Positions 1 to 64,000 of a DNA stretch of 64,000 bases are shown piece after piece; position 1 is the first letter of the stretch; every line of letters begins with the position of its first letter. The DNA is from an uncultured Chloroflexota bacterium. Lineage in GTDB: Bacteria > Chloroflexota > Anaerolineae > UBA4142 > SHND01. A program made the translations under genes and the position numbers. Location of the stretch: the NCBI GenBank assembly GCA_937870825.1, contig CALMZO010000213.1, forward strand, positions 35,392-99,391, in the 5' to 3' direction. The notes under the pieces were generated by a model. That model had not been told where the DNA came from. It did no database searches and was given only the letters and a program-made list of their open reading frames with translations.

Positions 1-2276
1 ATTGGAAATACGCGTTGTGCGTGGAAATTGTGTTTGGCGTCGCGCTGCTCGCGTTTGCGTATTTTCGCGCGTTCAATCCCGAAATTTCGGGGACGGAAAA
101 GCCGATGGAATTTATGTTTCTCAATTCCATCTTGCAGAGCGAAAATTTCCCGCCGCGCGACGCGTGGCTGTCGGGTTATGCCATCAGCTATTACTATCTC
201 GGTTACGTAATTGTTGCGGCGTTGGCGAAATTGGGCAACGTGCCGTCGAGTTACGCCTTTAACATGGGTTTGATTATGACGTACGCGCTCAGTGCAGCTG
301 GCGCGTTCGGACTGGTTTTCAATCTCGTCGCGCACGCGCAAAAATACGCGGTTGCGCTGCGCGCTAAAGTTTCGTACGCGCCGTACGTGTTTGGTGTCAT
401 CGCGGTTTTTCTTGTGTTGGTCATTGGTAATTTGCAAGGGGTTGTCGAAGTCGTATACAACGCGGGCATCGGTTCGCGCGAATTTTATGCCGGTTTGAAT
501 TTGCACAATTTGGAAGAGGTGCAGCCCGCGTATCAAATTGTTTCGGCAGAGGACGCGTGGTGGGAAAAATTTGTGCCGCGCGACAATTGGTGGTGGTGGC
601 GCGCGTCGCGCGTGCTGAATGACAAAGACCCCGTAAGCGGCAGACACATTGAGGTCATTGACGAATTTCCCGCGTTCAGTTTTTTGCTCGGCGACTTGCA
701 TCCGCACGTTCTCGCGCTGCCGTTTTGCGTTCTCGCGCTTGCCGTTGCCTTTAACATTCTGTCGAGAGGGCAAGCGGCGCAACAGAACAGCGCGTTAGCC
801 GTTGCCCCTACGCAATCTCCAATCTCCAATCTCCAATCTCAATTTCTCACGCCGCGTATGTTGCTCACCGCGCTCGTCGTCGGCGCGTTGGGAATGTTGA
901 ATACGTGGGATATTGTCACGTATGGCGTCGTGATTGTGGCTGCGTTTGCGTTGGCGCAGTATCGCGCGGCGGGAAAATTTTCGCGCAATGTTTTGATTGC
1001 TTCCGCTTTGTTCACCGCGATTCTTTTCGCCGTCGGCTATGCTTTATTTCTGCCGTTTTATCTTGGATTCTCTTCGCAAGCGCGCGGCATCATGCCGCAA
1101 TTGACCAAAACGCCGCTGCATCAATATCTCATCATGTTTGGCTTGTTTCTTTTTGTGGTTGCAAGTTTTCTTGCCGTTTTGTTGTGGCAGCGTCAAGACA
1201 AAAGGCGCGCCCTCATTCATTCGCTCGAACTGGCTGTCCCGTTTTTGCTCGTGCCATTCGTGATTGCGCTCGCGGGGTTGCTTGCGGTGACGTTTTCGCC
1301 CGAGCTGCGCGAATTGCTTGCAGGCATGTTGAATCTTTCCCAAGACAACGCGACCTTTGAATTGCTCGGCGTGTATTTTGGCGCGCTGCGCGACCATCCT
1401 TGGGTTTTTCTCTTGCTGGCACTGTTGTTGGGACTGGCTGCGGGGCTTGGGCGAATGATGTTGCTCGACGCCAATGCGCCGCAATCGCGCACGGCGCTCA
1501 TTTTTGTTTTGCTCCTCGCGCTCGTCGGGATGCTTCTTACCTTTGGCACAGAATTTTTGTTTATTCGCGACACGTTCGGTTCGCGCATGAACACCGTTTT
1601 CAAATTGTACTATCAAGCGTGGCTGCTGTTGGCGATTGCCGCAGCGTTTGGCGCGTTTTATATTTTGCATTCCACACGCGGCATTGGGCGAGGCGTCTGG
1701 CTCGGCGCATTCGCGCTGCTGTGCGCGGCAAGTTTGATTTATCCCGCGCTCGCGTATCCGAATCGCGCGAATTATTTCAACGCGCAAGAGACGCCGCCGA
1801 CGCTCGACGGGTGGGCGTGGGTGGAACGCGCGTTTCCCGATGATTACGCGGCGATTGAATGGGTGCGCGCGAATGTTCCGCGTAATGCAGTGATTCTGGA
1901 AGCATCGGGCGACCAATATTCGTTTGACAACCGCGTTTCGGTGGCAACGGGTATTCCCACAGTGGTAGGGTGGGGCGGACACGAATTGCAGTGGCGTGGC
2001 ACATCGGAAGTGTACGCGCCGCGTCAAGAAGATGTCGAACGGATTTACAAATCGCGCAATGTACAAGAGACGCGCGAGTTGTTGGACAGGTACGGGGTGG
2101 ATTTTGTCATCATCGGCGGCATCGAACGCAGCAAGTACCAATTGAATTCGTCGCTCGTGGACAAGTTCGGAAAATTGGGTGAATTGGTGTTTGAACAAGG
2201 TCCGATGCGAATCTATCAAGTCAACGCATTGTCAAAAATGAATCTAACAGGTTCGCGTGTTGCAGATAATAACTAA
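1..2276 (+). CDS. DUF2298 (YYY family) multi-pass membrane protein, 5'-truncated by window edge
   Basis: Frame open to the window start; motif SGYAISYYYLGYVIVAAL and many TM segments typical of Chlor_Arch_YYY proteins. Confidence 0.8.
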   Translation, partial: WKYALCVEIVFGVALLAFAYFRAFNPEISGTEKPMEFMFLNSILQSENFPPRDAWLSGYAISYYYLGYVIVAALAKLGNVPSSYAFNMGLIMTYALSAAGAFGLVFNLVAHAQKYAVALRAKVSYAPYVFGVIAVFLVLVIGNLQGVVEVVYNAGIGSREFYAGLNLHNLEEVQPAYQIVSAEDAWWEKFVPRDNWWWWRASRVLNDKDPVSGRHIEVIDEFPAFSFLLGDLHPHVLALPFCVLALAVAFNILSRGQAAQQNSALAVAPTQSPISNLQSQFLTPRMLLTALVVGALGMLNTWDIVTYGVVIVAAFALAQYRAAGKFSRNVLIASALFTAILFAVGYALFLPFYLGFSSQARGIMPQLTKTPLHQYLIMFGLFLFVVASFLAVLLWQRQDKRRALIHSLELAVPFLLVPFVIALAGLLAVTFSPELRELLAGMLNLSQDNATFELLGVYFGALRDHPWVFLLLALLLGLAAGLGRMMLLDANAPQSRTALIFVLLLALVGMLLTFGTEFLFIRDTFGSRMNTVFKLYYQAWLLLAIAAAFGAFYILHSTRGIGRGVWLGAFALLCAASLIYPALAYPNRANYFNAQETPPTLDGWAWVERAFPDDYAAIEWVRANVPRNAVILEASGDQYSFDNRVSVATGIPTVVGWGGHELQWRGTSEVYAPRQEDVERIYKSRNVQETRELLDRYGVDFVIIGGIERSKYQLNSSLVDKFGKLGELVFEQGPMRIYQVNALSKMNLTGSRVADNN

Positions 2277-2314
2277 AATCTACTGTACAGTGTGCGCGTA
2301 CGGCCATTTTTGAA

Positions 2315-2914
2315 ATGCTTTGGTTGGAAATGTCAGCGTATCTATTCACACGCCGTAACGTCTTACACATAGAAAATGTGGAAAAAATCTCCGCCGACGA
2401 TGTGGGCGCGCTGTATGACCGCTACGCGCCCGAATTGTTTCGCTACATGTATCATCGGCTCGGCGCGAAAACGTTCGCCGAAGATTTGACCGCCGAAGTG
2501 TTTGTGCGCGTGTTGAAGGGCGAACGGCAAGTGAATGATTGGCGCGCGTACTTGTACCGCATCGCGCACAACTTGGTGATTGACACTCTTCGCAAGCATC
2601 CGCATGTCTTGCAAGAACCGGACGAATTTCTGGTTGACGAACGCAATGACCCTGTTGAACACGCGGAAGCGCGCGACGAGCAGCGCCGCTTGCGTCAAGC
2701 GATTGCGCGGCTGACACCGGAACAGCAGCAAGTCGTCGTCCTGAAATTTGTTGAAGAAATGTCGAACGCGCAAGTCGCGAGAATTTTAAACAAACCGGAG
2801 GGCGCGGTGAAAGCACTACAGCACCGCGCGTTGACGAATTTGCGCGCATGGCTCGGTGACTCGGAAAACCAAGCGCGCACCTGGAAACGTTGGGATGAAT
2901 CAAAAGTTTCATGA
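2315..2914 (+). CDS. ECF-type RNA polymerase sigma factor
   Basis: ALYDRYAPELFRYMYHRLGAKTFAEDLTAEVFVRVLKG (region 2) and LTPEQQQVVVLKFVEEMSNAQVARILNKPEGAVKALQHRALTNLR (region 4). Confidence 0.9.
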   Translation: MLWLEMSAYLFTRRNVLHIENVEKISADDVGALYDRYAPELFRYMYHRLGAKTFAEDLTAEVFVRVLKGERQVNDWRAYLYRIAHNLVIDTLRKHPHVLQEPDEFLVDERNDPVEHAEARDEQRRLRQAIARLTPEQQQVVVLKFVEEMSNAQVARILNKPEGAVKALQHRALTNLRAWLGDSENQARTWKRWDESKVS

Positions 2915-3311
2915 GAATGACATTGACGCGGAATGGCGCGCGCGTTTTTCGATTTTGCAAAACGCACCCGCGCCAAATTTGGAACGCGGGCGCGCGCGTG
3001 TGCTTGCCCTGGCGCAAAAAAATCGCGCGGCAAATATCCCCGCGCGTGTTTCGTTCGCATTCGCGCTGGGTGTTGGCATCGCTGTCATTTTGATGATGGT
3101 GGTGATGAGCAGTGTGATGGGCGCGTTGCCGACGACAAGTGTCGCCATGACGCGCACGGAAATTTCGCCGAACGTTGCGCCCGCGAATGTTTTGACGCGT
3201 TCTCCTTTTGAATTGAACTCGAAGAATGCGCGGCAAACGCCGGTGCCGAACGCCGTCCCCGAACCGCCGCGCTCGCCCGCCGTTCTTTCTACGCAAACCC
3301 TTTCCCCTTGA
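2895..3311 (+). CDS. putative anti-sigma factor-like single-TM protein
   Basis: Overlaps the 3' end of the sigma gene; one TM segment (FALGVGIAVILMMVVMSSVM); internal ATG at 2895 preferred. Confidence 0.5.
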   Translation: MNQKFHENDIDAEWRARFSILQNAPAPNLERGRARVLALAQKNRAANIPARVSFAFALGVGIAVILMMVVMSSVMGALPTTSVAMTRTEISPNVAPANVLTRSPFELNSKNARQTPVPNAVPEPPRSPAVLSTQTLSP

Positions 3312-3314
3312 ACT

Positions 3315-5303
3315 ATGCCAAAGAATCGTCGTCGTAATCAAACGCAAAATGCTGCGCCCGCTCTCCTGGTGCAACCTGACGCGATGCCGGAACCGATTGT
3401 CCCGGGCAATGGGCAAACGTTGGCGCTCGAACCCCGCGTCGCGCTTGCGCCCGCCGTTGTGACACAAAAGTCTGCACTCGCCGCGGCAACCCCGCGCTTG
3501 CTCACAAACGCACTCACGTTGGAAATGGCGTTGTATGTTTTGGTCACGCTCGCTGCCTTGCTGTTGCGCGTGGTGAATCTCGACGCGCGCCCGCTTGCGC
3601 CCGACGAAGCGCAGACCGCCGCCGCCGCGTGGGAATTTTTGAATGGCGGAACCGTTGGCGCGTATGCAAGCCCGCTGCTGTTCACGCTGAACTGGCTCTC
3701 GTTTTTTCTTTTTGGCGCGTTTGATTTGACCGCGCGTTTTTTGCCTGCGGTGTTGAGCGCGCTGATTGTTTTGCTTCCGCTGTTGACGCGCGGCGCGTTG
3801 GGAAAAACCGGCGCGTTCGCGGCGGCGCTGCTGCTCGCGTTTTCGCCGACGACGATATTTTTCGCGCGCACATTGTCGGGGGTGGAATTGGCAGTCGGCG
3901 CGGCGTTGGGCGCGTTGGCGTTGTTTTGGCATTATCGCCAATTGAATTCCACGCGCGCGTTGTTCGGCGGCGCGCTTCTTGCGGGGTTGGCATTGACGGC
4001 AGACGCGGCGGCGTTCACCATTTTCATTGCAGGCGGAATTTATTTTGCAATCGTGTGGGCGCGTGCGCGCGGCGGGCAAACTGAAAGCGACGCGATTGAA
4101 AACGCGGAAATGTCTTTGACAACAGCGTTACGAATTCCACTTGTGCGCGCGGCGATTCTGTTTGCCGTCACATACTTGGTTTCTGCGACAACATTTTTGC
4201 TGAATCGCGACGGCTTGGGCATTGCATTCAATCTCTTTGGCGAGTGGGTGAACGCGTTTTCGAGCATCGGAGATTTTGCGTCGCCCGTAAATTGGCTCGT
4301 CGTGTACGAACCGCTTGCCTTGATTTTTGGACTCGCGGGGTTGGTGTTGGTTGCGACTCTGCGCGGGGAACAGCCGAACGACACAAACTTGCTTCGCTTG
4401 TTTGCGCTCGTTTCGCTTTTCGCGTTTCTCTTTTACGCGATTGCGGGCAACAAGAATCCTTCGGGTGTTATCCCCGTTGCGGTTCCGTTGGCGCTGCTCG
4501 CGGGTTGGTTCATCGGCAATTTGTTGGAACGGGCGCGCGACGATATTGAGATGACGGGCGGATGGAGCACCACTGTTTCGGGCGAAATTCCGGTGTTGGT
4601 GATGCTGCTCGTTCTCGCCGCGCTGATTTATTTACAAAGCGCGTCGTTCTTGCAACAATCGCGTTTTTCGCCTGCGCTCGACGCATTGTACCAGGTTCTC
4701 ACGGTAGCATCGGCAGAGGCGTCGCTTACTGCCGCCGCCATTACGCTGGCAATCATCTCTGTCCTCTTGCTCGGCGTGTTTATCGGTTTGAGCATCTTGC
4801 TCGTCGGCGCGGCGCGCACGACAACTCTTTGCGCGTTCGCGGTGCTCATCATTCTCGCGTTAGGCATGGTGCGCGCGACGTGGCTTTTGAATTTTTCCAA
4901 TTTCGAGCCGCTGCGCGAACTCGCCGCGCCGAATCAAACGCCGCTGCAAATGCGCGACCTCGTGCGCGATTTGGAATTTTATTCAGAGGCGCGTTATGGC
5001 GACGCGCACATTATTCAAACGGCAGCCACGCCCGAATTGGGCGCGGTGGGACGATGGTATCTGCGCGCGTTCCCGAATCTCGATTGGACGAATGACCTCG
5101 CCGCGATGGAGAACGCGCAAGTAATTCTGACTACCTTGCCGACCCCGCCGCCGGGCGATTGGATGGGGCAAGCGTTTCGTGTGAATACAACATGGGAGCC
5201 GACAAATTTAGACGGCATCGCGCTGTGGAAATGGTTCATGATGCGCGAAGGCGGAAATGAATCCGCGCAAACGATTATGATGTGGCTGCCGACGCAGAAA
5301 TAA
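3315..5303 (+). CDS. GT39-like multi-pass membrane glycosyltransferase
   Basis: RVVNLDARPLAPDEAQTAAAAWEFLNGG motif plus multiple TM segments; neighbours Agl23/YYY proteins. Confidence 0.65.
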   Translation: MPKNRRRNQTQNAAPALLVQPDAMPEPIVPGNGQTLALEPRVALAPAVVTQKSALAAATPRLLTNALTLEMALYVLVTLAALLLRVVNLDARPLAPDEAQTAAAAWEFLNGGTVGAYASPLLFTLNWLSFFLFGAFDLTARFLPAVLSALIVLLPLLTRGALGKTGAFAAALLLAFSPTTIFFARTLSGVELAVGAALGALALFWHYRQLNSTRALFGGALLAGLALTADAAAFTIFIAGGIYFAIVWARARGGQTESDAIENAEMSLTTALRIPLVRAAILFAVTYLVSATTFLLNRDGLGIAFNLFGEWVNAFSSIGDFASPVNWLVVYEPLALIFGLAGLVLVATLRGEQPNDTNLLRLFALVSLFAFLFYAIAGNKNPSGVIPVAVPLALLAGWFIGNLLERARDDIEMTGGWSTTVSGEIPVLVMLLVLAALIYLQSASFLQQSRFSPALDALYQVLTVASAEASLTAAAITLAIISVLLLGVFIGLSILLVGAARTTTLCAFAVLIILALGMVRATWLLNFSNFEPLRELAAPNQTPLQMRDLVRDLEFYSEARYGDAHIIQTAATPELGAVGRWYLRAFPNLDWTNDLAAMENAQVILTTLPTPPPGDWMGQAFRVNTTWEPTNLDGIALWKWFMMREGGNESAQTIMMWLPTQK

Positions 5304-5394
5304 GTTGAAATTGGAAATTGCGAATTGCGAATTTTTGACAATGCATTGCGTAGAATCAATCCGAAATTCGCAATCCGAAATCCGAAATTTACAT

Positions 5395-8300
5395 ATGTCA
5401 GTACAGATTCAAGAACAAAAACAATCTCTCTGGGACACGCCGCTTACGGTGTTGTTCAAAATCAATTGGGATGTGGTGATTCTGGTCGCGATTTTGTTGA
5501 TTGCGGCGGTGACGCGTTTTTCGTATCTCGAGTACGGCGCGTGGAGTCATGACGAGGCGATTCATACGTCGTGGTCGAACGATTTGTATTCGGGCAAAGG
5601 ATACATTCACAATCCGATTTATCACGGACCGCTTTTGTACCACGCCACAGCGTTCACCTTTTTCCTTTTGGGCGACAATGATTTTTCCGCGCGCGTCATG
5701 CCCGTGTTGTTCGGGTTGGTGTTGATTGCCGCGCCGTTTTTGTTTCGCGAATGGTTGGGCAAACGCGGCTGGGTGGTGACGAGTTTGATGTTTTTGATTT
5801 CGCCTGTCATTGCCCACTACAGTCGCGTGCAGCGTCACGACATTTATGTTGAAGTGTGCGTGGTGTTGATTGCGCTGGCAATCATGAAATATCTGACGAC
5901 GCGTCACGCGAATTGGTTGTATTTTGGCGCGGCGATGTTGGCATTGTCGTTCACCGCGATGGAGACGACGTTTATTTTCATGGCGCTGTTTGGCTATTTT
6001 CTCGCGGGAGCGTTTACCTTTGACTATTTCAACACACGCGCGCCGGATTCAAAATGGCTGAGTCTTGGGATTGCGACGGTGTTTGGTTTGCCGTTCGCGG
6101 TTGTCGCGATTGTGTGGTATCTGTACGACAAGTACGTTGGAAGCAAAAGCGGGGCGCAAGAAGAAGGTGTTGAGAAAAAGGTATCGGACTTTGATAACGC
6201 GGCGTTCGATTTGCTGCTCGTGCTTGGTTCCTTTCTCTTGCCGTTGGGTGCGACGCCGCTTTTTATCAAATACATTTTGCAGCGTGACCCGACCGATTAC
6301 AACTCGGTGCTTTCGATTTCGGCGAGCGCGGGCGTGCTTTTGTTCTTTATCGCGCTCTCGGCAGCTGTCGGCTTGTTGTGGAATTGGCGCAAGTGGGCAA
6401 TTTGCGCGGCATTGTTTTATCCCATCATGCTCGTGCTGTTCACAACCGTCTTTACCAACCCGGCGGGTATCGGTTCGGGTTTCGTCGGCTCGCTCGGCTA
6501 TTGGATTTCGCAGCAAACCGTCCAGCGCGGCAGTCAACCGCCGTACTATTATCTGATGGTGACGATGCCGCTGTATGAATATCTGCCGTACTTGTTTGGC
6601 ATGACTGGTCTGTTTTACATTCTCGCGCGACGCAGTTGGGTGCGCGCGGGAATTTTTGGTGTCGTTCTGCTCGTCCTGTTGGCAATCTGGTCGTACATTG
6701 AATTCACACCGGGCGTGTTGGAATGGATGTCCGCGAATCTGCCGCTCTTTCTCGGCAAAGACAATTTGCAAGCGGGCAACTGGGCAGTGTTAATTGTCTT
6801 GGGCTGGCTCATGCCGCTGTTCTTTGCGCTCTCGTACAACCCCGACGACAAAACGACGCGCTTTCCAACATTGATTGGCGTGTGGGCGCTCGGAGTCCTG
6901 ATTCTCTTTTCGTGGGCGGGCGAAAAAATGCCGTGGCTCAACATGCACATCGCGATTCCGCTTTCGTTCGTCGCGGGCTATTTCATGAATGATGTATTGA
7001 ACCTGAATTGGCGCGAGGTGTTGAAACGCGGCGGGCTCATCATGGCGCTGGTGTTTGCGCTTGGGCTGCTCGTTCTCGCGTTTCAGTTTTTCTTTGGCCC
7101 CGCGCCGCTTTCGGGAACGCCGCTCGATGAACAGGCGCGCATGGCGAGTGTAATTATTGCGATTGTGATTGTCGGGGCGTGCGCGGGCGTTGTCGTGTAT
7201 TTCGCGCTTTCACTCGGAACCAAAACGGCGCTGCGAATTCTCACGACAACACTGTTTATTATTTTCGCGTTGTTCACCATTCGCACGATGGCGAGCGCGG
7301 CGTATTACAACAAGGACATGGCAACCGAGACGATTGTGTACGCACAAGGCACTCCCGATGTGCCGAACGCGATGCGCGAGATTGATGAATTGTCGCGGCG
7401 ACTTTGTTCGCAGACCAACACGGACCCGAAATCGAAACTGAACTGCAACAACGGCATGATTAAAGTGGCGTACGATGATGATTCGTCGTGGCCCTTTGTG
7501 TGGTATCTGCGCGATTACAATTCCCAGTTTTACGGCAAAACGCCGGGCGGTCCATTCGACGCCGAAGTCGTGATTGTCGGCGATGCGAACGAAAGCGCGG
7601 TGAAACCGTTTCTCGGGAATCGCTATATCAAGCGGCAAATGCGTTTGGTATGGTGGCCCGACGAATCGTACAAAGATTTGAATTGGGCGAAACTGTTTGG
7701 CGGCACCGACGAAAACGGCAACCCAATTCCGGGCGCGCTGCAGCCGGACAATTTCAAAAAAATCGTGCGCGACATTTGGTTCTTTCGCAAGTACGAACAC
7801 AACTTGAACAGCTGGCCCTTTGTGCATCGTTTTTCGCTGTACGTGCGCAAAGATGTCGCAAGTCTGTTGTGGCAATACGCGGGCATTGCCCCGACGGCAG
7901 CGGTGGATGAACCGGACCCCTATCTCGAAAAATACATTCAGAACTTGCAAGCGAAAGCGGTCGTAAACGGCGCGAACGGTGATTTCGACGGACCGAAAAA
8001 TGTCGCGCTCGCGCCCGATGGTTCATTCTATGTCCTCGATACGAACAAGCATCGCGTACAGCAATTTGATGCCGCGCGCAATTTTGTCCGCGAATGGGGT
8101 TCGCAGGGCGCGGAACCGGGACAATTCAATGAGCCGTGGGGCATCGCCGTCGGAAAAGATGGAACCGTGTACGTCGCGGACACATGGAATCATCGCATCG
8201 AAAAATTCGACAAGGATGGTAATTTCCTGGCACAGTGGGGCGTGTTCGGCGACATTGGTACAGCGTGGGACGAAAACCTCTTGCAATTGTACGGACCGCG

Positions 8301-8811
8301 CGCGATTGCAATTGACGCCGACGGCAATTTGTGGGTGGCGGATACGGGCAACGAACGCATCATCCAATTTGACCCGCAAGGCGAACCGCTGGATGTGTTT
8401 GGCGGCGTCGGCGGGGAACCGGGACAATTCCTCGAACCGGTTGGCATTACGATTGACGCGCCGGGGAATTTCTATATCGCGGATACGTGGAACAATCGCA
8501 TTCAGGTCTTCGACGCGGATTTTGAACCTGTGCGGCAAATTGATGTACAGGCGTGGGATTCGCAGTCTGTGGTGAACAAACCGTATATTGCGGTGGACGC
8601 CGAGGGAAACATCTATGTCACGGACCCGGAAGGATTCCGCATCATCAAATTTGGGAGTGACGGCAAAGTGCGCGCGGTGTGGGGTTTCGCGGGGAGCGAC
8701 CTTGGCGGAATGCAGCTGCCAACGGGCATCGCCGTCAATGCCGAAGGCGAAATTTTCATCGCGGATTCGGGGAACAATCGCGTGTTGATTTTTGACGCGG
8801 TGAAGCAGTAA
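5395..8811 (+). CDS. Agl23-like (TIGR03663) membrane protein fused to C-terminal NHL-repeat beta-propeller
   Basis: N-terminal TRFSYLEYGAWSHDEAIHTSWSNDLYSGKGYIHNPIYHGPLLYHATA; C-terminal repeated GxxxxPxGIAVxxDGxxYVADTxNHRIxxFD blades; ATG at 5395 preferred over 5305. Confidence 0.85.
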   Translation: MSVQIQEQKQSLWDTPLTVLFKINWDVVILVAILLIAAVTRFSYLEYGAWSHDEAIHTSWSNDLYSGKGYIHNPIYHGPLLYHATAFTFFLLGDNDFSARVMPVLFGLVLIAAPFLFREWLGKRGWVVTSLMFLISPVIAHYSRVQRHDIYVEVCVVLIALAIMKYLTTRHANWLYFGAAMLALSFTAMETTFIFMALFGYFLAGAFTFDYFNTRAPDSKWLSLGIATVFGLPFAVVAIVWYLYDKYVGSKSGAQEEGVEKKVSDFDNAAFDLLLVLGSFLLPLGATPLFIKYILQRDPTDYNSVLSISASAGVLLFFIALSAAVGLLWNWRKWAICAALFYPIMLVLFTTVFTNPAGIGSGFVGSLGYWISQQTVQRGSQPPYYYLMVTMPLYEYLPYLFGMTGLFYILARRSWVRAGIFGVVLLVLLAIWSYIEFTPGVLEWMSANLPLFLGKDNLQAGNWAVLIVLGWLMPLFFALSYNPDDKTTRFPTLIGVWALGVLILFSWAGEKMPWLNMHIAIPLSFVAGYFMNDVLNLNWREVLKRGGLIMALVFALGLLVLAFQFFFGPAPLSGTPLDEQARMASVIIAIVIVGACAGVVVYFALSLGTKTALRILTTTLFIIFALFTIRTMASAAYYNKDMATETIVYAQGTPDVPNAMREIDELSRRLCSQTNTDPKSKLNCNNGMIKVAYDDDSSWPFVWYLRDYNSQFYGKTPGGPFDAEVVIVGDANESAVKPFLGNRYIKRQMRLVWWPDESYKDLNWAKLFGGTDENGNPIPGALQPDNFKKIVRDIWFFRKYEHNLNSWPFVHRFSLYVRKDVASLLWQYAGIAPTAAVDEPDPYLEKYIQNLQAKAVVNGANGDFDGPKNVALAPDGSFYVLDTNKHRVQQFDAARNFVREWGSQGAEPGQFNEPWGIAVGKDGTVYVADTWNHRIEKFDKDGNFLAQWGVFGDIGTAWDENLLQLYGPRAIAIDADGNLWVADTGNERIIQFDPQGEPLDVFGGVGGEPGQFLEPVGITIDAPGNFYIADTWNNRIQVFDADFEPVRQIDVQAWDSQSVVNKPYIAVDAEGNIYVTDPEGFRIIKFGSDGKVRAVWGFAGSDLGGMQLPTGIAVNAEGEIFIADSGNNRVLIFDAVKQ

Positions 8812-8880
8812 CCTCCGCCGGTGGATTTTGCAGCGGCACAACGGATGCAAGCCGGATGCGCCATTGAAACTACCGGATAA

Positions 8881-8917
8881 AAACAAGACCCGTCTCGCAA
8901 ACGGGTCTTGTTTTTTA
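8881..8917. terminator. bidirectional intrinsic terminator between convergent genes
   Basis: Perfect 13-bp stem AAACAAGACCCGT-ctcgcaa-ACGGGTCTTGTTT, flanked by A and T tracts. Confidence 0.92.
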
Positions 8918-9631
8918 TGGCGTCACTCCCACAAACGACGTTCCAATCTGCCGCGCGAGCGGCATGAATTTTTCCGCATCGCTCGCATTTCCCGTAACCG
9001 TCACGAGATACGCATCGCCCGATTCCAACAGATACAAAAATTGCACACCGCGCAGTGTAATCAACGCGCCCGCGCGGTCCACCAAGGGGACATCATACAC
9101 AACCGACGCGGCTTGAATTCCATTTATCTTTACCGATGTTTGCGCCTCGACCACTTTGGCGCCGCGCATCACATTTGGCAACGTGTCAACATAGGCGCGC
9201 GCGTAGGCGGGCAAATCATTCGTCCCTTCAAGCGATGTGCGGGCGAGGGAAACATTTCGCAAACCCGCGCCGGATTGGTCAAAGGCATAAAAGACGAATG
9301 CCTTGTATTGCCCGGACTCAAGCAGCACGCGCAGTTGTTCGGCAAGCGGCGGATTGCTCTCTTGCGCGGAATTGATTGCACTTTTTAATTCTGCATCTGT
9401 GAGCTTGATTTCTTGCCACGAATCGGGCAGAGCGATTTGATACGTTGCGCGGCTGTACGGTACCCATCCCGCGGGTGTTGTCGGAATGATGACCGGACGA
9501 CGCGTCGGCGCAAGTGTTGCAGGCGTCGTCGCGTGCGGCGTCGCAGTCTGTGCCTCCCCGCCGCACGCGACGACGAGGACAAATCCGCACAAAACAATCC
9601 GGCACAAAAAAATTTTTACGCTGCGTTCCAC
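8915..9631 (-). CDS. putative lipoprotein
   Basis: VKIFLCRIVLCGFVLVVACGG lipobox-like signal; GTG start near 9631 preferred over 9715 because of citrate synthase overlap. Confidence 0.55.
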   Translation of the reverse strand: MERSVKIFLCRIVLCGFVLVVACGGEAQTATPHATTPATLAPTRRPVIIPTTPAGWVPYSRATYQIALPDSWQEIKLTDAELKSAINSAQESNPPLAEQLRVLLESGQYKAFVFYAFDQSGAGLRNVSLARTSLEGTNDLPAYARAYVDTLPNVMRGAKVVEAQTSVKINGIQAASVVYDVPLVDRAGALITLRGVQFLYLLESGDAYLVTVTGNASDAEKFMPLARQIGTSFVGVTP

Positions 9632-10716
9632 TTTAAACCCGTCGGTCCCACATAGTCCACATCGGGGCGAATCAACCGGTTGTCTGCGGCTTGTTCCAAG
9701 ATGTGCGCGGTCCATCCCGCAGTGCGGCTCGCCGCGAACGTCGCGGTGAAAAGATCGCGCGGCAGTCCGACGGCGTGCATAACCGCCGCGGAAAAAAATT
9801 CCACATTCGTGTACAAACGTTGGTCGGGTTTCTTTTCGTGCAAAATTTCGAGCGCGCGCTCTTCAACCGTTTGTGCAAGGCGAAAGAATGCGGGTTCGCT
9901 GTACGTGCGCGCGGTTTCGCGTAAAATTTCCGCGCGCGGGTCGGTTGTTTTGTACACGCGATGTCCGAAACCCATCAAACGTTCTTTGCGCGCCAACGCG
10001 TCACGAATCCACGTTTCCGCATTTTCCGCCGTTCCAATCGCATCGAGCATGTCCAAAACTTTTCTTGGCGCGCCGCCGTGCAATGGTCCTTTGAGCGCGC
10101 CAATCGCGCCCGTCACGGCGGAATACAAATCACTGCCGGTGGATGCAATCACACGCGCGGTAAAGGTCGAGGCGTTCATTCCATGGTCGGCGAGCAGCAC
10201 CAAATACACATTCATCATCGCGCGCTGCGCCGCAGTCGGTTCGCTGCCGGTAATCATGTACAAATAATTGCTGCCGTGGTCGAGGTCCTCGCGCGGCGGA
10301 ATGATTTCGAGACCATGACGCAGCCGGTGAAAGACGGCGATGAGACTGGCAACCTGCGCGGTGAGTGAAACGGCATGTGCCAGGTCAATGTTTGTGCCGG
10401 GATTCACCGCGCCGAGCGCGGAAACGCCCGTACGCAATGCATCCATCGGTTCCGTGAATTCCGGCAGGGCGCGCAATACATTGATTACACCGGACGGGAG
10501 CGAACGATGCTGCGCCATCTCTGCGCGCAGCGCGTGCCCTTGTTCCGCTGACGGTTTTTGCCCGTACCAAAGCAAGTATGCGACCTCTTCAAAGGCGGCG
10601 TGCTGCGCGAGGTCTTGAATCTCATAACCCTGAAAAACAAGCTGTCCTTTTTCACCTTCGACCAGACTGTGTCTTGTTTCTCCAACGACGATATTTTGCA
10701 GACCTTTCGCCGGCAT
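9616..10716 (-). CDS. gltA: citrate synthase
   Basis: LADHGMNASTFTARVIASTGSDLYSAVTGAIGALKGPLHGGA and GFGHRVYKTTDPRA motifs. Confidence 0.93.
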   Translation of the reverse strand: MPAKGLQNIVVGETRHSLVEGEKGQLVFQGYEIQDLAQHAAFEEVAYLLWYGQKPSAEQGHALRAEMAQHRSLPSGVINVLRALPEFTEPMDALRTGVSALGAVNPGTNIDLAHAVSLTAQVASLIAVFHRLRHGLEIIPPREDLDHGSNYLYMITGSEPTAAQRAMMNVYLVLLADHGMNASTFTARVIASTGSDLYSAVTGAIGALKGPLHGGAPRKVLDMLDAIGTAENAETWIRDALARKERLMGFGHRVYKTTDPRAEILRETARTYSEPAFFRLAQTVEERALEILHEKKPDQRLYTNVEFFSAAVMHAVGLPRDLFTATFAASRTAGWTAHILEQAADNRLIRPDVDYVGPTGLKWNAA

Positions 10717-10849
10717 GGTTGCCCCTCCGATGTGCTTGAAACAATTTCGCTCGCGAAACTTTTCGAAAACGAACTGTCGACGCGATTTTATATCACATCA
10801 CATTTTTTACGAAAGCCTGCGGAAAAAACATTGGTGTATACTGAACGCA

Positions 10850-12040
10850 ATGGACGAGAAAAGGGTAACGACAAATCGCACCCCCCGTGCCGCACTGTTT
10901 GTATATATTCCGTATTGTCCTTCCGTTTGCACATATTGTGACTTTAACGTGTACGCGCGGCGCGCAAGTGAATTTGACGCGTATGCGGACGCGGTGGCAA
11001 TGGAAATCGAGTTGACCGCGCAGGCGTTGCAAACTCCTATCCAAGCCACTTCGCTCGCGTTCGGCGGCGGCACACCCTCTATCTTGACGCTACCACAAAT
11101 TGAAAAAATAGTCGGGGCGGCGCGGAGGCACTGGGAATTCGTTTCCGATGCCGAGTGGACTTTGGAGGCAAATCCCGGCACGGTGGATTTGGAAAAATTG
11201 CGCGGGCTGCGCGAATTGGGGTTTGCGCGTTTGTCGCTCGGGGTGCAGACCTTTGACGATGCGCGTTTGCAGCAATTCAATCGAGCGCACACGGTCGCGC
11301 AATCGTTCGAGGCATTTGAATTGGCGCGACGCGCGGGCTTTGAAAATATCAATCTCGATTTCATGTATGGCTTGCCAAAACAAACGCCGGCTGATTGGCG
11401 CGAAACGTTGAATCGCGCGCTGGCGTTCGAGTCGGAACATCTTTCGCTGTACGGGTTGCAAGTGGAAGAGCGCACCGTTTTGAAAAAACAGATTGAGTTG
11501 GGGCGCGTCGTCCAGCCCGACGCGGAGGTCGCCGCAGAAATGTACGAATGCGCGGTGGACATGCTTGCCGCGCACGGCTTTGTTCATTACGAAATCTCGA
11601 ATTTTGCGAAACCGGGATTTGCATCGCGGCACAACAAAACGTACTGGTTGAACGAACCGTACTTGGGTTTTGGCGCGGGCGCGCATTCTTTGTGGTATGA
11701 CGCGCGCGGTGAATCCATTCGCTACGAAAATGTAAAATCGCCGCGTGAATATATTTTGCGAGAATCGCGAAACGAGAGTGTGATTGCCAAACGCGAATCA
11801 ATTTCGCCGGCAATGCAAATGGCAGAAACAATTTTTTTGGGCTTGCGTTTAGCGGAGGGAATCGCGTGGGAACGATTTCGCGCGCGCTTTGGCGTGGATG
11901 CGCGTGAGGTGTATCGCGAGCAAGTTGATACATTGTCGAAATCAAAATTGCTGCGCGTGAATGACGAGCGCATGTGGCTCACGGAGCAAGGAATGCTGCT
12001 GTCGAATCAATTGTTGTGGCGGTTCTTGCCGGACGAGTGA
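10850..12040 (+). CDS. hemW: radical SAM heme chaperone HemW
   Basis: FVYIPYCPSVCTYCDFN CX3CX2C; FGGGTPS; LGVQTFDD; internal start at 10850. Confidence 0.9.
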   Translation: MDEKRVTTNRTPRAALFVYIPYCPSVCTYCDFNVYARRASEFDAYADAVAMEIELTAQALQTPIQATSLAFGGGTPSILTLPQIEKIVGAARRHWEFVSDAEWTLEANPGTVDLEKLRGLRELGFARLSLGVQTFDDARLQQFNRAHTVAQSFEAFELARRAGFENINLDFMYGLPKQTPADWRETLNRALAFESEHLSLYGLQVEERTVLKKQIELGRVVQPDAEVAAEMYECAVDMLAAHGFVHYEISNFAKPGFASRHNKTYWLNEPYLGFGAGAHSLWYDARGESIRYENVKSPREYILRESRNESVIAKRESISPAMQMAETIFLGLRLAEGIAWERFRARFGVDAREVYREQVDTLSKSKLLRVNDERMWLTEQGMLLSNQLLWRFLPDE

Positions 12041-12066
12041 GGTTTACGCTTACCAAAGAGCATCGC

Positions 12067-13074
12067 TTATTTGTCACGGTACACAACTTGATGGACCAGA
12101 TTGTGCAGACGCGTCATCGCAGCGTTATGGAGTAGAGTGGCTTCGAGCGCGCCGCGCGCGCGTCGGGCATAGATTTCTGCCTGCGCGGTGGAATGAGCCC
12201 GCGCTTTGCATTCTTCCAAAATTTGTTCCACGCGCTTGAGCTCTTTGCTGGTCCAATCCGGTTTGGCGTACAACGCGCGTAATTCTTCGCCTCGCTCCGA
12301 CTGCATCGCATACAAGACGGGATAGGATTTTTTGCGGCTCAGTAAATCGGTGCGCGCGGATTTGCCCGTCACTTCGGGGTCGCCCCACAATCCCAAAACA
12401 TCATCGGCAATCTGAAACGCAATCCCGAGCGATTCGCCATAGTTTGCGAGCGTGCGATACAGCTGCGCCTCGCCCGTCCCCAACCGCGCGCCGATTTCAC
12501 ATGCGCCCGCGAGCAGCGCCGCCGTTTTGCCGCCAATCATGTCAAAGTAATCGTTGAGCGTCACCTGGTCGGCGCGCTCGTAACCCAAATCGAGATATTG
12601 TCCTTGCGTAAGTTTTAGCGTTGCCGCGTGAAACACGCGTTGAATGGCAATGTATTGCGCGAGCGACAAACTGCCCGGCAGTTCGTCCATGGCTTGTTGC
12701 GCCAAAACAAACATCGCGTCGCCCGCGTTAATCGCTTGCGGCATGCCCCACAGTTTCCAAAGGGTCGGGCGTCCGCGCCGCGCTTCGCTGTCGTCTTGGA
12801 TGTCGTCATGAATCAAAGAAAAATTGTGAATCAATTCTACGGCAGCTGCGGCGGGCAGCGCGTCGCGCCAATTGCCGCCGACGGCTTCACAGCACCACAA
12901 ACAGAGCAGCGGACGAATTCGTTTCCCCGTGTCCGCGCGCATTTTTTTTCCATTCGCATCCGTCCAGCCGAGATGATAATGGAGCATGTTGAAAAATTCG
13001 CGGTACTGCGAGTTGCGCGGGGTTGTCAAGGACTGTAATTCGGTTTCAATCGCTTCTAGATACTCGTTTGACAT
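12067..13074 (-). CDS. polyprenyl synthetase (class I prenyl diphosphate synthase)
   Basis: IHDDIQDDSEARRGRPT and FQIADDVLGLWGD Asp-rich motifs; start MSNEYLE at 13074. Confidence 0.9.
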   Translation of the reverse strand: MSNEYLEAIETELQSLTTPRNSQYREFFNMLHYHLGWTDANGKKMRADTGKRIRPLLCLWCCEAVGGNWRDALPAAAAVELIHNFSLIHDDIQDDSEARRGRPTLWKLWGMPQAINAGDAMFVLAQQAMDELPGSLSLAQYIAIQRVFHAATLKLTQGQYLDLGYERADQVTLNDYFDMIGGKTAALLAGACEIGARLGTGEAQLYRTLANYGESLGIAFQIADDVLGLWGDPEVTGKSARTDLLSRKKSYPVLYAMQSERGEELRALYAKPDWTSKELKRVEQILEECKARAHSTAQAEIYARRARGALEATLLHNAAMTRLHNLVHQVVYRDK

Positions 13075-13124
13075 GGAGTTAAAGTGGAAGCAGTGTGCTA
13101 ACGAGGAACGAGTCTTGGTGCAAA

Positions 13125-14159
13125 TTAGATTTTTTCGAGGTGCGGTGTGGTGCGGAGCTGTTCCAAGTTCGCCGCGCCGACCCCAAACATCGCCACGCGC
13201 AATTGTTTCACGAGCGCAAAAATTCCGTCCGTCGCGCTCTCGGCGGAAACGTTGGCGAGTTTCAACAGCGGCGATGCGAGCCCGACGAGCGACGCACCGA
13301 GCGCGATACATTTTGCAATTTCGATGCCGTTGCGAATGCCGCCGCTGGCAAAAAGGGGCAAGTCCGGCGCCGCCTTGCGCGCCTGAATCAAACTTTCCGC
13401 CGTCGGGATGCCCCAATCCCAGAACGCTGCGGCGAGTTGTTGCAGTTCCGCGTTGGGGGCGCGTTTCGCTTCGACGGCAGCCCATGATGTGCCGCCCGCG
13501 CCGGCAACATCGATCGCGCAGACTCCGGCATTCACCAACTGCCGGGCGGTCTTTTCGGAAATGCCAAAGCCGACCTCTTTGACAAGGACCGGCACTTGAA
13601 GCGCGCGGCACACGTGTTCAATTTTGTTGAGCACCCCGCTCCAATTGATGTTGCCGTGGTTTTGAACGGCTTCTTGCATCGGGTTCAAATGCAGAATGAG
13701 CGCGTCGGCTTGAATCATGTCCACTGCGCGTTGGCATTCGTCAATGCCATAGCCATAGTTCAGTTGAATCGCGCCAAGATTGGCAAAGAGCAAGATATCG
13801 GGCGCGAGGTCGCGGACGCGATACGTGCGCGCGAGCGCGGGGTCCGCAATTGCAGCGCGTTGCGAGCCGAGACCCATCGCGATGCCCGTCGCTTGCGCGG
13901 CTTGCGCGAGATTGCGATTGATGCGCTCGGCTTCGTGCGCGCCGCCGGTCATGGAAGATACAAGCAGCGGCGCGCGCAAAACTTTGCCAAAGAGCGTAAG
14001 GGAAGTATCAATCGCGTCGAGGTCAAGTTCGGGCAGCGCTTGGTGGACAAGGCGGTATTTTTCGAGTCCGGTGCTGACGTCGAAAAATTGAACATTCTCT
14101 TCGAGATTGATGCGAAGGTGTTCGACTTTGCGGTTACTCACAACAGTTTCGTCGGGCAT
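13125..14159 (-). CDS. fni: type 2 isopentenyl-diphosphate delta-isomerase
   Basis: [58 protein letters not shown] motifs. Confidence 0.93.
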
Positions 14160-14406
14160 AGGTGGTCGCCCGCGATTATATCATATCGAATAAGCTGCTG
14201 AAATAACGGCTACATTCGCGATACGCGTCGCGCAACTCGTTGACGTGTGAGGTGTTAATTCTAGCAGTATCACTGCGGCAAGTGAGCGTCGTTTGCGCGT
14301 GACCAAGCTTTTGACGCTGTTTGGCATCGTGCATATACTTGCCCGCATTGTTGTGTTGCAGGAGCAGCACAGCAAACACCCAACCATTCTTTCGGAGGCA
14401 AACGAC

Positions 14407-14643
14407 ATGGAAGACACTTTTGAACAAGTGAAAGCAATCATTGTGGACAAGCTGGGCGTGGACGAATCCAAAGTAGTTCCGACCGCGCGTTTTCGCGAAG
14501 ACCTGGAAGCAGACTCACTCGACCTCGTCGAACTCATCATGGAGTTTGAAGAAAAATTCGGCGGCGAAATTTCTGACGAAGAAGCGCAAAAGATTACCAC
14601 CGTAGGCGAAGCCGTCTCGTTTCTCGATTCGCACAAGAAATAA
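14407..14643 (+). CDS. acpP: acyl carrier protein
   Basis: [42 protein letters not shown]. Confidence 0.94.
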
Positions 14644-14715
14644 GAACAAGCTCAACCCTTTTGGAATTTCAAGCATGAGCCTCGATTGCATCGGGGCTTG
14701 TGCTGTTTATGGGAA

Positions 14716-14752
14716 CCTCACCCGAGCCCTCTCCTTGTCAAGGAGAGGCGAG
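14716..14752. repeat. palindromic intergenic repeat of the CCTCACCC...CTCTCCTT/AAGGAGAGG type
   Basis: CCCTCTCCTT-gtca-AAGGAGAGG inverted repeat directly 5' of the next ORF. Confidence 0.55.
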
Positions 14753-14761
14753 GAGATTGCA

Positions 14762-15112
14762 ATGGATGCGCGCGGTGTGCAGCGGCTATTGGACAAGACA
14801 TTTGGTTTGGCAGAAACGGCGATGACCGTCGGCGGAAAAACGACGGAGGTGGCGCTGCGCGACGCGCGTTTGTCCGACGCGGTGAAACGGAAACTCATTC
14901 CGTTGTATGGGGAAGAAGCATTGCGCCGTACGTTAAATTACACGGGGCTCGGGCTGGCGTTGTGCCGCGCGATTGAAAATGAAATGGACGACGATGCCGC
15001 GCGCGCGCAACTCGAATTTTATCGCATGCGCTTTCAAGAAATTTATGAACAGGCGCGGCAGCAATTTGAAAAGGAATTTGCCAACTCGCGCGCGCTGATG
15101 CCCAATGAGTGA
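14762..15112 (+). CDS. hypothetical protein
   Basis: ORF with plausible internal ATG at 14762 (MDARGVQRLLDKTFG), overlapping the start of the next ORF. Confidence 0.5.
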   Translation: MDARGVQRLLDKTFGLAETAMTVGGKTTEVALRDARLSDAVKRKLIPLYGEEALRRTLNYTGLGLALCRAIENEMDDDAARAQLEFYRMRFQEIYEQARQQFEKEFANSRALMPNE

Positions 15113-15581
15113 GAATCGTCTGTTGGTCGCGGATTATGTGCTGCAAGACTTGCAAGCGGCAGTGAAAATGCGCGAACCGCGCGCGTTGGAGCTGGCGTAC
15201 GCGCTGGCGTTGGCGTTGCCCGACGCGGAAGGGACGACGGCATTGCGCGCCGCGACGAGCGCGGTGCAAGATGCGACGCCGTTTGAAATTTCAAGCGATG
15301 TGCGCGAGATGCTCGAGTACGCCATTGAAAAATATGTCGCGTTGACGCGGGGAGATTTGGAGCGCGCCGATTTGGGAAATGTGAACGTTCTGGCGTTTGA
15401 ACGGCGCGCGAAGGATGAACGATTGTTGATTGTCAATAATTTGGCGCGTGTTTCGCAGCCCATCAAGTTCCAAAATTATGCGGGCAAGCAAGGGTGGGAC
15501 ATTTTGAATCGCGTGGAATTTACTTTTCCGCCGCGCGCACAGTTAGAGATGTACGAGTTTTTGTGGTTGATGATAGACTAG
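15105..15581 (+). CDS. hypothetical protein
   Basis: 158-aa ORF translationally coupled to the upstream ORF. Confidence 0.55.
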   Translation: MSENRLLVADYVLQDLQAAVKMREPRALELAYALALALPDAEGTTALRAATSAVQDATPFEISSDVREMLEYAIEKYVALTRGDLERADLGNVNVLAFERRAKDERLLIVNNLARVSQPIKFQNYAGKQGWDILNRVEFTFPPRAQLEMYEFLWLMID

Positions 15582-15634
15582 AACACCTTTGAGGTTGGCG
15601 ATAAAGTTCATCGCAGAAACCTCGAAGGTGTTTT
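15582..15634. terminator. two-tier hairpin terminator, repeated-family member 1
   Basis: AACACCTTTGAGGTTGGCGATaaagttcATCGCagAAACCTCGAAGGTGTTTT. Confidence 0.8.
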
Positions 15635-15635
15635 G

Positions 15636-16988
15636 TTATTGTAGTGGCGGTGTCCAATCATTTCCCAAGATGACGCGAATGTCCGAATCGCGTTCCGCGG
15701 TGGGATTGCGGCGCACATTGCCCGGGTCGACGTTAAAGTGCTGCGAGAGCCATTCCATGGTCGCGGGTTTGTTCGCAAGGTCAACGAGTACGGTTTTCGC
15801 GTAATCGCGTTTTTCGGCGTTGCCGATTTGAATCACGTTAAAGCCGTTGCTTTTGAGATAACGTGATGCCATGGCGGCGATGCCGTCTTTGTTGGTCCCG
15901 TTTAAAATGATGATGCGTGCCGCTTCGGCTTTGAGCGGCGAGATTGCGACGGCGTTTGTCGCTTGCGGCGTGCTGAACATTTCCTGAATCAGCGCGCCGA
16001 TTTTTTCGCGGTCGGGCCACAAGACATCCGCGCCGGTGTTTAATTTGATTTCATAACTCATTGTCAAATCAATGGAACGCGATTTGATATTATCGGAGCG
16101 AATCTGCGCGGCGAGGGGCGCGAGCGAGAGCATTTGTTCGGGGGTCATGTCCGTTTCCACCGCGTCGCGCAACTGTGCGAGCAGCTGCGGCGCCTGAGCG
16201 AGCGCGTTGATTTTGAGCGCCTTGTCGCGTGTGGCAACAATGACTTGCATCTGACGCCGGGAACGGTCAAAGTCGCTGGTGGATTTGCGCGAGCGCGCAT
16301 ACTTGAGCGCGAGGTCGCCGTTCATGTGTTGGCGTCCGGCGGGAATGTATAAATGAGTGATGCCATAGTCTTCGGTGGGATATTCGGGGTCATCAATCGT
16401 TTCCGGCACATCAATCTCGATGCCGCCGAGCGCGTCAATGATTTTCCGAAAGCCGTCAAAATCAACCAACACGTAATAATGGATCGGAATCGCGAAATTG
16501 TATTCGACGGTCTTTTCGGCGAGCGCGGGACCGCCGCCGGGATAATTGGACGAGTCGCCGTAAAAATTTGCTGTGTTGATGCGGTTCTCACCTGCGCCGG
16601 GCGCGGGAATCGGCACGTACAAATCGCGCGGGATGGTCAACATGCCCGCGCTTTTTGTTTTGGGGTCAAGCGTTGCCACAATCATCGTGTCGGTGCGCCA
16701 GGGACCTTCTTCGTCTACGCGGCGGTCAATGCCGAGCAAAAGAATGTTGATGCGTTCACCCGCTGCAACGTTCGGCGGCGGCGCGAGGGTCGGGACGGCG
16801 GCTTGAACTTGCGAGGGCAGGTCGGCGACGATGCCCGCAATGTTGGGCAGGTTCGCCGTCGCGGTGTACTCGCGAATCGTGTCAAAAAAATAATAGCCCG
16901 CGCCGATGCCGCCGCAGACAAAGAGGGTAAAGAACATTCCGGCGAGCATCCAGAGGATAAATTTCAAGGGAGTACGTTTTTGCTGCAT
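15636..16988 (-). CDS. LytR-CpsA-Psr (LCP) family protein with LytR_C domain
   Basis: RINILLLGIDRRVDEEGPWRTDTMIVATLDPKTKSAGMLTIPRDLYVPIP; C-terminal IILNGTNKDGIAAMASRYLKSNGF. Confidence 0.92.
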   Translation of the reverse strand: MQQKRTPLKFILWMLAGMFFTLFVCGGIGAGYYFFDTIREYTATANLPNIAGIVADLPSQVQAAVPTLAPPPNVAAGERINILLLGIDRRVDEEGPWRTDTMIVATLDPKTKSAGMLTIPRDLYVPIPAPGAGENRINTANFYGDSSNYPGGGPALAEKTVEYNFAIPIHYYVLVDFDGFRKIIDALGGIEIDVPETIDDPEYPTEDYGITHLYIPAGRQHMNGDLALKYARSRKSTSDFDRSRRQMQVIVATRDKALKINALAQAPQLLAQLRDAVETDMTPEQMLSLAPLAAQIRSDNIKSRSIDLTMSYEIKLNTGADVLWPDREKIGALIQEMFSTPQATNAVAISPLKAEAARIIILNGTNKDGIAAMASRYLKSNGFNVIQIGNAEKRDYAKTVLVDLANKPATMEWLSQHFNVDPGNVRRNPTAERDSDIRVILGNDWTPPLQ

Positions 16989-17321
16989 AGACCACCTTTT
17001 GCGGATTATAGCATGACGCGTTATAGACGCTCATTTTGGGTTTGCGGTTTCATTTCTTGAAGCAAATCGCAAACATGCGAGTTCGTTGTGGATTCAAACA
17101 GGAAAATCAGTCGAGACTTGGAACGCTGTAGTTTCAGCAATTGGAAATTGCCGTCTGAAAAAAGGTTTAAATCGCGCGGCGATTGTGAATGCGGAGCATT
17201 TTGTCTTTTTTTAGCGTGAAATTCTATTTCACGCAGGCGCGGCAATTTCAAATGCGTTTGCCCTATGGAACGCTGTGGCGTGTTACAGCATTTTCAAGAT
17301 GTGTTGTAGAATCGTTGCCCC

Positions 17322-18947
17322 ATGACTGTCGTTGTCGGACTGTTGCCCGCGTTAATTTTGTTCGCGGGCGCGCTGCTCAGTTTGCTGCCCCTCCCATTCC
17401 CGCCGCGTACTCTCAAATGGATTCCGATTGTCGCATCCGGTTTGGCACTGCTCGCCATATTCGGTCTCGCGCCCACGTCGCAACTCTTTACGCTCTTTCC
17501 GCCGAATGAAGCTTTGCCGGCACTCTCGCTGACGCTGCAATGGAACGGCATCGCGTTGGTGTTTGGTTTGGTGATGCTGGCGGCGTTGTGCGGACGATTT
17601 TTAATTGGATGGGAAACCGATACGCGCGCGTTCGTTATGGGCGCGTTGGTGAGCGCGGGCGGCGCGCTGTTATTTTTTGCGGCGGACAATTTTACGACGG
17701 TTGCGAGCGCGTGGATTCTGGTCGAGTTGGGTTTGCTGATTGTGCCGGCTGAAGAAGGCAAAGCGCAGGAAGCGGCGGCGCGCGCGTTCGGTTGGAACCT
17801 CGCCGCGATTGTCTTGTGGCTTACGGCGGGGATGGTGGCATCGAATCTGGGAAGTTCGCTGCGGCTCGACGAAGTGGCGTTTGATGCGACGAGCGCGTTT
17901 TTGGTTCTCGTCGCGATTTGGATTCGCAGCGGTATTTATCCCGTTCAAGTCGCGGCAACTGCAAATTCAAACTCGCTCGGTGTGCGGCTTGGACTGCCGT
18001 TCTTGCTTGGCGGATATTTGCTCACGCGCTTTTTGATGCAGGGCAGCGCGGCAATTGCGTTTGGCGCAGAGCTCAAAATCCTAACCTTGCTCGCGGTGGG
18101 CGCGAGTGCATTGATTGTTGTGGGACAGATGCACGGCAGTGACGCGTTGACGTGGAGCGTGCGCGCCGTGGGCGCGACGATGCTGCTGCTGCCATTGTTC
18201 ATCAGTCTCCGCGCTGCTTTGGCTGTAAGCGTGTGGCTCGCGCCGGCGTTGTATGTCGTCTGCCATTTTTTGGAATTGGGGATGCAGTGGCGCGCAGAGC
18301 CGCCGCGTCTGCGGTTGACGATGGCTATTTGGATTGCTGTACTGCTGATGCTTGCAGGACTGCCATTGGCGCCGACGTTTTGGACGCGTGTTGGATTGCT
18401 CGCATCGGCGTACGCGACCGCCGGAATTTTTTTGTGGCTGTTGTTGGTTGCAACCATGTCGCTCTTGCTGATTCCCGTCTGGCGCGAAATTTTCGCGAGC
18501 GGACAGGTGGCACCGCGAGAGCCAACTTGTTTTGACTACGCCGCGTTGGCGTTGGTTGGATTGCCTGCGCTTGGGTTGAGTGTTGTCCCATTTGTTTTTC
18601 TGGCGCCGTTCGGCAATGCGGCGCAAGCGAGCGGCGCACAGGTATACAACGCGTTGTTTCAGCCCACGAATGTTGCGTCGTTAATTTTTTTGCTCGCGGG
18701 AATCGGCGTGCCGCTGCTCGCATCGTTCGAATTGGCGCGCCGCTGGACGCCGCGCGCGAATTTGCTGCCGCTGCCTGTAACGAACGCATTGGATTTAACG
18801 GGCGTCTCAATTTTTCTGGACCGCGGATATCGGTTGGTGCGCGCGCTGGTTCAGCAAGGAATCACGGTATTGGAACAACCGCCGATGGCATGGCTCTTGT
18901 TTTTGATTATTTGGGTCGCCATCTGGGTAATCGGTCTGAGTAGATGA
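17322..18947 (+). CDS. multi-pass membrane protein, divergent NADH-quinone oxidoreductase/Mrp-type transporter-like
   Basis: About 14 hydrophobic segments; WIRSGIYPVQVAATANSNS resembles the proton_antipo_M core; no strong diagnostic motif. Confidence 0.45.
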   Translation: MTVVVGLLPALILFAGALLSLLPLPFPPRTLKWIPIVASGLALLAIFGLAPTSQLFTLFPPNEALPALSLTLQWNGIALVFGLVMLAALCGRFLIGWETDTRAFVMGALVSAGGALLFFAADNFTTVASAWILVELGLLIVPAEEGKAQEAAARAFGWNLAAIVLWLTAGMVASNLGSSLRLDEVAFDATSAFLVLVAIWIRSGIYPVQVAATANSNSLGVRLGLPFLLGGYLLTRFLMQGSAAIAFGAELKILTLLAVGASALIVVGQMHGSDALTWSVRAVGATMLLLPLFISLRAALAVSVWLAPALYVVCHFLELGMQWRAEPPRLRLTMAIWIAVLLMLAGLPLAPTFWTRVGLLASAYATAGIFLWLLLVATMSLLLIPVWREIFASGQVAPREPTCFDYAALALVGLPALGLSVVPFVFLAPFGNAAQASGAQVYNALFQPTNVASLIFLLAGIGVPLLASFELARRWTPRANLLPLPVTNALDLTGVSIFLDRGYRLVRALVQQGITVLEQPPMAWLLFLIIWVAIWVIGLSR

Positions 18948-18972
18948 AACGGAATGCCATTTGAGGTGTGAG

Positions 18973-20049
18973 ATGAAACGATATTTCCTGTTCTGGTGTA
19001 TTGTGTTTTTGATGGGCGGATGCAGCCGCGTTGTGCCGACACCGCTGCCGACGCCGGAGCCGCTGCCGACAAACATCGTTGTAATGACGCCGATTGACTT
19101 ACCGACGAGAACACCGCCGCCGCTCGACGAGCCACAACTCTTGGAACTCAAGAAATTGCTCAAGCGCGGCTTGGACGAACAAAGCGGTGACGTGCTGGCG
19201 AATACGATTTCCTTCAACAAATGGGTCGCGTCCATTTATCGGCAAGGCGGGACTCCGCCGATTGACCCGCGCCGTGGTTTGAATCTGTCGCTGCAATTCG
19301 CCAAAGAAAACAAACTGACCATTGATATTGACCGCCCCACGTATGAGCCGCGTTGGAGTGTACCGGTCGGCGACACGTCCGTCTTGGTGATGGCATATCC
19401 CAAAGAGGGTGAACCGTATCACGCGCATTTGTATATCCAGCGCGAACCGAGCGCCTGGCGCTATACCGGAATTCTGACGCGCATTCCGTACTATGACGCG
19501 CCGAGTGTGGCGCAGCTGTTGGCAAATCCCACCCGGTACGAGGGCAAAGAATACATGTACGTCGGCGCGTACCAACCGAAAGCGACGCCACCCGCGAATG
19601 CGGGGACCGCGCCGGAAAATGCCGCGTTCGTCCTTGACACATTTTCCGGTGCGCTGTGGGTGAAAATGCTCGATGCGCCGTACGTGGACAAGCTGCCGCC
19701 GGATGCCGACTCGCGCGCAGGACAAAATGTCCGCGTCTTTGGCACCATCAAATTGAACAACGGCGTGCCTTACCTCGAAAGCGACAGCGCAGAATTTATT
19801 CCGCCGAACACGTGGGCGCACGTACAGGGCATTGTCGAAAAAGTGGACGCATCCACGCGCACCATCACCGTCAAACCGAATGGCAGCGGCGCGGCGACAC
19901 TGAAATTGACCGAGACCTCATTTGTCTCATTGCCCGATGCGATGCGCGGCAGTTTCCCAGATGTGAAAACGGGGCAGACGGTGGATGCAATCGGCGTGCC
20001 GCAACAAGACGGAACGCTGCTTGTCGAAGAATTGTTCATCGGCAAATAA
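18973..20049 (+). CDS. putative lipoprotein of unknown function
   Basis: MKRYFLFWCIVFLMGGCSRVVPTPLPTPEP lipobox followed by Pro/Thr-rich linker. Confidence 0.6.
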   Translation: MKRYFLFWCIVFLMGGCSRVVPTPLPTPEPLPTNIVVMTPIDLPTRTPPPLDEPQLLELKKLLKRGLDEQSGDVLANTISFNKWVASIYRQGGTPPIDPRRGLNLSLQFAKENKLTIDIDRPTYEPRWSVPVGDTSVLVMAYPKEGEPYHAHLYIQREPSAWRYTGILTRIPYYDAPSVAQLLANPTRYEGKEYMYVGAYQPKATPPANAGTAPENAAFVLDTFSGALWVKMLDAPYVDKLPPDADSRAGQNVRVFGTIKLNNGVPYLESDSAEFIPPNTWAHVQGIVEKVDASTRTITVKPNGSGAATLKLTETSFVSLPDAMRGSFPDVKTGQTVDAIGVPQQDGTLLVEELFIGK

Positions 20050-20094
20050 ATATAAAAACTCCGATGTCGGCAAGACATCGGAGTTTTTATATTT
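20048..20094. terminator. intrinsic terminator
   Basis: Perfect 21-bp stem AAATATAAAAACTCCGATGTC-ggcaa-GACATCGGAGTTTTTATATTT. Confidence 0.92.
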
Positions 20095-20165
20095 GGAACA
20101 AAATTTCAAACTCTATCGTCACACTAGCAGGAAGCAATTCATAGTACCAACACAGGAGGAGATTT

Positions 20166-20912
20166 GTGTTAAAACGTTTTGTTCAGGTTGGCGGAGTTTT
20201 GGGCATCAGCGTCATTGTCCTGGTGGCAGTAATTGGGCTCGCGGCGCGCACAGAATCGGCAAACGCGCAAGCCCAATCCGAACAACCCACGCGGCGCACA
20301 ATTGCCGTTTCCGGTACGGGGCGCGCAAGTGCAACACCCGACGAAGCGACCATCAACATCGGCGTACAAATTAACGCGCCAACCTTGGCAGAGGCGACCA
20401 AGCAAGCGAGCGATGCAATGACAAAGGTGCTTGCCGCCATCAAAGCCCAAGGAGTCAACGAAAAGGACATTCAGACCAGCAGTTACAACGTCAATCCAAT
20501 CACAAATTATCGCGAAGGCGAACCGCCGCTCGTGACGGGGTACCAGGTGATGAACATTGTCACGGTCAAAGTAAAGAACATGGACAATGTTGGCAAAGTC
20601 CTTGATGCCGGAATGGGCGCAGGCGCGAACTATCTCGGCGGCGTCTTCTTTGGCGTTGCCGACCCGACAAAATACCAGGACGAAGCGCGCACGGACGCGG
20701 TCAAAAAAGCAACCGCTGTCGCACAAGCGCTCGCACAAGCCGCGGGCGTAAAAGTGGGCAGGGTCGTTTCTGTGAATGAAGGCGCGGTCAGTTCGCCACT
20801 GCCTGCGGATGGACGCGTATTCGCGCAGGACTCCGCAAGCGCGGGTCCTGTGGAACCCGGCTCGCTCGAAATTTCGACGAACGTGGTAATGATATTTGAA
20901 ATGACAGAATAA
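20166..20912 (+). CDS. SIMPL domain (DUF541) protein, copy 1
   Basis: ISVSGTGRASATPDEATINIGVQ and LAQAAGVKVGRVVSVNEG; GTG start with upstream GGAGGAG. Confidence 0.88.
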   Translation: MLKRFVQVGGVLGISVIVLVAVIGLAARTESANAQAQSEQPTRRTIAVSGTGRASATPDEATINIGVQINAPTLAEATKQASDAMTKVLAAIKAQGVNEKDIQTSSYNVNPITNYREGEPPLVTGYQVMNIVTVKVKNMDNVGKVLDAGMGAGANYLGGVFFGVADPTKYQDEARTDAVKKATAVAQALAQAAGVKVGRVVSVNEGAVSSPLPADGRVFAQDSASAGPVEPGSLEISTNVVMIFEMTE

Positions 20913-20938
20913 GAAATAGTTTCCGGAGGAAAACAAAA

Positions 20939-21724
20939 ATGAGTCGCCTAAATAAATTTGGAATTCCCGTACTGCTTGCAGGCGGTGCGCTGCTTGCGGT
21001 GACACTGTTCGCCGTGGCAAATACAATCGGTCTGCCAAAAACCGCGCACGCGCAATCACCAACACCAACGCCCGGCGCACAACCGACCACCATCAAAAGT
21101 GACATTGGCGTTTCGGGGACCGGACGCGTGTTCGTGACACCCGATACCGCGATTGCGAGCATCGGCGTCGAAATCACCGCGCCGACATTGGCGCAAGCGA
21201 CCAAAGAAAGCAGTGAAAAAATGGCGGCGGTCTTGAGCGCCATCAAAGCACAGGGCGTTGACGCCAAAGATATTCAAACCACGAGCTACAATGTCTTTCC
21301 GCTCACCAACAATCCAAAGGAAGGCGAATCGCCGACCGTCACCGCATACCGCGTAAGCAATCTCGTGTCAGTCAAAGTGCGCAAGGTTGCAGATGTGGGC
21401 AAAGTGTTGGATGCCGCGTTGGCAGCCGGGGCAAACTCTATCAACAGTGTATTCTTTACGGTGGATGACCCGACCAAAGCGCAAGACGAAGCACGCACGC
21501 TCGCAGTCAAAGACGCGATGGCAAAAGCGCAAACGCTTGCAACCGCAGCCGGTGTTAAAGTTGGCAAGCTGTTCGCGATTAGCGAAGTGACGGGCACCGT
21601 GATTCCGCTCTACCGAGGCGCGTTTGAATCCGCACCTGCGGCAGGCGGCGGAGCCGGTCCTATCGAAACGGGTTCGACTGAAATCACGGTCAACGTCGAA
21701 CTGCATTTTGAAATTGCACAATAA
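20939..21724 (+). CDS. SIMPL domain (DUF541) protein, copy 2
   Basis: IGVSGTGRVFVTPDTAIASIGVEITAPTLAQATKESSEKM; tandem paralogue of the previous CDS. Confidence 0.88.
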   Translation: MSRLNKFGIPVLLAGGALLAVTLFAVANTIGLPKTAHAQSPTPTPGAQPTTIKSDIGVSGTGRVFVTPDTAIASIGVEITAPTLAQATKESSEKMAAVLSAIKAQGVDAKDIQTTSYNVFPLTNNPKEGESPTVTAYRVSNLVSVKVRKVADVGKVLDAALAAGANSINSVFFTVDDPTKAQDEARTLAVKDAMAKAQTLATAAGVKVGKLFAISEVTGTVIPLYRGAFESAPAAGGGAGPIETGSTEITVNVELHFEIAQ

Positions 21725-21766
21725 AGAAAAACTCGGTCATGCGCGCATGTGACCGAGTTTTTCTTT
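21723..21766. terminator. intrinsic terminator
   Basis: AAAGAAAAACTCGGTCA-tgcgcgcatg-TGACCGAGTTTTTCTTT. Confidence 0.92.
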
Positions 21767-21958
21767 GACGAGGACATAGAACACATGTTTCATTCGGATA
21801 GCGATTCCGTGCGCGAATCCGTTGACAGCGAACAAAAGTGCTAGTAGAATTAGCACAAAAGTTCGTTGGGAAACTGTCCATCCGCCCGTACCCGATTTTC
21901 AACTGTTTCCAGTTTTCCCCATCACCCATGTTAAAAATTTCGCGCAGGGGAGGTTTGT

Positions 21959-23053
21959 ATGTCGGGAACGTTCATCGGACAGCTGAATGACGCCATTGCC
22001 AAGAAAAGAGATGCGCTCAAAGTCAATTTGCATCAGAGCGGCAAACGCATTGACTCGGAATTTCGCGCCGCCGTTTTGGAACATTGGCATTCACCACTGC
22101 CGCCGCGCCGCAACACGAACAAACGTCCCGCGTACGCCATTGATGGTTCCTCGCGTCGCGCGAATTTGACGAATGGCTCTACGGTATTTGTCGCGCAAGC
22201 GCTCATCATGGGCGAGGACCTCAACGAACCCGTCACCGACATTGAAATTCTACCCGGCACCGTGCGCGCGCAAACCATGGACCGCTTTGCGGACTTGATG
22301 CGTCAAAGTTTGGAAATTGGTTTGGCACGCGAATTTGCCGAAAAAATTCCGCAGGGCAGCATTTTGTATCTCGACGGCGCATTGTACGGCACACTGCCGC
22401 AATTGTATCCACTGCGCGCCGAAGGCATCCCCGAAGACCGCGACTTTGCGGAAATTCTGTTACGCGATTATCGCCGCCTCTTTGAATTGTGCGAGAGCCG
22501 CAGCCTTCAACTCATCTCGATTGCAAAAACCAATCGCCAAGCCTTGTTCTCCAAAGTTTTGCAGCGACAACTGAATCGCCGCGAGATCCAAGAAATTTCC
22601 GACAGCGCGCTGTTTGACGAATTGACCGAACGCCAAGTCGGTTACTCGACGCCCGTACTCTTGGGAACGTACAGTTTTAGCGAAGGGTCCGCGACGGTAG
22701 TGATTGAAAACGAAGGCGTCAAGGAAGAACCCGCGATTGTTTCTTTTTTCGTGCGGCTTGACGATTTGGATGATGCACTGCGAATTGATTTGCCCGCGTC
22801 GTGCATCGGACGCAATGACCGCATCGGCGATTTGGACGTCATGCTGCTCGACTATGAAACGGTGACGCCTGTTGTGGACATGCTCCAAAGCGATTATGGC
22901 GGCGTCCAGGTGTACAACGCGCTTGCCTACGTGACCGATTTGGAAGTGCGGTTGACGAAACAAAAAATGTACGAGATTTATCTGCCGATGGTCGCCGAAG
23001 TGTTGGGCGAGGAATTGCGGATTGACCGCAGTGAACGACGCTTCGTCGAATAA
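21959..23053 (+). CDS. nurA: NurA-domain DNA repair nuclease
   Basis: RPAYAIDGSSRRANLTNGSTVFVAQALIMG, LYLDGALYGTLPQLYP, ISIAKTNRQALFSKVL. Confidence 0.75.
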   Translation: MSGTFIGQLNDAIAKKRDALKVNLHQSGKRIDSEFRAAVLEHWHSPLPPRRNTNKRPAYAIDGSSRRANLTNGSTVFVAQALIMGEDLNEPVTDIEILPGTVRAQTMDRFADLMRQSLEIGLAREFAEKIPQGSILYLDGALYGTLPQLYPLRAEGIPEDRDFAEILLRDYRRLFELCESRSLQLISIAKTNRQALFSKVLQRQLNRREIQEISDSALFDELTERQVGYSTPVLLGTYSFSEGSATVVIENEGVKEEPAIVSFFVRLDDLDDALRIDLPASCIGRNDRIGDLDVMLLDYETVTPVVDMLQSDYGGVQVYNALAYVTDLEVRLTKQKMYEIYLPMVAEVLGEELRIDRSERRFVE

Positions 23054-23110
23054 AAAACCTTCGTCGAATAAAAAACCTTCGTCGAATAAAGACCTTCGTC
23101 GAATAAAGAC
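23041..23110 (+). repeat. four-copy tandem repeat (18,18,17,17 nt) CTTCGTCGAATAAAraAC containing the nurA stop codon
   Basis: Direct reading of 23041-23058, 23059-23076, 23077-23093, 23094-23110. Confidence 0.95.
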
Positions 23111-23160
23111 CTTCGAGGTTGGCGATGAACCAAGTCGCAGAAACCTCAAAGGTTTTTTTA
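23105..23160. terminator. two-tier hairpin terminator, repeated-family member 2
   Basis: AGACCTTCGAGGTTGGCGATgaaccaaGTCGCagAAACCTCAAAGGTTTTTTTA. Confidence 0.8.
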
Positions 23161-23171
23161 TTCATGGTAAA

Positions 23172-23876
23172 ATGCCGCACATGCCCGGTCTCACCGAATC
23201 CCGCGAACAAGCCACAACCTTTTTACTTGCCGAACACGCGCGGTTGTGTGAACTTTATCTCTCGACGCGCGAAACGGCAGAACGCCGCGTGACACTGTTT
23301 CTTACTTTGACGACGACAATTGTCGGCGCAACAGTCGCGCTGACACAGCTGGGAATTCAGACCCTGCAACTTTTGGAAATGGCGTTCGCGTCCTCGCTCG
23401 GCATTTTTTTGCTCGGCATCATCACGTTTCATCGTTTGCTGGAGCGCAGCATGCAAGGGACGGAATATTTGCGCGCCATCAACCGCATTCATCACTTTTT
23501 TGTCGAACGCGCGCCGGAAATCAAACCGTACCTGTTTTGGGCACCGTATGATGATATTCCGCGTTATGATGCGCGCGGGGTAGGGGGCGCGGAAACGCGT
23601 GAAGTGATTTTGTTGATTGATTGTATCTTTTTAGGCGCGACGATTACGTTACTGATTTTGGTGTTGAATCAATTGGCGCTGAATACGTTCGATTTGGTGG
23701 TATGGGCTGTTCTCGCGGGCGCACTGGCATTCTTTGTTTCGCTGGGCGCGCATCAACAGTATGAAAAAATTGTTTTGGCGCGCGAAGAAAAACGCAAAGC
23801 GCGGATTGTGCGGTATCCGTTTCCCAAAGAGTTGGGCGCGGACAATGTAAAACAGTTGACGACGAATGAACCATGA
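23172..23876 (+). CDS. membrane protein of unknown function
   Basis: Several hydrophobic segments; start in MPHMPGLTESREQATTF more plausible than 23022, which lies inside the tandem repeat. Confidence 0.55.
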   Translation: MPHMPGLTESREQATTFLLAEHARLCELYLSTRETAERRVTLFLTLTTTIVGATVALTQLGIQTLQLLEMAFASSLGIFLLGIITFHRLLERSMQGTEYLRAINRIHHFFVERAPEIKPYLFWAPYDDIPRYDARGVGGAETREVILLIDCIFLGATITLLILVLNQLALNTFDLVVWAVLAGALAFFVSLGAHQQYEKIVLAREEKRKARIVRYPFPKELGADNVKQLTTNEP

Positions 23877-25066
23877 CGGTCACGAATTCTATCGTGGTCA
23901 AACCCGACCGCGTAAAAAAATTGCGGAATCAATACCCGTGGCTGTTCGCGGATGAGATTCAAGAGGTGCGCGGTGCGCCGAACGCGGGCGACGTTGTAGA
24001 ATTGCAAGAGACGCGCGGCGAATTTATCGCCCGCGCGTTTTTTCATCCCACGTCACATATTGCCGCGCGTATCGTCACATACGACGCGACGGAAAAAATC
24101 AATCGCGCGTTTTTTGAAAAGCGGTTCGAGCGCGCGCGGGCGCGACGGGCGGGCGCGGTTGTGAATACCAACGCGCTGCGGCTCGTTCACGGCGAAGCTG
24201 ACCGGGTGCCGGGCTTGATTGTGGACCGTTTCGCCGAAACGCTGGTCGTGCAATTTCGCAACGCGGGCGTCGAAACGTTCCGCAAGGAGATTACCCAGGC
24301 ACTGAAAAAAATTTTTGCTGCGCAGGGCGCGTACGAACGCAGTGATACGCAGGCGCGCGTCGAAGAAGGATTGGAAGAGCGAGTCGGCTTGTTGTACGGC
24401 GAGGTGCCGAGTGAAATCGCGATTCACGAAGACGACGTCACCTTTTTGATGAATCCACAGGCGGGACAAAAAACGGGCTTTTATCTTGACCAACGTGACA
24501 ATCGGCGCTTGCTGCGTTCACTGGTCGGACGGGAGAGCCGCGTGTTGGATGTGTACAGTTACACGGGCGGATTTTCCCTGCACGCCGCGATGGCAGGCGC
24601 GCACGCACTGGCGGTGGACAAAGACCGGGACGCGTTGAAACAATTGGAGTGGAACGCGCGCAAAAACAACTTGAGCGAACGCGTCGGCGCGCGCTGGGGT
24701 GACGCGGAAAAAATTTTGGAACAGCTCGTCCGTGAACAGCGGTCTTTCACCCACATCGTTCTCGACCCGCCGACATTGGCGAAACACAAAAACGATGTGC
24801 CATTCGCCAAGCAGCTTTTTACACGACTCGCGACGAACGCATTGCGTTTGCTCGAACCGAACGGGATGTTGTTTCTTTCGACGTGCGCGTATCACATCAG
24901 CGTCAGCGATTTGATTGAAGCCGCGCGCATTGCGGCGAGTGACGTTTCGCGCCGGGTGAGCGTACTCACGGTGACCTATCAGCCCGCCGACCATCCGTGG
25001 ATTTTGCAAATTCCCGAGACGTTGTATCTCAAGACCCTCGTTTTGCGCGCAGAGCTGAGAGATTAG
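23873..25066 (+). CDS. class I SAM-dependent rRNA methyltransferase (RlmI/PUA-like)
   Basis: Starts VVKPDRVKKLRNQYPWLFADEI; VLDVYSYTGGFSLHAAMAGA; HIVLDPPTLAK. Confidence 0.88.
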   Translation: MTVTNSIVVKPDRVKKLRNQYPWLFADEIQEVRGAPNAGDVVELQETRGEFIARAFFHPTSHIAARIVTYDATEKINRAFFEKRFERARARRAGAVVNTNALRLVHGEADRVPGLIVDRFAETLVVQFRNAGVETFRKEITQALKKIFAAQGAYERSDTQARVEEGLEERVGLLYGEVPSEIAIHEDDVTFLMNPQAGQKTGFYLDQRDNRRLLRSLVGRESRVLDVYSYTGGFSLHAAMAGAHALAVDKDRDALKQLEWNARKNNLSERVGARWGDAEKILEQLVREQRSFTHIVLDPPTLAKHKNDVPFAKQLFTRLATNALRLLEPNGMLFLSTCAYHISVSDLIEAARIAASDVSRRVSVLTVTYQPADHPWILQIPETLYLKTLVLRAELRD

Positions 25067-25083
25067 AGTTTGGGGGATTGGGG

Positions 25084-25118
25084 CATCGTGCATTGTGCAT
25101 TCTGCATTGTGCATTGTA
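25084..25118 (+). repeat. heptanucleotide tandem array (5 x 7 nt, CATTGTG-like)
   Basis: catcgtg cattgtg cattctg cattgtg cattgta, 16 nt upstream of ATG 25135. Confidence 0.9.
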
Positions 25119-25134
25119 TAATTGCATCGGACTT

Positions 25135-25812
25135 ATGGATATTCCAGAACGTGACCTTCCGCTGTTTCCACTCAATACTGTTCTCTTTCCTCGAATGCCC
25201 TTGCCGCTGCACATTTTTGAACCGCGTTATCAAGCGATGATGACGCGTTGTATTCGCGAGCGAATCGGCTTTGGCGTACTGCTGATTACGGATGGGGAAG
25301 AAGTTGGCGAAAATGTGGACACGGTGACGGTGGGAACCGTTGCGCGCATTGTGAATGTGGACGAATTGGACGACGGGCGTATGAACCTGTTGACGATGGG
25401 GGTCGTGCGATTCCGATTGTTGAAAACGTACCATCATCATCCGTACATGTCGGGCGACATTGAGGCGTGGGAAGATGAGATGGGCGACCCCAAGGCGCTG
25501 CCCAAATTGACGCAAGCGGCACACAAAGCGTACATCAACTATGTCGCCGACCTCGCGGACTTGATGGACGAGGGAGACCGCCCCGGGCAAATTGTTGCGC
25601 CGATGGACCCGCAGGTCCTTTCGTACACGATTGCGGCAAATCTCCAGGTGCCGAACGAAGACAAACAAAAATTGTTGGAAATTGAAACCGTCCAAGAACG
25701 TTTGGAGCGTGAATTGGATTTGTTGGAAGGCGAGCGCGGTTTTTTGCAGCGCGTGAAATTGATGCGCGAGACATTTGCGCGCAAAGATTTTGACAAGTTT
25801 AGTAACAATTAG
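25135..25812 (+). CDS. LON protease N-terminal (substrate-binding) domain protein
   Basis: RDLPLFPLNTVLFPRMPLPLHIFEPRYQAMM; ATG at 25135. Confidence 0.9.
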   Translation: MDIPERDLPLFPLNTVLFPRMPLPLHIFEPRYQAMMTRCIRERIGFGVLLITDGEEVGENVDTVTVGTVARIVNVDELDDGRMNLLTMGVVRFRLLKTYHHHPYMSGDIEAWEDEMGDPKALPKLTQAAHKAYINYVADLADLMDEGDRPGQIVAPMDPQVLSYTIAANLQVPNEDKQKLLEIETVQERLERELDLLEGERGFLQRVKLMRETFARKDFDKFSNN

Positions 25813-25835
25813 TGTGATAGTGCGATAGTGTGAAA

Positions 25836-25861
25836 GTAGGGGGAATGCCTTGTGCTTGTAC
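25836..25861. repeat. dispersed GTAGGGG...GCCTTGTGCTTG element, copy 1
   Basis: gtagggggaatgccttgtgcttgtac. Confidence 0.75.
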
Positions 25862-25876
25862 GACGGCGATTTGAGG

Positions 25877-26524
25877 ATGAATGTATCGGGAATTGTTTTG
25901 GCGGGCGGCGCGTCGCGGCGAATGGGGCGCGAGAAAGCGTGGCTTGAATTGGGCGGTAAATTTTTTATCGAGCGCGTGATGGATGCGTTGAAAAAAATCT
26001 GTGATGAAATTATTGTGGTTGCGAATGACGAACGTTTTCAAAAATTGGACGCACAGATTGTCCGCGATGAATTTCCAAACACGGGTTCGTTGGGCGGTTT
26101 GTATTCGGGATTGAATGCGGCGCAAAATGAATTGAGCATTGCAGTCGCGTGCGACATGCCATTTTTGAATCCGCGATTGTTGGAATTTCTGGTTACGCAA
26201 GCAACGGATTACGATGTCGTCATTCCAAGCGTTCATGACGCGCGGCATCGTCGCGACGAACGCAAAACAGAACGCGACAAAAAAGAAGACACCGCGAAAA
26301 AATTGAACTTGCATCCGCTTCACGCGGTCTATCGAAAAACGTGTTTGCCGCCGCTGCGCGAAAAAATTTTGCAGAATGATTTGCGAATGATTTCATTTCA
26401 TGACGCGGTGCGCGTGAGAATTGTGGAGCAAGCAGAAATTGATAAATTTGACCCACAACACGTTTCGTTGTGGAATGTAAATACACCAGAGGAATTGGAA
26501 CGCGCGAAAACATTTGCAGTGTAA
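25877..26524 (+). CDS. mobA: molybdenum cofactor guanylyltransferase
   Basis: VSGIVLAGGASRRMGREKAWLELGG; SIAVACDMPFLNPRLL. Confidence 0.85.
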   Translation: MNVSGIVLAGGASRRMGREKAWLELGGKFFIERVMDALKKICDEIIVVANDERFQKLDAQIVRDEFPNTGSLGGLYSGLNAAQNELSIAVACDMPFLNPRLLEFLVTQATDYDVVIPSVHDARHRRDERKTERDKKEDTAKKLNLHPLHAVYRKTCLPPLREKILQNDLRMISFHDAVRVRIVEQAEIDKFDPQHVSLWNVNTPEELERAKTFAV

Positions 26525-26591
26525 CCCCTCGAGCGCACGTCGGTAACGAGCGCGCTCAAGGTGTCATGCTGCCAGCGGATTGGAGAAAAAC

Positions 26592-26780
26592 ATGCCAGGT
26601 ATCGGAGTGCCAGAATTGTTAATTGTGCTCGTCATCGTTCTCGTCATTTTTGGAGCGAGCCGTTTGACTGACATCATGGGAGCACTAGGCAAAGGGGTTG
26701 CGGAATTCCGCAAAGGCACCGCGTCCGTCGAAGAACCGAAAAAAGAAGAACCCAAAAACGAAACACCCAAGAGTGTGTGA
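26592..26780 (+). CDS. tatA: Sec-independent translocase TatA/TatE family
   Basis: MPGIGVPELLIVLVIVLVIFGASRLTDIMGALGKGVAEFRKG. Confidence 0.88.
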   Translation: MPGIGVPELLIVLVIVLVIFGASRLTDIMGALGKGVAEFRKGTASVEEPKKEEPKNETPKSV

Positions 26781-26823
26781 GTGACGTTTGACGTGAATGG
26801 TGATACGTCAAACGTCAAACGTG

Positions 26824-28083
26824 ATGCAAATGATTTCTGTCGAAGAAGCTCGCGCGTATATTCTCAGACATTTCGCGCCGCTCGAAGCCGAACGTGTTGA
26901 ACTGCTCGACGCGCTGGACCGCGTGCTGACGGAAGACATCGTTTCCCCAATCCATGTTCCACCGCACAACAATTCCGCGATGGACGGTTACGCGGTGCGC
27001 GCCCAAGACATTCGCGGCGCGTCGAAAACGAATCCGATTCGTTTGAACGTCGTCGCGGATTTGGGCGCGGGGTATGTGCCTGATGCTGAGGTTACACAAG
27101 ATACGGCAGTACGAATTATGACGGGCGCTGTGATTCCGCGCGGCGCGGATACGGTGGTGCGTTTTGAAGAAACATCCGAAGCCGTGGACCAAAAAGCGTC
27201 GGGCAAGGGCAGTGGCTCTGTCGAAATTTTGAATGCGCCGGAGCGCGGCGCAAATGTACGCCTTGCCGGTGAAGACATTCGCGCGGGCGAAATCGTTTTG
27301 CGTAAGGGGACGCTGCTGCGTCCGCCGGAGATTGGTCTGCTCGCTTCGATAGGGCAGAGCAAGGTCAACGTCCATCGCCGACCGCGCGTGGCGATTCTTG
27401 CCACAGGCGATGAACTGGTTGAAATTGACGCGCCGCTGAGTGAAGGCAAGATTCGCAACTCGAATGAATATTCGAACGCGGCGGCGGTGTTGAAAGCGGG
27501 CGGTGTGCCGATTCGTCTCGGCATTGCGCGCGACAACGTGCAAGATTTGACGCGCAAAATTCGCAAAGGGGTGGACGCGGGCGCGGATTTATTTATCACG
27601 TCCGCGGGCGTGTCCGTCGGCGATTACGATATTGTCAAAGATGTGTTGAACAGCGAAGGCGAGATGCACTTTTGGCAGGTGAACATGAAGCCGGGCAAAC
27701 CGCTCGCGTTTGGAATCGTCGGCGGCGTGCCGCTTTTGGGACTACCGGGGAATCCGGTCAGCGCGATTGTTTCCTTTGAAACGTTCGCGCGTCCCGCGAT
27801 TCTCACCATGCTCGGCAAAACAAAATTCGCGCGTCCGCAGGTGGAAGCGATTTTGCAAGACCGCGCCGAGAACAACGCAGGGCGCAGAAATTACATTCGC
27901 GTTTTTGTGTCCCGAAACGGCAACGGCGAATACACCGCGATGACGACAGGTGAACAAGGTTCCGGAATTTTATCCTCCATCACGCGGGCAAACGGTCTTT
28001 TAGAAATGCCGCCGGAAGATTTGGAATACAAACCGGGCGCGCGGGTGCGCGTGACCATGCTCGATTATCCTGAAGAAATATAA
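26824..28083 (+). CDS. moeA: molybdopterin molybdotransferase MoeA
   Basis: VPPHNNSAMDGYAVRAQDI; GKIRNSNEYSNAAAV; LPGNPVSAIVSFE. Confidence 0.93.
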   Translation: MQMISVEEARAYILRHFAPLEAERVELLDALDRVLTEDIVSPIHVPPHNNSAMDGYAVRAQDIRGASKTNPIRLNVVADLGAGYVPDAEVTQDTAVRIMTGAVIPRGADTVVRFEETSEAVDQKASGKGSGSVEILNAPERGANVRLAGEDIRAGEIVLRKGTLLRPPEIGLLASIGQSKVNVHRRPRVAILATGDELVEIDAPLSEGKIRNSNEYSNAAAVLKAGGVPIRLGIARDNVQDLTRKIRKGVDAGADLFITSAGVSVGDYDIVKDVLNSEGEMHFWQVNMKPGKPLAFGIVGGVPLLGLPGNPVSAIVSFETFARPAILTMLGKTKFARPQVEAILQDRAENNAGRRNYIRVFVSRNGNGEYTAMTTGEQGSGILSSITRANGLLEMPPEDLEYKPGARVRVTMLDYPEEI

Positions 28084-28088
28084 ACGTG

Positions 28089-28123
28089 TCGGGGCGCAGT
28101 AAACTGCGCCCCGATGATTTTTT
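28089..28123 (+). terminator. intrinsic terminator after moeA
   Basis: TCGGGGCGCAG-taaa-CTGCGCCCCGA followed by TGATTTTTTTT. Confidence 0.88.
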
Positions 28124-28273
28124 TTAGCAATTTCCTCCCCCGCTCTTTTCACCGCAGGCGTTCCATTCTCCGGCTGTTGTTCAAACCACACGCGCGTTTC
28201 GTCGCGCAAATTTGTATCTTGGCGTTCGCCGAACGCATGAATCCATTGGGGCGGACTCTCTTGGCATTCTTGA

Positions 28274-29491
28274 TTAGTTTGGAATCTCCTCCGGCGGTCT
28301 GTGCGCGCGAAATTGTTGAAACAGCACGAGGTCGTACACAATTTTCAAACCGCCCGCGATAAAAAAGGGCGCACTCACAAGCGCGGGAATCGCGAGCAAT
28401 TGTCCGCTCAACGCGGGCGCGAACGCCGCGCCGATGGAACGCGCGATGGTTGTGATGCCGGACGCAGCCGAACGTTCATCCGGCGCGACGACCGCCATGG
28501 TGAACGATTGACGCGTCGGCACGTCCATTTGCGAAATGCTGAAGCGAATAAGCAAGAGCGCGACGGCGAGCCACACATTTGGCATTAACGGCACGAGCAT
28601 CAACAAAACATTCGACGGCAAATGCGTAAACACCATCGTATTGACCAGCCCGAATTTTTGCGCGAGCCGCGCGGCGGAGAGTGCAGAAATTCCCGCCAAG
28701 ACATTCGCGGCAAATAACATTGCGCCAAGCGCGCCCGCGTCCAATCCAAATTTTTGATTGAACCAATACGCGAGAATGCTCTGCACAATGAACCCGCCCG
28801 CGAACGCGTCGAGCGCGAACAATGCCGAGAGTTGCAGAACGATGCGTTGAGAGCGATGCAGCCCCAGGTTGGATGACGAAGGACGAACGACGGATGCTGT
28901 TTCGACGGCGGGTGAGAGGGAAAAAAAGAGGACGGCGAGCAGGATTCCAAAAAAGCCATAGCTGATGACGACAGCGCGATACGCGTCGAGCGCGGCGAAT
29001 CTGCTGTTGAGCAGGAATTGCGCGAGCCCGCCGCCGCCCAATGCGCCGAACGCGGTGGCAAACGAACCGACGAGATTGTACCACGCGAAAATTTTGGTGC
29101 GCTGTGTGTCGGGAAGCAATTGTGAGAGCGCCGCTTGTTCGACCGAAAGAAACGGACCGATTTCGCCGCCGCTCGGACTGATGACGCCGACGATGGCAGC
29201 AAACATCAGCACATAAAAATTATCCGTAAGCGCAAAAACAATCCCCGCGAACGTCATCAACGCCGCGCCGACGAGCAATGTGCGTTTGCGCCCGAATCTA
29301 TCCGCGTGCGTCGTGAGCCATAACGAAATCCCCGCGTCGCCGAGCAGCGTGAGCGTGAGCAGCAGCCCAATCGTCGCGTCGCTGAAACCGCGCGCGCTCA
29401 AGTACAAAAAAAGCGCGACGGACAAAAATCCGTACGCAAACAGACGAATCAAGCGCGCAGCAAAAATGAGGCGCGCGTCGGCATCATTCAT
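28274..29491 (-). CDS. MFS transporter
   Basis: 12-TM-like; LTTHADRFGRKRTLLVGAAL MFS motif A-like segment. Confidence 0.88.
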   Translation of the reverse strand: MNDADARLIFAARLIRLFAYGFLSVALFLYLSARGFSDATIGLLLTLTLLGDAGISLWLTTHADRFGRKRTLLVGAALMTFAGIVFALTDNFYVLMFAAIVGVISPSGGEIGPFLSVEQAALSQLLPDTQRTKIFAWYNLVGSFATAFGALGGGGLAQFLLNSRFAALDAYRAVVISYGFFGILLAVLFFSLSPAVETASVVRPSSSNLGLHRSQRIVLQLSALFALDAFAGGFIVQSILAYWFNQKFGLDAGALGAMLFAANVLAGISALSAARLAQKFGLVNTMVFTHLPSNVLLMLVPLMPNVWLAVALLLIRFSISQMDVPTRQSFTMAVVAPDERSAASGITTIARSIGAAFAPALSGQLLAIPALVSAPFFIAGGLKIVYDLVLFQQFRAHRPPEEIPN

Positions 29492-29592
29492 GTGGCTGAA
29501 TTGTTGGATACAAAGACCACGGATTTATTCAAAACTTTTACGGGATTTCTTGGCGTCTTTACAGCTTGGCGTGAGATCTGTGATGTGCTGTG

Positions 29593-30471
29593 TCAGGTCT
29601 TGTGGTCGAGGACATAAAATACGATGAAATAAAACGCGCTGGAAATGACGACGAGCGCAATGAGACTGAAAATCGGGTCGAGAACGGGATTGGTAAATAT
29701 CGCGGGCGTGGTCAGCGCGGAATCTTGATAGTTGACGATGAGCGCGGCGAAAAGATTGTTTGACGCGTGCGCGCCGAGCGCAAGTTCGAGCCGATTGTCG
29801 CGTAGCGTAAAAATTGCCAACGCCGCGCCTGTGAGAAAGTAATTGAGGAACAACAAGAGTGTGCTGTTCGGATTGCCCGTCACTTCGGGATTGAGCATGT
29901 GCGGCAGGGCAAACAGGATGCCGTTCACGACGGCGAGAACGACAAAATTTTTGGTGAGGCGTCCGACGCCTTGCAGCCAATAGCCGCGAAATAAAATTTC
30001 TTCCGCGCTCGTCTGAATCGGTGTGAGGATGAGGACAACGGGCAAAAAGAAAAGCCAGCGTTCAAAATCGAATGTGAACTGCGCGCGTTCCGGGAATATG
30101 ACAAACTCGATAATTTGCGCGACGGCGACCAAGGCGAGCCACACGCCGAACCCTTGCGCGACGCGTGTCCATGAAATGTTTGGCGCGGCTGTAATGATTG
30201 TGCGAAAGGCGCGTTGATGCAGAAAGCGCACCGCGAGCCAGACGCCGAACCAGATGAATGGAAAACTCACACTGACCGCGATGTAAATCCAAAACGGGTC
30301 GCCGCCTGCAATCGTACCCGAAAGCAAGTTCGCGCCGCTGAGAATGAGAAACGGTACGGTAAAAATACTGCCGACGATGAGCCACAAAAACAAAATAAGC
30401 AGCGTGCCGCCGAGCCAGCGCGCCGCGCCGTTCTTGCCCAGATTGGTGAGGTCGAGAAATTGTTGTCCCAT
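29593..30471 (-). CDS. CPBP family intramembrane metalloprotease
   Basis: SAEEILFRGYWLQGV (EExxxR) and ALPHMLNPE; LALGAHASNNLFAA. Confidence 0.9.
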   Translation of the reverse strand: MGQQFLDLTNLGKNGAARWLGGTLLILFLWLIVGSIFTVPFLILSGANLLSGTIAGGDPFWIYIAVSVSFPFIWFGVWLAVRFLHQRAFRTIITAAPNISWTRVAQGFGVWLALVAVAQIIEFVIFPERAQFTFDFERWLFFLPVVLILTPIQTSAEEILFRGYWLQGVGRLTKNFVVLAVVNGILFALPHMLNPEVTGNPNSTLLLFLNYFLTGAALAIFTLRDNRLELALGAHASNNLFAALIVNYQDSALTTPAIFTNPVLDPIFSLIALVVISSAFYFIVFYVLDHKT

Positions 30472-30474
30472 AAG

Positions 30475-30530
30475 ATTGGAGATTGGAAGTTGGAGGTTGG
30501 AAGTTGGATGTTGGAAGTTGGATGTTGGAG
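30475..30530 (-). repeat. heptanucleotide tandem array (8 x 7 nt, GTTGGAA/T-like)
   Basis: attggag attggaa gttggag gttggaa gttggat gttggaa gttggat gttggag, ending 4 nt upstream of the 30471 start codon. Confidence 0.95.
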
Positions 30531-30788
30531 AAAGGCAATTCGCGATTCGCGAATTTTATCTGGGGTGCCTGAATTGTGCAACCGATGTGTCATGCCGGGG
30601 GTGTGCGTCACGATGTTGGGCGAATGAATTCACCACTACAAAAAAAAGAAACCTGCCCCCGCAGGGCGGGGATTCAGTGTGCGGAGGCACACTTGGCGTC
30701 TTTGTTGCTGCGATTTCTAATCGCTTGTCGTCGCTGTGAGACGCAGTACAAGTACGGCGGAGACACGAGGCATGAATCGGCAATAAAA

Positions 30789-30814
30789 GAACGCGGCAAA
30801 GCGTTGCCGCGTTC
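30789..30814 (-). terminator. intrinsic terminator downstream of the cNMP-domain gene
   Basis: GAACGCGGCAA-agcg-TTGCCGCGTTC; on the minus strand followed by TTTTATT. Confidence 0.75.
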
Positions 30815-30860
30815 GAACAGCATCTTTTATTTTTGCCAGGCACGATTCGGGATGCGCGCC

Positions 30861-31211
30861 TCAATTCATCCGCTGCCGCAGGCGCCGCGCCATCACGCGC
30901 ATCACCTCGACGGCAAAAAAAGGCGAGTACTGCACGAGAAATTCAAAACGCTGCTGGTTCACCCGCGCGACTTGTACGTTCGTTTTCGCAATCGCGGACG
31001 CACTACGCGGTTGGTCGTCAACCAAAGCCATCTCTCCGAAAATACTGCCCGCGAGCACATCTTCAATCCATTTGTCGTTGTGGACGATGGAAACAATCCC
31101 ATCCAACACCACGTACATCGCATCGCCCGGGTCGCCTTCGCAAAAAATTGTTTGCCCGGGTGAGACACGCAGGATATCTTTTTCATTGCGTAACAGCTGA
31201 ATCGCGCTCAT
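30861..31211 (-). CDS. cyclic nucleotide-binding domain protein
   Basis: ILRVSPGQTIFCEGDPGDAMYVVLDGIVSI and GSIFGEMALVDDQPRSASAIA. Confidence 0.92.
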   Translation of the reverse strand: MSAIQLLRNEKDILRVSPGQTIFCEGDPGDAMYVVLDGIVSIVHNDKWIEDVLAGSIFGEMALVDDQPRSASAIAKTNVQVARVNQQRFEFLVQYSPFFAVEVMRVMARRLRQRMN

Positions 31212-31316
31212 CTCGTTTCCTTTGGGGAGAATAAAGGCAGTGTAGAAAAAAATCGCCTATGGGTCAATGGGGAAATATTAAGCGGCGGAAAAATGTGTGT
31301 TAAGAAATCCAAACAC

Positions 31317-32510
31317 TCACCGGGATTTCGTGAGTTTCACAAACTTTCTTCGACCCACGCTCAGAATGCCCTCGCTCCCGTCCGCAGGTGGCGGAATTAC
31401 CGCGTCCATTTCTGAAATTTTTTCCTCGTTCAATTTCACGCCGCCTTGTTGAATTAAACGGCGCGCCTCACTCTTGCTTGGCGCGAATTTTGCCGCCACC
31501 AACAAATCCACAAGCGGCATCGGCGCGTTCATTGCGAACGTTTCCATTTCGCTCGGCAGTTCGCGTTTGGAAAAGACGCGAACAAATTCTTGTTCCGCGT
31601 TGCGCGCGGCATTCACGTCGTGAAATTGCCGCACGATGTCATACGCGAGTTTCATTTTGATATCGCGCGGATTCACCTTGCCTTCGCGCAATTGCTTTTT
31701 GTATTCGTCCACTTCTGCCGTCGGCAAATCGGACGCGACGGTGAGGTAAATCGGCAGCGCGCTGTCCGCGATGGACATGACTTTGCCGTAAATGTCATTC
31801 GGCGTATCGTCCACATCAATCGTGTTGCCGAGTGACTTGCCCATTTTTGCCGCGCCATCGGTGCCGGGCAGCAACGGCACGAGAAAAACTTCTTGCGGAC
31901 GTTTGCCGCGCCGTTCTTGCAGTTGACGCCCCGCAAGAATGTTGAATTTTTGGTCCATGCCGCCAAATTCCACATCGGCGTCAATCGCAATCGAATCGTA
32001 CGCTTGCAACGCGGGGTACATCAATTCAATCAGCGTCAACGGCTGCCCCGCGTCATGCCGTTTGCGAAACGTTTCGTGTTCGAGCATGTCCGCGAGGGTG
32101 AACGTTTTCGCGAGATGAAACACATCTTCAAGATTGAATTTGCCGAACCATTCACTTTGCCAACGCACCTCTGTTTTGTCTTTGTCCGCGACCTTGAAAA
32201 ATTGTTCCATAAACGTCCGCGCGTTTTCTTGCGTTTGTTCGTACGACAACATTTTGCGCGTTTCGTCTTTGCCCGACGGGTCGCCAATTTGCGCCGTCCA
32301 ATCGCCGACAATCAAAATCACATGATGCCCCAGTTCTTGAAATTGGCGCAGCTTGCGAATGCCAACCATGTTGCCAATCGTCAACAACGGGCGTGACGGG
32401 TCAAAGCCCATTTTCAAACGCAGCGGTTTTCCTTCCGCAATGCGCGCGCGCAACCCCGCTTCGGTAATAATTTCCGCGACGCCGCGCGAGAGAATTTCGT
32501 CAAGAATCAC
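31317..32510 (-). CDS. tyrS: tyrosyl-tRNA synthetase
   Basis: LRLKMGFDPSRPLLTIGNMVGIRKLRQFQELGH; KMGKSLGNTI; true start may be GTG ~32510 or ATG 32549 rather than TTG 32561. Confidence 0.9.
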   Translation of the reverse strand: MILDEILSRGVAEIITEAGLRARIAEGKPLRLKMGFDPSRPLLTIGNMVGIRKLRQFQELGHHVILIVGDWTAQIGDPSGKDETRKMLSYEQTQENARTFMEQFFKVADKDKTEVRWQSEWFGKFNLEDVFHLAKTFTLADMLEHETFRKRHDAGQPLTLIELMYPALQAYDSIAIDADVEFGGMDQKFNILAGRQLQERRGKRPQEVFLVPLLPGTDGAAKMGKSLGNTIDVDDTPNDIYGKVMSIADSALPIYLTVASDLPTAEVDEYKKQLREGKVNPRDIKMKLAYDIVRQFHDVNAARNAEQEFVRVFSKRELPSEMETFAMNAPMPLVDLLVAAKFAPSKSEARRLIQQGGVKLNEEKISEMDAVIPPPADGSEGILSVGRRKFVKLTKSR

Positions 32511-32523
32511 AGAATCGAGTAAC

Positions 32524-32573
32524 GAGCGTTGAGCATTGAGTAGATACATCTCATACCTCAATGCTCAGCGCTC
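32524..32573. repeat. inverted repeat with heptameric arms at tyrS 5' end / sortase 3' end
   Basis: GAGCGTTGAGCATTGAG ... CTCAATGCTCAGCGCTC (one mismatch). Confidence 0.85.
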
Positions 32574-33510
32574 AATTCACATTTACGAGTTCCGCATGAA
32601 TGACCCAGCGGTACGTGTTGCCTGCAAGAGGATTCGCTTGTCCATTCCAACAGGTAATGAGCGTGAGCGTCGGTTCGGGCGTATCGCCCATGATTTGTTC
32701 CGCGTGTTGAATTCGCACTGCAAGCGGTTCGCCCCCTTCTTTGATGGGAAACGTTTCTTTGACGCGCCACAATTGCGATTTGCCGTCTTGGGTCGTCACG
32801 CGCACTTCGTCGCCGACGACGAGATTCCACAACCCCGCGAACACGCCGAGCCCAAAGGTATTTGGCGCGGTCAAATTGTGATGCCCGGAAATGACAGAGT
32901 TGCCGATTTCGCCCGGCTGTGCAGTCGTGATGAGATGCCCCGCCGCGTCATACGGCACATTCCAATCACTCACCAACTGCCCATTCTGCTCAAACGTCAC
33001 ATAGTCCGCCGTCTTGATGGGCAGGTCCATATTCAATTTCGGAATGACGAGTCGCGTCGCGATTGCGCCGGTCCCGCGCGGCGTTCCCAATGTGCGCGGC
33101 GCACTTGCATTCGTCGTCGCCGAAAGAGTGGGGCGGCTCAAGCTGTTTGTGATTTCGTCGGTCGGGATTGGCGTGCGCGGTGCGAGTGAGATCGCGGTGG
33201 CAGTACCCACAACGTGCGCTGCCGAAGTCGGGTCGGGTTGTACGGGCGTTGCGTGCGTGGGAAACGGTGTCACGCTGGGCGAAAAATTCGCCGCGTCAGG
33301 TGATGGCAGTACGGGCCGCGCGCCCTGACTGAGCGCGGGCATCAAGACAACGGGCGTCGTCGTTGGCGGCGCATTCTGTCCGGGAATTTGCGCGGTGAGC
33401 GCGGCTTCCAATTGCCGCTGCGATACGTAGCTGATGATGGCATAACCCAGAATGGCAATCCCGGCGAGCGCGAGAACGATTCCAAGCCAGCGTAAAAGTT
33501 GTTTAGACAT
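32572..33510 (-). CDS. sortase family protein
   Basis: ISGHHNL...VWRVKETF...LTLITCW catalytic His/Cys context; N-terminal TM. Confidence 0.82.
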   Translation of the reverse strand: MSKQLLRWLGIVLALAGIAILGYAIISYVSQRQLEAALTAQIPGQNAPPTTTPVVLMPALSQGARPVLPSPDAANFSPSVTPFPTHATPVQPDPTSAAHVVGTATAISLAPRTPIPTDEITNSLSRPTLSATTNASAPRTLGTPRGTGAIATRLVIPKLNMDLPIKTADYVTFEQNGQLVSDWNVPYDAAGHLITTAQPGEIGNSVISGHHNLTAPNTFGLGVFAGLWNLVVGDEVRVTTQDGKSQLWRVKETFPIKEGGEPLAVRIQHAEQIMGDTPEPTLTLITCWNGQANPLAGNTYRWVIHAELVNVN

Positions 33511-33682
33511 CGTTTCGGATTATACGTGAATTGAGGATGAGCGGAAATTTTGCCAATGCGCGATAGTTACGTTAGAATCGTTTTTCGCAATTTCCGTGAT
33601 TTCCTCAGTTCCCTTTCATCCGGAAATAAGGGAAATCAAGGAAAATGGACTCGTCGTCATTCACTCGACCTTGAATTCAACC

Positions 33683-36439
33683 ATGTACAGAACCTCACAC
33701 GACATTCGCAAATCCTTCAAAGATTTTTTCATCAAGCGCGGACATACCGCCGTCGCGAGTTCTTCGCTCATTCCCGCCGGCGACCCGACGCTCATGTTTG
33801 CCAATTCGGGCATGGTGCAGTTCAAAGACACCTTTCTCGGCATTGAAAAACGTCCGTACGCGCGCGCAGTGACCGTGCAAAAGAGTATGCGCGTTTCCGG
33901 CAAGCACAACGACTTTGAAAATGTGGGACCGTCGCCGCGCCATCACACCTTTTTTGAAATGCTCGGCAATTTTTCGTTCGGCGATTATTTCAAAAAGGAC
34001 GCGATTCAATTCGCGTGGGATTTGCTCGTTCACGAGTGGGGCTTGGAACCCGAACGTTTATGGTTCACCGTGTTCGCAGGCGAACCGGAATGGGGTGTCC
34101 CCGAAGACGCGGAAGCGATTGAACTGTGGAAACACGTCGGCGCAGACCCGACGCACATTTTGAAATTCAGCCGCAGAGACAATTTTTGGCAGATGGGCGA
34201 AACAGGTCCGTGCGGTCCCAATTCCGAAATTCACTATTATCGCGGCGAACACCCGGAAGACCCGCAGTTCAACCGCGCGGAATATGTGAACGGCGACGGC
34301 GAAGAAACAATTGAATTGTGGAATCTCGTGTTCATGCAGTTCAATCGCATTCTCGTCGGTGACGGCAAATACATTCTCGAACCGCTTCCCAAACCGTCTG
34401 TTGACACCGGCGCGGGTCTCGAACGCATCGCCGCGATTATGCAGGGCAAGTTGTCGAATTACGAAACGGACTTGTTCACACCGATTATTGAAACGACGCG
34501 CCAACTCTTGAACGCGCCCGGCGATGATTACTTTAATTCCGAAAAACGCGGCGTGTCGTACCGCGTCATTGCCGACCACGTCCGCGCGGTAACGTTCTTG
34601 ATTGCCGACGGCGTGAATCCGAGCAACGTGGGACGCGGGTACATCACGCGTTTGATTTTGCGCCGCGCCGCGCGGCATGGACAATTGTTGGGATTCAACG
34701 GGCCATTTCTTGACCGCGTGATTCCGACAGTCATTCAAGAACTCGGCGAAGAGTATCCCGAAATCATTCAACAGCGCGAGCGCATCATCAAAGTCGCGCG
34801 CGAAGAAGAAGAAAAATTTCTCACCACCTTGCGCGTCGGCTCGAACATTCTCGACGACCTCGTGAGCGATTTGAAGAAACAGGGCGCGCGCGAAATTCCC
34901 GGCGCGGACGCGTTCAAACTTTTTGACACGTACGGGTTTCCGCTCGACCTCACGCGTGAAGTCGCGCGCGAAAATGAAATGCTCGTGGACGAAGAAGCAT
35001 TCAAGTCCGCGATGGAACAAGCAAAAGCGACCTCGCGCAAACTCTCCGCGACGGGCAAGATGGACGCGGCAGCATTTCAAAACGCGCGCGAACTTTTCGA
35101 TGAATTGAAAACGCGCGGCGCATTGCCCGCGCACGGCGTCAATTACAATCCGTATCAGGGAACGAAAACAAATACGCGCGTCGTCGGAATTGTACGCCAC
35201 GGCGAACTCGTGGACGAACTCGCGACGGGTGAACGCGGGCAGTTGATTCTTGCCGACACCTGTTTCTATGTCGAAAGCGGCGGACAAATCAGCGACACGG
35301 GCAGCATCATTCACTATCGCGATACGGCGATTTCGTTCCGCGACCCGATTGAATGGAATTTTCGCGTGGACGACACGCGTCAGCCTGTCCCGGGTTTTAT
35401 CGTACACACAGGCGAAATGTTCAAAGGCAGCGCGCGTGTGAACGACGACGTTGTGGCTGAAGTGGACGCAACGCGGCGCATGGATATTATGCGGAATCAC
35501 ACCGCGACGCACTTGCTTCACGCGGAACTGCGCCGCGTGTTGGGAACGCATGTGCATCAAGCGGGTTCGCTCGTCGCGCCTGACCGCTTGCGTTTCGATT
35601 TCACGCACAACAAACCTGTGGCATCGAATGAGCTTGCCGAAATTGAATCGTCGGTGAACGCGGACATTTTCAAAAATGATTCGGTTGACCCGTACATTCT
35701 GCCCAAAGAGGAAGCGATTGCGCGCGGCGCGATGGCGCTCTTTGGCGAAAAGTACGGCGACACCGTTCGCATGATGGAGATTGATGGAATCTCGCGCGAA
35801 TTGTGCGGCGGCACGCACGTCGAACGGACGGGGCAAATCGGTCTGTTCCATATTATTTCGGAAGGTTCTGTCGCGTCCGGTGTGCGCCGCATCGAAGCGG
35901 TGACAGGAGCCGTCGCGTATGCGGAATTGCAAAAAGGCGTTACGAAATTGGAACGCGTCGCCGCCCAAGTGAAAGCAACGCCTGACCACGTGGAAGAAAA
36001 AATTGCGTCATTGCTCGAACAAGTTGACGTTAAAGATAAAGAGATTGCGCGCTTGCGCCGCGAGCTGGTGAAACGGCAAACGGAAAATGTTGACCAATTG
36101 ATTCATCAAGTAGATGGCGTGCGCGTGTTGACGCACATTGTTGACGCGCCGAATCAAGATTTGCTGCGCGAACAGAGCGATTATTTCAAAAACAAAATCG
36201 GTTCCGGCATCATCGCACTCGGCGCGGTCATTAACGAAAAACCGAGCATGATTGTTGCGGTCACGCCTGACTTGCTCGAACGCGGTTTCGACGCGACAAA
36301 AATTGTCCGCGCGTCTGCGCCGATTATGGGCGGCGGCGGCGGCGGCAAACCATCGCTCGCCCAAGCGGGCGGCAAAGACGCGACGAAACTGCAAGAGGCG
36401 TTGGCGCAAGTCGTAAAAGTTGTTGCCGAGAGCAAGTGA
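33683..36439 (+). CDS. alaS: alanyl-tRNA synthetase
   Basis: FFIKRGHTAVASSSLIPAGDPTLMFANSGMVQFK; HTATHLLHAELRRVLG; CGGTHVERTGQIG; ATG 33683. Confidence 0.96.
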   Translation: MYRTSHDIRKSFKDFFIKRGHTAVASSSLIPAGDPTLMFANSGMVQFKDTFLGIEKRPYARAVTVQKSMRVSGKHNDFENVGPSPRHHTFFEMLGNFSFGDYFKKDAIQFAWDLLVHEWGLEPERLWFTVFAGEPEWGVPEDAEAIELWKHVGADPTHILKFSRRDNFWQMGETGPCGPNSEIHYYRGEHPEDPQFNRAEYVNGDGEETIELWNLVFMQFNRILVGDGKYILEPLPKPSVDTGAGLERIAAIMQGKLSNYETDLFTPIIETTRQLLNAPGDDYFNSEKRGVSYRVIADHVRAVTFLIADGVNPSNVGRGYITRLILRRAARHGQLLGFNGPFLDRVIPTVIQELGEEYPEIIQQRERIIKVAREEEEKFLTTLRVGSNILDDLVSDLKKQGAREIPGADAFKLFDTYGFPLDLTREVARENEMLVDEEAFKSAMEQAKATSRKLSATGKMDAAAFQNARELFDELKTRGALPAHGVNYNPYQGTKTNTRVVGIVRHGELVDELATGERGQLILADTCFYVESGGQISDTGSIIHYRDTAISFRDPIEWNFRVDDTRQPVPGFIVHTGEMFKGSARVNDDVVAEVDATRRMDIMRNHTATHLLHAELRRVLGTHVHQAGSLVAPDRLRFDFTHNKPVASNELAEIESSVNADIFKNDSVDPYILPKEEAIARGAMALFGEKYGDTVRMMEIDGISRELCGGTHVERTGQIGLFHIISEGSVASGVRRIEAVTGAVAYAELQKGVTKLERVAAQVKATPDHVEEKIASLLEQVDVKDKEIARLRRELVKRQTENVDQLIHQVDGVRVLTHIVDAPNQDLLREQSDYFKNKIGSGIIALGAVINEKPSMIVAVTPDLLERGFDATKIVRASAPIMGGGGGGKPSLAQAGGKDATKLQEALAQVVKVVAESK

Positions 36440-36470
36440 CAGTAATCAGTCTGTAGTGGATAATCAAACC

Positions 36471-37037
36471 ATGGCAGCGCAACTTGAAGAGTATTACACC
36501 CCCGAAGAATATCTCGCCATAGAAGAACAGGCAGAGATTCGTCACGAGTTTGTGGATGGCGAAATCTATGACATGGCGGGTTCTACAATCAATCACAATA
36601 CGATTGTGGGCAACGCTGCTGGTGAATTGCGGATTGCGTTGCGTGGAAAATCGTGTCGTGTGTTCTCGACCGATGTAAAAGTAGCAACGCGTGACCGCCG
36701 CTTTTATTTTTATCCTGATGTGTTTGTGGTGTGCGGAAAAATCGAGGCGGAATCAAAACGCCAAGATATTGTGCGCAACCCGATTCTTGTCATGAAAGTG
36801 CTTTCCCATTCGACCCAATCTTTTGATAAAGCGCAAAAATTCGAGTGGTATCGTTCAATTCCATCAATGCAAGAGTACGTAATGATTGAGCAAACGCGCG
36901 TGTACGTAGAACACTATCGCAAGGAAGGACGCTTTTGGGTTTTTGAAGCGTTGAATGATTTGAACGAGTCGCTCAGTCTGTTGTCCATCGGCGTAACGCT
37001 TTCCATCGCTTCATTGTACGAAAACGTAGAGTTTTGA
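36471..37037 (+). CDS. Uma2 family (DUF820) putative endonuclease
   Basis: YTPEEYLAIEEQAEIRHEFVDGEIYDMAGSTINHNTI; FYFYPDVFVVCG. Confidence 0.88.
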   Translation: MAAQLEEYYTPEEYLAIEEQAEIRHEFVDGEIYDMAGSTINHNTIVGNAAGELRIALRGKSCRVFSTDVKVATRDRRFYFYPDVFVVCGKIEAESKRQDIVRNPILVMKVLSHSTQSFDKAQKFEWYRSIPSMQEYVMIEQTRVYVEHYRKEGRFWVFEALNDLNESLSLLSIGVTLSIASLYENVEF

Positions 37038-37086
37038 CGTTTCCCGTTTTATGTTTCTCGCTCCCCGTCACCCGTCACCCTCATTT

Positions 37087-38595
37087 ATGAACGACCAAGT
37101 AATTGTTCTCGACAAGAACGACACGATACTCCAGGTACACTCGAAAATCGAATGGTCTGACGGACGCCGCATCATTTTGATTGTGCCGCGCGGCTGCAAG
37201 GCGCTGGATGCGGAACACGAATTGAAATTGCTGCGACGCCGCGCGGACGAAGCGGATGTCCAGGTCGCGCTGGTCTCGACCGAATACAACCTTAAAGAAC
37301 ACGCGCGCGTCGCAGGCATCCCCGTTTTTTCATCCGTCGAAAAAGCGCAGACCTCGCGTTGGCAGTGGCAGCGTGATGTTGCCGCACCGTTGATTCGACG
37401 TTCCACACCTCTCGACCCTGACGCGCCGAAACCGTACCGCCCGATTCTTGACCGACTCGGCCTCGCGGGCTGGCGCTTGTTTCTGACCGTCGCGTTGTTT
37501 GGGATTGCCGTCATCGTTCTCGTCGGGGTCGCTTCAATTCTCGTGCCGAGCGCAACCGTGACAATTGTGCCGGAATCGCTTTTGATTAGCGATACGGCGG
37601 AAGTGATTCTCGACCCTGCCGTAACGACGATTGACCACATCAACGCGATTGTCCCTGCCGAAATCAGTCGCCCGCCGATTAGCGGAACGGTTACGGTGAA
37701 CACGACGCGCAAGGCGACCGCGCCCGCAGACCATGCGGAAGGAATTGTCACATTTAGCAATTTGCAAGGGACCGAGGCGACGATTCCCCTGGGCACCGTC
37801 GTCGCGACGACGAGCGGTGCGACGCAGCGCTATTCCACGACGATTACGGCAACGCTGCCTGCGGGTTTCAATGCGCGCGTGAATGTTCCCGTGAGGGCAC
37901 TCAAGGCAGGACCCGAAGCGAATGTCCGCGCGCTGCAAATCAATTTCATCGAAGGACCGCTTTCCGCGCAAGCGCGCGTCTTGAACCTCAATCCGTTGGG
38001 CGGCGGAACCATCAAAGAAGTAAATATCGTTTCGTTCGACGACCGGCGCGTTGCGCGCGAACGTCTGAATGCGGAATTGAAACAGCGCGCGCTGGGCGTG
38101 TTACAAGAATCGGCGGATGAGAATGTCTATGTGGTGCCTGCATCGGTTGAAGTGATTGTCCTGAGTGAGGAGTGGGACCGTTTGGTGGATGACCCGTCAG
38201 ATACTCTTACATTAAAAATGGACGCGGTGGCAAGCGGAATCTATGCCGACTTTCGGGACCTTGAGACATTCGCGCAGCGCCGACTCTTGAGCAAGATGCC
38301 GCAGGGATATCAGGTGCTGCCCGGCAACTTGCGCGTTGAGGCGGACCCGAATGCGCGGACGGAAGGCACTTCGGTGATTCTCCGCGTCCGCGCCGCGCTG
38401 CTTGCAACACCTGTCATTGACCAAGCCAAATTGCTCGACGAGTTGGACAATGTGCCACTTGCACAAGCACGCGCGAAAATCGAGTCACGCGTGAAATTGG
38501 CAGCGCCGCCCAAGATTCAAGTGACGCCGTCGTGGTGGGGGAGGATGCCGTTCTTTCGTTTTCGCACGACGCTGTTTGTGAAAACAGAACAGTAG
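37087..38595 (+). CDS. single-TM protein with baseplate J-like extracellular domain
   Basis: TM LFLTVALFGIAVIVLVGVASILV; GIVTFSNLQGTEATIPLGTVVATTSG...VPVRALKAGPEANV typical of baseplate_J-like proteins. Confidence 0.7.
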   Translation: MNDQVIVLDKNDTILQVHSKIEWSDGRRIILIVPRGCKALDAEHELKLLRRRADEADVQVALVSTEYNLKEHARVAGIPVFSSVEKAQTSRWQWQRDVAAPLIRRSTPLDPDAPKPYRPILDRLGLAGWRLFLTVALFGIAVIVLVGVASILVPSATVTIVPESLLISDTAEVILDPAVTTIDHINAIVPAEISRPPISGTVTVNTTRKATAPADHAEGIVTFSNLQGTEATIPLGTVVATTSGATQRYSTTITATLPAGFNARVNVPVRALKAGPEANVRALQINFIEGPLSAQARVLNLNPLGGGTIKEVNIVSFDDRRVARERLNAELKQRALGVLQESADENVYVVPASVEVIVLSEEWDRLVDDPSDTLTLKMDAVASGIYADFRDLETFAQRRLLSKMPQGYQVLPGNLRVEADPNARTEGTSVILRVRAALLATPVIDQAKLLDELDNVPLAQARAKIESRVKLAAPPKIQVTPSWWGRMPFFRFRTTLFVKTEQ

Positions 38596-38672
38596 CGTGC
38601 TTGCGAGAAATCTCTGGCGCCGTGGTGAGATTTCTCACGTGGTTTGAAATGAGAGACGCGGCTTGTGACAAG

Positions 38673-39104
38673 ATGCGGTACCTTGCCCTGGATGTTGGAA
38701 ACAAACGCGTCGGCATCGCCGTCGGCAGCAGCGAAGGACGCATCGCGACACCGCTCGCCGTGTTTGTGCGAACGAGTATGGAACAAGATTGCGCGCAAAT
38801 TTTGAAATTTGCGCGCGAGTATGATGTCGAGCAAATCATTGTCGGCTTGCCGCGCCACGCGCCAAGCGAAGCGAACAACACGCCGGGCGAACAAGAAACT
38901 TTGACGCGCGCGTACATTGAGCAATTGCGCCCGTCGCTGAATTTGCCCATTGCGTTCTATGATGAACGCTACTCGACGGCGGCGGCAATGCAGCAGCAGC
39001 GCATGCGCGGCGTGAATGAAAAACGCGGGCGCGCAACGCTCGATGCGAGCGCGGCGGCGGTGATTCTTCAAGATTTTTTGGACAAGTTAGAGACTGGCGA
39101 CTAG
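38673..39104 (+). CDS. ruvX: Holliday junction resolvase-like RuvX/YqgF
   Basis: MRYLALDVGNKRVGIAVGS; IIVGLPRH; FYDERYSTAAA. Confidence 0.92.
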   Translation: MRYLALDVGNKRVGIAVGSSEGRIATPLAVFVRTSMEQDCAQILKFAREYDVEQIIVGLPRHAPSEANNTPGEQETLTRAYIEQLRPSLNLPIAFYDERYSTAAAMQQQRMRGVNEKRGRATLDASAAAVILQDFLDKLETGD

Positions 39105-39163
39105 ACCCCGGAGAAACGTTCCTCTGCACCGAGTGAGAAATCTCTGTTCTAGTCCCCAAGCTC

Positions 39164-40390
39164 GTGTATCTCGTGAACGATTACGTACGTGCATTTTTTA
39201 AATTGGCGATTGTGGCAGCTGCATTCGTCGTAGTGGGCGGCGCGATTTGGTATGGCTATCGTCTCGCTTTTCCGCCCGCGACGAGCAGCACAAGCTCGCC
39301 CACTGTTTTTAATATTCCCCAAATTGACTTGTCGCGCTGCGGCAGGCCCGGAGAGGGCAGCGGTCTCGACCCGACCGACCTCGCCTACGCGTACCAACTC
39401 GAACAATACAAAGATTTGTTGGACAAGCCCGCGAGCAATGACAAGGGCGAAGTGAATTTCATTGTCGAAGAAGGCGAATTGCCGGTGGATGTGGCGACGC
39501 GGTTGGAACGCGAAGGGCTCATCCTGAATGCGGATGCGTTTGTCTTGCTGTTGAAATGTCGGCGTGCCGCGCAGGGGATTCAGGCAGGCGACCACATTAT
39601 GCGCCGCAACATGACGATGGACGAAGTGATTCTTTCCTTGCAGCGCGGCACCACGCGCGGGGTTGCAATCATTATTCGCCCCGGCTGGCGCGCCGAACAA
39701 ATCGCCGAATACCTCGAGACGGTGAATCTGCCGCAATTCAACAAAGACGAGTTTCTGGAGATTGTAAAAAAAGGCGACGCGACGTATTCCTTTTTGCAAG
39801 ACCGCAAGAGCAACTCGTCGCCTTCGCTCGAAGGATTTCTATTTCCCGATACCTATCAGGTGCTGCAAGCCATTTCGACAGAGCAATTGGTGAATCGTTT
39901 GTTGTACGAATTTGACCAACGTGTGACGCCGGACATGCGCGCCAAAGCGCAGGACCAGGGACTCACGCTGCACGAGGCGATTACGCTTGCCTCGATTGTC
40001 GAACGCGAAACGGTCAAGCCCGAAGAGGCGCCAATGATTGCGAGTGTGTATTTGAACCGCGTCAAGGCGAAAACATATTTGAATGCAGACCCCACTGTGC
40101 AGTACGCCATCGGCTATGTTCCCGAAACGAAACAGTGGTGGAAAACGCCCGTGACGCTCGCGGAATATCAACGCGTGGATTCTCCGTACAACACATACCT
40201 GCACCCCGGCTTGCCTCCCGGACCCATTGCCGCGCCGAGTATGAATTCGATTCGCGCGGTCCTTGAACCCGCGCAGACTGATTATTTTTACTTTCTCGCA
40301 ACCGGGGACGGCGGGCACGTCTTTGCGCGCACGCTGGAAGAGCACAACGCGAATTTGGCAAAGTACGGTTACGAACCACCGCCGCAATAA
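39164..40390 (+). CDS. mltG: endolytic transglycosylase MltG
   Basis: SLEGFLFPDTYQV; ITLASIVERETVKPEEAPMIASVYLNRVKAKTYLNADPTVQYA; YNTYLHPGLPPGPIAAPS. Confidence 0.94.
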   Translation: MYLVNDYVRAFFKLAIVAAAFVVVGGAIWYGYRLAFPPATSSTSSPTVFNIPQIDLSRCGRPGEGSGLDPTDLAYAYQLEQYKDLLDKPASNDKGEVNFIVEEGELPVDVATRLEREGLILNADAFVLLLKCRRAAQGIQAGDHIMRRNMTMDEVILSLQRGTTRGVAIIIRPGWRAEQIAEYLETVNLPQFNKDEFLEIVKKGDATYSFLQDRKSNSSPSLEGFLFPDTYQVLQAISTEQLVNRLLYEFDQRVTPDMRAKAQDQGLTLHEAITLASIVERETVKPEEAPMIASVYLNRVKAKTYLNADPTVQYAIGYVPETKQWWKTPVTLAEYQRVDSPYNTYLHPGLPPGPIAAPSMNSIRAVLEPAQTDYFYFLATGDGGHVFARTLEEHNANLAKYGYEPPPQ

Positions 40391-40440
40391 GCCCGCCGGT
40401 CACAAAGCGCCGAGCGCAGCCCGTCAACAAACACGGGTCA

Positions 40441-40468
40441 CATCACACATCACACATCACACATCACA
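40441..40468 (+). repeat. perfect heptanucleotide tandem array (CATCACA)4
   Basis: catcaca x4 ending 14 nt upstream of ATG 40483. Confidence 0.95.
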
Positions 40469-40482
40469 CACCATCCACTATC

Positions 40483-41685
40483 ATGCGAGTCCTCATGCTC
40501 TCGTGGGAATATCCGCCGCATCTGGTCGGCGGTTTGGGCGCGCACGTTGCCGAAATCGCACCCGCGCTCGCAGAACAAGGCGTTGACCTCACGATTCTCA
40601 CCCCGCGTTGGAAAGGCGGCGCGCCGCGCGAGCAAATTCACCCGCACGCGATAGTCTATCGCGTGGACCCGCCGGTCGAACGCCCGATGAATCTTTTTCC
40701 CGACGCGCAGCAAACCAATTTGACGCTACAGCAATTCGCAGAAGAGTTGTGGGAACGCAGCGGCGGATTCGATTTGATTCACGCACACGATTGGCTGGTG
40801 AGTTTCGTTGCCGAAGGACTGAAAAAGGCGCACAAGGTTCCACTCGTAGCCACCATGCACGCAACCGAACGCGGTAGGGGGGGGGGACAGGTTCACGGCG
40901 AACTGGCGACCGCGATTAACGGCGCGGAATGGTGGTTGACCTACGAAGCATGGCGCGTGATTGCCACGAGCGAATTTATGGCGAATGAAGTCCGCGCCTA
41001 TTTCGAATTGCCGTCCGACAAGATTTCTGTCATTCCCAACGGCATAGAGCCCGCGCGGTTTCAAGATGTCTCACGGCAAGATTTGCGCGCGTTTCGTGAC
41101 GAGTGGGCGCTGCCCAATGAAAAAATTGTTTTCTATGTTGGACGCCTGCAATACGAAAAAGGATTGCACCTGCTCGTCGAAGCCGCGCATCAAATTTTAG
41201 AGCGCGGCGAAAATGTAAAATTCATTATCGCGGGTAGAGGTTCGATGCTCGCGCCGTTGAATCAACGCGTGATGGAATTGGGCATCCATGAACGCGTCGT
41301 GCTGCCCGGTTACATCAGCGATGCGGAGCGTGACCAATTGTATTGTGTTGCCGACGTCGCGGTGTTTCCGTCCCTGTACGAACCGTTCGGCATCGTCGCG
41401 CTGGAGGCGATGGCGGCAAAATGCCCGGTCATTGTGAGTAACGTCGGCGGGCTCGGCGAGGTCGTCGAGGACCATGTGACAGGCATCAAAATTCCGTCGT
41501 ACACTTTGGACGTGCTGGTGGAGGCGATTCAATTTGTGTTGAACAATCCCGCGCAAGCACAAACGCGCGCGGAACGCGCCTACGAAATGGTGTGTCACGA
41601 TTACACCTGGAGTCATATCGCGCGCGCGACGATTCAACTGTATGATGAAATTATTCAAGCGCGGAAACACGTAACGTGGGAGTGA
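40483..41685 (+). CDS. GT4 family glycosyltransferase (glycogen synthase-like)
   Basis: LSWEYPPHLVGGLGAHV; HATERGR; YVGRLQYEKGLHLLVEAAHQIL; FPSLYEPFGIVALEAMAAKCPVIVSNVGGLGEVV. Confidence 0.93.
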   Translation: MRVLMLSWEYPPHLVGGLGAHVAEIAPALAEQGVDLTILTPRWKGGAPREQIHPHAIVYRVDPPVERPMNLFPDAQQTNLTLQQFAEELWERSGGFDLIHAHDWLVSFVAEGLKKAHKVPLVATMHATERGRGGGQVHGELATAINGAEWWLTYEAWRVIATSEFMANEVRAYFELPSDKISVIPNGIEPARFQDVSRQDLRAFRDEWALPNEKIVFYVGRLQYEKGLHLLVEAAHQILERGENVKFIIAGRGSMLAPLNQRVMELGIHERVVLPGYISDAERDQLYCVADVAVFPSLYEPFGIVALEAMAAKCPVIVSNVGGLGEVVEDHVTGIKIPSYTLDVLVEAIQFVLNNPAQAQTRAERAYEMVCHDYTWSHIARATIQLYDEIIQARKHVTWE

Positions 41686-41686
41686 C

Positions 41687-41731
41687 AAACAGACCTTTGC
41701 GGTCGGCGTTGGTTCCAACGCAGGTCTGTTT
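41687..41731. terminator. two-tier hairpin terminator, related to the repeated family
   Basis: AAACAGACCT ttgcggtcg GCGTTggttccAACGC AGGTCTGTTT. Confidence 0.75.
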
Positions 41732-41812
41732 CAAATCTTATTTCGCATAGTGGAAACACTATCCAAATCAAAAAAAGAAAACAGAGTTTTTCTTGAGACG
41801 CAAACAGACGCT

Positions 41813-42829
41813 ATGCGAAGTTTCGTGATGCCCGTACTGTTTGCGTTTGCTTTTGCGTTCGCGGTCTCGGCGTGCGGGGCAGGGACGGTCCCCGTTGCGC
41901 CAACCTTTACACCTGTTTCATTCACTCCGCCTGCGGTCCTTGTTACACCGACAGCAGACCCGGGCGCGCCAACGCCCGCGCCGCAAATGTTCGACGGCAA
42001 ACACGCGTACGACGAATATCTCATGTCGCAAATCAATTTCGGCATTCGTCCCGCCGGTTCTGTGGCATTGCGCGCGACAGGCGATTACATTGTTGCGGAA
42101 TTGCAAAAACGCGGCTGGCAAGTCGAGACGCAGGAATTTGAATACCGCAACGTGCCAATTCGCAACATTATCGGAAAATTTGGAACGGGACCGCTGCTCA
42201 TTCTCGGCGCGCATTACGACACGCGCCCGCGCGCCGACCAGGACAAACAAAATCCGAGCGCGCCCATTTTGGGCGCGAACGATGGCGCGAGCGGCGTCGC
42301 GGTGCTGCTCGAACTCGCGCGTTCGCTCGACAAGCATAAATTGAAAAATGAAATCTGGCTCGCGTTTTTTGATGCCGAAGACAACGGCGGCTTGAGCGCG
42401 TGCGATTTGCGCGTGACGCAAATGTCAAAACCCACTTCGTTGTGCGACACGAACAAATGGAATTGGAGCGTGGGCGCGGAATATGTCGCGGAAAATTTGC
42501 CGACCAAGCCCGCCGCCGTAATTGTGGTTGACATGATTGGCGACGCGAATCAAAATATCTATTACGAACACAATTCGGACAAGGAACTGCAAGAAAGGTT
42601 GTGGAAGGTGGCGGACGAACTCGGTTATCGGCAATGGTTCATTCCCGAATTCAAGTGGAGCATGACCGACGACCACACGCCGTTTTTGCAGCGCGGCATT
42701 CGCGCGATTGACATGATTGATTTTGATTATCCTCCGTGGCATACTCTTGGTGACACCGCAGACAAGGTGAGCGCGGACAGTTTGGAGAGGGTGGGGCGGG
42801 TGTTGGAGGTGTGGCTGGAGAACCAGTAA
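41813..42829 (+). CDS. M28 family metallopeptidase, lipoprotein-like N-terminus
   Basis: LILGAHYDTRP, GANDGASGVAVLLELARSL, AFFDAEDNGG; signal FAFAVSACGAG. Confidence 0.9.
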   Translation: MRSFVMPVLFAFAFAFAVSACGAGTVPVAPTFTPVSFTPPAVLVTPTADPGAPTPAPQMFDGKHAYDEYLMSQINFGIRPAGSVALRATGDYIVAELQKRGWQVETQEFEYRNVPIRNIIGKFGTGPLLILGAHYDTRPRADQDKQNPSAPILGANDGASGVAVLLELARSLDKHKLKNEIWLAFFDAEDNGGLSACDLRVTQMSKPTSLCDTNKWNWSVGAEYVAENLPTKPAAVIVVDMIGDANQNIYYEHNSDKELQERLWKVADELGYRQWFIPEFKWSMTDDHTPFLQRGIRAIDMIDFDYPPWHTLGDTADKVSADSLERVGRVLEVWLENQ

Positions 42830-42832
42830 TCA

Positions 42833-42859
42833 GTAGGGGGCAATGCCTTGTGCTTGCCC
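42833..42859. repeat. dispersed GTAGGGG...GCCTTGTGCTTGCCC element, copy 2
   Basis: gtagggggcaatgccttgtgcttgccc. Confidence 0.75.
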
Positions 42860-42995
42860 AATCATTACAAGACCGTCAAACGTGAAACGTCATTTTCTGT
42901 TTTTGTCTTGTTCTTTTTTTTAGGCGTCTTGATTTTTTTATCGCTTTGTTCAGCCGTCGAATTTTATTCGATGCAATTGCATGACACCACGCAAA

Positions 42996-44978
42996 ATGTC
43001 CGACATCAACATCACCAATAGCGAATTGAGTTTTCAAGGCGACATGGTTTCGGGCGACAAGCATGTGCATTTGCCGCCCGCGCCGCCGCGCGAATTTCGC
43101 GCGCATTATCAAATGCCGTCAGATTTGCAAACGTTCGTGGGACGCGCGGAACATTTGAAAACGCTGGCGGGACTGGGCGCAATCGGTGTTACGCCGCCGC
43201 CCCTTCACATGGGTTCAGGGCATGGCTTTTTGATTATGGGCATCGGCGGACTCGGCAAGACGACGCTGGCAATTCACATCGCGCATCAATTGAAAATTGT
43301 GTTCGACGGCGGCGTGTTGTGGGCGGAGGTGCCGACGACGGAGCCGTTTAATAAATTGGACGAATGGGCGCGGCTCTATGGCGGCGATTTGCGCGAGGTC
43401 CAAGAAATCAACGCGCGGGCGGACGCCTTGCGCCATGTTTTGCAAACGCACGCGCACAACAAAAAGATTCTCGCCATTCTCGACGGTGTGATGGACGAAA
43501 GCGATGATGCGAAACTTGAACCGCTGCTGCGCGCGTTGAGCGACTGCGCGGTGGTGGTGACGAGCCGCGTCACGCAACTCGCCTCGTTTCACAACGCGCA
43601 TGTGATTGACCTCGAGCATTTGAACGACGACGAAACGATTGATTTGTTTGAACGCGTGACGCAGCACGACAAGCGTTTGCACAACAAAAATGACGTCATC
43701 ATCGAAATCGGCAAAGTGGTAGATTTTCTGCCGCTCGCGCTCGACCTCGCCGCCGCGCAGCTGCGCGACAACAAATCGTGGACGCTCGAATATCTCTTGA
43801 CCTTGCTGCGCGACGAACGCCGCCGCCTCGACACGCTGCAATGGGGCGACGGCAGCACGCGCGGCATCCGCGCCTCGATTCTCGTCAGTTACAAGCGTCT
43901 CTCACCTGACGAACAAAAATTTTTTGATGCGTTGGGCGCGTTCGCGGGGGACGATTTTGATGTGTCTGCGGCGGCGTATGTAACGGAGACTATAGAAGAG
44001 ACAGCGCGAAAATTGTTAATGAAATTGCGGCGTTTGTCGCTGGTGCAAGAAGGTCGAGCCCCAGAGAGATACAAGCTCCACCTTCTCATTCGTGATTTTG
44101 CTCGAGAGCAACTGCGTTATGCAATTCGCAATGATTCGACTTCATTGCTGGCGAGTAGCTACTATTGTTTCATCGCCCTCCAAAGTACGCGACAGTTGGA
44201 CGGCAAAAATTATGCAATGGGGTTTGATATCCTTGATTTGGAATTTAGCAATATGGAAAGTGGGTTGAACTACGCAATTGCCAACGGTTCCAATGAAGGT
44301 TGGGAGTGTGCAAGAAGATACATTGAATGGCTTCTCTCGCAACACTTTCTCGGACGCAAATTGTTCCAGACTCAAGCCAGATTAATGCATAGCCTTGTGA
44401 ATGGCGCAACAAAACGTAATGATTACCCTGTACTTTACGCATTAATTCCTATGCTCGCATATTTGCATACTCAAATTGAAAGATTCAATTCTAGTAAAAG
44501 CAAAGCAACACTTCATCTTTTCGCAGCGGAAAATTTTAAAAATGACGCTTTTGATTTGAATTTTTCTCGCTTTATCGCGTCTGTTCGAGAATCAGATGCT
44601 CAGTTTGGACAAGCGGTAGCCCGTCAATTCTGTGTCATGATTGCTTCGAATTACGCAGCATCCAAGAATTTCAGACTCGCCGAAAATTATCTCGAAATGG
44701 CGGCGAGCAGCGCAATTGAAATCAATGCCTCCCTCGAATTAGCATACATTAGAAACCAACAAGGGCAGATGAAGCTTGAGCAAGGGGCGTTAGACGAGGC
44801 TAGAGCCTCTCACTTACTCGCTCTTGAAACTTTTCAACCGATAAACCATCGGTCAGGCATGATTGAGACCTTGCAATACTTGATCGAAATCTGTGAACTC
44901 ACTCATGATTCGACAAATCAGGCCAAGTGGCAGCAGCAGCTTGTGGTCCTTCAAAAAGAAGGCTCGACGAAAGAATGA
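42996..44978 (+). CDS. NB-ARC/STAND NTPase with C-terminal TPR-like region
   Basis: Walker A GIGGLGKTTLAIHIAHQL, Walker B-like ILAILDGV, VVVTSRVTQL, LPLALDLAAAQL; N-terminal GDMVSGDKHVHLPP. Confidence 0.88.
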   Translation: MSDINITNSELSFQGDMVSGDKHVHLPPAPPREFRAHYQMPSDLQTFVGRAEHLKTLAGLGAIGVTPPPLHMGSGHGFLIMGIGGLGKTTLAIHIAHQLKIVFDGGVLWAEVPTTEPFNKLDEWARLYGGDLREVQEINARADALRHVLQTHAHNKKILAILDGVMDESDDAKLEPLLRALSDCAVVVTSRVTQLASFHNAHVIDLEHLNDDETIDLFERVTQHDKRLHNKNDVIIEIGKVVDFLPLALDLAAAQLRDNKSWTLEYLLTLLRDERRRLDTLQWGDGSTRGIRASILVSYKRLSPDEQKFFDALGAFAGDDFDVSAAAYVTETIEETARKLLMKLRRLSLVQEGRAPERYKLHLLIRDFAREQLRYAIRNDSTSLLASSYYCFIALQSTRQLDGKNYAMGFDILDLEFSNMESGLNYAIANGSNEGWECARRYIEWLLSQHFLGRKLFQTQARLMHSLVNGATKRNDYPVLYALIPMLAYLHTQIERFNSSKSKATLHLFAAENFKNDAFDLNFSRFIASVRESDAQFGQAVARQFCVMIASNYAASKNFRLAENYLEMAASSAIEINASLELAYIRNQQGQMKLEQGALDEARASHLLALETFQPINHRSGMIETLQYLIEICELTHDSTNQAKWQQQLVVLQKEGSTKE

Positions 44979-45100
44979 AACAACCCGAAAAAATGTGTTT
45001 CGCCCCTGAAATGTTTCTGGGGCGTCATGCTCATCACGGGACGCGGGCATTTGGAAGAATTAAAAAAACAACTCACACAATCATCCTGAAACGCTCAACA

Positions 45101-45149
45101 CAGATTTCAGATTTTTCCGTGTTCTGTCCTCTGTGTTCTGCCATCTGAC
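45101..45149 (+). repeat. degenerate heptanucleotide array upstream of hflX
   Basis: cagattt cagattt ttccgtg ttctgtc ctctgtg ttctgcc atctgac, immediately before ATG 45153. Confidence 0.7.
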
Positions 45150-45152
45150 CAC

Positions 45153-46517
45153 ATGCCAAGACCCGAAACCTTTCCCACCACCCCGCCGATTGAACGCGCG
45201 TATCTCGTCGGCGTGGAATTGAAAAAGCAGCCCGGCGCGTTTTTGATTCAAGATTCGATGCGCGAATTGGAACGGCTCGCCGATACGGATGGTCTGTCCG
45301 TCGTCGGGCAAGCGATTCAAAAAGTGGAGCGCATGAATCCCGCGACAATGATTGGCAAAGGCAAACTGCAAGAAATTGTCGAACAGCGCGATGAATTGCA
45401 TTACGACGTTCTCATTTTCAACGACGAACTGCATCCCAATCAACAGCGCGAAATCGAAAACGCGTTCGGCGGGGCAGACATCAAAGTCCTCGACCGCACC
45501 GCGCTCATTCTCGACATTTTCGCGCAGCACGCGCGCACGCGCGAAGGTTCTTTGCAGGTGGAACTCGCACAGTACGAATATCGTCTGCCGCGCTTGACGC
45601 GCATGTGGACGCACTTGGGCAGACAGACCGGCGGCGCGGCGGGACGCGGTGGGGCAGGGGGCGTTGGTTTGCGCGGACCCGGCGAACGTCAATTGGAATT
45701 GGACCGCCGCGAAATTCGCGCGCGCATCGCGCATCTCAAAACCGAAATCGAACGCGTCCGCAAACAACGCGGCGAACAGCGGCGCAAACGCAAGCGGGAA
45801 GGGCTGCCGGTCATTTCGATTGTGGGCTACACGAACGCGGGCAAGTCCACGCTGCTCAACGCGCTGACCAACTCGGATGTGTACGTCGCCGACCAATTGT
45901 TTGCCACGCTCGACCCGACGACGCGGCGTGTGAAACTTCCGAGCGGGCAACAAGTGTTGTTTAGCGACACGGTGGGCTTTATCGAAAAATTGCCGACGCA
46001 GCTCATTGCGGCGTTCCGCGCGACGCTGGAAGAAATATCAGAAGCAAATGTTCTATTGCATGTTGTTGATCTTACGCACGCGAACGCGACGGAGCAAGTG
46101 AGCGCGGTGGAGGAAACGCTGGAAGAAATTGGAATCACAGACAAACCGATTGTGATGGCGTTCAACAAAATTGATGAACTCTCGCTCACCGCCGAGTTAC
46201 ACAAGAATAATGTTGACGGCGACGGGGGAGAGGAGTGCGTACCCCTAGAGGAGTGGCTGGAAGAATACCCCGACGCCGTCGCGATTTCCGCGCGTCAACG
46301 CGTTGGGCTGGATGCGCTGCTCGAACGCGTGGAACAAGTAATCGGTTCGAGACTCGTAGAGATTCGCGTACGCATTCCGTACAACGCGACCGAATTGGTC
46401 AACACATTCCATCGCAAAGGCATCGTCGAGAGCGAAGACTATTCGCCGCGCGGGACGACGATTGCGGGAAAAATTCCACAAGCGTTGGTGCGCGAGTATG
46501 AAGAGTATCGCGTGTGA
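45153..46517 (+). CDS. hflX: GTPase HflX
   Basis: GRAGGVGLRGPGERQLELDRREIRARI; GYTNAGKSTLLNALT; DTVGFIEKLP. Confidence 0.95.
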   Translation: MPRPETFPTTPPIERAYLVGVELKKQPGAFLIQDSMRELERLADTDGLSVVGQAIQKVERMNPATMIGKGKLQEIVEQRDELHYDVLIFNDELHPNQQREIENAFGGADIKVLDRTALILDIFAQHARTREGSLQVELAQYEYRLPRLTRMWTHLGRQTGGAAGRGGAGGVGLRGPGERQLELDRREIRARIAHLKTEIERVRKQRGEQRRKRKREGLPVISIVGYTNAGKSTLLNALTNSDVYVADQLFATLDPTTRRVKLPSGQQVLFSDTVGFIEKLPTQLIAAFRATLEEISEANVLLHVVDLTHANATEQVSAVEETLEEIGITDKPIVMAFNKIDELSLTAELHKNNVDGDGGEECVPLEEWLEEYPDAVAISARQRVGLDALLERVEQVIGSRLVEIRVRIPYNATELVNTFHRKGIVESEDYSPRGTTIAGKIPQALVREYEEYRV

Positions 46518-46652
46518 GACAGCGAAAATCACAGCGATAAGCGGAACATCCGTGCTATAATTGCTACGCGACGCGCAATAATCCACTTTCTTTGGCACGA
46601 TAAGATGTGTTAAAGTGCATACGCGGATGTACGCGGATAGACGAACTCGAGA

Positions 46653-47675
46653 ATGGATACCCTTCAAGCCCAGACCGCCCTCTCGCATTACATTGACGAA
46701 TATCTCGGTCACCTCGCGGACAAACCGCGCACACAGCGCACATATCGTGTGGGACTGATGCGGTTTCAAGACTTTCTCTTGCAGCGCAAGGTCCGTTCTG
46801 CCGCGCGACGCAAGTACGAGACCACCGCCCTACTGCGGCTCACCGATTTAGATGAGAGCGTCCTCATTGAATTTAATGATTGGTTAAGCAAGTATTCAAA
46901 ATTTACGCGTAATACTTATTTGGCTGCCGTCATCATGTTTCTTTCGTACGCACTTTTTAAAAACTGGCTGCCCGATTTTTCCTTTGAACGCGCCAAAGCA
47001 CAATACAAGCATCTACGCAAGGACAAGAAAAGTTATCCTGTGCCGCGTATCGAAGCCGGACTTCCCAAAGTCATCCGCTACTGGGACACGCAGCCCTTAC
47101 CCGATGGGGATAGTGAAAAGGCGCGGCGACAGCGACTCACCGTCTTGCGCGCACGCGCGTTCGTTCATCTGTTGTACGGTTCGGCGGCGCGGCTCGAAGA
47201 GCTGCGGATGCTGGACATCAAGGAAATTGGCAAAGGCAGAAAGTCAGACGCAATTATTCAAGGCAAAGGCGACAAGGAACGATTCATTTTCATTACGCCA
47301 GAGGCGAAAACTGCCCTGCGAACCTATCTCGACGCGCGCAATGATGAGTACGAACCCGTCTTTATCTCGCATCACAAAGATTATGGCGCGCGCGTGAATG
47401 CCTCTGTGCTGCGCCGCATCATTTATCAAGCGGCTAAAGCATTGGGCATTGACGTTTCGCCGCACGATTTTCGTCATTACCGCGCGCGGCAGATGTTGGA
47501 GCAAGGCGCGCCGCTCGAAGCGATTCAAGAAATTTTAGGACACAGCGACATCGGCACGACACGCCGCGTGTACGCCCATTACTCTAAACCTTCGATTCGC
47601 AACATCTTTGAACGCACCACGCTTTCGCCGGAACAAGCCGCGCAGAAAATGGATGCCAGCGAGAGCGAAGAATAG
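46653..47675 (+). CDS. tyrosine-type recombinase/integrase (XerC/D-like)
   Basis: LYGSAARLEELRML, SPHDFRHYRARQML, LGHSDIGTTRRVYAHY catalytic residues. Confidence 0.9.
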   Translation: MDTLQAQTALSHYIDEYLGHLADKPRTQRTYRVGLMRFQDFLLQRKVRSAARRKYETTALLRLTDLDESVLIEFNDWLSKYSKFTRNTYLAAVIMFLSYALFKNWLPDFSFERAKAQYKHLRKDKKSYPVPRIEAGLPKVIRYWDTQPLPDGDSEKARRQRLTVLRARAFVHLLYGSAARLEELRMLDIKEIGKGRKSDAIIQGKGDKERFIFITPEAKTALRTYLDARNDEYEPVFISHHKDYGARVNASVLRRIIYQAAKALGIDVSPHDFRHYRARQMLEQGAPLEAIQEILGHSDIGTTRRVYAHYSKPSIRNIFERTTLSPEQAAQKMDASESEE

Positions 47676-47754
47676 AATCTGAATTCACGCGCGCGCCGTA
47701 ATTTTAATTGCAGAAAAATTTCACGCGTTGCGTGATACAATCGTCAACGATTCT

Positions 47755-47793
47755 GACAAGCATGGATGATTGTGATAACCATCCATGCTTGTC
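47755..47793. other. perfect 14-bp hairpin in the leader of the S41 peptidase gene
   Basis: GACAAGCATGGATG-attgtgataac-CATCCATGCTTGTC. Confidence 0.85.
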
Positions 47794-47828
47794 GCACAGA
47801 ATAGTCATTGCGACAGAACGGAAAAACT

Positions 47829-49037
47829 ATGGCAGGATTTCTCAAAGCGATTGTTGTGTTGGTTCTTTCCTTGTTTGTTGCCCTACTCGCGTTCGCGGCG
47901 GGATTCGGCACAAACTATTTTTATTCGCGCAACGCGCCGCCCATTCCCGTTGTCAATGCCGGCTCTACACAGCCGCCGGCAAAATTCGAGTTGATGTGGG
48001 AAGCGTGGAACGTCCTCAAGGACCAATTTTATTATGACATTCCGACAAACAACGCGCTCGTGCATGGCATGATTCGCGGTTCACTGCAATCGCTCGGCGA
48101 CCCCTATTCGATTCTCGTCGAACCCGCGCCCGCGCAGCAAGAAGCCACCAACCTGCAAGGCAACTATGGCGGCATCGGCGCAAAGGTGGAATTGCGCAAA
48201 GGTCTTATCGTCCTCCTCCCCTTCCCCGATAGTCCTGCCGAGAAAGCGGGGATTTTACCGGGCGACCAAATTTTGAAAATCAACGACGAGGAACTCAAGC
48301 CCGAAGACACGCCGGACAGTGTGGAAAGCAAACTGCGCGGCGAAGTCGGCTCCAAAGTCAAACTTGCCTTGAACCGCATCGGCGCGCCACAAGAAATCGT
48401 CGTCGAACTGACGCGTCAAGAAATCAATATTCCAACCGTGCAATATCGCATGTTGGACAACACGCAATTCGGTTACATTCAAGTCACGCTCGAAAGCGCG
48501 GACACATCCAAAGAATTTGAACGCGCGTTAAATGAATTGAAAAAGAACAATATCAAAGGCATCGTGTTGGATTTACGCAACAATCCCGGCGGACTGTTTC
48601 CGGAGCCTGCGCTCGACATTGTTGGACAATTTTTGCCAAACGTTCCCGTCGTCACCGAACTCTATCGCGACGGCACACAAAAAACGTACAACGCGCACAC
48701 CGCCAGCGGCGCGCGGGATATTCCCTTTGTCGTTCTCGTGAACAGCGGTACGGCGAGCGCGGCGGAAATTATCGCGGGCGCGTTTCTCGACAGCGGCAAG
48801 ACGGTTTTGATTGGCGAAAAAACATTCGGCAAAGGTTCGGTGCAAGGGTTGTATCCCTTGTCCGACAAGTCGGTGCTGCACATCACGACGGCGAAATGGT
48901 TGACGCCGAAAGGCAGTGAAATTGACGGCGTAGGACTCAGACCCAATCTTCAAATTCCCTTGACCCCCGAAGATGCCGCCAAAGGTCTCGACCCGCAGCT
49001 CGATCGCGCGATTGAATTTTTGAACACAGGCAAGTAA
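47829..49037 (+). CDS. S41 family C-terminal processing peptidase, copy 1
   Basis: IPFVVLVNSGTASAAEIIAGAF...GEKTFGKGSVQ; PDZ segment; ATG 47829. Confidence 0.93.
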   Translation: MAGFLKAIVVLVLSLFVALLAFAAGFGTNYFYSRNAPPIPVVNAGSTQPPAKFELMWEAWNVLKDQFYYDIPTNNALVHGMIRGSLQSLGDPYSILVEPAPAQQEATNLQGNYGGIGAKVELRKGLIVLLPFPDSPAEKAGILPGDQILKINDEELKPEDTPDSVESKLRGEVGSKVKLALNRIGAPQEIVVELTRQEINIPTVQYRMLDNTQFGYIQVTLESADTSKEFERALNELKKNNIKGIVLDLRNNPGGLFPEPALDIVGQFLPNVPVVTELYRDGTQKTYNAHTASGARDIPFVVLVNSGTASAAEIIAGAFLDSGKTVLIGEKTFGKGSVQGLYPLSDKSVLHITTAKWLTPKGSEIDGVGLRPNLQIPLTPEDAAKGLDPQLDRAIEFLNTGK

Positions 49038-49067
49038 AATGCGACATGAGGGTTCACGAGTGAGGAT

Positions 49068-50432
49068 ATGTGTATGAAAACCATAGCGCGAATTTTGAGC
49101 ATGTTCGTCGTCGCGGTGCTGCTGGTCAGTGGCGCGTTCGTCTTTGGCTTTGCGGCAAGCCGCGCGATTCTTGCCGTCAATGCTCCGGCGGCTACGGCGC
49201 CAAGCACAGCGTCCACGTCTGCATTGATGAATGGCACGCCTGCCGAATTTCAAAATGACATTCCCGTATTTTGGGAAGCGTGGCGCATCATCAACGACAA
49301 TTTTTACAAGCAGCCGATTGACCAAGAAAAATTGACCTATGGCGCGGTCGGCGGCATGGTGGACGCGTTGGGGGACGAACACACCGCGTTCGTGGACCCG
49401 AAACGCGCGGAATATTTGCGTTCGCAGTTATCAGGTTCATTTGAAGGCATCGGCGCAACCGTGGAAATGGTGAATGGGCGTTTGACCATCATCGCTCCCA
49501 TCAAGGGCACTCCCGCAGAAAAAGCGGGACTCAAAGCGGGGGACGTGATTTTGCAAGTGGACGACACGCTCATTCAGAACATGGACGTGATGCAGGCGAT
49601 TTCACTCATTCGCGGACCAAAAGGCACATCGGTACGGCTCAAAGTACAGCGCGGCACCGACCCCGCATTCGAATTGACGATTGTTCGCAACACCATCAAC
49701 GTCCCCGAAGTCGAATCAAAAATGCTGGAAGAGGACACGATTGCGTACGTTCAACTCACGGAATTTGGCGATAAAGCGCCGAGCGAATTGCGCCGCGCGC
49801 TGACGCAAACGTTGGCGAAAAATCCCAAAGCGTTGATTTTCGATTTGCGCGGCAATCCCGGCGGCTACTTGCACATCGCGATTGAAGTCGCGAGCGAATT
49901 TATTGACCAGGGCAAAGTGGTGCTGGTGGAAAAATTCAAATCGGGACAAAAGAAAACATACGACTCACAGGGCGGCGGCGTGGCAACCAAGATTCCGATG
50001 GTCTTGCTCGTGAACGAAGGTTCCGCGAGCGCATCCGAAATTCTCGCTGCGTCCCTGCGTGACTACAAACGCGCCATCATCATCGGCCAAAAAACGTTCG
50101 GCAAAGGTTCCGTACAAACGACACATCAACTTTCGGACCAATCGCAGCTGCGTGTGACGATTGCGAATTTCTACAGTCCGCTCGAAACGGAAATCAACCA
50201 CGTCGGCATTACGCCGGATATTGAGGTTGCGGACCCGACCGAGTTTGAACGCTCGCGCGGAATTGACCCGCAGCTGCAGCGCGCCATCGAACTCATCAAA
50301 AGCGGCGAGCTGCAAAAGATGCTGCCGTCCAGCCAAAAGATCGAGCAAGTGCCGTCAGCCGAAACAGGATTGCTTCAAGATCTCTTTAACCGGTTCGCGC
50401 TGAACTGGTTCACGCCGCGCTTGCCCGCATAA
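49068..50432 (+). CDS. S41 family C-terminal processing peptidase, copy 2
   Basis: PMVLLVNEGSASASEILAASLRDYKRAIIIGQKTFGKGSVQ; PDZ segment. Confidence 0.94.
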   Translation: MCMKTIARILSMFVVAVLLVSGAFVFGFAASRAILAVNAPAATAPSTASTSALMNGTPAEFQNDIPVFWEAWRIINDNFYKQPIDQEKLTYGAVGGMVDALGDEHTAFVDPKRAEYLRSQLSGSFEGIGATVEMVNGRLTIIAPIKGTPAEKAGLKAGDVILQVDDTLIQNMDVMQAISLIRGPKGTSVRLKVQRGTDPAFELTIVRNTINVPEVESKMLEEDTIAYVQLTEFGDKAPSELRRALTQTLAKNPKALIFDLRGNPGGYLHIAIEVASEFIDQGKVVLVEKFKSGQKKTYDSQGGGVATKIPMVLLVNEGSASASEILAASLRDYKRAIIIGQKTFGKGSVQTTHQLSDQSQLRVTIANFYSPLETEINHVGITPDIEVADPTEFERSRGIDPQLQRAIELIKSGELQKMLPSSQKIEQVPSAETGLLQDLFNRFALNWFTPRLPA

Positions 50433-50534
50433 CGTTTTCGAGTTGAGGAATTTCTCTGCTACAATCATGCGCCGCCCCGCCAAGCCATAGTTTGGCGAAT
50501 GGGGCGGCGCAATTCTTTTTTTTACACGACGAAC

Positions 50535-50993
50535 ATGGCTGACGAATTCAAGGTTCTCGCAACCAATCGCAAAGCATATCACGATTACTTTGTCGAAGAA
50601 GCATACGAGGCAGGCATTGCGCTCACCGGCACGGAAATCAAATCCGTGCGCGCGGGCGCGGTGAATTTGCGCGACGCGTACGCGACGGTTCGCGAGGGTG
50701 AATTGCTGCTGCACAATGTTCACATCTCGCCGTACGAACAGGGCAATCGTTTTAATGTGGACCCGTACCGCACGCGCAAATTATTGATGCACCGCAAAGA
50801 AATCAATCGCCTGATGGGACGCGTCAAAGAAAAAGGTTTGACGCTTGTGCCTTTGAAAATGTACTTGAAAAAAAATCGCGCCAAAGTTGAAATCGCGCTC
50901 GTCAAAGGCAAACGCGAATACGACAAACGCGAATCCATTTCCAAACGCGATGCCAACCGCGAGATAGAGCGCGCAATCAAGGAACGTTCGTAG
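50535..50993 (+). CDS. smpB: SsrA-binding protein
   Basis: [46 protein letters not shown]. Confidence 0.96.
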
Positions 50994-51017
50994 GGGCGGC
51001 GCCTTGTGCCTGCCCTA
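50990..51017. repeat. dispersed GTAGGGGC...GCCTTGTGCCTGCCC palindromic element, copy 3
   Basis: Near-copies at 25836-25861 and 42833-42859. Confidence 0.75.
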
Positions 51018-51026
51018 TTGTGATTT

Positions 51027-51449
51027 ATGAATCCAAACTTTGTCCCCCCCGTCAACCCACAACAAATCGCTTCCCCCAGCCGCGACATTTACGCGGCGAT
51101 GGGTCAAGAAAATATCTCGCGCATGATTGACGATTTCTATATGGAACTGGAAAAATCGCCCATCCGCGAAATGTTTCCGCGCGATATGCGCGCGTCGGCG
51201 GAAAAATCTGCCGCGTTCTTTATTGGCCTGCTCGGCGGTCCGCCGCTGTATCATCAACGTTACGGCAATCCGATGATGCGCGCGCGCCACCTCCCCTTCC
51301 CCATCAATCAAGGCGCGCGTGATGAATGGCTTGCGTGTTTTGAACGCGTGCTGGAACACGCGACGGAACGCTACAAATTTCCTGCCGAACATCTGGAGGG
51401 CTTTCGAAAATTCTTGCACGGATTTTCGCTGTGGATGATGAATTGTTAG
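51027..51449 (+). CDS. truncated haemoglobin (group II-like globin)
   Basis: MIDDFYMELEKSPIREMFPRDM, FFIGLLGGPPLYHQRYGNPMMRARHLPFPI. Confidence 0.85.
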   Translation: MNPNFVPPVNPQQIASPSRDIYAAMGQENISRMIDDFYMELEKSPIREMFPRDMRASAEKSAAFFIGLLGGPPLYHQRYGNPMMRARHLPFPINQGARDEWLACFERVLEHATERYKFPAEHLEGFRKFLHGFSLWMMNC

Positions 51450-52992
51450 CCCCATAATTTTTGCGCGCGGGTAATTTGAGTGTTTCCGTACCCAAGCCGC
51501 AAGTCACAGACAATTCGCGCCCGTTCTCGCCGTATTGGACTTTGATTTCCAAATTCACCAGTCGAAATAGAGCGCGTTTCTCCTCGTATGTTGGTTTGCC
51601 CGCAAGTCTCGCACGAATCACACGCGCTGTTTCACGAATCGTCTCGATTTCAGCGTCGCCAAGTTCGCGCTTCCCAAGATGTGCGTCCAGTGTGTCGAGC
51701 ATTGCTACCAGCGAGTCTCGCTCATTGCCGATTCTATCAATCTCCTTTTTGATTGCTGCACGCGCGGATTCACTCTCGAATTCTCGCAAGTCTGTTGTAA
51801 GCTGTTCGATTTGTTTATCCGCGCGCCTTATCAAATTCTCCGTTGTCTCGCGACGTTCGCGCATTTTCTTTAACTCGTTTTCCCGGTTGGCAACGAATTC
51901 GTGAATGCCCTTTTCTAGTTTCGCCTCATCAGTCAAGAGGTCAACAAGCCAATTCCAGATAAGCGGCTCAAGCACCTCGACATTAATCATGCCCTCTTTG
52001 CAGTCGTGCCAGAGCCGTCCTTCTGCACGCGTTTGACATGTGTAGTAGTGATACTCGTACCTTCGGATTTTGCGTTTAATCTTGAAGCTACGCATCTTTA
52101 ATCCTGACAGTCCTTTCCCACAGCGGCATCTTGCAAACCCACTAAAGAGGTATGGATATTGCCGATTGTTGGGATGCAAGCGCGAATTGTGGTCAAGCAT
52201 GGCTTGGACTTCGCCCCAAGTTTCCTCGTCAAGGATTGCCAGATGGGGAAAATGAAGAACGCTCCCGTAAGAGGTAAAGATGCCAAGAAGTTGTTTGCCT
52301 CGTAACAAAGGGCGCAATGTACCTGTGCGCCAACCCCGCGCGCCGTATGCCGTTGGCACACCTTCATTGTTCAAGAGATTTATGATTGTCGTAATACCCA
52401 TTGGCTGATAGCCATTGCGCCCCAACACCATATCCACGATGCGGCGCACTGTTGCAGCTTGCATTTCATCTCTTTCTAACCGCGCGTCCGCGCCTTTTCC
52501 AACTTGGCGAAATCCATAAGGGGGACGCCCCGCCCCTACCCACTTTCCCGCTTTGGCTTTAGCAATCTTGCCGCGACGCGTTCGCTCTCTGATTTTCTCA
52601 CGCTCAAATTCTGCAATTACTCCCTCGACGTTTTCCAACAAGCGGCTTTCTGCGGTGTCCTCTGACTTTCCGCGATTCGCGTAATGAAGTTCAATCCCTG
52701 CGCGGTTGAACTCGTCGCGCAGAATGAGCAAGTGTGCCAAGTTTCGGCTAAGGCGGTCAGCCGCATATATGATTATCGCATCCGCCTCTTTGCGTTCAAT
52801 CATCTCACGCAAAATGTCTAGCGCAGGTCGGTCTAACTTCGCGCCGCTATAATCGTCTTGGAGTTCGCGCACAATCTTCATCCCTTTCTCGCGCGCGTAT
52901 TTTTGCATCGCCTCAATTTGAGTTGGCAGACTATAACCCTTTTCAGCTTGGTCATCCGTACTTACTCTTGCATAAATGACAGCCCGTTTCAT
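51304..52992 (-). CDS. large serine recombinase (resolvase + recombinase + zinc ribbon/coiled-coil)
   Basis: MKRAVIYARVSTDDQAEKGYSLPTQIEAMQKYA; YAADRLSRNLAHLLILRDEF; KWVGAGRPPYGFRQV; CRCGKGLSG zinc ribbon. Confidence 0.93.
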   Translation of the reverse strand: MKRAVIYARVSTDDQAEKGYSLPTQIEAMQKYAREKGMKIVRELQDDYSGAKLDRPALDILREMIERKEADAIIIYAADRLSRNLAHLLILRDEFNRAGIELHYANRGKSEDTAESRLLENVEGVIAEFEREKIRERTRRGKIAKAKAGKWVGAGRPPYGFRQVGKGADARLERDEMQAATVRRIVDMVLGRNGYQPMGITTIINLLNNEGVPTAYGARGWRTGTLRPLLRGKQLLGIFTSYGSVLHFPHLAILDEETWGEVQAMLDHNSRLHPNNRQYPYLFSGFARCRCGKGLSGLKMRSFKIKRKIRRYEYHYYTCQTRAEGRLWHDCKEGMINVEVLEPLIWNWLVDLLTDEAKLEKGIHEFVANRENELKKMRERRETTENLIRRADKQIEQLTTDLREFESESARAAIKKEIDRIGNERDSLVAMLDTLDAHLGKRELGDAEIETIRETARVIRARLAGKPTYEEKRALFRLVNLEIKVQYGENGRELSVTCGLGTETLKLPARKNYGANNSSSTAKIRARIFESPPDVRQEICSVPSRVPARVQNTQAIHHARLD

Positions 52993-53014
52993 GTTTTCCT
53001 CTTTTTCGATTTTG

Positions 53015-53058
53015 ACGCGCGGCGCATCCTTGCGAACACGCCGCGCGTTTGTTTTTTT
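53015..53058 (+). terminator. strong plus-strand intrinsic terminator in the recombinase 5' region
   Basis: ACGCGCGGCG-catccttgcgaaca-CGCCGCGCGT followed by TTGTTTTTTT. Confidence 0.75.
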
Positions 53059-53292
53059 CTAGCGTTGTGTCTCGCAGCGCGCATGAATGATGATGGAATA
53101 TCTACCGTGTTCCGCATCCGGCGCGCTTGTGTGTTTCGTCCATGCGTCGCCGTTGCGAATCGGTTTTTGACATTTCAAACAAACTTTCGGATTGCCCGCG
53201 ACAATGCCGCGCCCATAGGTTGTAATTGCGCCAAGTGCGAGTACATCGTTCGTGAGTTGTTTTGTCGGTTTCGATTTGAGTTGCCGTAACAT
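53059..53292 (-). CDS. small zinc-ribbon-like protein
   Basis: VCLKCQKPIRNGDAW...IIHARCETQR CxxC/HxxC spacing. Confidence 0.5.
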   Translation of the reverse strand: MLRQLKSKPTKQLTNDVLALGAITTYGRGIVAGNPKVCLKCQKPIRNGDAWTKHTSAPDAEHGRYSIIIHARCETQR

Positions 53293-53333
53293 TTTTGTTT
53301 GAGAGTTTGCGGGAACGGTGTTAAAATTGTTTT

Positions 53334-53409
53334 TGTTGCCGCAAACTCTTTGCGGTCAATCTATCGGCGTTCAGGTTCTTTGCGGAATGGGAACGCCGAT
53401 TTTATTTTT
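53334..53409 (+). ncRNA. candidate small RNA A (two hairpins, second an intrinsic terminator)
   Basis: Promoter TTGAGA(53299)-17-TAAAAT(53322); CCGCAAA-ctc-TTTGCGG; ATCGGCGTTC-18 nt-GAACGCCGAT + TTTTATTTTT. Confidence 0.5.
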
Positions 53410-53493
53410 CGTTTTTCGCGCTTACTCGCACTCGGCGCGGTTGTCTCTGGCTTGCTTGGATTCGCGTTTTTCTGACCATCGGTTGTAATCGGT

Positions 53494-53706
53494 TCACGGC
53501 ATGGGCAGCCCCCTTTTGTTCTGCGCGTCGTGTTGCTCGGCGAACGCGAGAATTTTCGCCGCCGTGTAATAAACCATGTGCGCGCAGAAACGATTTACGC
53601 GGTATTCGTCGCACGCGCAGCGCAGCGCGGTTGGCGTCACGACTTGGATTGTTTCCGCAGAAACGTTCGGGGTGTCGGTCTTGGTGTGGGTGACTGTGGC
53701 TATCAT
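53494..53706 (-). CDS. small SWIM-zinc-finger-like protein
   Basis: LRCACDEYRVNRFCAHMVYYTAAKI (CxCx8CxH); ATG at 53706 preferred to TTG 53739. Confidence 0.5.
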   Translation of the reverse strand: MIATVTHTKTDTPNVSAETIQVVTPTALRCACDEYRVNRFCAHMVYYTAAKILAFAEQHDAQNKRGLPMP

Positions 53707-53809
53707 GTTTTTTCTCTTTCGATTCAATGAAACGAGCAAGACATAGCGCGAGTGCGTGATGCAATCTTTTAGATTGCTACTCGGCTACACCTTGCTCGTG
53801 GGAAACAAA

Positions 53810-53835
53810 AAAACTCTATCGCGTGATAGAGTTTT
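53810..53835 (-). terminator. minus-strand intrinsic terminator/attenuator
   Basis: AAAACTCTATC-gcgt-GATAGAGTTTT; minus strand followed by a T run. Confidence 0.8.
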
Positions 53836-53848
53836 GGTATAATGCTAT

Positions 53849-53930
53849 TCAGCCCGTCAGATGTCACGCACATCTGGGGGTTAGCCGCGTGTAGGTGGTC
53901 GCAACACTTACGCGCGGTGTTTTTATGTTT
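53849..53930 (+). ncRNA. candidate small RNA B (two hairpins, second an intrinsic terminator)
   Basis: Extended -10 TGGTATAAT (53835-53843); CAGATGT-cacgc-ACATCTG; CCGCGTGTAGGTG-gtcgcaa-CACTTACGCGCGG + TGTTTTTATGTTTT. Confidence 0.5.
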
Positions 53931-53934
53931 TGAA

Positions 53935-53991
53935 AATACCTATCGTAACGATAGGTATTATAATTGAGTTTTTGGAAATGTCAATCTTTTT
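53935..53991 (-). promoter_or_regulatory. minus-strand sigma70 promoter with overlapping 25-bp palindromic operator
   Basis: TTGACA-16-TATAAT on the minus strand; AATACCTATCGT-a-ACGATAGGTATT perfect inverted repeat overlapping the -10/+1 region. Confidence 0.7.
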
Positions 53992-54193
53992 TTTTCGCCC
54001 CCATACGCTTATCACTTGACTTTTCCGCCCTTCGCACATAAGCCATTAAATTTTTTCGGCTAACTTGCCAATCGCGCCCCCACTTTTGCGCCTCAATCTT
54101 GCCTGTGCGTATCAATTCGCGAAGGTAAATCGGATTATAGCCAGTGATTGCGACTGCCTCTTTCGTGGTAATCCACTCCTCTTGTTTTGCCAT
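53981..54193 (-). CDS. AlpA/excisionase-like helix-turn-helix protein
   Basis: EEWITTKEAVAITGYNPIYLRELIRTGKIEAQKWGRDWQVSRKNLMAYV (HTH_17-like). Confidence 0.82.
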   Translation of the reverse strand: MAKQEEWITTKEAVAITGYNPIYLRELIRTGKIEAQKWGRDWQVSRKNLMAYVRRAEKSSDKRMGAKKKD

Positions 54194-54307
54194 TGTCCGC
54201 GCTCCTCAAAATGTTTTACCGTTGGCGCATTATAACGCTACGCCGCGCGTCCGTGCAATGCTCTGTCATTCAGTTGTCAAAGTGCATAGTGCCGCTTGTC
54301 ACTTTTT

Positions 54308-54943
54308 TCATCGGCGCGCGGTTTGGAGTGTTTTTTTGAATTGTGCTACGAGGTCGGGGCTGCTGCGTCGAAACATCGAAAGGGACATTAGTCCTGCGGC
54401 ACATTCCAAGTTCGCGCGGCTCGAAAGGTCAAGGTATTGTCGCGCGCGCTGGCGATACGTTTTCCACCTCTGCCATTTCGGTTTGTAAATCGTGGCGTCA
54501 CCCTGTCGAATAATTAGCCAACGTTCCGCGATGCGCTGCGCTCTGCCGTTGAACGTCCACCATTTCATCGCGCGCTCTTGCCTCTGTACATAAGTTAAAT
54601 CGTAGCAATGGCGACAATACCAATACCCCGCGCTCGGAAAATTAGGTAAAAAGATTTTCCCCACACGCCTACGGCAGCGCGGACAAATAAACCATCGGCG
54701 TTTCCCTCCAAAATGGCACGATGTATAGTCAAATGCGATGGTCTGCGCGCGGCGCGTTCCATGATGGCAATACAACAAGTGCGCCTCGTCACCATCCACG
54801 AAATAACCTATCTCGAAAGTTTTGTCGGGATGTCCCATTAGCGCGCGTTGGTAATAGCCGCTTGGCGTGAGCGAATGGCACACCTCTACGGTGTTGTGTT
54901 CGCGTCCGTGTCGTGCGCCGCCTCTGCCGCCGAATCGTCCCAT
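54308..54943 (-). CDS. zinc-ribbon protein of unknown function
   Basis: WFICPRCRRRVGKIFLPNFPSAGYWYCRHCYDLTYVQRQ (two CxxC). Confidence 0.65.
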   Translation of the reverse strand: MGRFGGRGGARHGREHNTVEVCHSLTPSGYYQRALMGHPDKTFEIGYFVDGDEAHLLYCHHGTRRAQTIAFDYTSCHFGGKRRWFICPRCRRRVGKIFLPNFPSAGYWYCRHCYDLTYVQRQERAMKWWTFNGRAQRIAERWLIIRQGDATIYKPKWQRWKTYRQRARQYLDLSSRANLECAAGLMSLSMFRRSSPDLVAQFKKTLQTARR

Positions 54944-55069
54944 GCTGCTCCGAAAAATTTGCTAACAGTCCGAAAGTTAGCCAAATGATTTATGACATAC
55001 AGGAGCTTTCCAAAGAACAGGAAACCTACAAGAGATGGCTAAGTCTCTCCTGATATGACACAGGTTGTC

Positions 55070-56695
55070 TCACTCGCGTTGACTTGAAAATCTCGATTTG
55101 CGTTCGTGTTCATGGCGTTGACGCAATTTCTCCCCCTCGCCCAGCGTTCCAAATTGCTCGGCTACTCGGTCTAAATTCACGTCACGGCGCGCAATCCACT
55201 TTTCACCCTTACGCTCAACCATTTCAACAGAAAACATTACCGATAATGTTTTTCGCACCTTTTTGATACCGCGCCCCGTTCGCTCGGCGACGGTTTCGGC
55301 GTCGTATGCTTCGCCGTCTTGCAAGAGTAACCAAATTTGCAGTCCCGCGTTGCCTATACCGTTGCGCTTTCCTCTCCCTCGCCGCGATGCGACGGTACGA
55401 AAGGCATCGTGCGAGATGTTACACTCACTCTTTTCTTTTCTAGGTGAGTGAGTTAAGTTCTCACGCTCACTTTGGGGTAAGGGGAGCAAACGCCATTGAA
55501 TCGCCCGCGATGGAATGTGTGCGTCATAGTTTGTTTTGCGTTCAATTACACCTAATCGTATGAGCCGTTTGTTTGCGTGACTTGCGGTGCGTGGTTGACT
55601 GAATCCCGCACGTTCGCACAATTCACGCGCGGAAAGGTGATATGCGTCTCGCGCACACGCGGTCACAACGTCACAATGCGCGAGTGTAGCAGCCAAGTCA
55701 TTCGCGCCGCTTTGACCTTTCCACGCTCGCGCGATTGCCCATGTGCGCCGCTCGTCGGCAAGTTCACGCGCTTTCTTTGCACTTTGGGTGTCGCGGGTCG
55801 CGACGAATCGCCGCGCGTTTTGGTACGACTTGGCAAGGTCGGCGCGGGCGCGCTTGGGATTTGTGCGATGCACTTGGGCGAAATACGTTTCGGCGTCAGC
55901 GTGGGTTAGGAATGTCTCATAGACTTTTTCAAACGCGGTCCCAGCATTGGCGAAACTTGTCAGTGCAGCCATATCACGATGCGCGGGATTGCTGCCATAA
56001 TCGCGGTTGACGTTGCCGCGCAAAACGGCAAGCGCATTGCGCGGGATGCGCTCGGATACCTGACGCGTCAACGTTTCGGCGTCATGTCGCGTTTGCCTTT
56101 CAAGTGCGCGACGTTCCAAGTCGCGCATCAACCAATCGGGCGCATCGGCAATCCGCATGCAGTCAGGATGCGCCGAAAGGTCAAACTCGTAACGCCGCCC
56201 GCTCGCATGCAACGAACGCGGCGCAACAATGTAGTGTCCTTCGCCCCACACCTCGACGCCGGGCGCAAGTTTCGCGCTCGCGATGGTGACGCTGCGCGGT
56301 GTGGCAAACCAAAAATGCTCGCCCCCTCCGCCCGAAAGCATCGTCACTGTTTCGGGCAACTTTCCGTATTTTTCAATCAACGCGTCAAGCGATTCGCGTC
56401 CGCCGTTGCGCTGGTCATACTCGAATGAGAAAAAACCACTCCGCGCGCCCGTTGCAATGCCAACGTTTGCGTTAGGGAACAGGTCAAACCATTCTCGAAT
56501 CATGTTTTCATCGCGTGATGCGTCCTTGTATCCGTGTTCGGTGCGCGGATGTTTGCCGATTTGCTTGCCGCACGCGCGCCCGCATGTGCATTTGCCGTGT
56601 ATTGCGGTGTGCAAAGGCAACACATACCAACCGCGCGCGGCATACGCAAGGGCATCGCCCAAGAGCGATTCAAGCGCGGTTTGTCCGCTCGACAT
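55070..56695 (-). CDS. bifunctional DNA primase/polymerase (Prim-Pol) domain protein
   Basis: YAARGWYVLPLHT...GKHPRTEHGYKDASRD...NVGIATGARSGFFSFEYDQRNGG...LSGGGGEHFWFATP...GVEVWGEGHYIVAPRSLHASGRRYEF. Confidence 0.85.
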   Translation of the reverse strand: MSSGQTALESLLGDALAYAARGWYVLPLHTAIHGKCTCGRACGKQIGKHPRTEHGYKDASRDENMIREWFDLFPNANVGIATGARSGFFSFEYDQRNGGRESLDALIEKYGKLPETVTMLSGGGGEHFWFATPRSVTIASAKLAPGVEVWGEGHYIVAPRSLHASGRRYEFDLSAHPDCMRIADAPDWLMRDLERRALERQTRHDAETLTRQVSERIPRNALAVLRGNVNRDYGSNPAHRDMAALTSFANAGTAFEKVYETFLTHADAETYFAQVHRTNPKRARADLAKSYQNARRFVATRDTQSAKKARELADERRTWAIARAWKGQSGANDLAATLAHCDVVTACARDAYHLSARELCERAGFSQPRTASHANKRLIRLGVIERKTNYDAHIPSRAIQWRLLPLPQSERENLTHSPRKEKSECNISHDAFRTVASRRGRGKRNGIGNAGLQIWLLLQDGEAYDAETVAERTGRGIKKVRKTLSVMFSVEMVERKGEKWIARRDVNLDRVAEQFGTLGEGEKLRQRHEHERKSRFSSQRE

Positions 56696-56888
56696 TCTTG
56701 CCCTCTTGCGTCTCGTTTTCCTTGCTCAACGCGTCAGCGTCGTGGGATTCGCTCGATTCCCTCGAATTGTCGTCGTTACCCCAAGTAAGAATTAGAGCGT
56801 AAACGCGCGCGAGCAAAGCTGCTTCGGGGTCAGTGACGCGTGCTAAATTTCTCTGTTTTCCACTAGGTGTCAGCATTGTTAAGCTCAT
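56670..56888 (-). CDS. small hypothetical protein
   Basis: Overlaps both flanking minus-strand ORFs by a few codons; MSLTMLTPSGKQRNLARVTDPEAALLARVYALIL. Confidence 0.4.
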   Translation of the reverse strand: MSLTMLTPSGKQRNLARVTDPEAALLARVYALILTWGNDDNSRESSESHDADALSKENETQEGKNVERTNRA

Positions 56889-57093
56889 TGCGCGACGCGA
56901 TGTCAGTTTGACGCTTCGGTTGCGCTGTTTCAGTAGTGAGATAGCCCGCGTTTTCAAGGGCGCGTCGAATCAGTAATGCCGCTTGTGCGCGCGGGTCGCG
57001 TCTCTCACTCATTGACATCTGCACAAGCGCATCGCGTTCGTCCTCGCGCAATGAAACGCGCAGCGGGAAATAAAAAACTGAAGCATTATTCAT
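56863..57093 (-). CDS. small RHH-like mobile-element protein
   Basis: RVSLREDERDALVQMSMSERRDPRAQAALLIRRALENAG. Confidence 0.5.
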   Translation of the reverse strand: MNNASVFYFPLRVSLREDERDALVQMSMSERRDPRAQAALLIRRALENAGYLTTETAQPKRQTDIASRNELNNADT

Positions 57094-57146
57094 GCTTCAG
57101 TTTTACCATTTTGACGCGATGGAACAGCGATTAGAGCGCGACGAAT

Positions 57147-58181
57147 CTACGACGAGTTTTTGTTCTTTAACTTTCGCCAGCCGCGAAAGGTGGATGCTGG
57201 CACATACGGCGTGCCTGTGGCGGGGTCACTGCCAAAATGTTTTAGCAACCAATCCACTTGGCGCGGACGTTCATCAGCATCAAGGGCGTCCCACGCGTCC
57301 ATCGCTTGGATTTTTTCGCTTCTTGTTTCAGGGGGTTTGCCTTTGCCTTGCCATGTTTTTCCTGACAGGGAATGTTCCGGCGACGTTCCTTGCGCTTGCA
57401 AATCATTTGGTGTTGCTTTGCTCAAACCAATCTTTGGGCTACTGCGCGTCCAAAGTGGTTTTTCTTCTAACTCTTGCTTTGCCTGTTTAACAGCGGCTAA
57501 TGTGGTATCAATAAATTGACGTGTGAGGGGATTATCGCTGCCCTCCCTTTGACTTGGAAAGGTCAAACTGCCGACATTCGGATATAGAAACATTCTTACG
57601 TCGCGCGCGCCTGAGTTAACAGGGGCGCGTCCCCAAAGTTCCCAAGTGTTTCGGTCACTTGTTTGGGTGAGTTCGTCATGTTCCCAAAATCCACGATGCA
57701 CTTGCCATGCAAGCAGTTGTGCGGATTTGGAGATTGCTTCTTGATAATACTCGGCAAGTTTTACAAGGAAAGGGACTGTCCAACGAGCAATGATGCAAGC
57801 GTCCTTCACCTGCCCCATTTGAAGAAATAGGGCATCAAGCATTTCACGGTCAAAATTTGGATTGTAAATGCGGATTTCGACGCCAATACAAGGGATGTCG
57901 TTACAATAATTCGTCGCGCTAATCTTGACGCGTTCTCCATCGCCCCAATCGAAAGCAATGTGTGGCTCGCCCGAAAAATTCTCTAATGCTTTGACCGCGC
58001 TTGTGTCGTACCGACGCGCAAACACAACGGCGGCTCGGCTTGAATCGGACGCGACATCAAGCACACGATATTCATACCCTAATCGCGCGCAGACGGTATC
58101 AAGGGCGGCGCGGATGCCTCGCAATCCTTCTTCTTTGCGTTGTCGGTGATACTCTGGGTTTCGATTTTGTTCGCTAACCAT
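57147..58181 (-). CDS. hypothetical protein of the mobile element
   Basis: ORF with ATG at 58181 (MVSEQNRNPEYHRQRKEEGLRGIRAALD); no recognised domain. Confidence 0.6.
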   Translation of the reverse strand: MVSEQNRNPEYHRQRKEEGLRGIRAALDTVCARLGYEYRVLDVASDSSRAAVVFARRYDTSAVKALENFSGEPHIAFDWGDGERVKISATNYCNDIPCIGVEIRIYNPNFDREMLDALFLQMGQVKDACIIARWTVPFLVKLAEYYQEAISKSAQLLAWQVHRGFWEHDELTQTSDRNTWELWGRAPVNSGARDVRMFLYPNVGSLTFPSQREGSDNPLTRQFIDTTLAAVKQAKQELEEKPLWTRSSPKIGLSKATPNDLQAQGTSPEHSLSGKTWQGKGKPPETRSEKIQAMDAWDALDADERPRQVDWLLKHFGSDPATGTPYVPASTFRGWRKLKNKNSS

Positions 58182-58194
58182 GTTCGATAACAAA

Positions 58195-58227
58195 AAATTC
58201 GCCCGCGCAGTTGACACCACGCGGGCG
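58195..58227 (-). terminator. minus-strand intrinsic terminator directly upstream of the 58181 gene
   Basis: TTCGCCCGCG-cagttgacacca-CGCGGGCGAA; minus strand followed by TTTTTTG. Confidence 0.6.
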
Positions 58228-58245
58228 AAAGGTTATGCTTGCTTT

Positions 58246-58312
58246 TGTCGGCGCGTGGTCTAACGCGTTGACCATGCCCTCTGCCGCTGGAACGGCGAGA
58301 GGGTATTTTTTA
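58246..58312 (+). ncRNA. candidate small RNA C (hairpin + intrinsic terminator)
   Basis: Promoter TTGACA(58211)-17-TATGCT(58234); CGCGT-ggtcta-ACGCG; CCCTCTGCCG-ctggaa-CGGCGAGAGGG + TATTTTTT. Confidence 0.45.
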
Positions 58313-58372
58313 TTCGCTGAGATTGTAGCACGCGCGTTCGACGCGCGCAAGGTTTCGCGCCTGATTCAAACG

Positions 58373-61357
58373 TCAAAGATTCTTTAGCAGTCCCGCGATA
58401 CTATCAAACCAATACGCGCGATATTTGTCGTCGGCGAGATTCTTGTCCTTCGTGTAAAGCGCGAGACGCACGCGCACAGTCAGGTTATCACGGTGAAGCG
58501 GTTTCGGATTGTCGTTGCCATCGGTAAAGAGACGTTGATAGCCGTTGACCTTATGCTGGTACGCGCTTTGTGTCATTCCTTTTGGGTCAACAAAGAGAAT
58601 GGTATAGTCATCGCCTTTTTGCATCCAGAAAACAAAGTCGGGATAGTATCCGCGCATCGCGTTTGCGATGGGGTCGTAATACGGAATGGAAATTTCATCG
58701 CGCGCTTCGTCAATCTTGCTGAATAGCCACCAATCGAATTGTTCAAATTTGCTGCCTTGTTCTTGGAGATAGCGGTCAAGGTCTTGAATGAATTTCACCT
58801 CGCTTGGTTCGCGGATAATGTGACGAATGTAATCGGCTTTGTCGGAGGGGTCGAGGATGACGGGCAAGTAATAATGATTGGCGAGATTCCAAATGTCAAT
58901 CACTTTGCCGTCATGCTCGAAGTGTTCTTTGTCTCGAATCGCCCAAAGGCGGCGAGTGAATTCTTGGGGTGGGAGAATCCCGTATTGGGCATTGAGTTCC
59001 GCGACTTGGTTTCTCGCATTTTGCACGCGCGCAATTTGTCCGCGCAGTGCTTCAAGTTCGTTCAGGTCTTGGAGCAATACTTGAATGTGTTTGTAATGAT
59101 TGATTTCATCGCCCAATGGTTCAAAGGATTCGTGTTCCTTTGGGATAATTTCGAGATGGTCGGTTAATTGGCGAATGAGCAGATTGAGATTTCCGAAACG
59201 GCGCGCGTTGTTTTCGGATTTCAAATAGCGGTCAGGTTCGGCGAGCGCGCAATGCAAATTTTTGATAGCGCGCGGCATGAGATTGTGATGCGCCCACAAG
59301 AGACGGTCATCCTGCAAATACGCGATGTATTGATTTAAGAGCGCGAGTTCTTGCGTTTCAATTTCAAACTTGGCGGGGTCAGTTTGGTCAATGACACGGT
59401 TCGCGGCATCGCGGTATTTGGGAACGAGTAACAGATGCGCGTCAATCGCGGCAATGTTCTGCGCCAACTCGATTTCATACGGCTTGCCTTCGCTTTGCGC
59501 TTGCTTCATCGTTTCGAGAACGGTTTGCAATGCTTGATATTTTGTGCCAAAGATGAAAAGCGATTCGAGTGCGTTGGCGTAGGGTTCAGCCGCTTGATAC
59601 TGCGCGGATTCGATTTCGCCTGCGGTAAAGAGTGTGGACAAGCGGCGGCGTTTGTTGCGTAACGGTTCAATCCGCACGCCGCGCCCGGTGGACTGCAAAA
59701 TGAATTTGCGCGCTTCTGTGCCTGTGCCAATGTTGATAAAGGTGATGACGTTCGGGCGCGGCGAATCCCATCCCTCGTAAAAGGAACGTGACCCCATGAG
59801 CAGATTGATAGTCGAATCATCGGCGTTCAATCGCTCGAAATACGTTTCGTCCTCAAATTCCTCGTTGATTTGAAATTCTGTCAGTTCTTGCTTGAGCCAA
59901 TTTGTGATATCGCCAATTTTGATGAGTGCGAAAGGACTGTCGGCGGGTTTCAGTTTGAGCGCGAGTTCTTGACGATTCGAGGGGCGCGTATTGATTTCAA
60001 TTTCGCCGTAAGCGTTGGAATTGAAAACGGCGGTCAAGAGGTCGGCGGGCGCGAGCGCGTTGAGCAAATTGGCATCGAGCGCAACGGGTTTGCCTTCAAA
60101 CAAGTATTCGGGGCGGTCTGCGAGTTCTTGGCGCAGTTCGTCGCGCGCCTGTGTCCAAAGCGCGGCATCGGGTGCGGACCCGGCGAGTTTGGCGAGGACG
60201 CGGAAAAAGCGTTTGAGGTCGGCGTCCTCTGTGTTGACGGAATTGACGAGCGCGAGCAATAGCGGGCGATGATAGGTGAGTTGTCGCGCACCATTCGCGG
60301 CTACATCGTTCGCGCGCAGCGCGTCGTATTGCTTGCGAATCGTCGCGAGCAGCATTAAACCTTTGAGAACGATTTTTTCTTTTTCTGCGCCCGTGTAATC
60401 GTCCTTTGCTTTGAACGCGGTGTTTTCTTGTTGCAATACCGCGATGTGTTTGCCATAGCCGCCGGAGGTGAAACGCGCTAGATTGAAATCATACGCGGTG
60501 GTGAGAATATCGCGGGTGTCGGTAAAGGTCGCGGAAAAGTTGAATAGAAAACCGTTGCGCGCAAGGATGCTGTAAATGTGTTGGCGTTTGGAATCTTCTT
60601 TGTCGCCCTTGTGCGCCTCGTCGAGCAGAACGTACCAATTTCCGTTTTGCTCGTAATTGCGATAGTTAATTGTTTTTTCTTTTTGAACGTCGCTGATGTT
60701 GTCGGAACGATAATAAAAAACGGTCAGGTCACGCGCGCCAAAGAGGGACGACATGCCGCGCTTGACTTCCGGGTATTCGCGCAAGTCGCGCAAGTGGATG
60801 TACAGTTCACTGCCTGCTGCGTTGAATTCGGCAACGTGCGTGCGGAGTTGCTCTAGCAAATCTTCGCGAAAGGTGAGTACGAGAATGTCATGCGCGGGAA
60901 TTTGTGAGAGCCGCGACAACTGCCAGAGCAATTCAATCAGTTTAACGAGGACAAGCGTTTTGCCGCTGCCCGTTGCCATCCAAAAACCGATGCGATTGAT
61001 AAAGTTTTCGTAGGAAATTTTTTCGTCTTGGATACTGTAGTACTCTGCCAGAATCTTTACAATGTCGCGCTTGGCGTTTTTAATGGAAATGTCCGCGTCT
61101 TTTCCCAAATCGTGGGCGCGATACATTTCCCAAAACGCGCGCTTGCGCGCAGCGTTGATGCTACCCTCTTCATTGGGTGAAAATGGCGCGGGCGCGGAAT
61201 AGTAATTCCACAGTGCTTTGAGCGCATTGAGCAGCGCGGCTTGCTGATAATCAAACAACTCCTTGCCGCGCGAAAATGCCGCGCGGTCAAGCGCAGACCA
61301 CGCGGGCGGCAAATTGCTGTTGGGAATGTTATTGAGGATGTGTTCGAGGGTTTGCAA
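58373..61357 (-). CDS. type III restriction enzyme Res-like DEAD/DEAH helicase-nuclease
   Basis: FWMATGSGKTLVLVKLIELL, VLLDEAHKGD, LMGSRSFYEGWDSPRPNVITFINIGTGTEARKFILQSTGRGVRI; C-terminal GYYPDFVFWMQKGDDYTILFVDPKG. Confidence 0.88.
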   Translation of the reverse strand: MQTLEHILNNIPNSNLPPAWSALDRAAFSRGKELFDYQQAALLNALKALWNYYSAPAPFSPNEEGSINAARKRAFWEMYRAHDLGKDADISIKNAKRDIVKILAEYYSIQDEKISYENFINRIGFWMATGSGKTLVLVKLIELLWQLSRLSQIPAHDILVLTFREDLLEQLRTHVAEFNAAGSELYIHLRDLREYPEVKRGMSSLFGARDLTVFYYRSDNISDVQKEKTINYRNYEQNGNWYVLLDEAHKGDKEDSKRQHIYSILARNGFLFNFSATFTDTRDILTTAYDFNLARFTSGGYGKHIAVLQQENTAFKAKDDYTGAEKEKIVLKGLMLLATIRKQYDALRANDVAANGARQLTYHRPLLLALVNSVNTEDADLKRFFRVLAKLAGSAPDAALWTQARDELRQELADRPEYLFEGKPVALDANLLNALAPADLLTAVFNSNAYGEIEINTRPSNRQELALKLKPADSPFALIKIGDITNWLKQELTEFQINEEFEDETYFERLNADDSTINLLMGSRSFYEGWDSPRPNVITFINIGTGTEARKFILQSTGRGVRIEPLRNKRRRLSTLFTAGEIESAQYQAAEPYANALESLFIFGTKYQALQTVLETMKQAQSEGKPYEIELAQNIAAIDAHLLLVPKYRDAANRVIDQTDPAKFEIETQELALLNQYIAYLQDDRLLWAHHNLMPRAIKNLHCALAEPDRYLKSENNARRFGNLNLLIRQLTDHLEIIPKEHESFEPLGDEINHYKHIQVLLQDLNELEALRGQIARVQNARNQVAELNAQYGILPPQEFTRRLWAIRDKEHFEHDGKVIDIWNLANHYYLPVILDPSDKADYIRHIIREPSEVKFIQDLDRYLQEQGSKFEQFDWWLFSKIDEARDEISIPYYDPIANAMRGYYPDFVFWMQKGDDYTILFVDPKGMTQSAYQHKVNGYQRLFTDGNDNPKPLHRDNLTVRVRLALYTKDKNLADDKYRAYWFDSIAGLLKNL

Positions 61358-61360
61358 CGA

Positions 61361-63898
61361 TTACCACCAAATCAACGGCTTGATGAAATGCCAATCGGGA
61401 TTATGGAGATTGGCGGTTGTGCCATCGGTAAATTCAACTGTGTCGGCAGTAATGCGCTTGATGGGTTTGCCTGTGACGCATGAGAGCGTTTCGGCAACGT
61501 CAATGTTTGGATAGAGTTTCGTCAATTCCACGTTGACGACATTTCCGTCTGCATTCAACTCTACCGCGTCGAGCATCTTCGTATCGCGCAAGAAAACATA
61601 TTGACTGTATGGAGATTGCCCCACATTCAAGAGGGGCGCATCATCTTCGCCGTATTTGGTTTGGCGCAATGTGTCCTCGTATTGTTCAAGGTCAAAGTAT
61701 TTGGCAAAATGGGAAATTCCTTTGCCCCCCTCTTGCGCGTGTCCGTCTTTCCATTTGTCGGAAAAGACAACTTTTTTCACGCGCGGCAAGATGACGGTGT
61801 TAAAGTGTTCGCCCACATCAATAAGAATATATTTTCGATTCTTGTTATCAAGACGATTGATATTTATGACAGCGTGAGCAGTTGTGCCACTGCCCGCGAA
61901 AAAGTCTAATACGAAATCTGACGCTTGCGCCCGACAAACTCTGATAGCTTCTTCTACAGCATATACAGATTTCGGAAATGAAAAGAGTTGTGAGACGCCA
62001 AAGAGTGAGCGTAATAGACTTGTGCCGTATGCAGTAGCGTTGAACAAAGAATTATCCCAATTTGTTTTTGGTAATACTCCATCATCTCCCAATCGGAATT
62101 TAACCTCAATCGTTAATTTGCCTTGTCTATTATTGCGAACGCGAAGGTCATCCAACCGCTTGCGGAGCGATTCTACGCCAAGTCTCCATGTATATTCTGT
62201 CCCGTCATCGGTTTTTGGATAAATGACCTGCTCGTTTTCTCTCGGTTCTTCTTCAAGTATCCAAGTCTCGATTTCCTTGTCCCAATCCATTTCGGGAATT
62301 CGCGCGCTATCAACTGCCACAAACAATGGATAATGTAGTCTTGGTCTCTCCTCACGAAAATCATTCTGCCCACCAGACCGAAGGAAATTTCGCCATTGGT
62401 AATTCCCCTTGTCATCTACTTGGTCGTACTGGGCAAGTTGTTCATCTGTTCGCGGGACAGTTCCGATTGACGCCTTCTCTGTTGCTCCAACAAAAATGGC
62501 GTATTCATTGGCAATTGAAAAGCCCTTTACAGTTGACCTGCCAGAAGGATTGTTCCTAATAGAAACTAGACCAAGTTGATTTTCTTGACCGTAGATTTGT
62601 TCCATCAGGGATTTGAGCGCGGCAAGTTCAACATGGTCAATCGTAATACAAAGAATACCATCTTTTTTTAGCAGGGCTTTTGCAAGAGCAAGGCGATTTT
62701 CGAGTAAGGTCATCCATGATGAATGTTTGTAGTTATTGGAATAGATTATTTCGGACGCATCGGTATTGTATGGCGGGTCAGTATAAATTGCCTGAACGCG
62801 TTGCGCGAATTTTGGTTGAATTGTTTTTAGTGCTTGATAGTTTTCGCTATGCACAAGCCAACCGTCGAGCGCGTCATCAAGATTGTCAAAGAGCGCAATG
62901 ATTTCGAGTTCAAGGTCGGGGAAATGTTTAGTGTCGAGAGGCAGAAAACGATAGCGCGCGTATGGAGAGTCGCCCACAAAATTTTGTTGTTTGGGAAATT
63001 CGGGCGTCCAGTCCGCCTCAATCATGCCCAAGTCGCGCCATTCCGTAATTTGCGCCGCGATATTCGGATGCGCCCAAAGTTTTTCTACAAGCGCGGGCGC
63101 GCGGTCTAGCAGTTTGTCGAGCGTGATGATGTAATGGCTGTTGAGAACAAATTTCGGTTTGTTCCAAATCTTGACCAGTTCATCCTCGAATTGCGCGATG
63201 AAATCAATAATCTTGAATGCGATTTCTTCAAGCGTTTGTAGTTCGCGGATGCGCTTGGCATCCCAAATCGTCTTGCCGTCAAAGAGGTATTGATACATCC
63301 ACAACTTGAATTGCTCGCGCAAAAAGGCGCGGGCATTCTTGTTGATGAAATAGTCCACTTCGCTTTGACGTTCAAAGATGCGGATGGCGCGGTCTAGGGT
63401 GTCGGCGTCCAAAGCGATGCCGTTTTCTTTCGCTGCCTTGAGGATGTCCTTTTCTTTGGTCTTGGTGTTGCCTTTGGCATAGGCGACGCTCAAAACAATC
63501 GCGCCATCGTTCACCGCTTGAAACTCGTAAATCAGTTCGCGCTTTTCGTTCGCCTTTTTATGTTCCACTTTGCTCGCGTCAAAGATAAATTTTTGTCCGT
63601 CCACATCAAGCGTCATGCTCTGAAAGAGCCGGTCAGTCTTGACGTAATAGAGCATGTGCGTTTTCCAAAACAAAATCACATCGCGGTCATCGGTATAGAC
63701 CTGCTCGTAAATGCGCCGATGCAACGGCGTATAGCGAAAATAAATCGAGCCGCTTTCGGAAAAATAGCGATGGAAAAAATCATAGAGTTTGTCCAGCAAT
63801 TCATCGCGGAATTCGGGGAACGGCGCGAGCGCAGCGTCAATGTCCTTTTGGAGTTGGGGAAAAACCCCTTGCTCGAAATAGCGCGCTTTAATTTTCAT
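61361..63898 (-). CDS. type III-like site-specific DNA methyltransferase (Mod)
   Basis: IYTDPPYNTDASEIIYSNNYKHSSW and DFVLDFFAGSGTTAHAVI (beta order), 3 nt upstream of res. Confidence 0.9.
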   Translation of the reverse strand: MKIKARYFEQGVFPQLQKDIDAALAPFPEFRDELLDKLYDFFHRYFSESGSIYFRYTPLHRRIYEQVYTDDRDVILFWKTHMLYYVKTDRLFQSMTLDVDGQKFIFDASKVEHKKANEKRELIYEFQAVNDGAIVLSVAYAKGNTKTKEKDILKAAKENGIALDADTLDRAIRIFERQSEVDYFINKNARAFLREQFKLWMYQYLFDGKTIWDAKRIRELQTLEEIAFKIIDFIAQFEDELVKIWNKPKFVLNSHYIITLDKLLDRAPALVEKLWAHPNIAAQITEWRDLGMIEADWTPEFPKQQNFVGDSPYARYRFLPLDTKHFPDLELEIIALFDNLDDALDGWLVHSENYQALKTIQPKFAQRVQAIYTDPPYNTDASEIIYSNNYKHSSWMTLLENRLALAKALLKKDGILCITIDHVELAALKSLMEQIYGQENQLGLVSIRNNPSGRSTVKGFSIANEYAIFVGATEKASIGTVPRTDEQLAQYDQVDDKGNYQWRNFLRSGGQNDFREERPRLHYPLFVAVDSARIPEMDWDKEIETWILEEEPRENEQVIYPKTDDGTEYTWRLGVESLRKRLDDLRVRNNRQGKLTIEVKFRLGDDGVLPKTNWDNSLFNATAYGTSLLRSLFGVSQLFSFPKSVYAVEEAIRVCRAQASDFVLDFFAGSGTTAHAVININRLDNKNRKYILIDVGEHFNTVILPRVKKVVFSDKWKDGHAQEGGKGISHFAKYFDLEQYEDTLRQTKYGEDDAPLLNVGQSPYSQYVFLRDTKMLDAVELNADGNVVNVELTKLYPNIDVAETLSCVTGKPIKRITADTVEFTDGTTANLHNPDWHFIKPLIWW

Positions 63899-63925
63899 CA
63901 GGTTGATGTAACCTGATTCGCCTTA

Positions 63926-64000
63926 TAGTGGACCCGTAAATTCAGACACGAAATTGGGTCAAAATAAGATATAAAATCGAACCATGCGAAAACGTCATTC
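63926..64000 (+). mobile_element. possible left end of an IS3-like insertion sequence with start of OrfA (MRKRHS...)
   Basis: TGGACCCGTAAATTCAGACACG terminal-repeat-like sequence then ATGCGAAAACGTCATTC at 63984; truncated by window end. Confidence 0.35.

Follow-up and report, generated by a model that had tools for sequence, protein, structure and literature searches.

The window, that is, the whole stretch of DNA analyzed here, comprises 64,000 nucleotides of an uncultured Chloroflexota bacterium of the class Anaerolineae (GenBank assembly GCA_937870825.1, contig CALMZO010000213.1, positions 35,392 to 99,391), whose genome is a draft with an estimated contamination of 5%. As shown in Table 1, its minus strand carries, in the order of reading, the gene of an AlpA-like helix-turn-helix (HTH) protein, a sigma-70 promoter, a leader, an intrinsic terminator, small open reading frames (ORFs) and the gene of a large serine recombinase (LSR). 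The element was tested for being of the LSR type, and the Resolvase, Recombinase and zinc-ribbon domains were found by Pfam to be united in one protein. No flanking att repeats longer than 11 nt were detected, in a window that stops at the end of the contig. The last 50 or so codons of the LSR gene (51304–51455) overlap a bacterial globin gene of the opposite strand (51027–51449, plus) at its 3' end, and the coding sequence of the recombinase C-terminus seems to run across the insertion junction, in such a way that excision would alter it. In another species of the genus (genome G003), a homologous element (locus L009, 963–13916) interrupts an SDR-type gene, the pieces of which lie at 963–1448 and 13497–13916, and the stop codon of the recombinase is found at the junction with this gene. 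Beside the element of the window, two large minus-strand ORFs (58373–63898) resemble a type III restriction-modification pair (Res and Mod), as judged by motifs only.

Table 1. Features of the control region and of the genes around it (positions in the window; G003, another species of the genus)
Feature	Position	Strand	Remarks
LSR gene, 562 aa	51304–52992	-	Presumed controlled gene; Pfam Resolvase (E 1.3e-38), Recombinase, Zn_ribbon_recom
Second small ORF, 77 aa	53059–53292	-	No Pfam match
First small ORF, 70 aa	53494–53706	-	SWIM-like CxC..CxH zinc-finger motif by eye; no Pfam match; conserved in G003
Hairpin 1 (long, imperfect)	53733–53798	-	Within the 5' UTR of the first small ORF
Sense-strand intrinsic terminator	53810–53835	-	Proposed attenuator; 11 bp, then TTTTTTT; 27 nt identical in G003
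Antisense promoter, extended -10 TGGTATAAT	53835–53843	+	Just 5' of the two plus-strand hairpins
Predicted antisense RNA, about 75 nt	53850–53923	+	Two stem-loops, GGTTAG joint, U-rich tail after the second
Hairpin 3	53853–53880		CAGATGT/ACATCTG stem extended by CCC/GGG; better paired on the plus strand
Plus-strand terminator	53884–53918	+	Second stem-loop of the antisense RNA; 14 pairs, then GTTTTTATG
25-bp perfect palindrome AATACCTATCGTAACGATAGGTATT	53935–53959		Covers the sense -10 and the expected start
Sense promoter TTGACA-16-TATAAT	53957–53984	-	12/12 consensus; start expected near 53950
AlpA-like protein gene, 70 aa	53981–54193	-	Pfam HTH_17 (E 5e-7); upstream partner of the control region

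All the hairpins and terminators, the palindrome and the TTGACA-16-TATAAT promoter that the sequence-only reading had listed in this region were found where it had placed them, its 13-bp plus-strand terminator (53885–53917) becoming a slightly longer stem here (Table 1). What it had overlooked was the plus-strand promoter of the extended -10 type with a small antisense gene behind it, and the preference of the hairpins at 53852–53918 for the plus strand, on which they pair far better due to G-U pairs. The sense and antisense promoters are convergent and lie about 120 bp apart. Both strands were folded, one of the checks that had been proposed, and the plus strand of 53726–53930 reached -90.1 kcal/mol, against -57.4 ± 4.1 kcal/mol for shuffled sequences (z -8.0; 0 of 200 shuffles), with a z of -5.7 against shuffles for the hairpin cluster on the minus strand. 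The hairpins and the two terminators are genuine features, well beyond chance, and together they form one unit. In the surrounding 8 kb single terminator-like or promoter-like sites are as frequent as in shuffles, so that the weight rests on the combination of the parts and on their conservation. Read on the minus strand, hairpin 3 has a loop (GUGCGUGA) complementary to the UCACGC of the terminator loop and of hairpin 1 (53733–53880), a match noticed by eye and only in the window and G003, through which a loop-loop contact is possible.

A DNA search of 99 related genomes gave the G003 locus, a 73% identical stretch with the same order as in the window: AlpA-like gene, TTGACT-16-TATAAT promoter, hairpins, terminator, hairpin 1 and zinc-finger-like ORF. 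The stem of hairpin 3 changes there from CAGATGT/ACATCTG to AAATTGT/ACAATTT around an unchanged loop, and hairpin 1 retains its outer stem and the TAGC/GCTA, its inner hairpin being missing. Another match of the search, in the genome G015, fell in coding DNA and was discarded as due to chance. The palindrome, previously proposed as a repressor site, is absent from this nearest homologous locus and occurs once in the genome; it is thus at most a private operator of the window copy, and was dropped as a conserved one.

When the AlpA-like protein alone was used for the search, further loci were found in the taxonomic order, and the antisense RNA adjoins the AlpA-like genes detected in this way. 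The same hairpin block lies 3' of the AlpA-like gene in eight loci besides G003 (L012, L014–L020). For scanning loci, an AlpA alignment of 4 members was usable and one of 16 members was too divergent; no relatives of the AlpA-like protein of the window were found in viral contigs. The ten aligned sequences (the window, G003 and the eight others) share an extended -10-like TGnTAnAAT or near, AGCC and a first stem, followed by a GGTTAG-type linker, a second stem of 14 bp and a U-rich end. From them the covariance model R1 was built, and a second one, R2, was built only from Chloroflexota loci; the E-values of the models built here are rough. The window matches the covariance model at 53833–53923 of the plus strand with 77.1 bits, and its own genome holds seven matches to the RNA model. 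The search of related genomes with a covariance model, also among the proposed checks, gave R1 matches in 73 of 396 genomes of the class Anaerolineae, belonging to 50 of 222 genera, and the RNA was found in 41 of 400 genomes of other Chloroflexota classes. Named hosts are Chloroflexota, mostly Anaerolineae, such as Leptolinea sp. HRD-7, in whose complete genome (AP024710.1) the RNA lies at about 1278717–1278805 on the plus strand. An Rfam search of the window at gathering and relaxed thresholds returned no family at cut-off, and its weak matches were judged to be chance. The RNA family is widespread and apparently uncatalogued.

The hairpins are conserved in homologous elements, and so is their pairing. 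In 61 loci aligned to the model, covariation was 0.628, against 0.191 ± 0.011 in shuffled and at most 0.133 in slid alignments, and 365 double-changed cells were counted against 99 in shuffled ones, counts that lean towards structure since the alignment was fitted to the model, and that come from related loci which are not independent. In the second stem (helix 3 of the alignment), double changes affect 12 of the 14 pairs, and 96.5% of the cells are paired. At one pair, G-U is found in every one of the 60 distinct rows, and at others U-G is preferred; on the other strand these pairs would be C-A mismatches, which identifies the folded RNA as the plus-strand, antisense one. The TAnAAT positions of the antisense -10 are conserved in 97–100% of the 61 aligned loci and the G of the TG in 82%, and the U-tract of the antisense RNA itself is weak in many relatives. 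Judged from these alignments, the conserved two-hairpin structure of the antisense RNA is beyond doubt.

The neighbours of the RNA were analyzed in 62 loci with longer flanks. The calling of these genes relied on open reading frames, which makes the number of loci with a recombinase approximate: an LSR lies downstream on the sense strand in 43 of the 62. The LSR ORFs found add up to 49, all of them on that strand and two located upstream of the RNA. An AlpA-like ORF precedes the RNA by 5–111 nt on the sense strand in 26 of the 62. In the remaining 19 loci, some of them at contig ends, no downstream LSR was found, showing that recombinases are not the only genes to which the control is linked; other downstream genes, named by eye, code for actin-like ParM and AAA-ATPase proteins. 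A ParM-type gene followed by an ORF of about 90 aa was observed in L064, L077, L079, L092, L102 and L130, with a serine recombinase after this ORF in Chloroflexota loci. Two copies of the RNA in the genome of the window (L095, L096) precede AAA-ATPase-like genes and not recombinases. A sub-group of the RNA (L067, L080, L087) lies directly 3' of a tyrosine-recombinase-like gene (L067, L087), and tRNA genes are found near the RNA in the related loci L039 and L049.

Sense promoters scoring at least 11 were present in 50% of the loci and in 0.6% of the controls, and a strong sense terminator (-15 kcal/mol or lower) within 130 nt past the antisense promoter in 89%, compared with 6% of random windows; in the window and G003 the script chose hairpin 1 as this terminator, the one at 53810–53835 being there as well. 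At the level of sequence comparison, these data establish the antisense RNA together with its strand and its promoter, and also a sense promoter that faces it, a terminator on the sense strand and the recombinase downstream. With the leader, the antisense gene and the sense terminator conserved across the Anaerolineae, and with a serine recombinase gene following them on the sense strand, two earlier suggestions, that of a recombinase operon with an attenuated leader and that of a pair of overlapping antisense small RNAs, are both well supported and turn out to be one and the same thing.

We propose that an integrative element controls its integrase operon at this locus through an antisense RNA, by transcription attenuation (with a probability of around 0.7), and that this small RNA most likely decides whether the DNA-inserting enzyme is made. 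The minus-strand promoter would read the leader, the intrinsic terminator, the two small ORFs and the serine recombinase gene, and the plus-strand promoter would produce the RNA with two stem-loops, perfectly complementary to the leader; we infer that both transcripts exist. The antisense RNA would pair with the nascent leader, beginning by loop-loop contact, and this pairing would cause termination by favouring the terminator, leaving the operon off, in such a way that the recombinase would be made only when transcription from the sense promoter gets ahead of the antisense RNA. The HTH protein encoded upstream may act at the control region and tune the balance between sense and antisense, a role for the AlpA-like protein that its position suggests. 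A complementarity of the leader to its own terminator 5' arm higher than that to swapped arms was detected (P 1.5e-4, n = 56; after dereplication P 0.002, n = 38), and partition-function folds of nascent leaders agreed with this, with a difference of +0.107 ± 0.025 of own over swapped arms. In the window copy no antiterminator was found (0.17 vs 0.35 with swapped arms), and G003 likewise failed. The antiterminator signal is a family average of moderate effect; given this and its failure in these two copies, we infer attenuation as the most likely mechanism.

This layout is known from the attenuation systems of pT181 and pIP501 (RNAI/RNAII and RNAIII), in which a regulator gene, a promoter, a leader with a convergent antisense gene, a terminator and the controlled gene follow one another. 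As in them, the antisense gene of the window is convergent within the leader and lies upstream of an intrinsic terminator, but the operon encodes a recombinase instead of a Rep protein, the RNA is different, and the attenuation is putative here.

The closest known RNA is SymR (RF01809). R2 matches symR of E. coli K-12 over its full length with 45.2 bits (E 3e-13, a rough value), including the position of a -10-like TAGAAT, and both RNAs have two stem-loops, a UUAG linker, a second stem topped by GUG..CAC and a TAnAAT promoter position. The symR promoter lies inside the symE ORF, and SymR represses the translation of symE (PMC1891008). An RNA of this kind could block the translation of the downstream ORF or trigger mRNA decay, the terminator being incidental, and in many viral loci (see below) the antisense promoter does lie inside the 5' end of the downstream ORF, as in symE. 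In the window, however, the antisense RNA is in the leader of two small ORFs and an LSR gene, upstream of a terminator, and is not antisense to the start of a SymE/AbrB-like toxin gene; it ends well upstream of the first start codon (around 53706), from which the terminator and hairpin 1 separate it. This, together with the sense terminator conserved in most of the Chloroflexota loci, makes such control of translation or mRNA decay an unlikely explanation.

The Rfam cut-off of symR (61 bits) was not reached: the window had no match, the best related locus gave 41.2 bits, and 0 of 100 Anaerolineae genomes passed. The best Rfam family at the RNA in related loci was mostly symR, always below the cut-off (33–41 bits vs 61), and in the 17 viral contigs tested no Rfam match was found at the RNA. 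A degenerate pattern taken from the alignment was found in 54 viral contigs, and 54 of 54 match the model, matches that are not independent since the pattern is part of the model, and that also span positions which the pattern left open. Two of these 54 records are Arsenophonus plasmids, with SymR-like RNAs near replication genes (L152, 5406–5497; L160, 471–562 and 1689–1779), two of which overlap the start of a small ORF ending in RQRTRILNRVGGAV. Two named phages with antirepressors similar to that of L146 showed no clear copy of the RNA. Common descent with SymR is likely from these similarities, and convergence would be possible for an RNA of 77 nt. Whether a single antisense-RNA superfamily spans Chloroflexota integrative elements, phages and proteobacterial plasmids, with SymR as a domesticated member and the serine-integrase attenuator as its use in Chloroflexota, we regard as evenly balanced; sibling elements in a genome may then cross-repress one another through shared loops.

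The convergent promoters could also act by transcriptional interference, switched by the HTH protein, with a minor role for the RNA itself. In many loci strong promoters face each other at a distance of about 120 bp, and the HTH gene is adjacent in 26 of the 62, which agrees with this, but interference needs neither compensatory changes in the stems nor fixed linker and loop residues, and both are seen, so we consider it improbable. Still harder to sustain is an ordinary intergenic region, with two insulating terminators and a repressor palindrome lacking a common function: the chance frequency of single sites in the surrounding 8 kb would suit it, and it is contradicted by the covariation and by the order and gene partners conserved across 50 genera. 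Finally, an origin of replication or transfer, suggested by the hairpins and by a Prim-Pol gene about 1 kb upstream of the control region, has next to no credibility, as the same RNA adjoins very different gene sets with a recombinase as the recurring partner, and conservation is seen in promoters, RNA pairing and terminators. From the sequence-only reading, the leader with its antisense RNA is well supported, the origin is without support, and the repressor palindrome is at most private to the window copy.

Other known RNAs were compared with that of the window. In the arc-sar-ant region of P22, according to its annotation, sar is also an antisense RNA between the gene of a small DNA-binding regulator and a controlled gene, but one hairpin only matches the model (11.9 bits, E 0.059, a rough value). 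The c4 RNA of P1 is annotated as a small phage RNA with the leader of a phage operon as its binding partner, and the model gave no match at c4. In P1 an antisense promoter is also annotated over the 5' end of kilA (L206, 2923–2951), where the model has no match. The int-alpA RNA motif is, by its name, associated with integrase and alpA genes. It is listed among annotated small RNAs (PMC12370729). No Rfam match to int-alpA was found in the window or related loci, its presence among the 4227 families searched being assumed. In the literature on antisense control of serine recombinases or on Chloroflexota antisense RNAs, we found no description of such a system.

To our knowledge, the control of large serine integrases is poorly understood, and the known controls are protein directionality factors and repressors. 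An antisense RNA conserved before LSRs across the phylum would offer a specific and testable RNA switch for integration and excision, and could serve as a marker for finding LSR elements. SymR, which is so far represented in Rfam by one enterobacterial case only, would gain many relatives and a likely origin in mobile elements.
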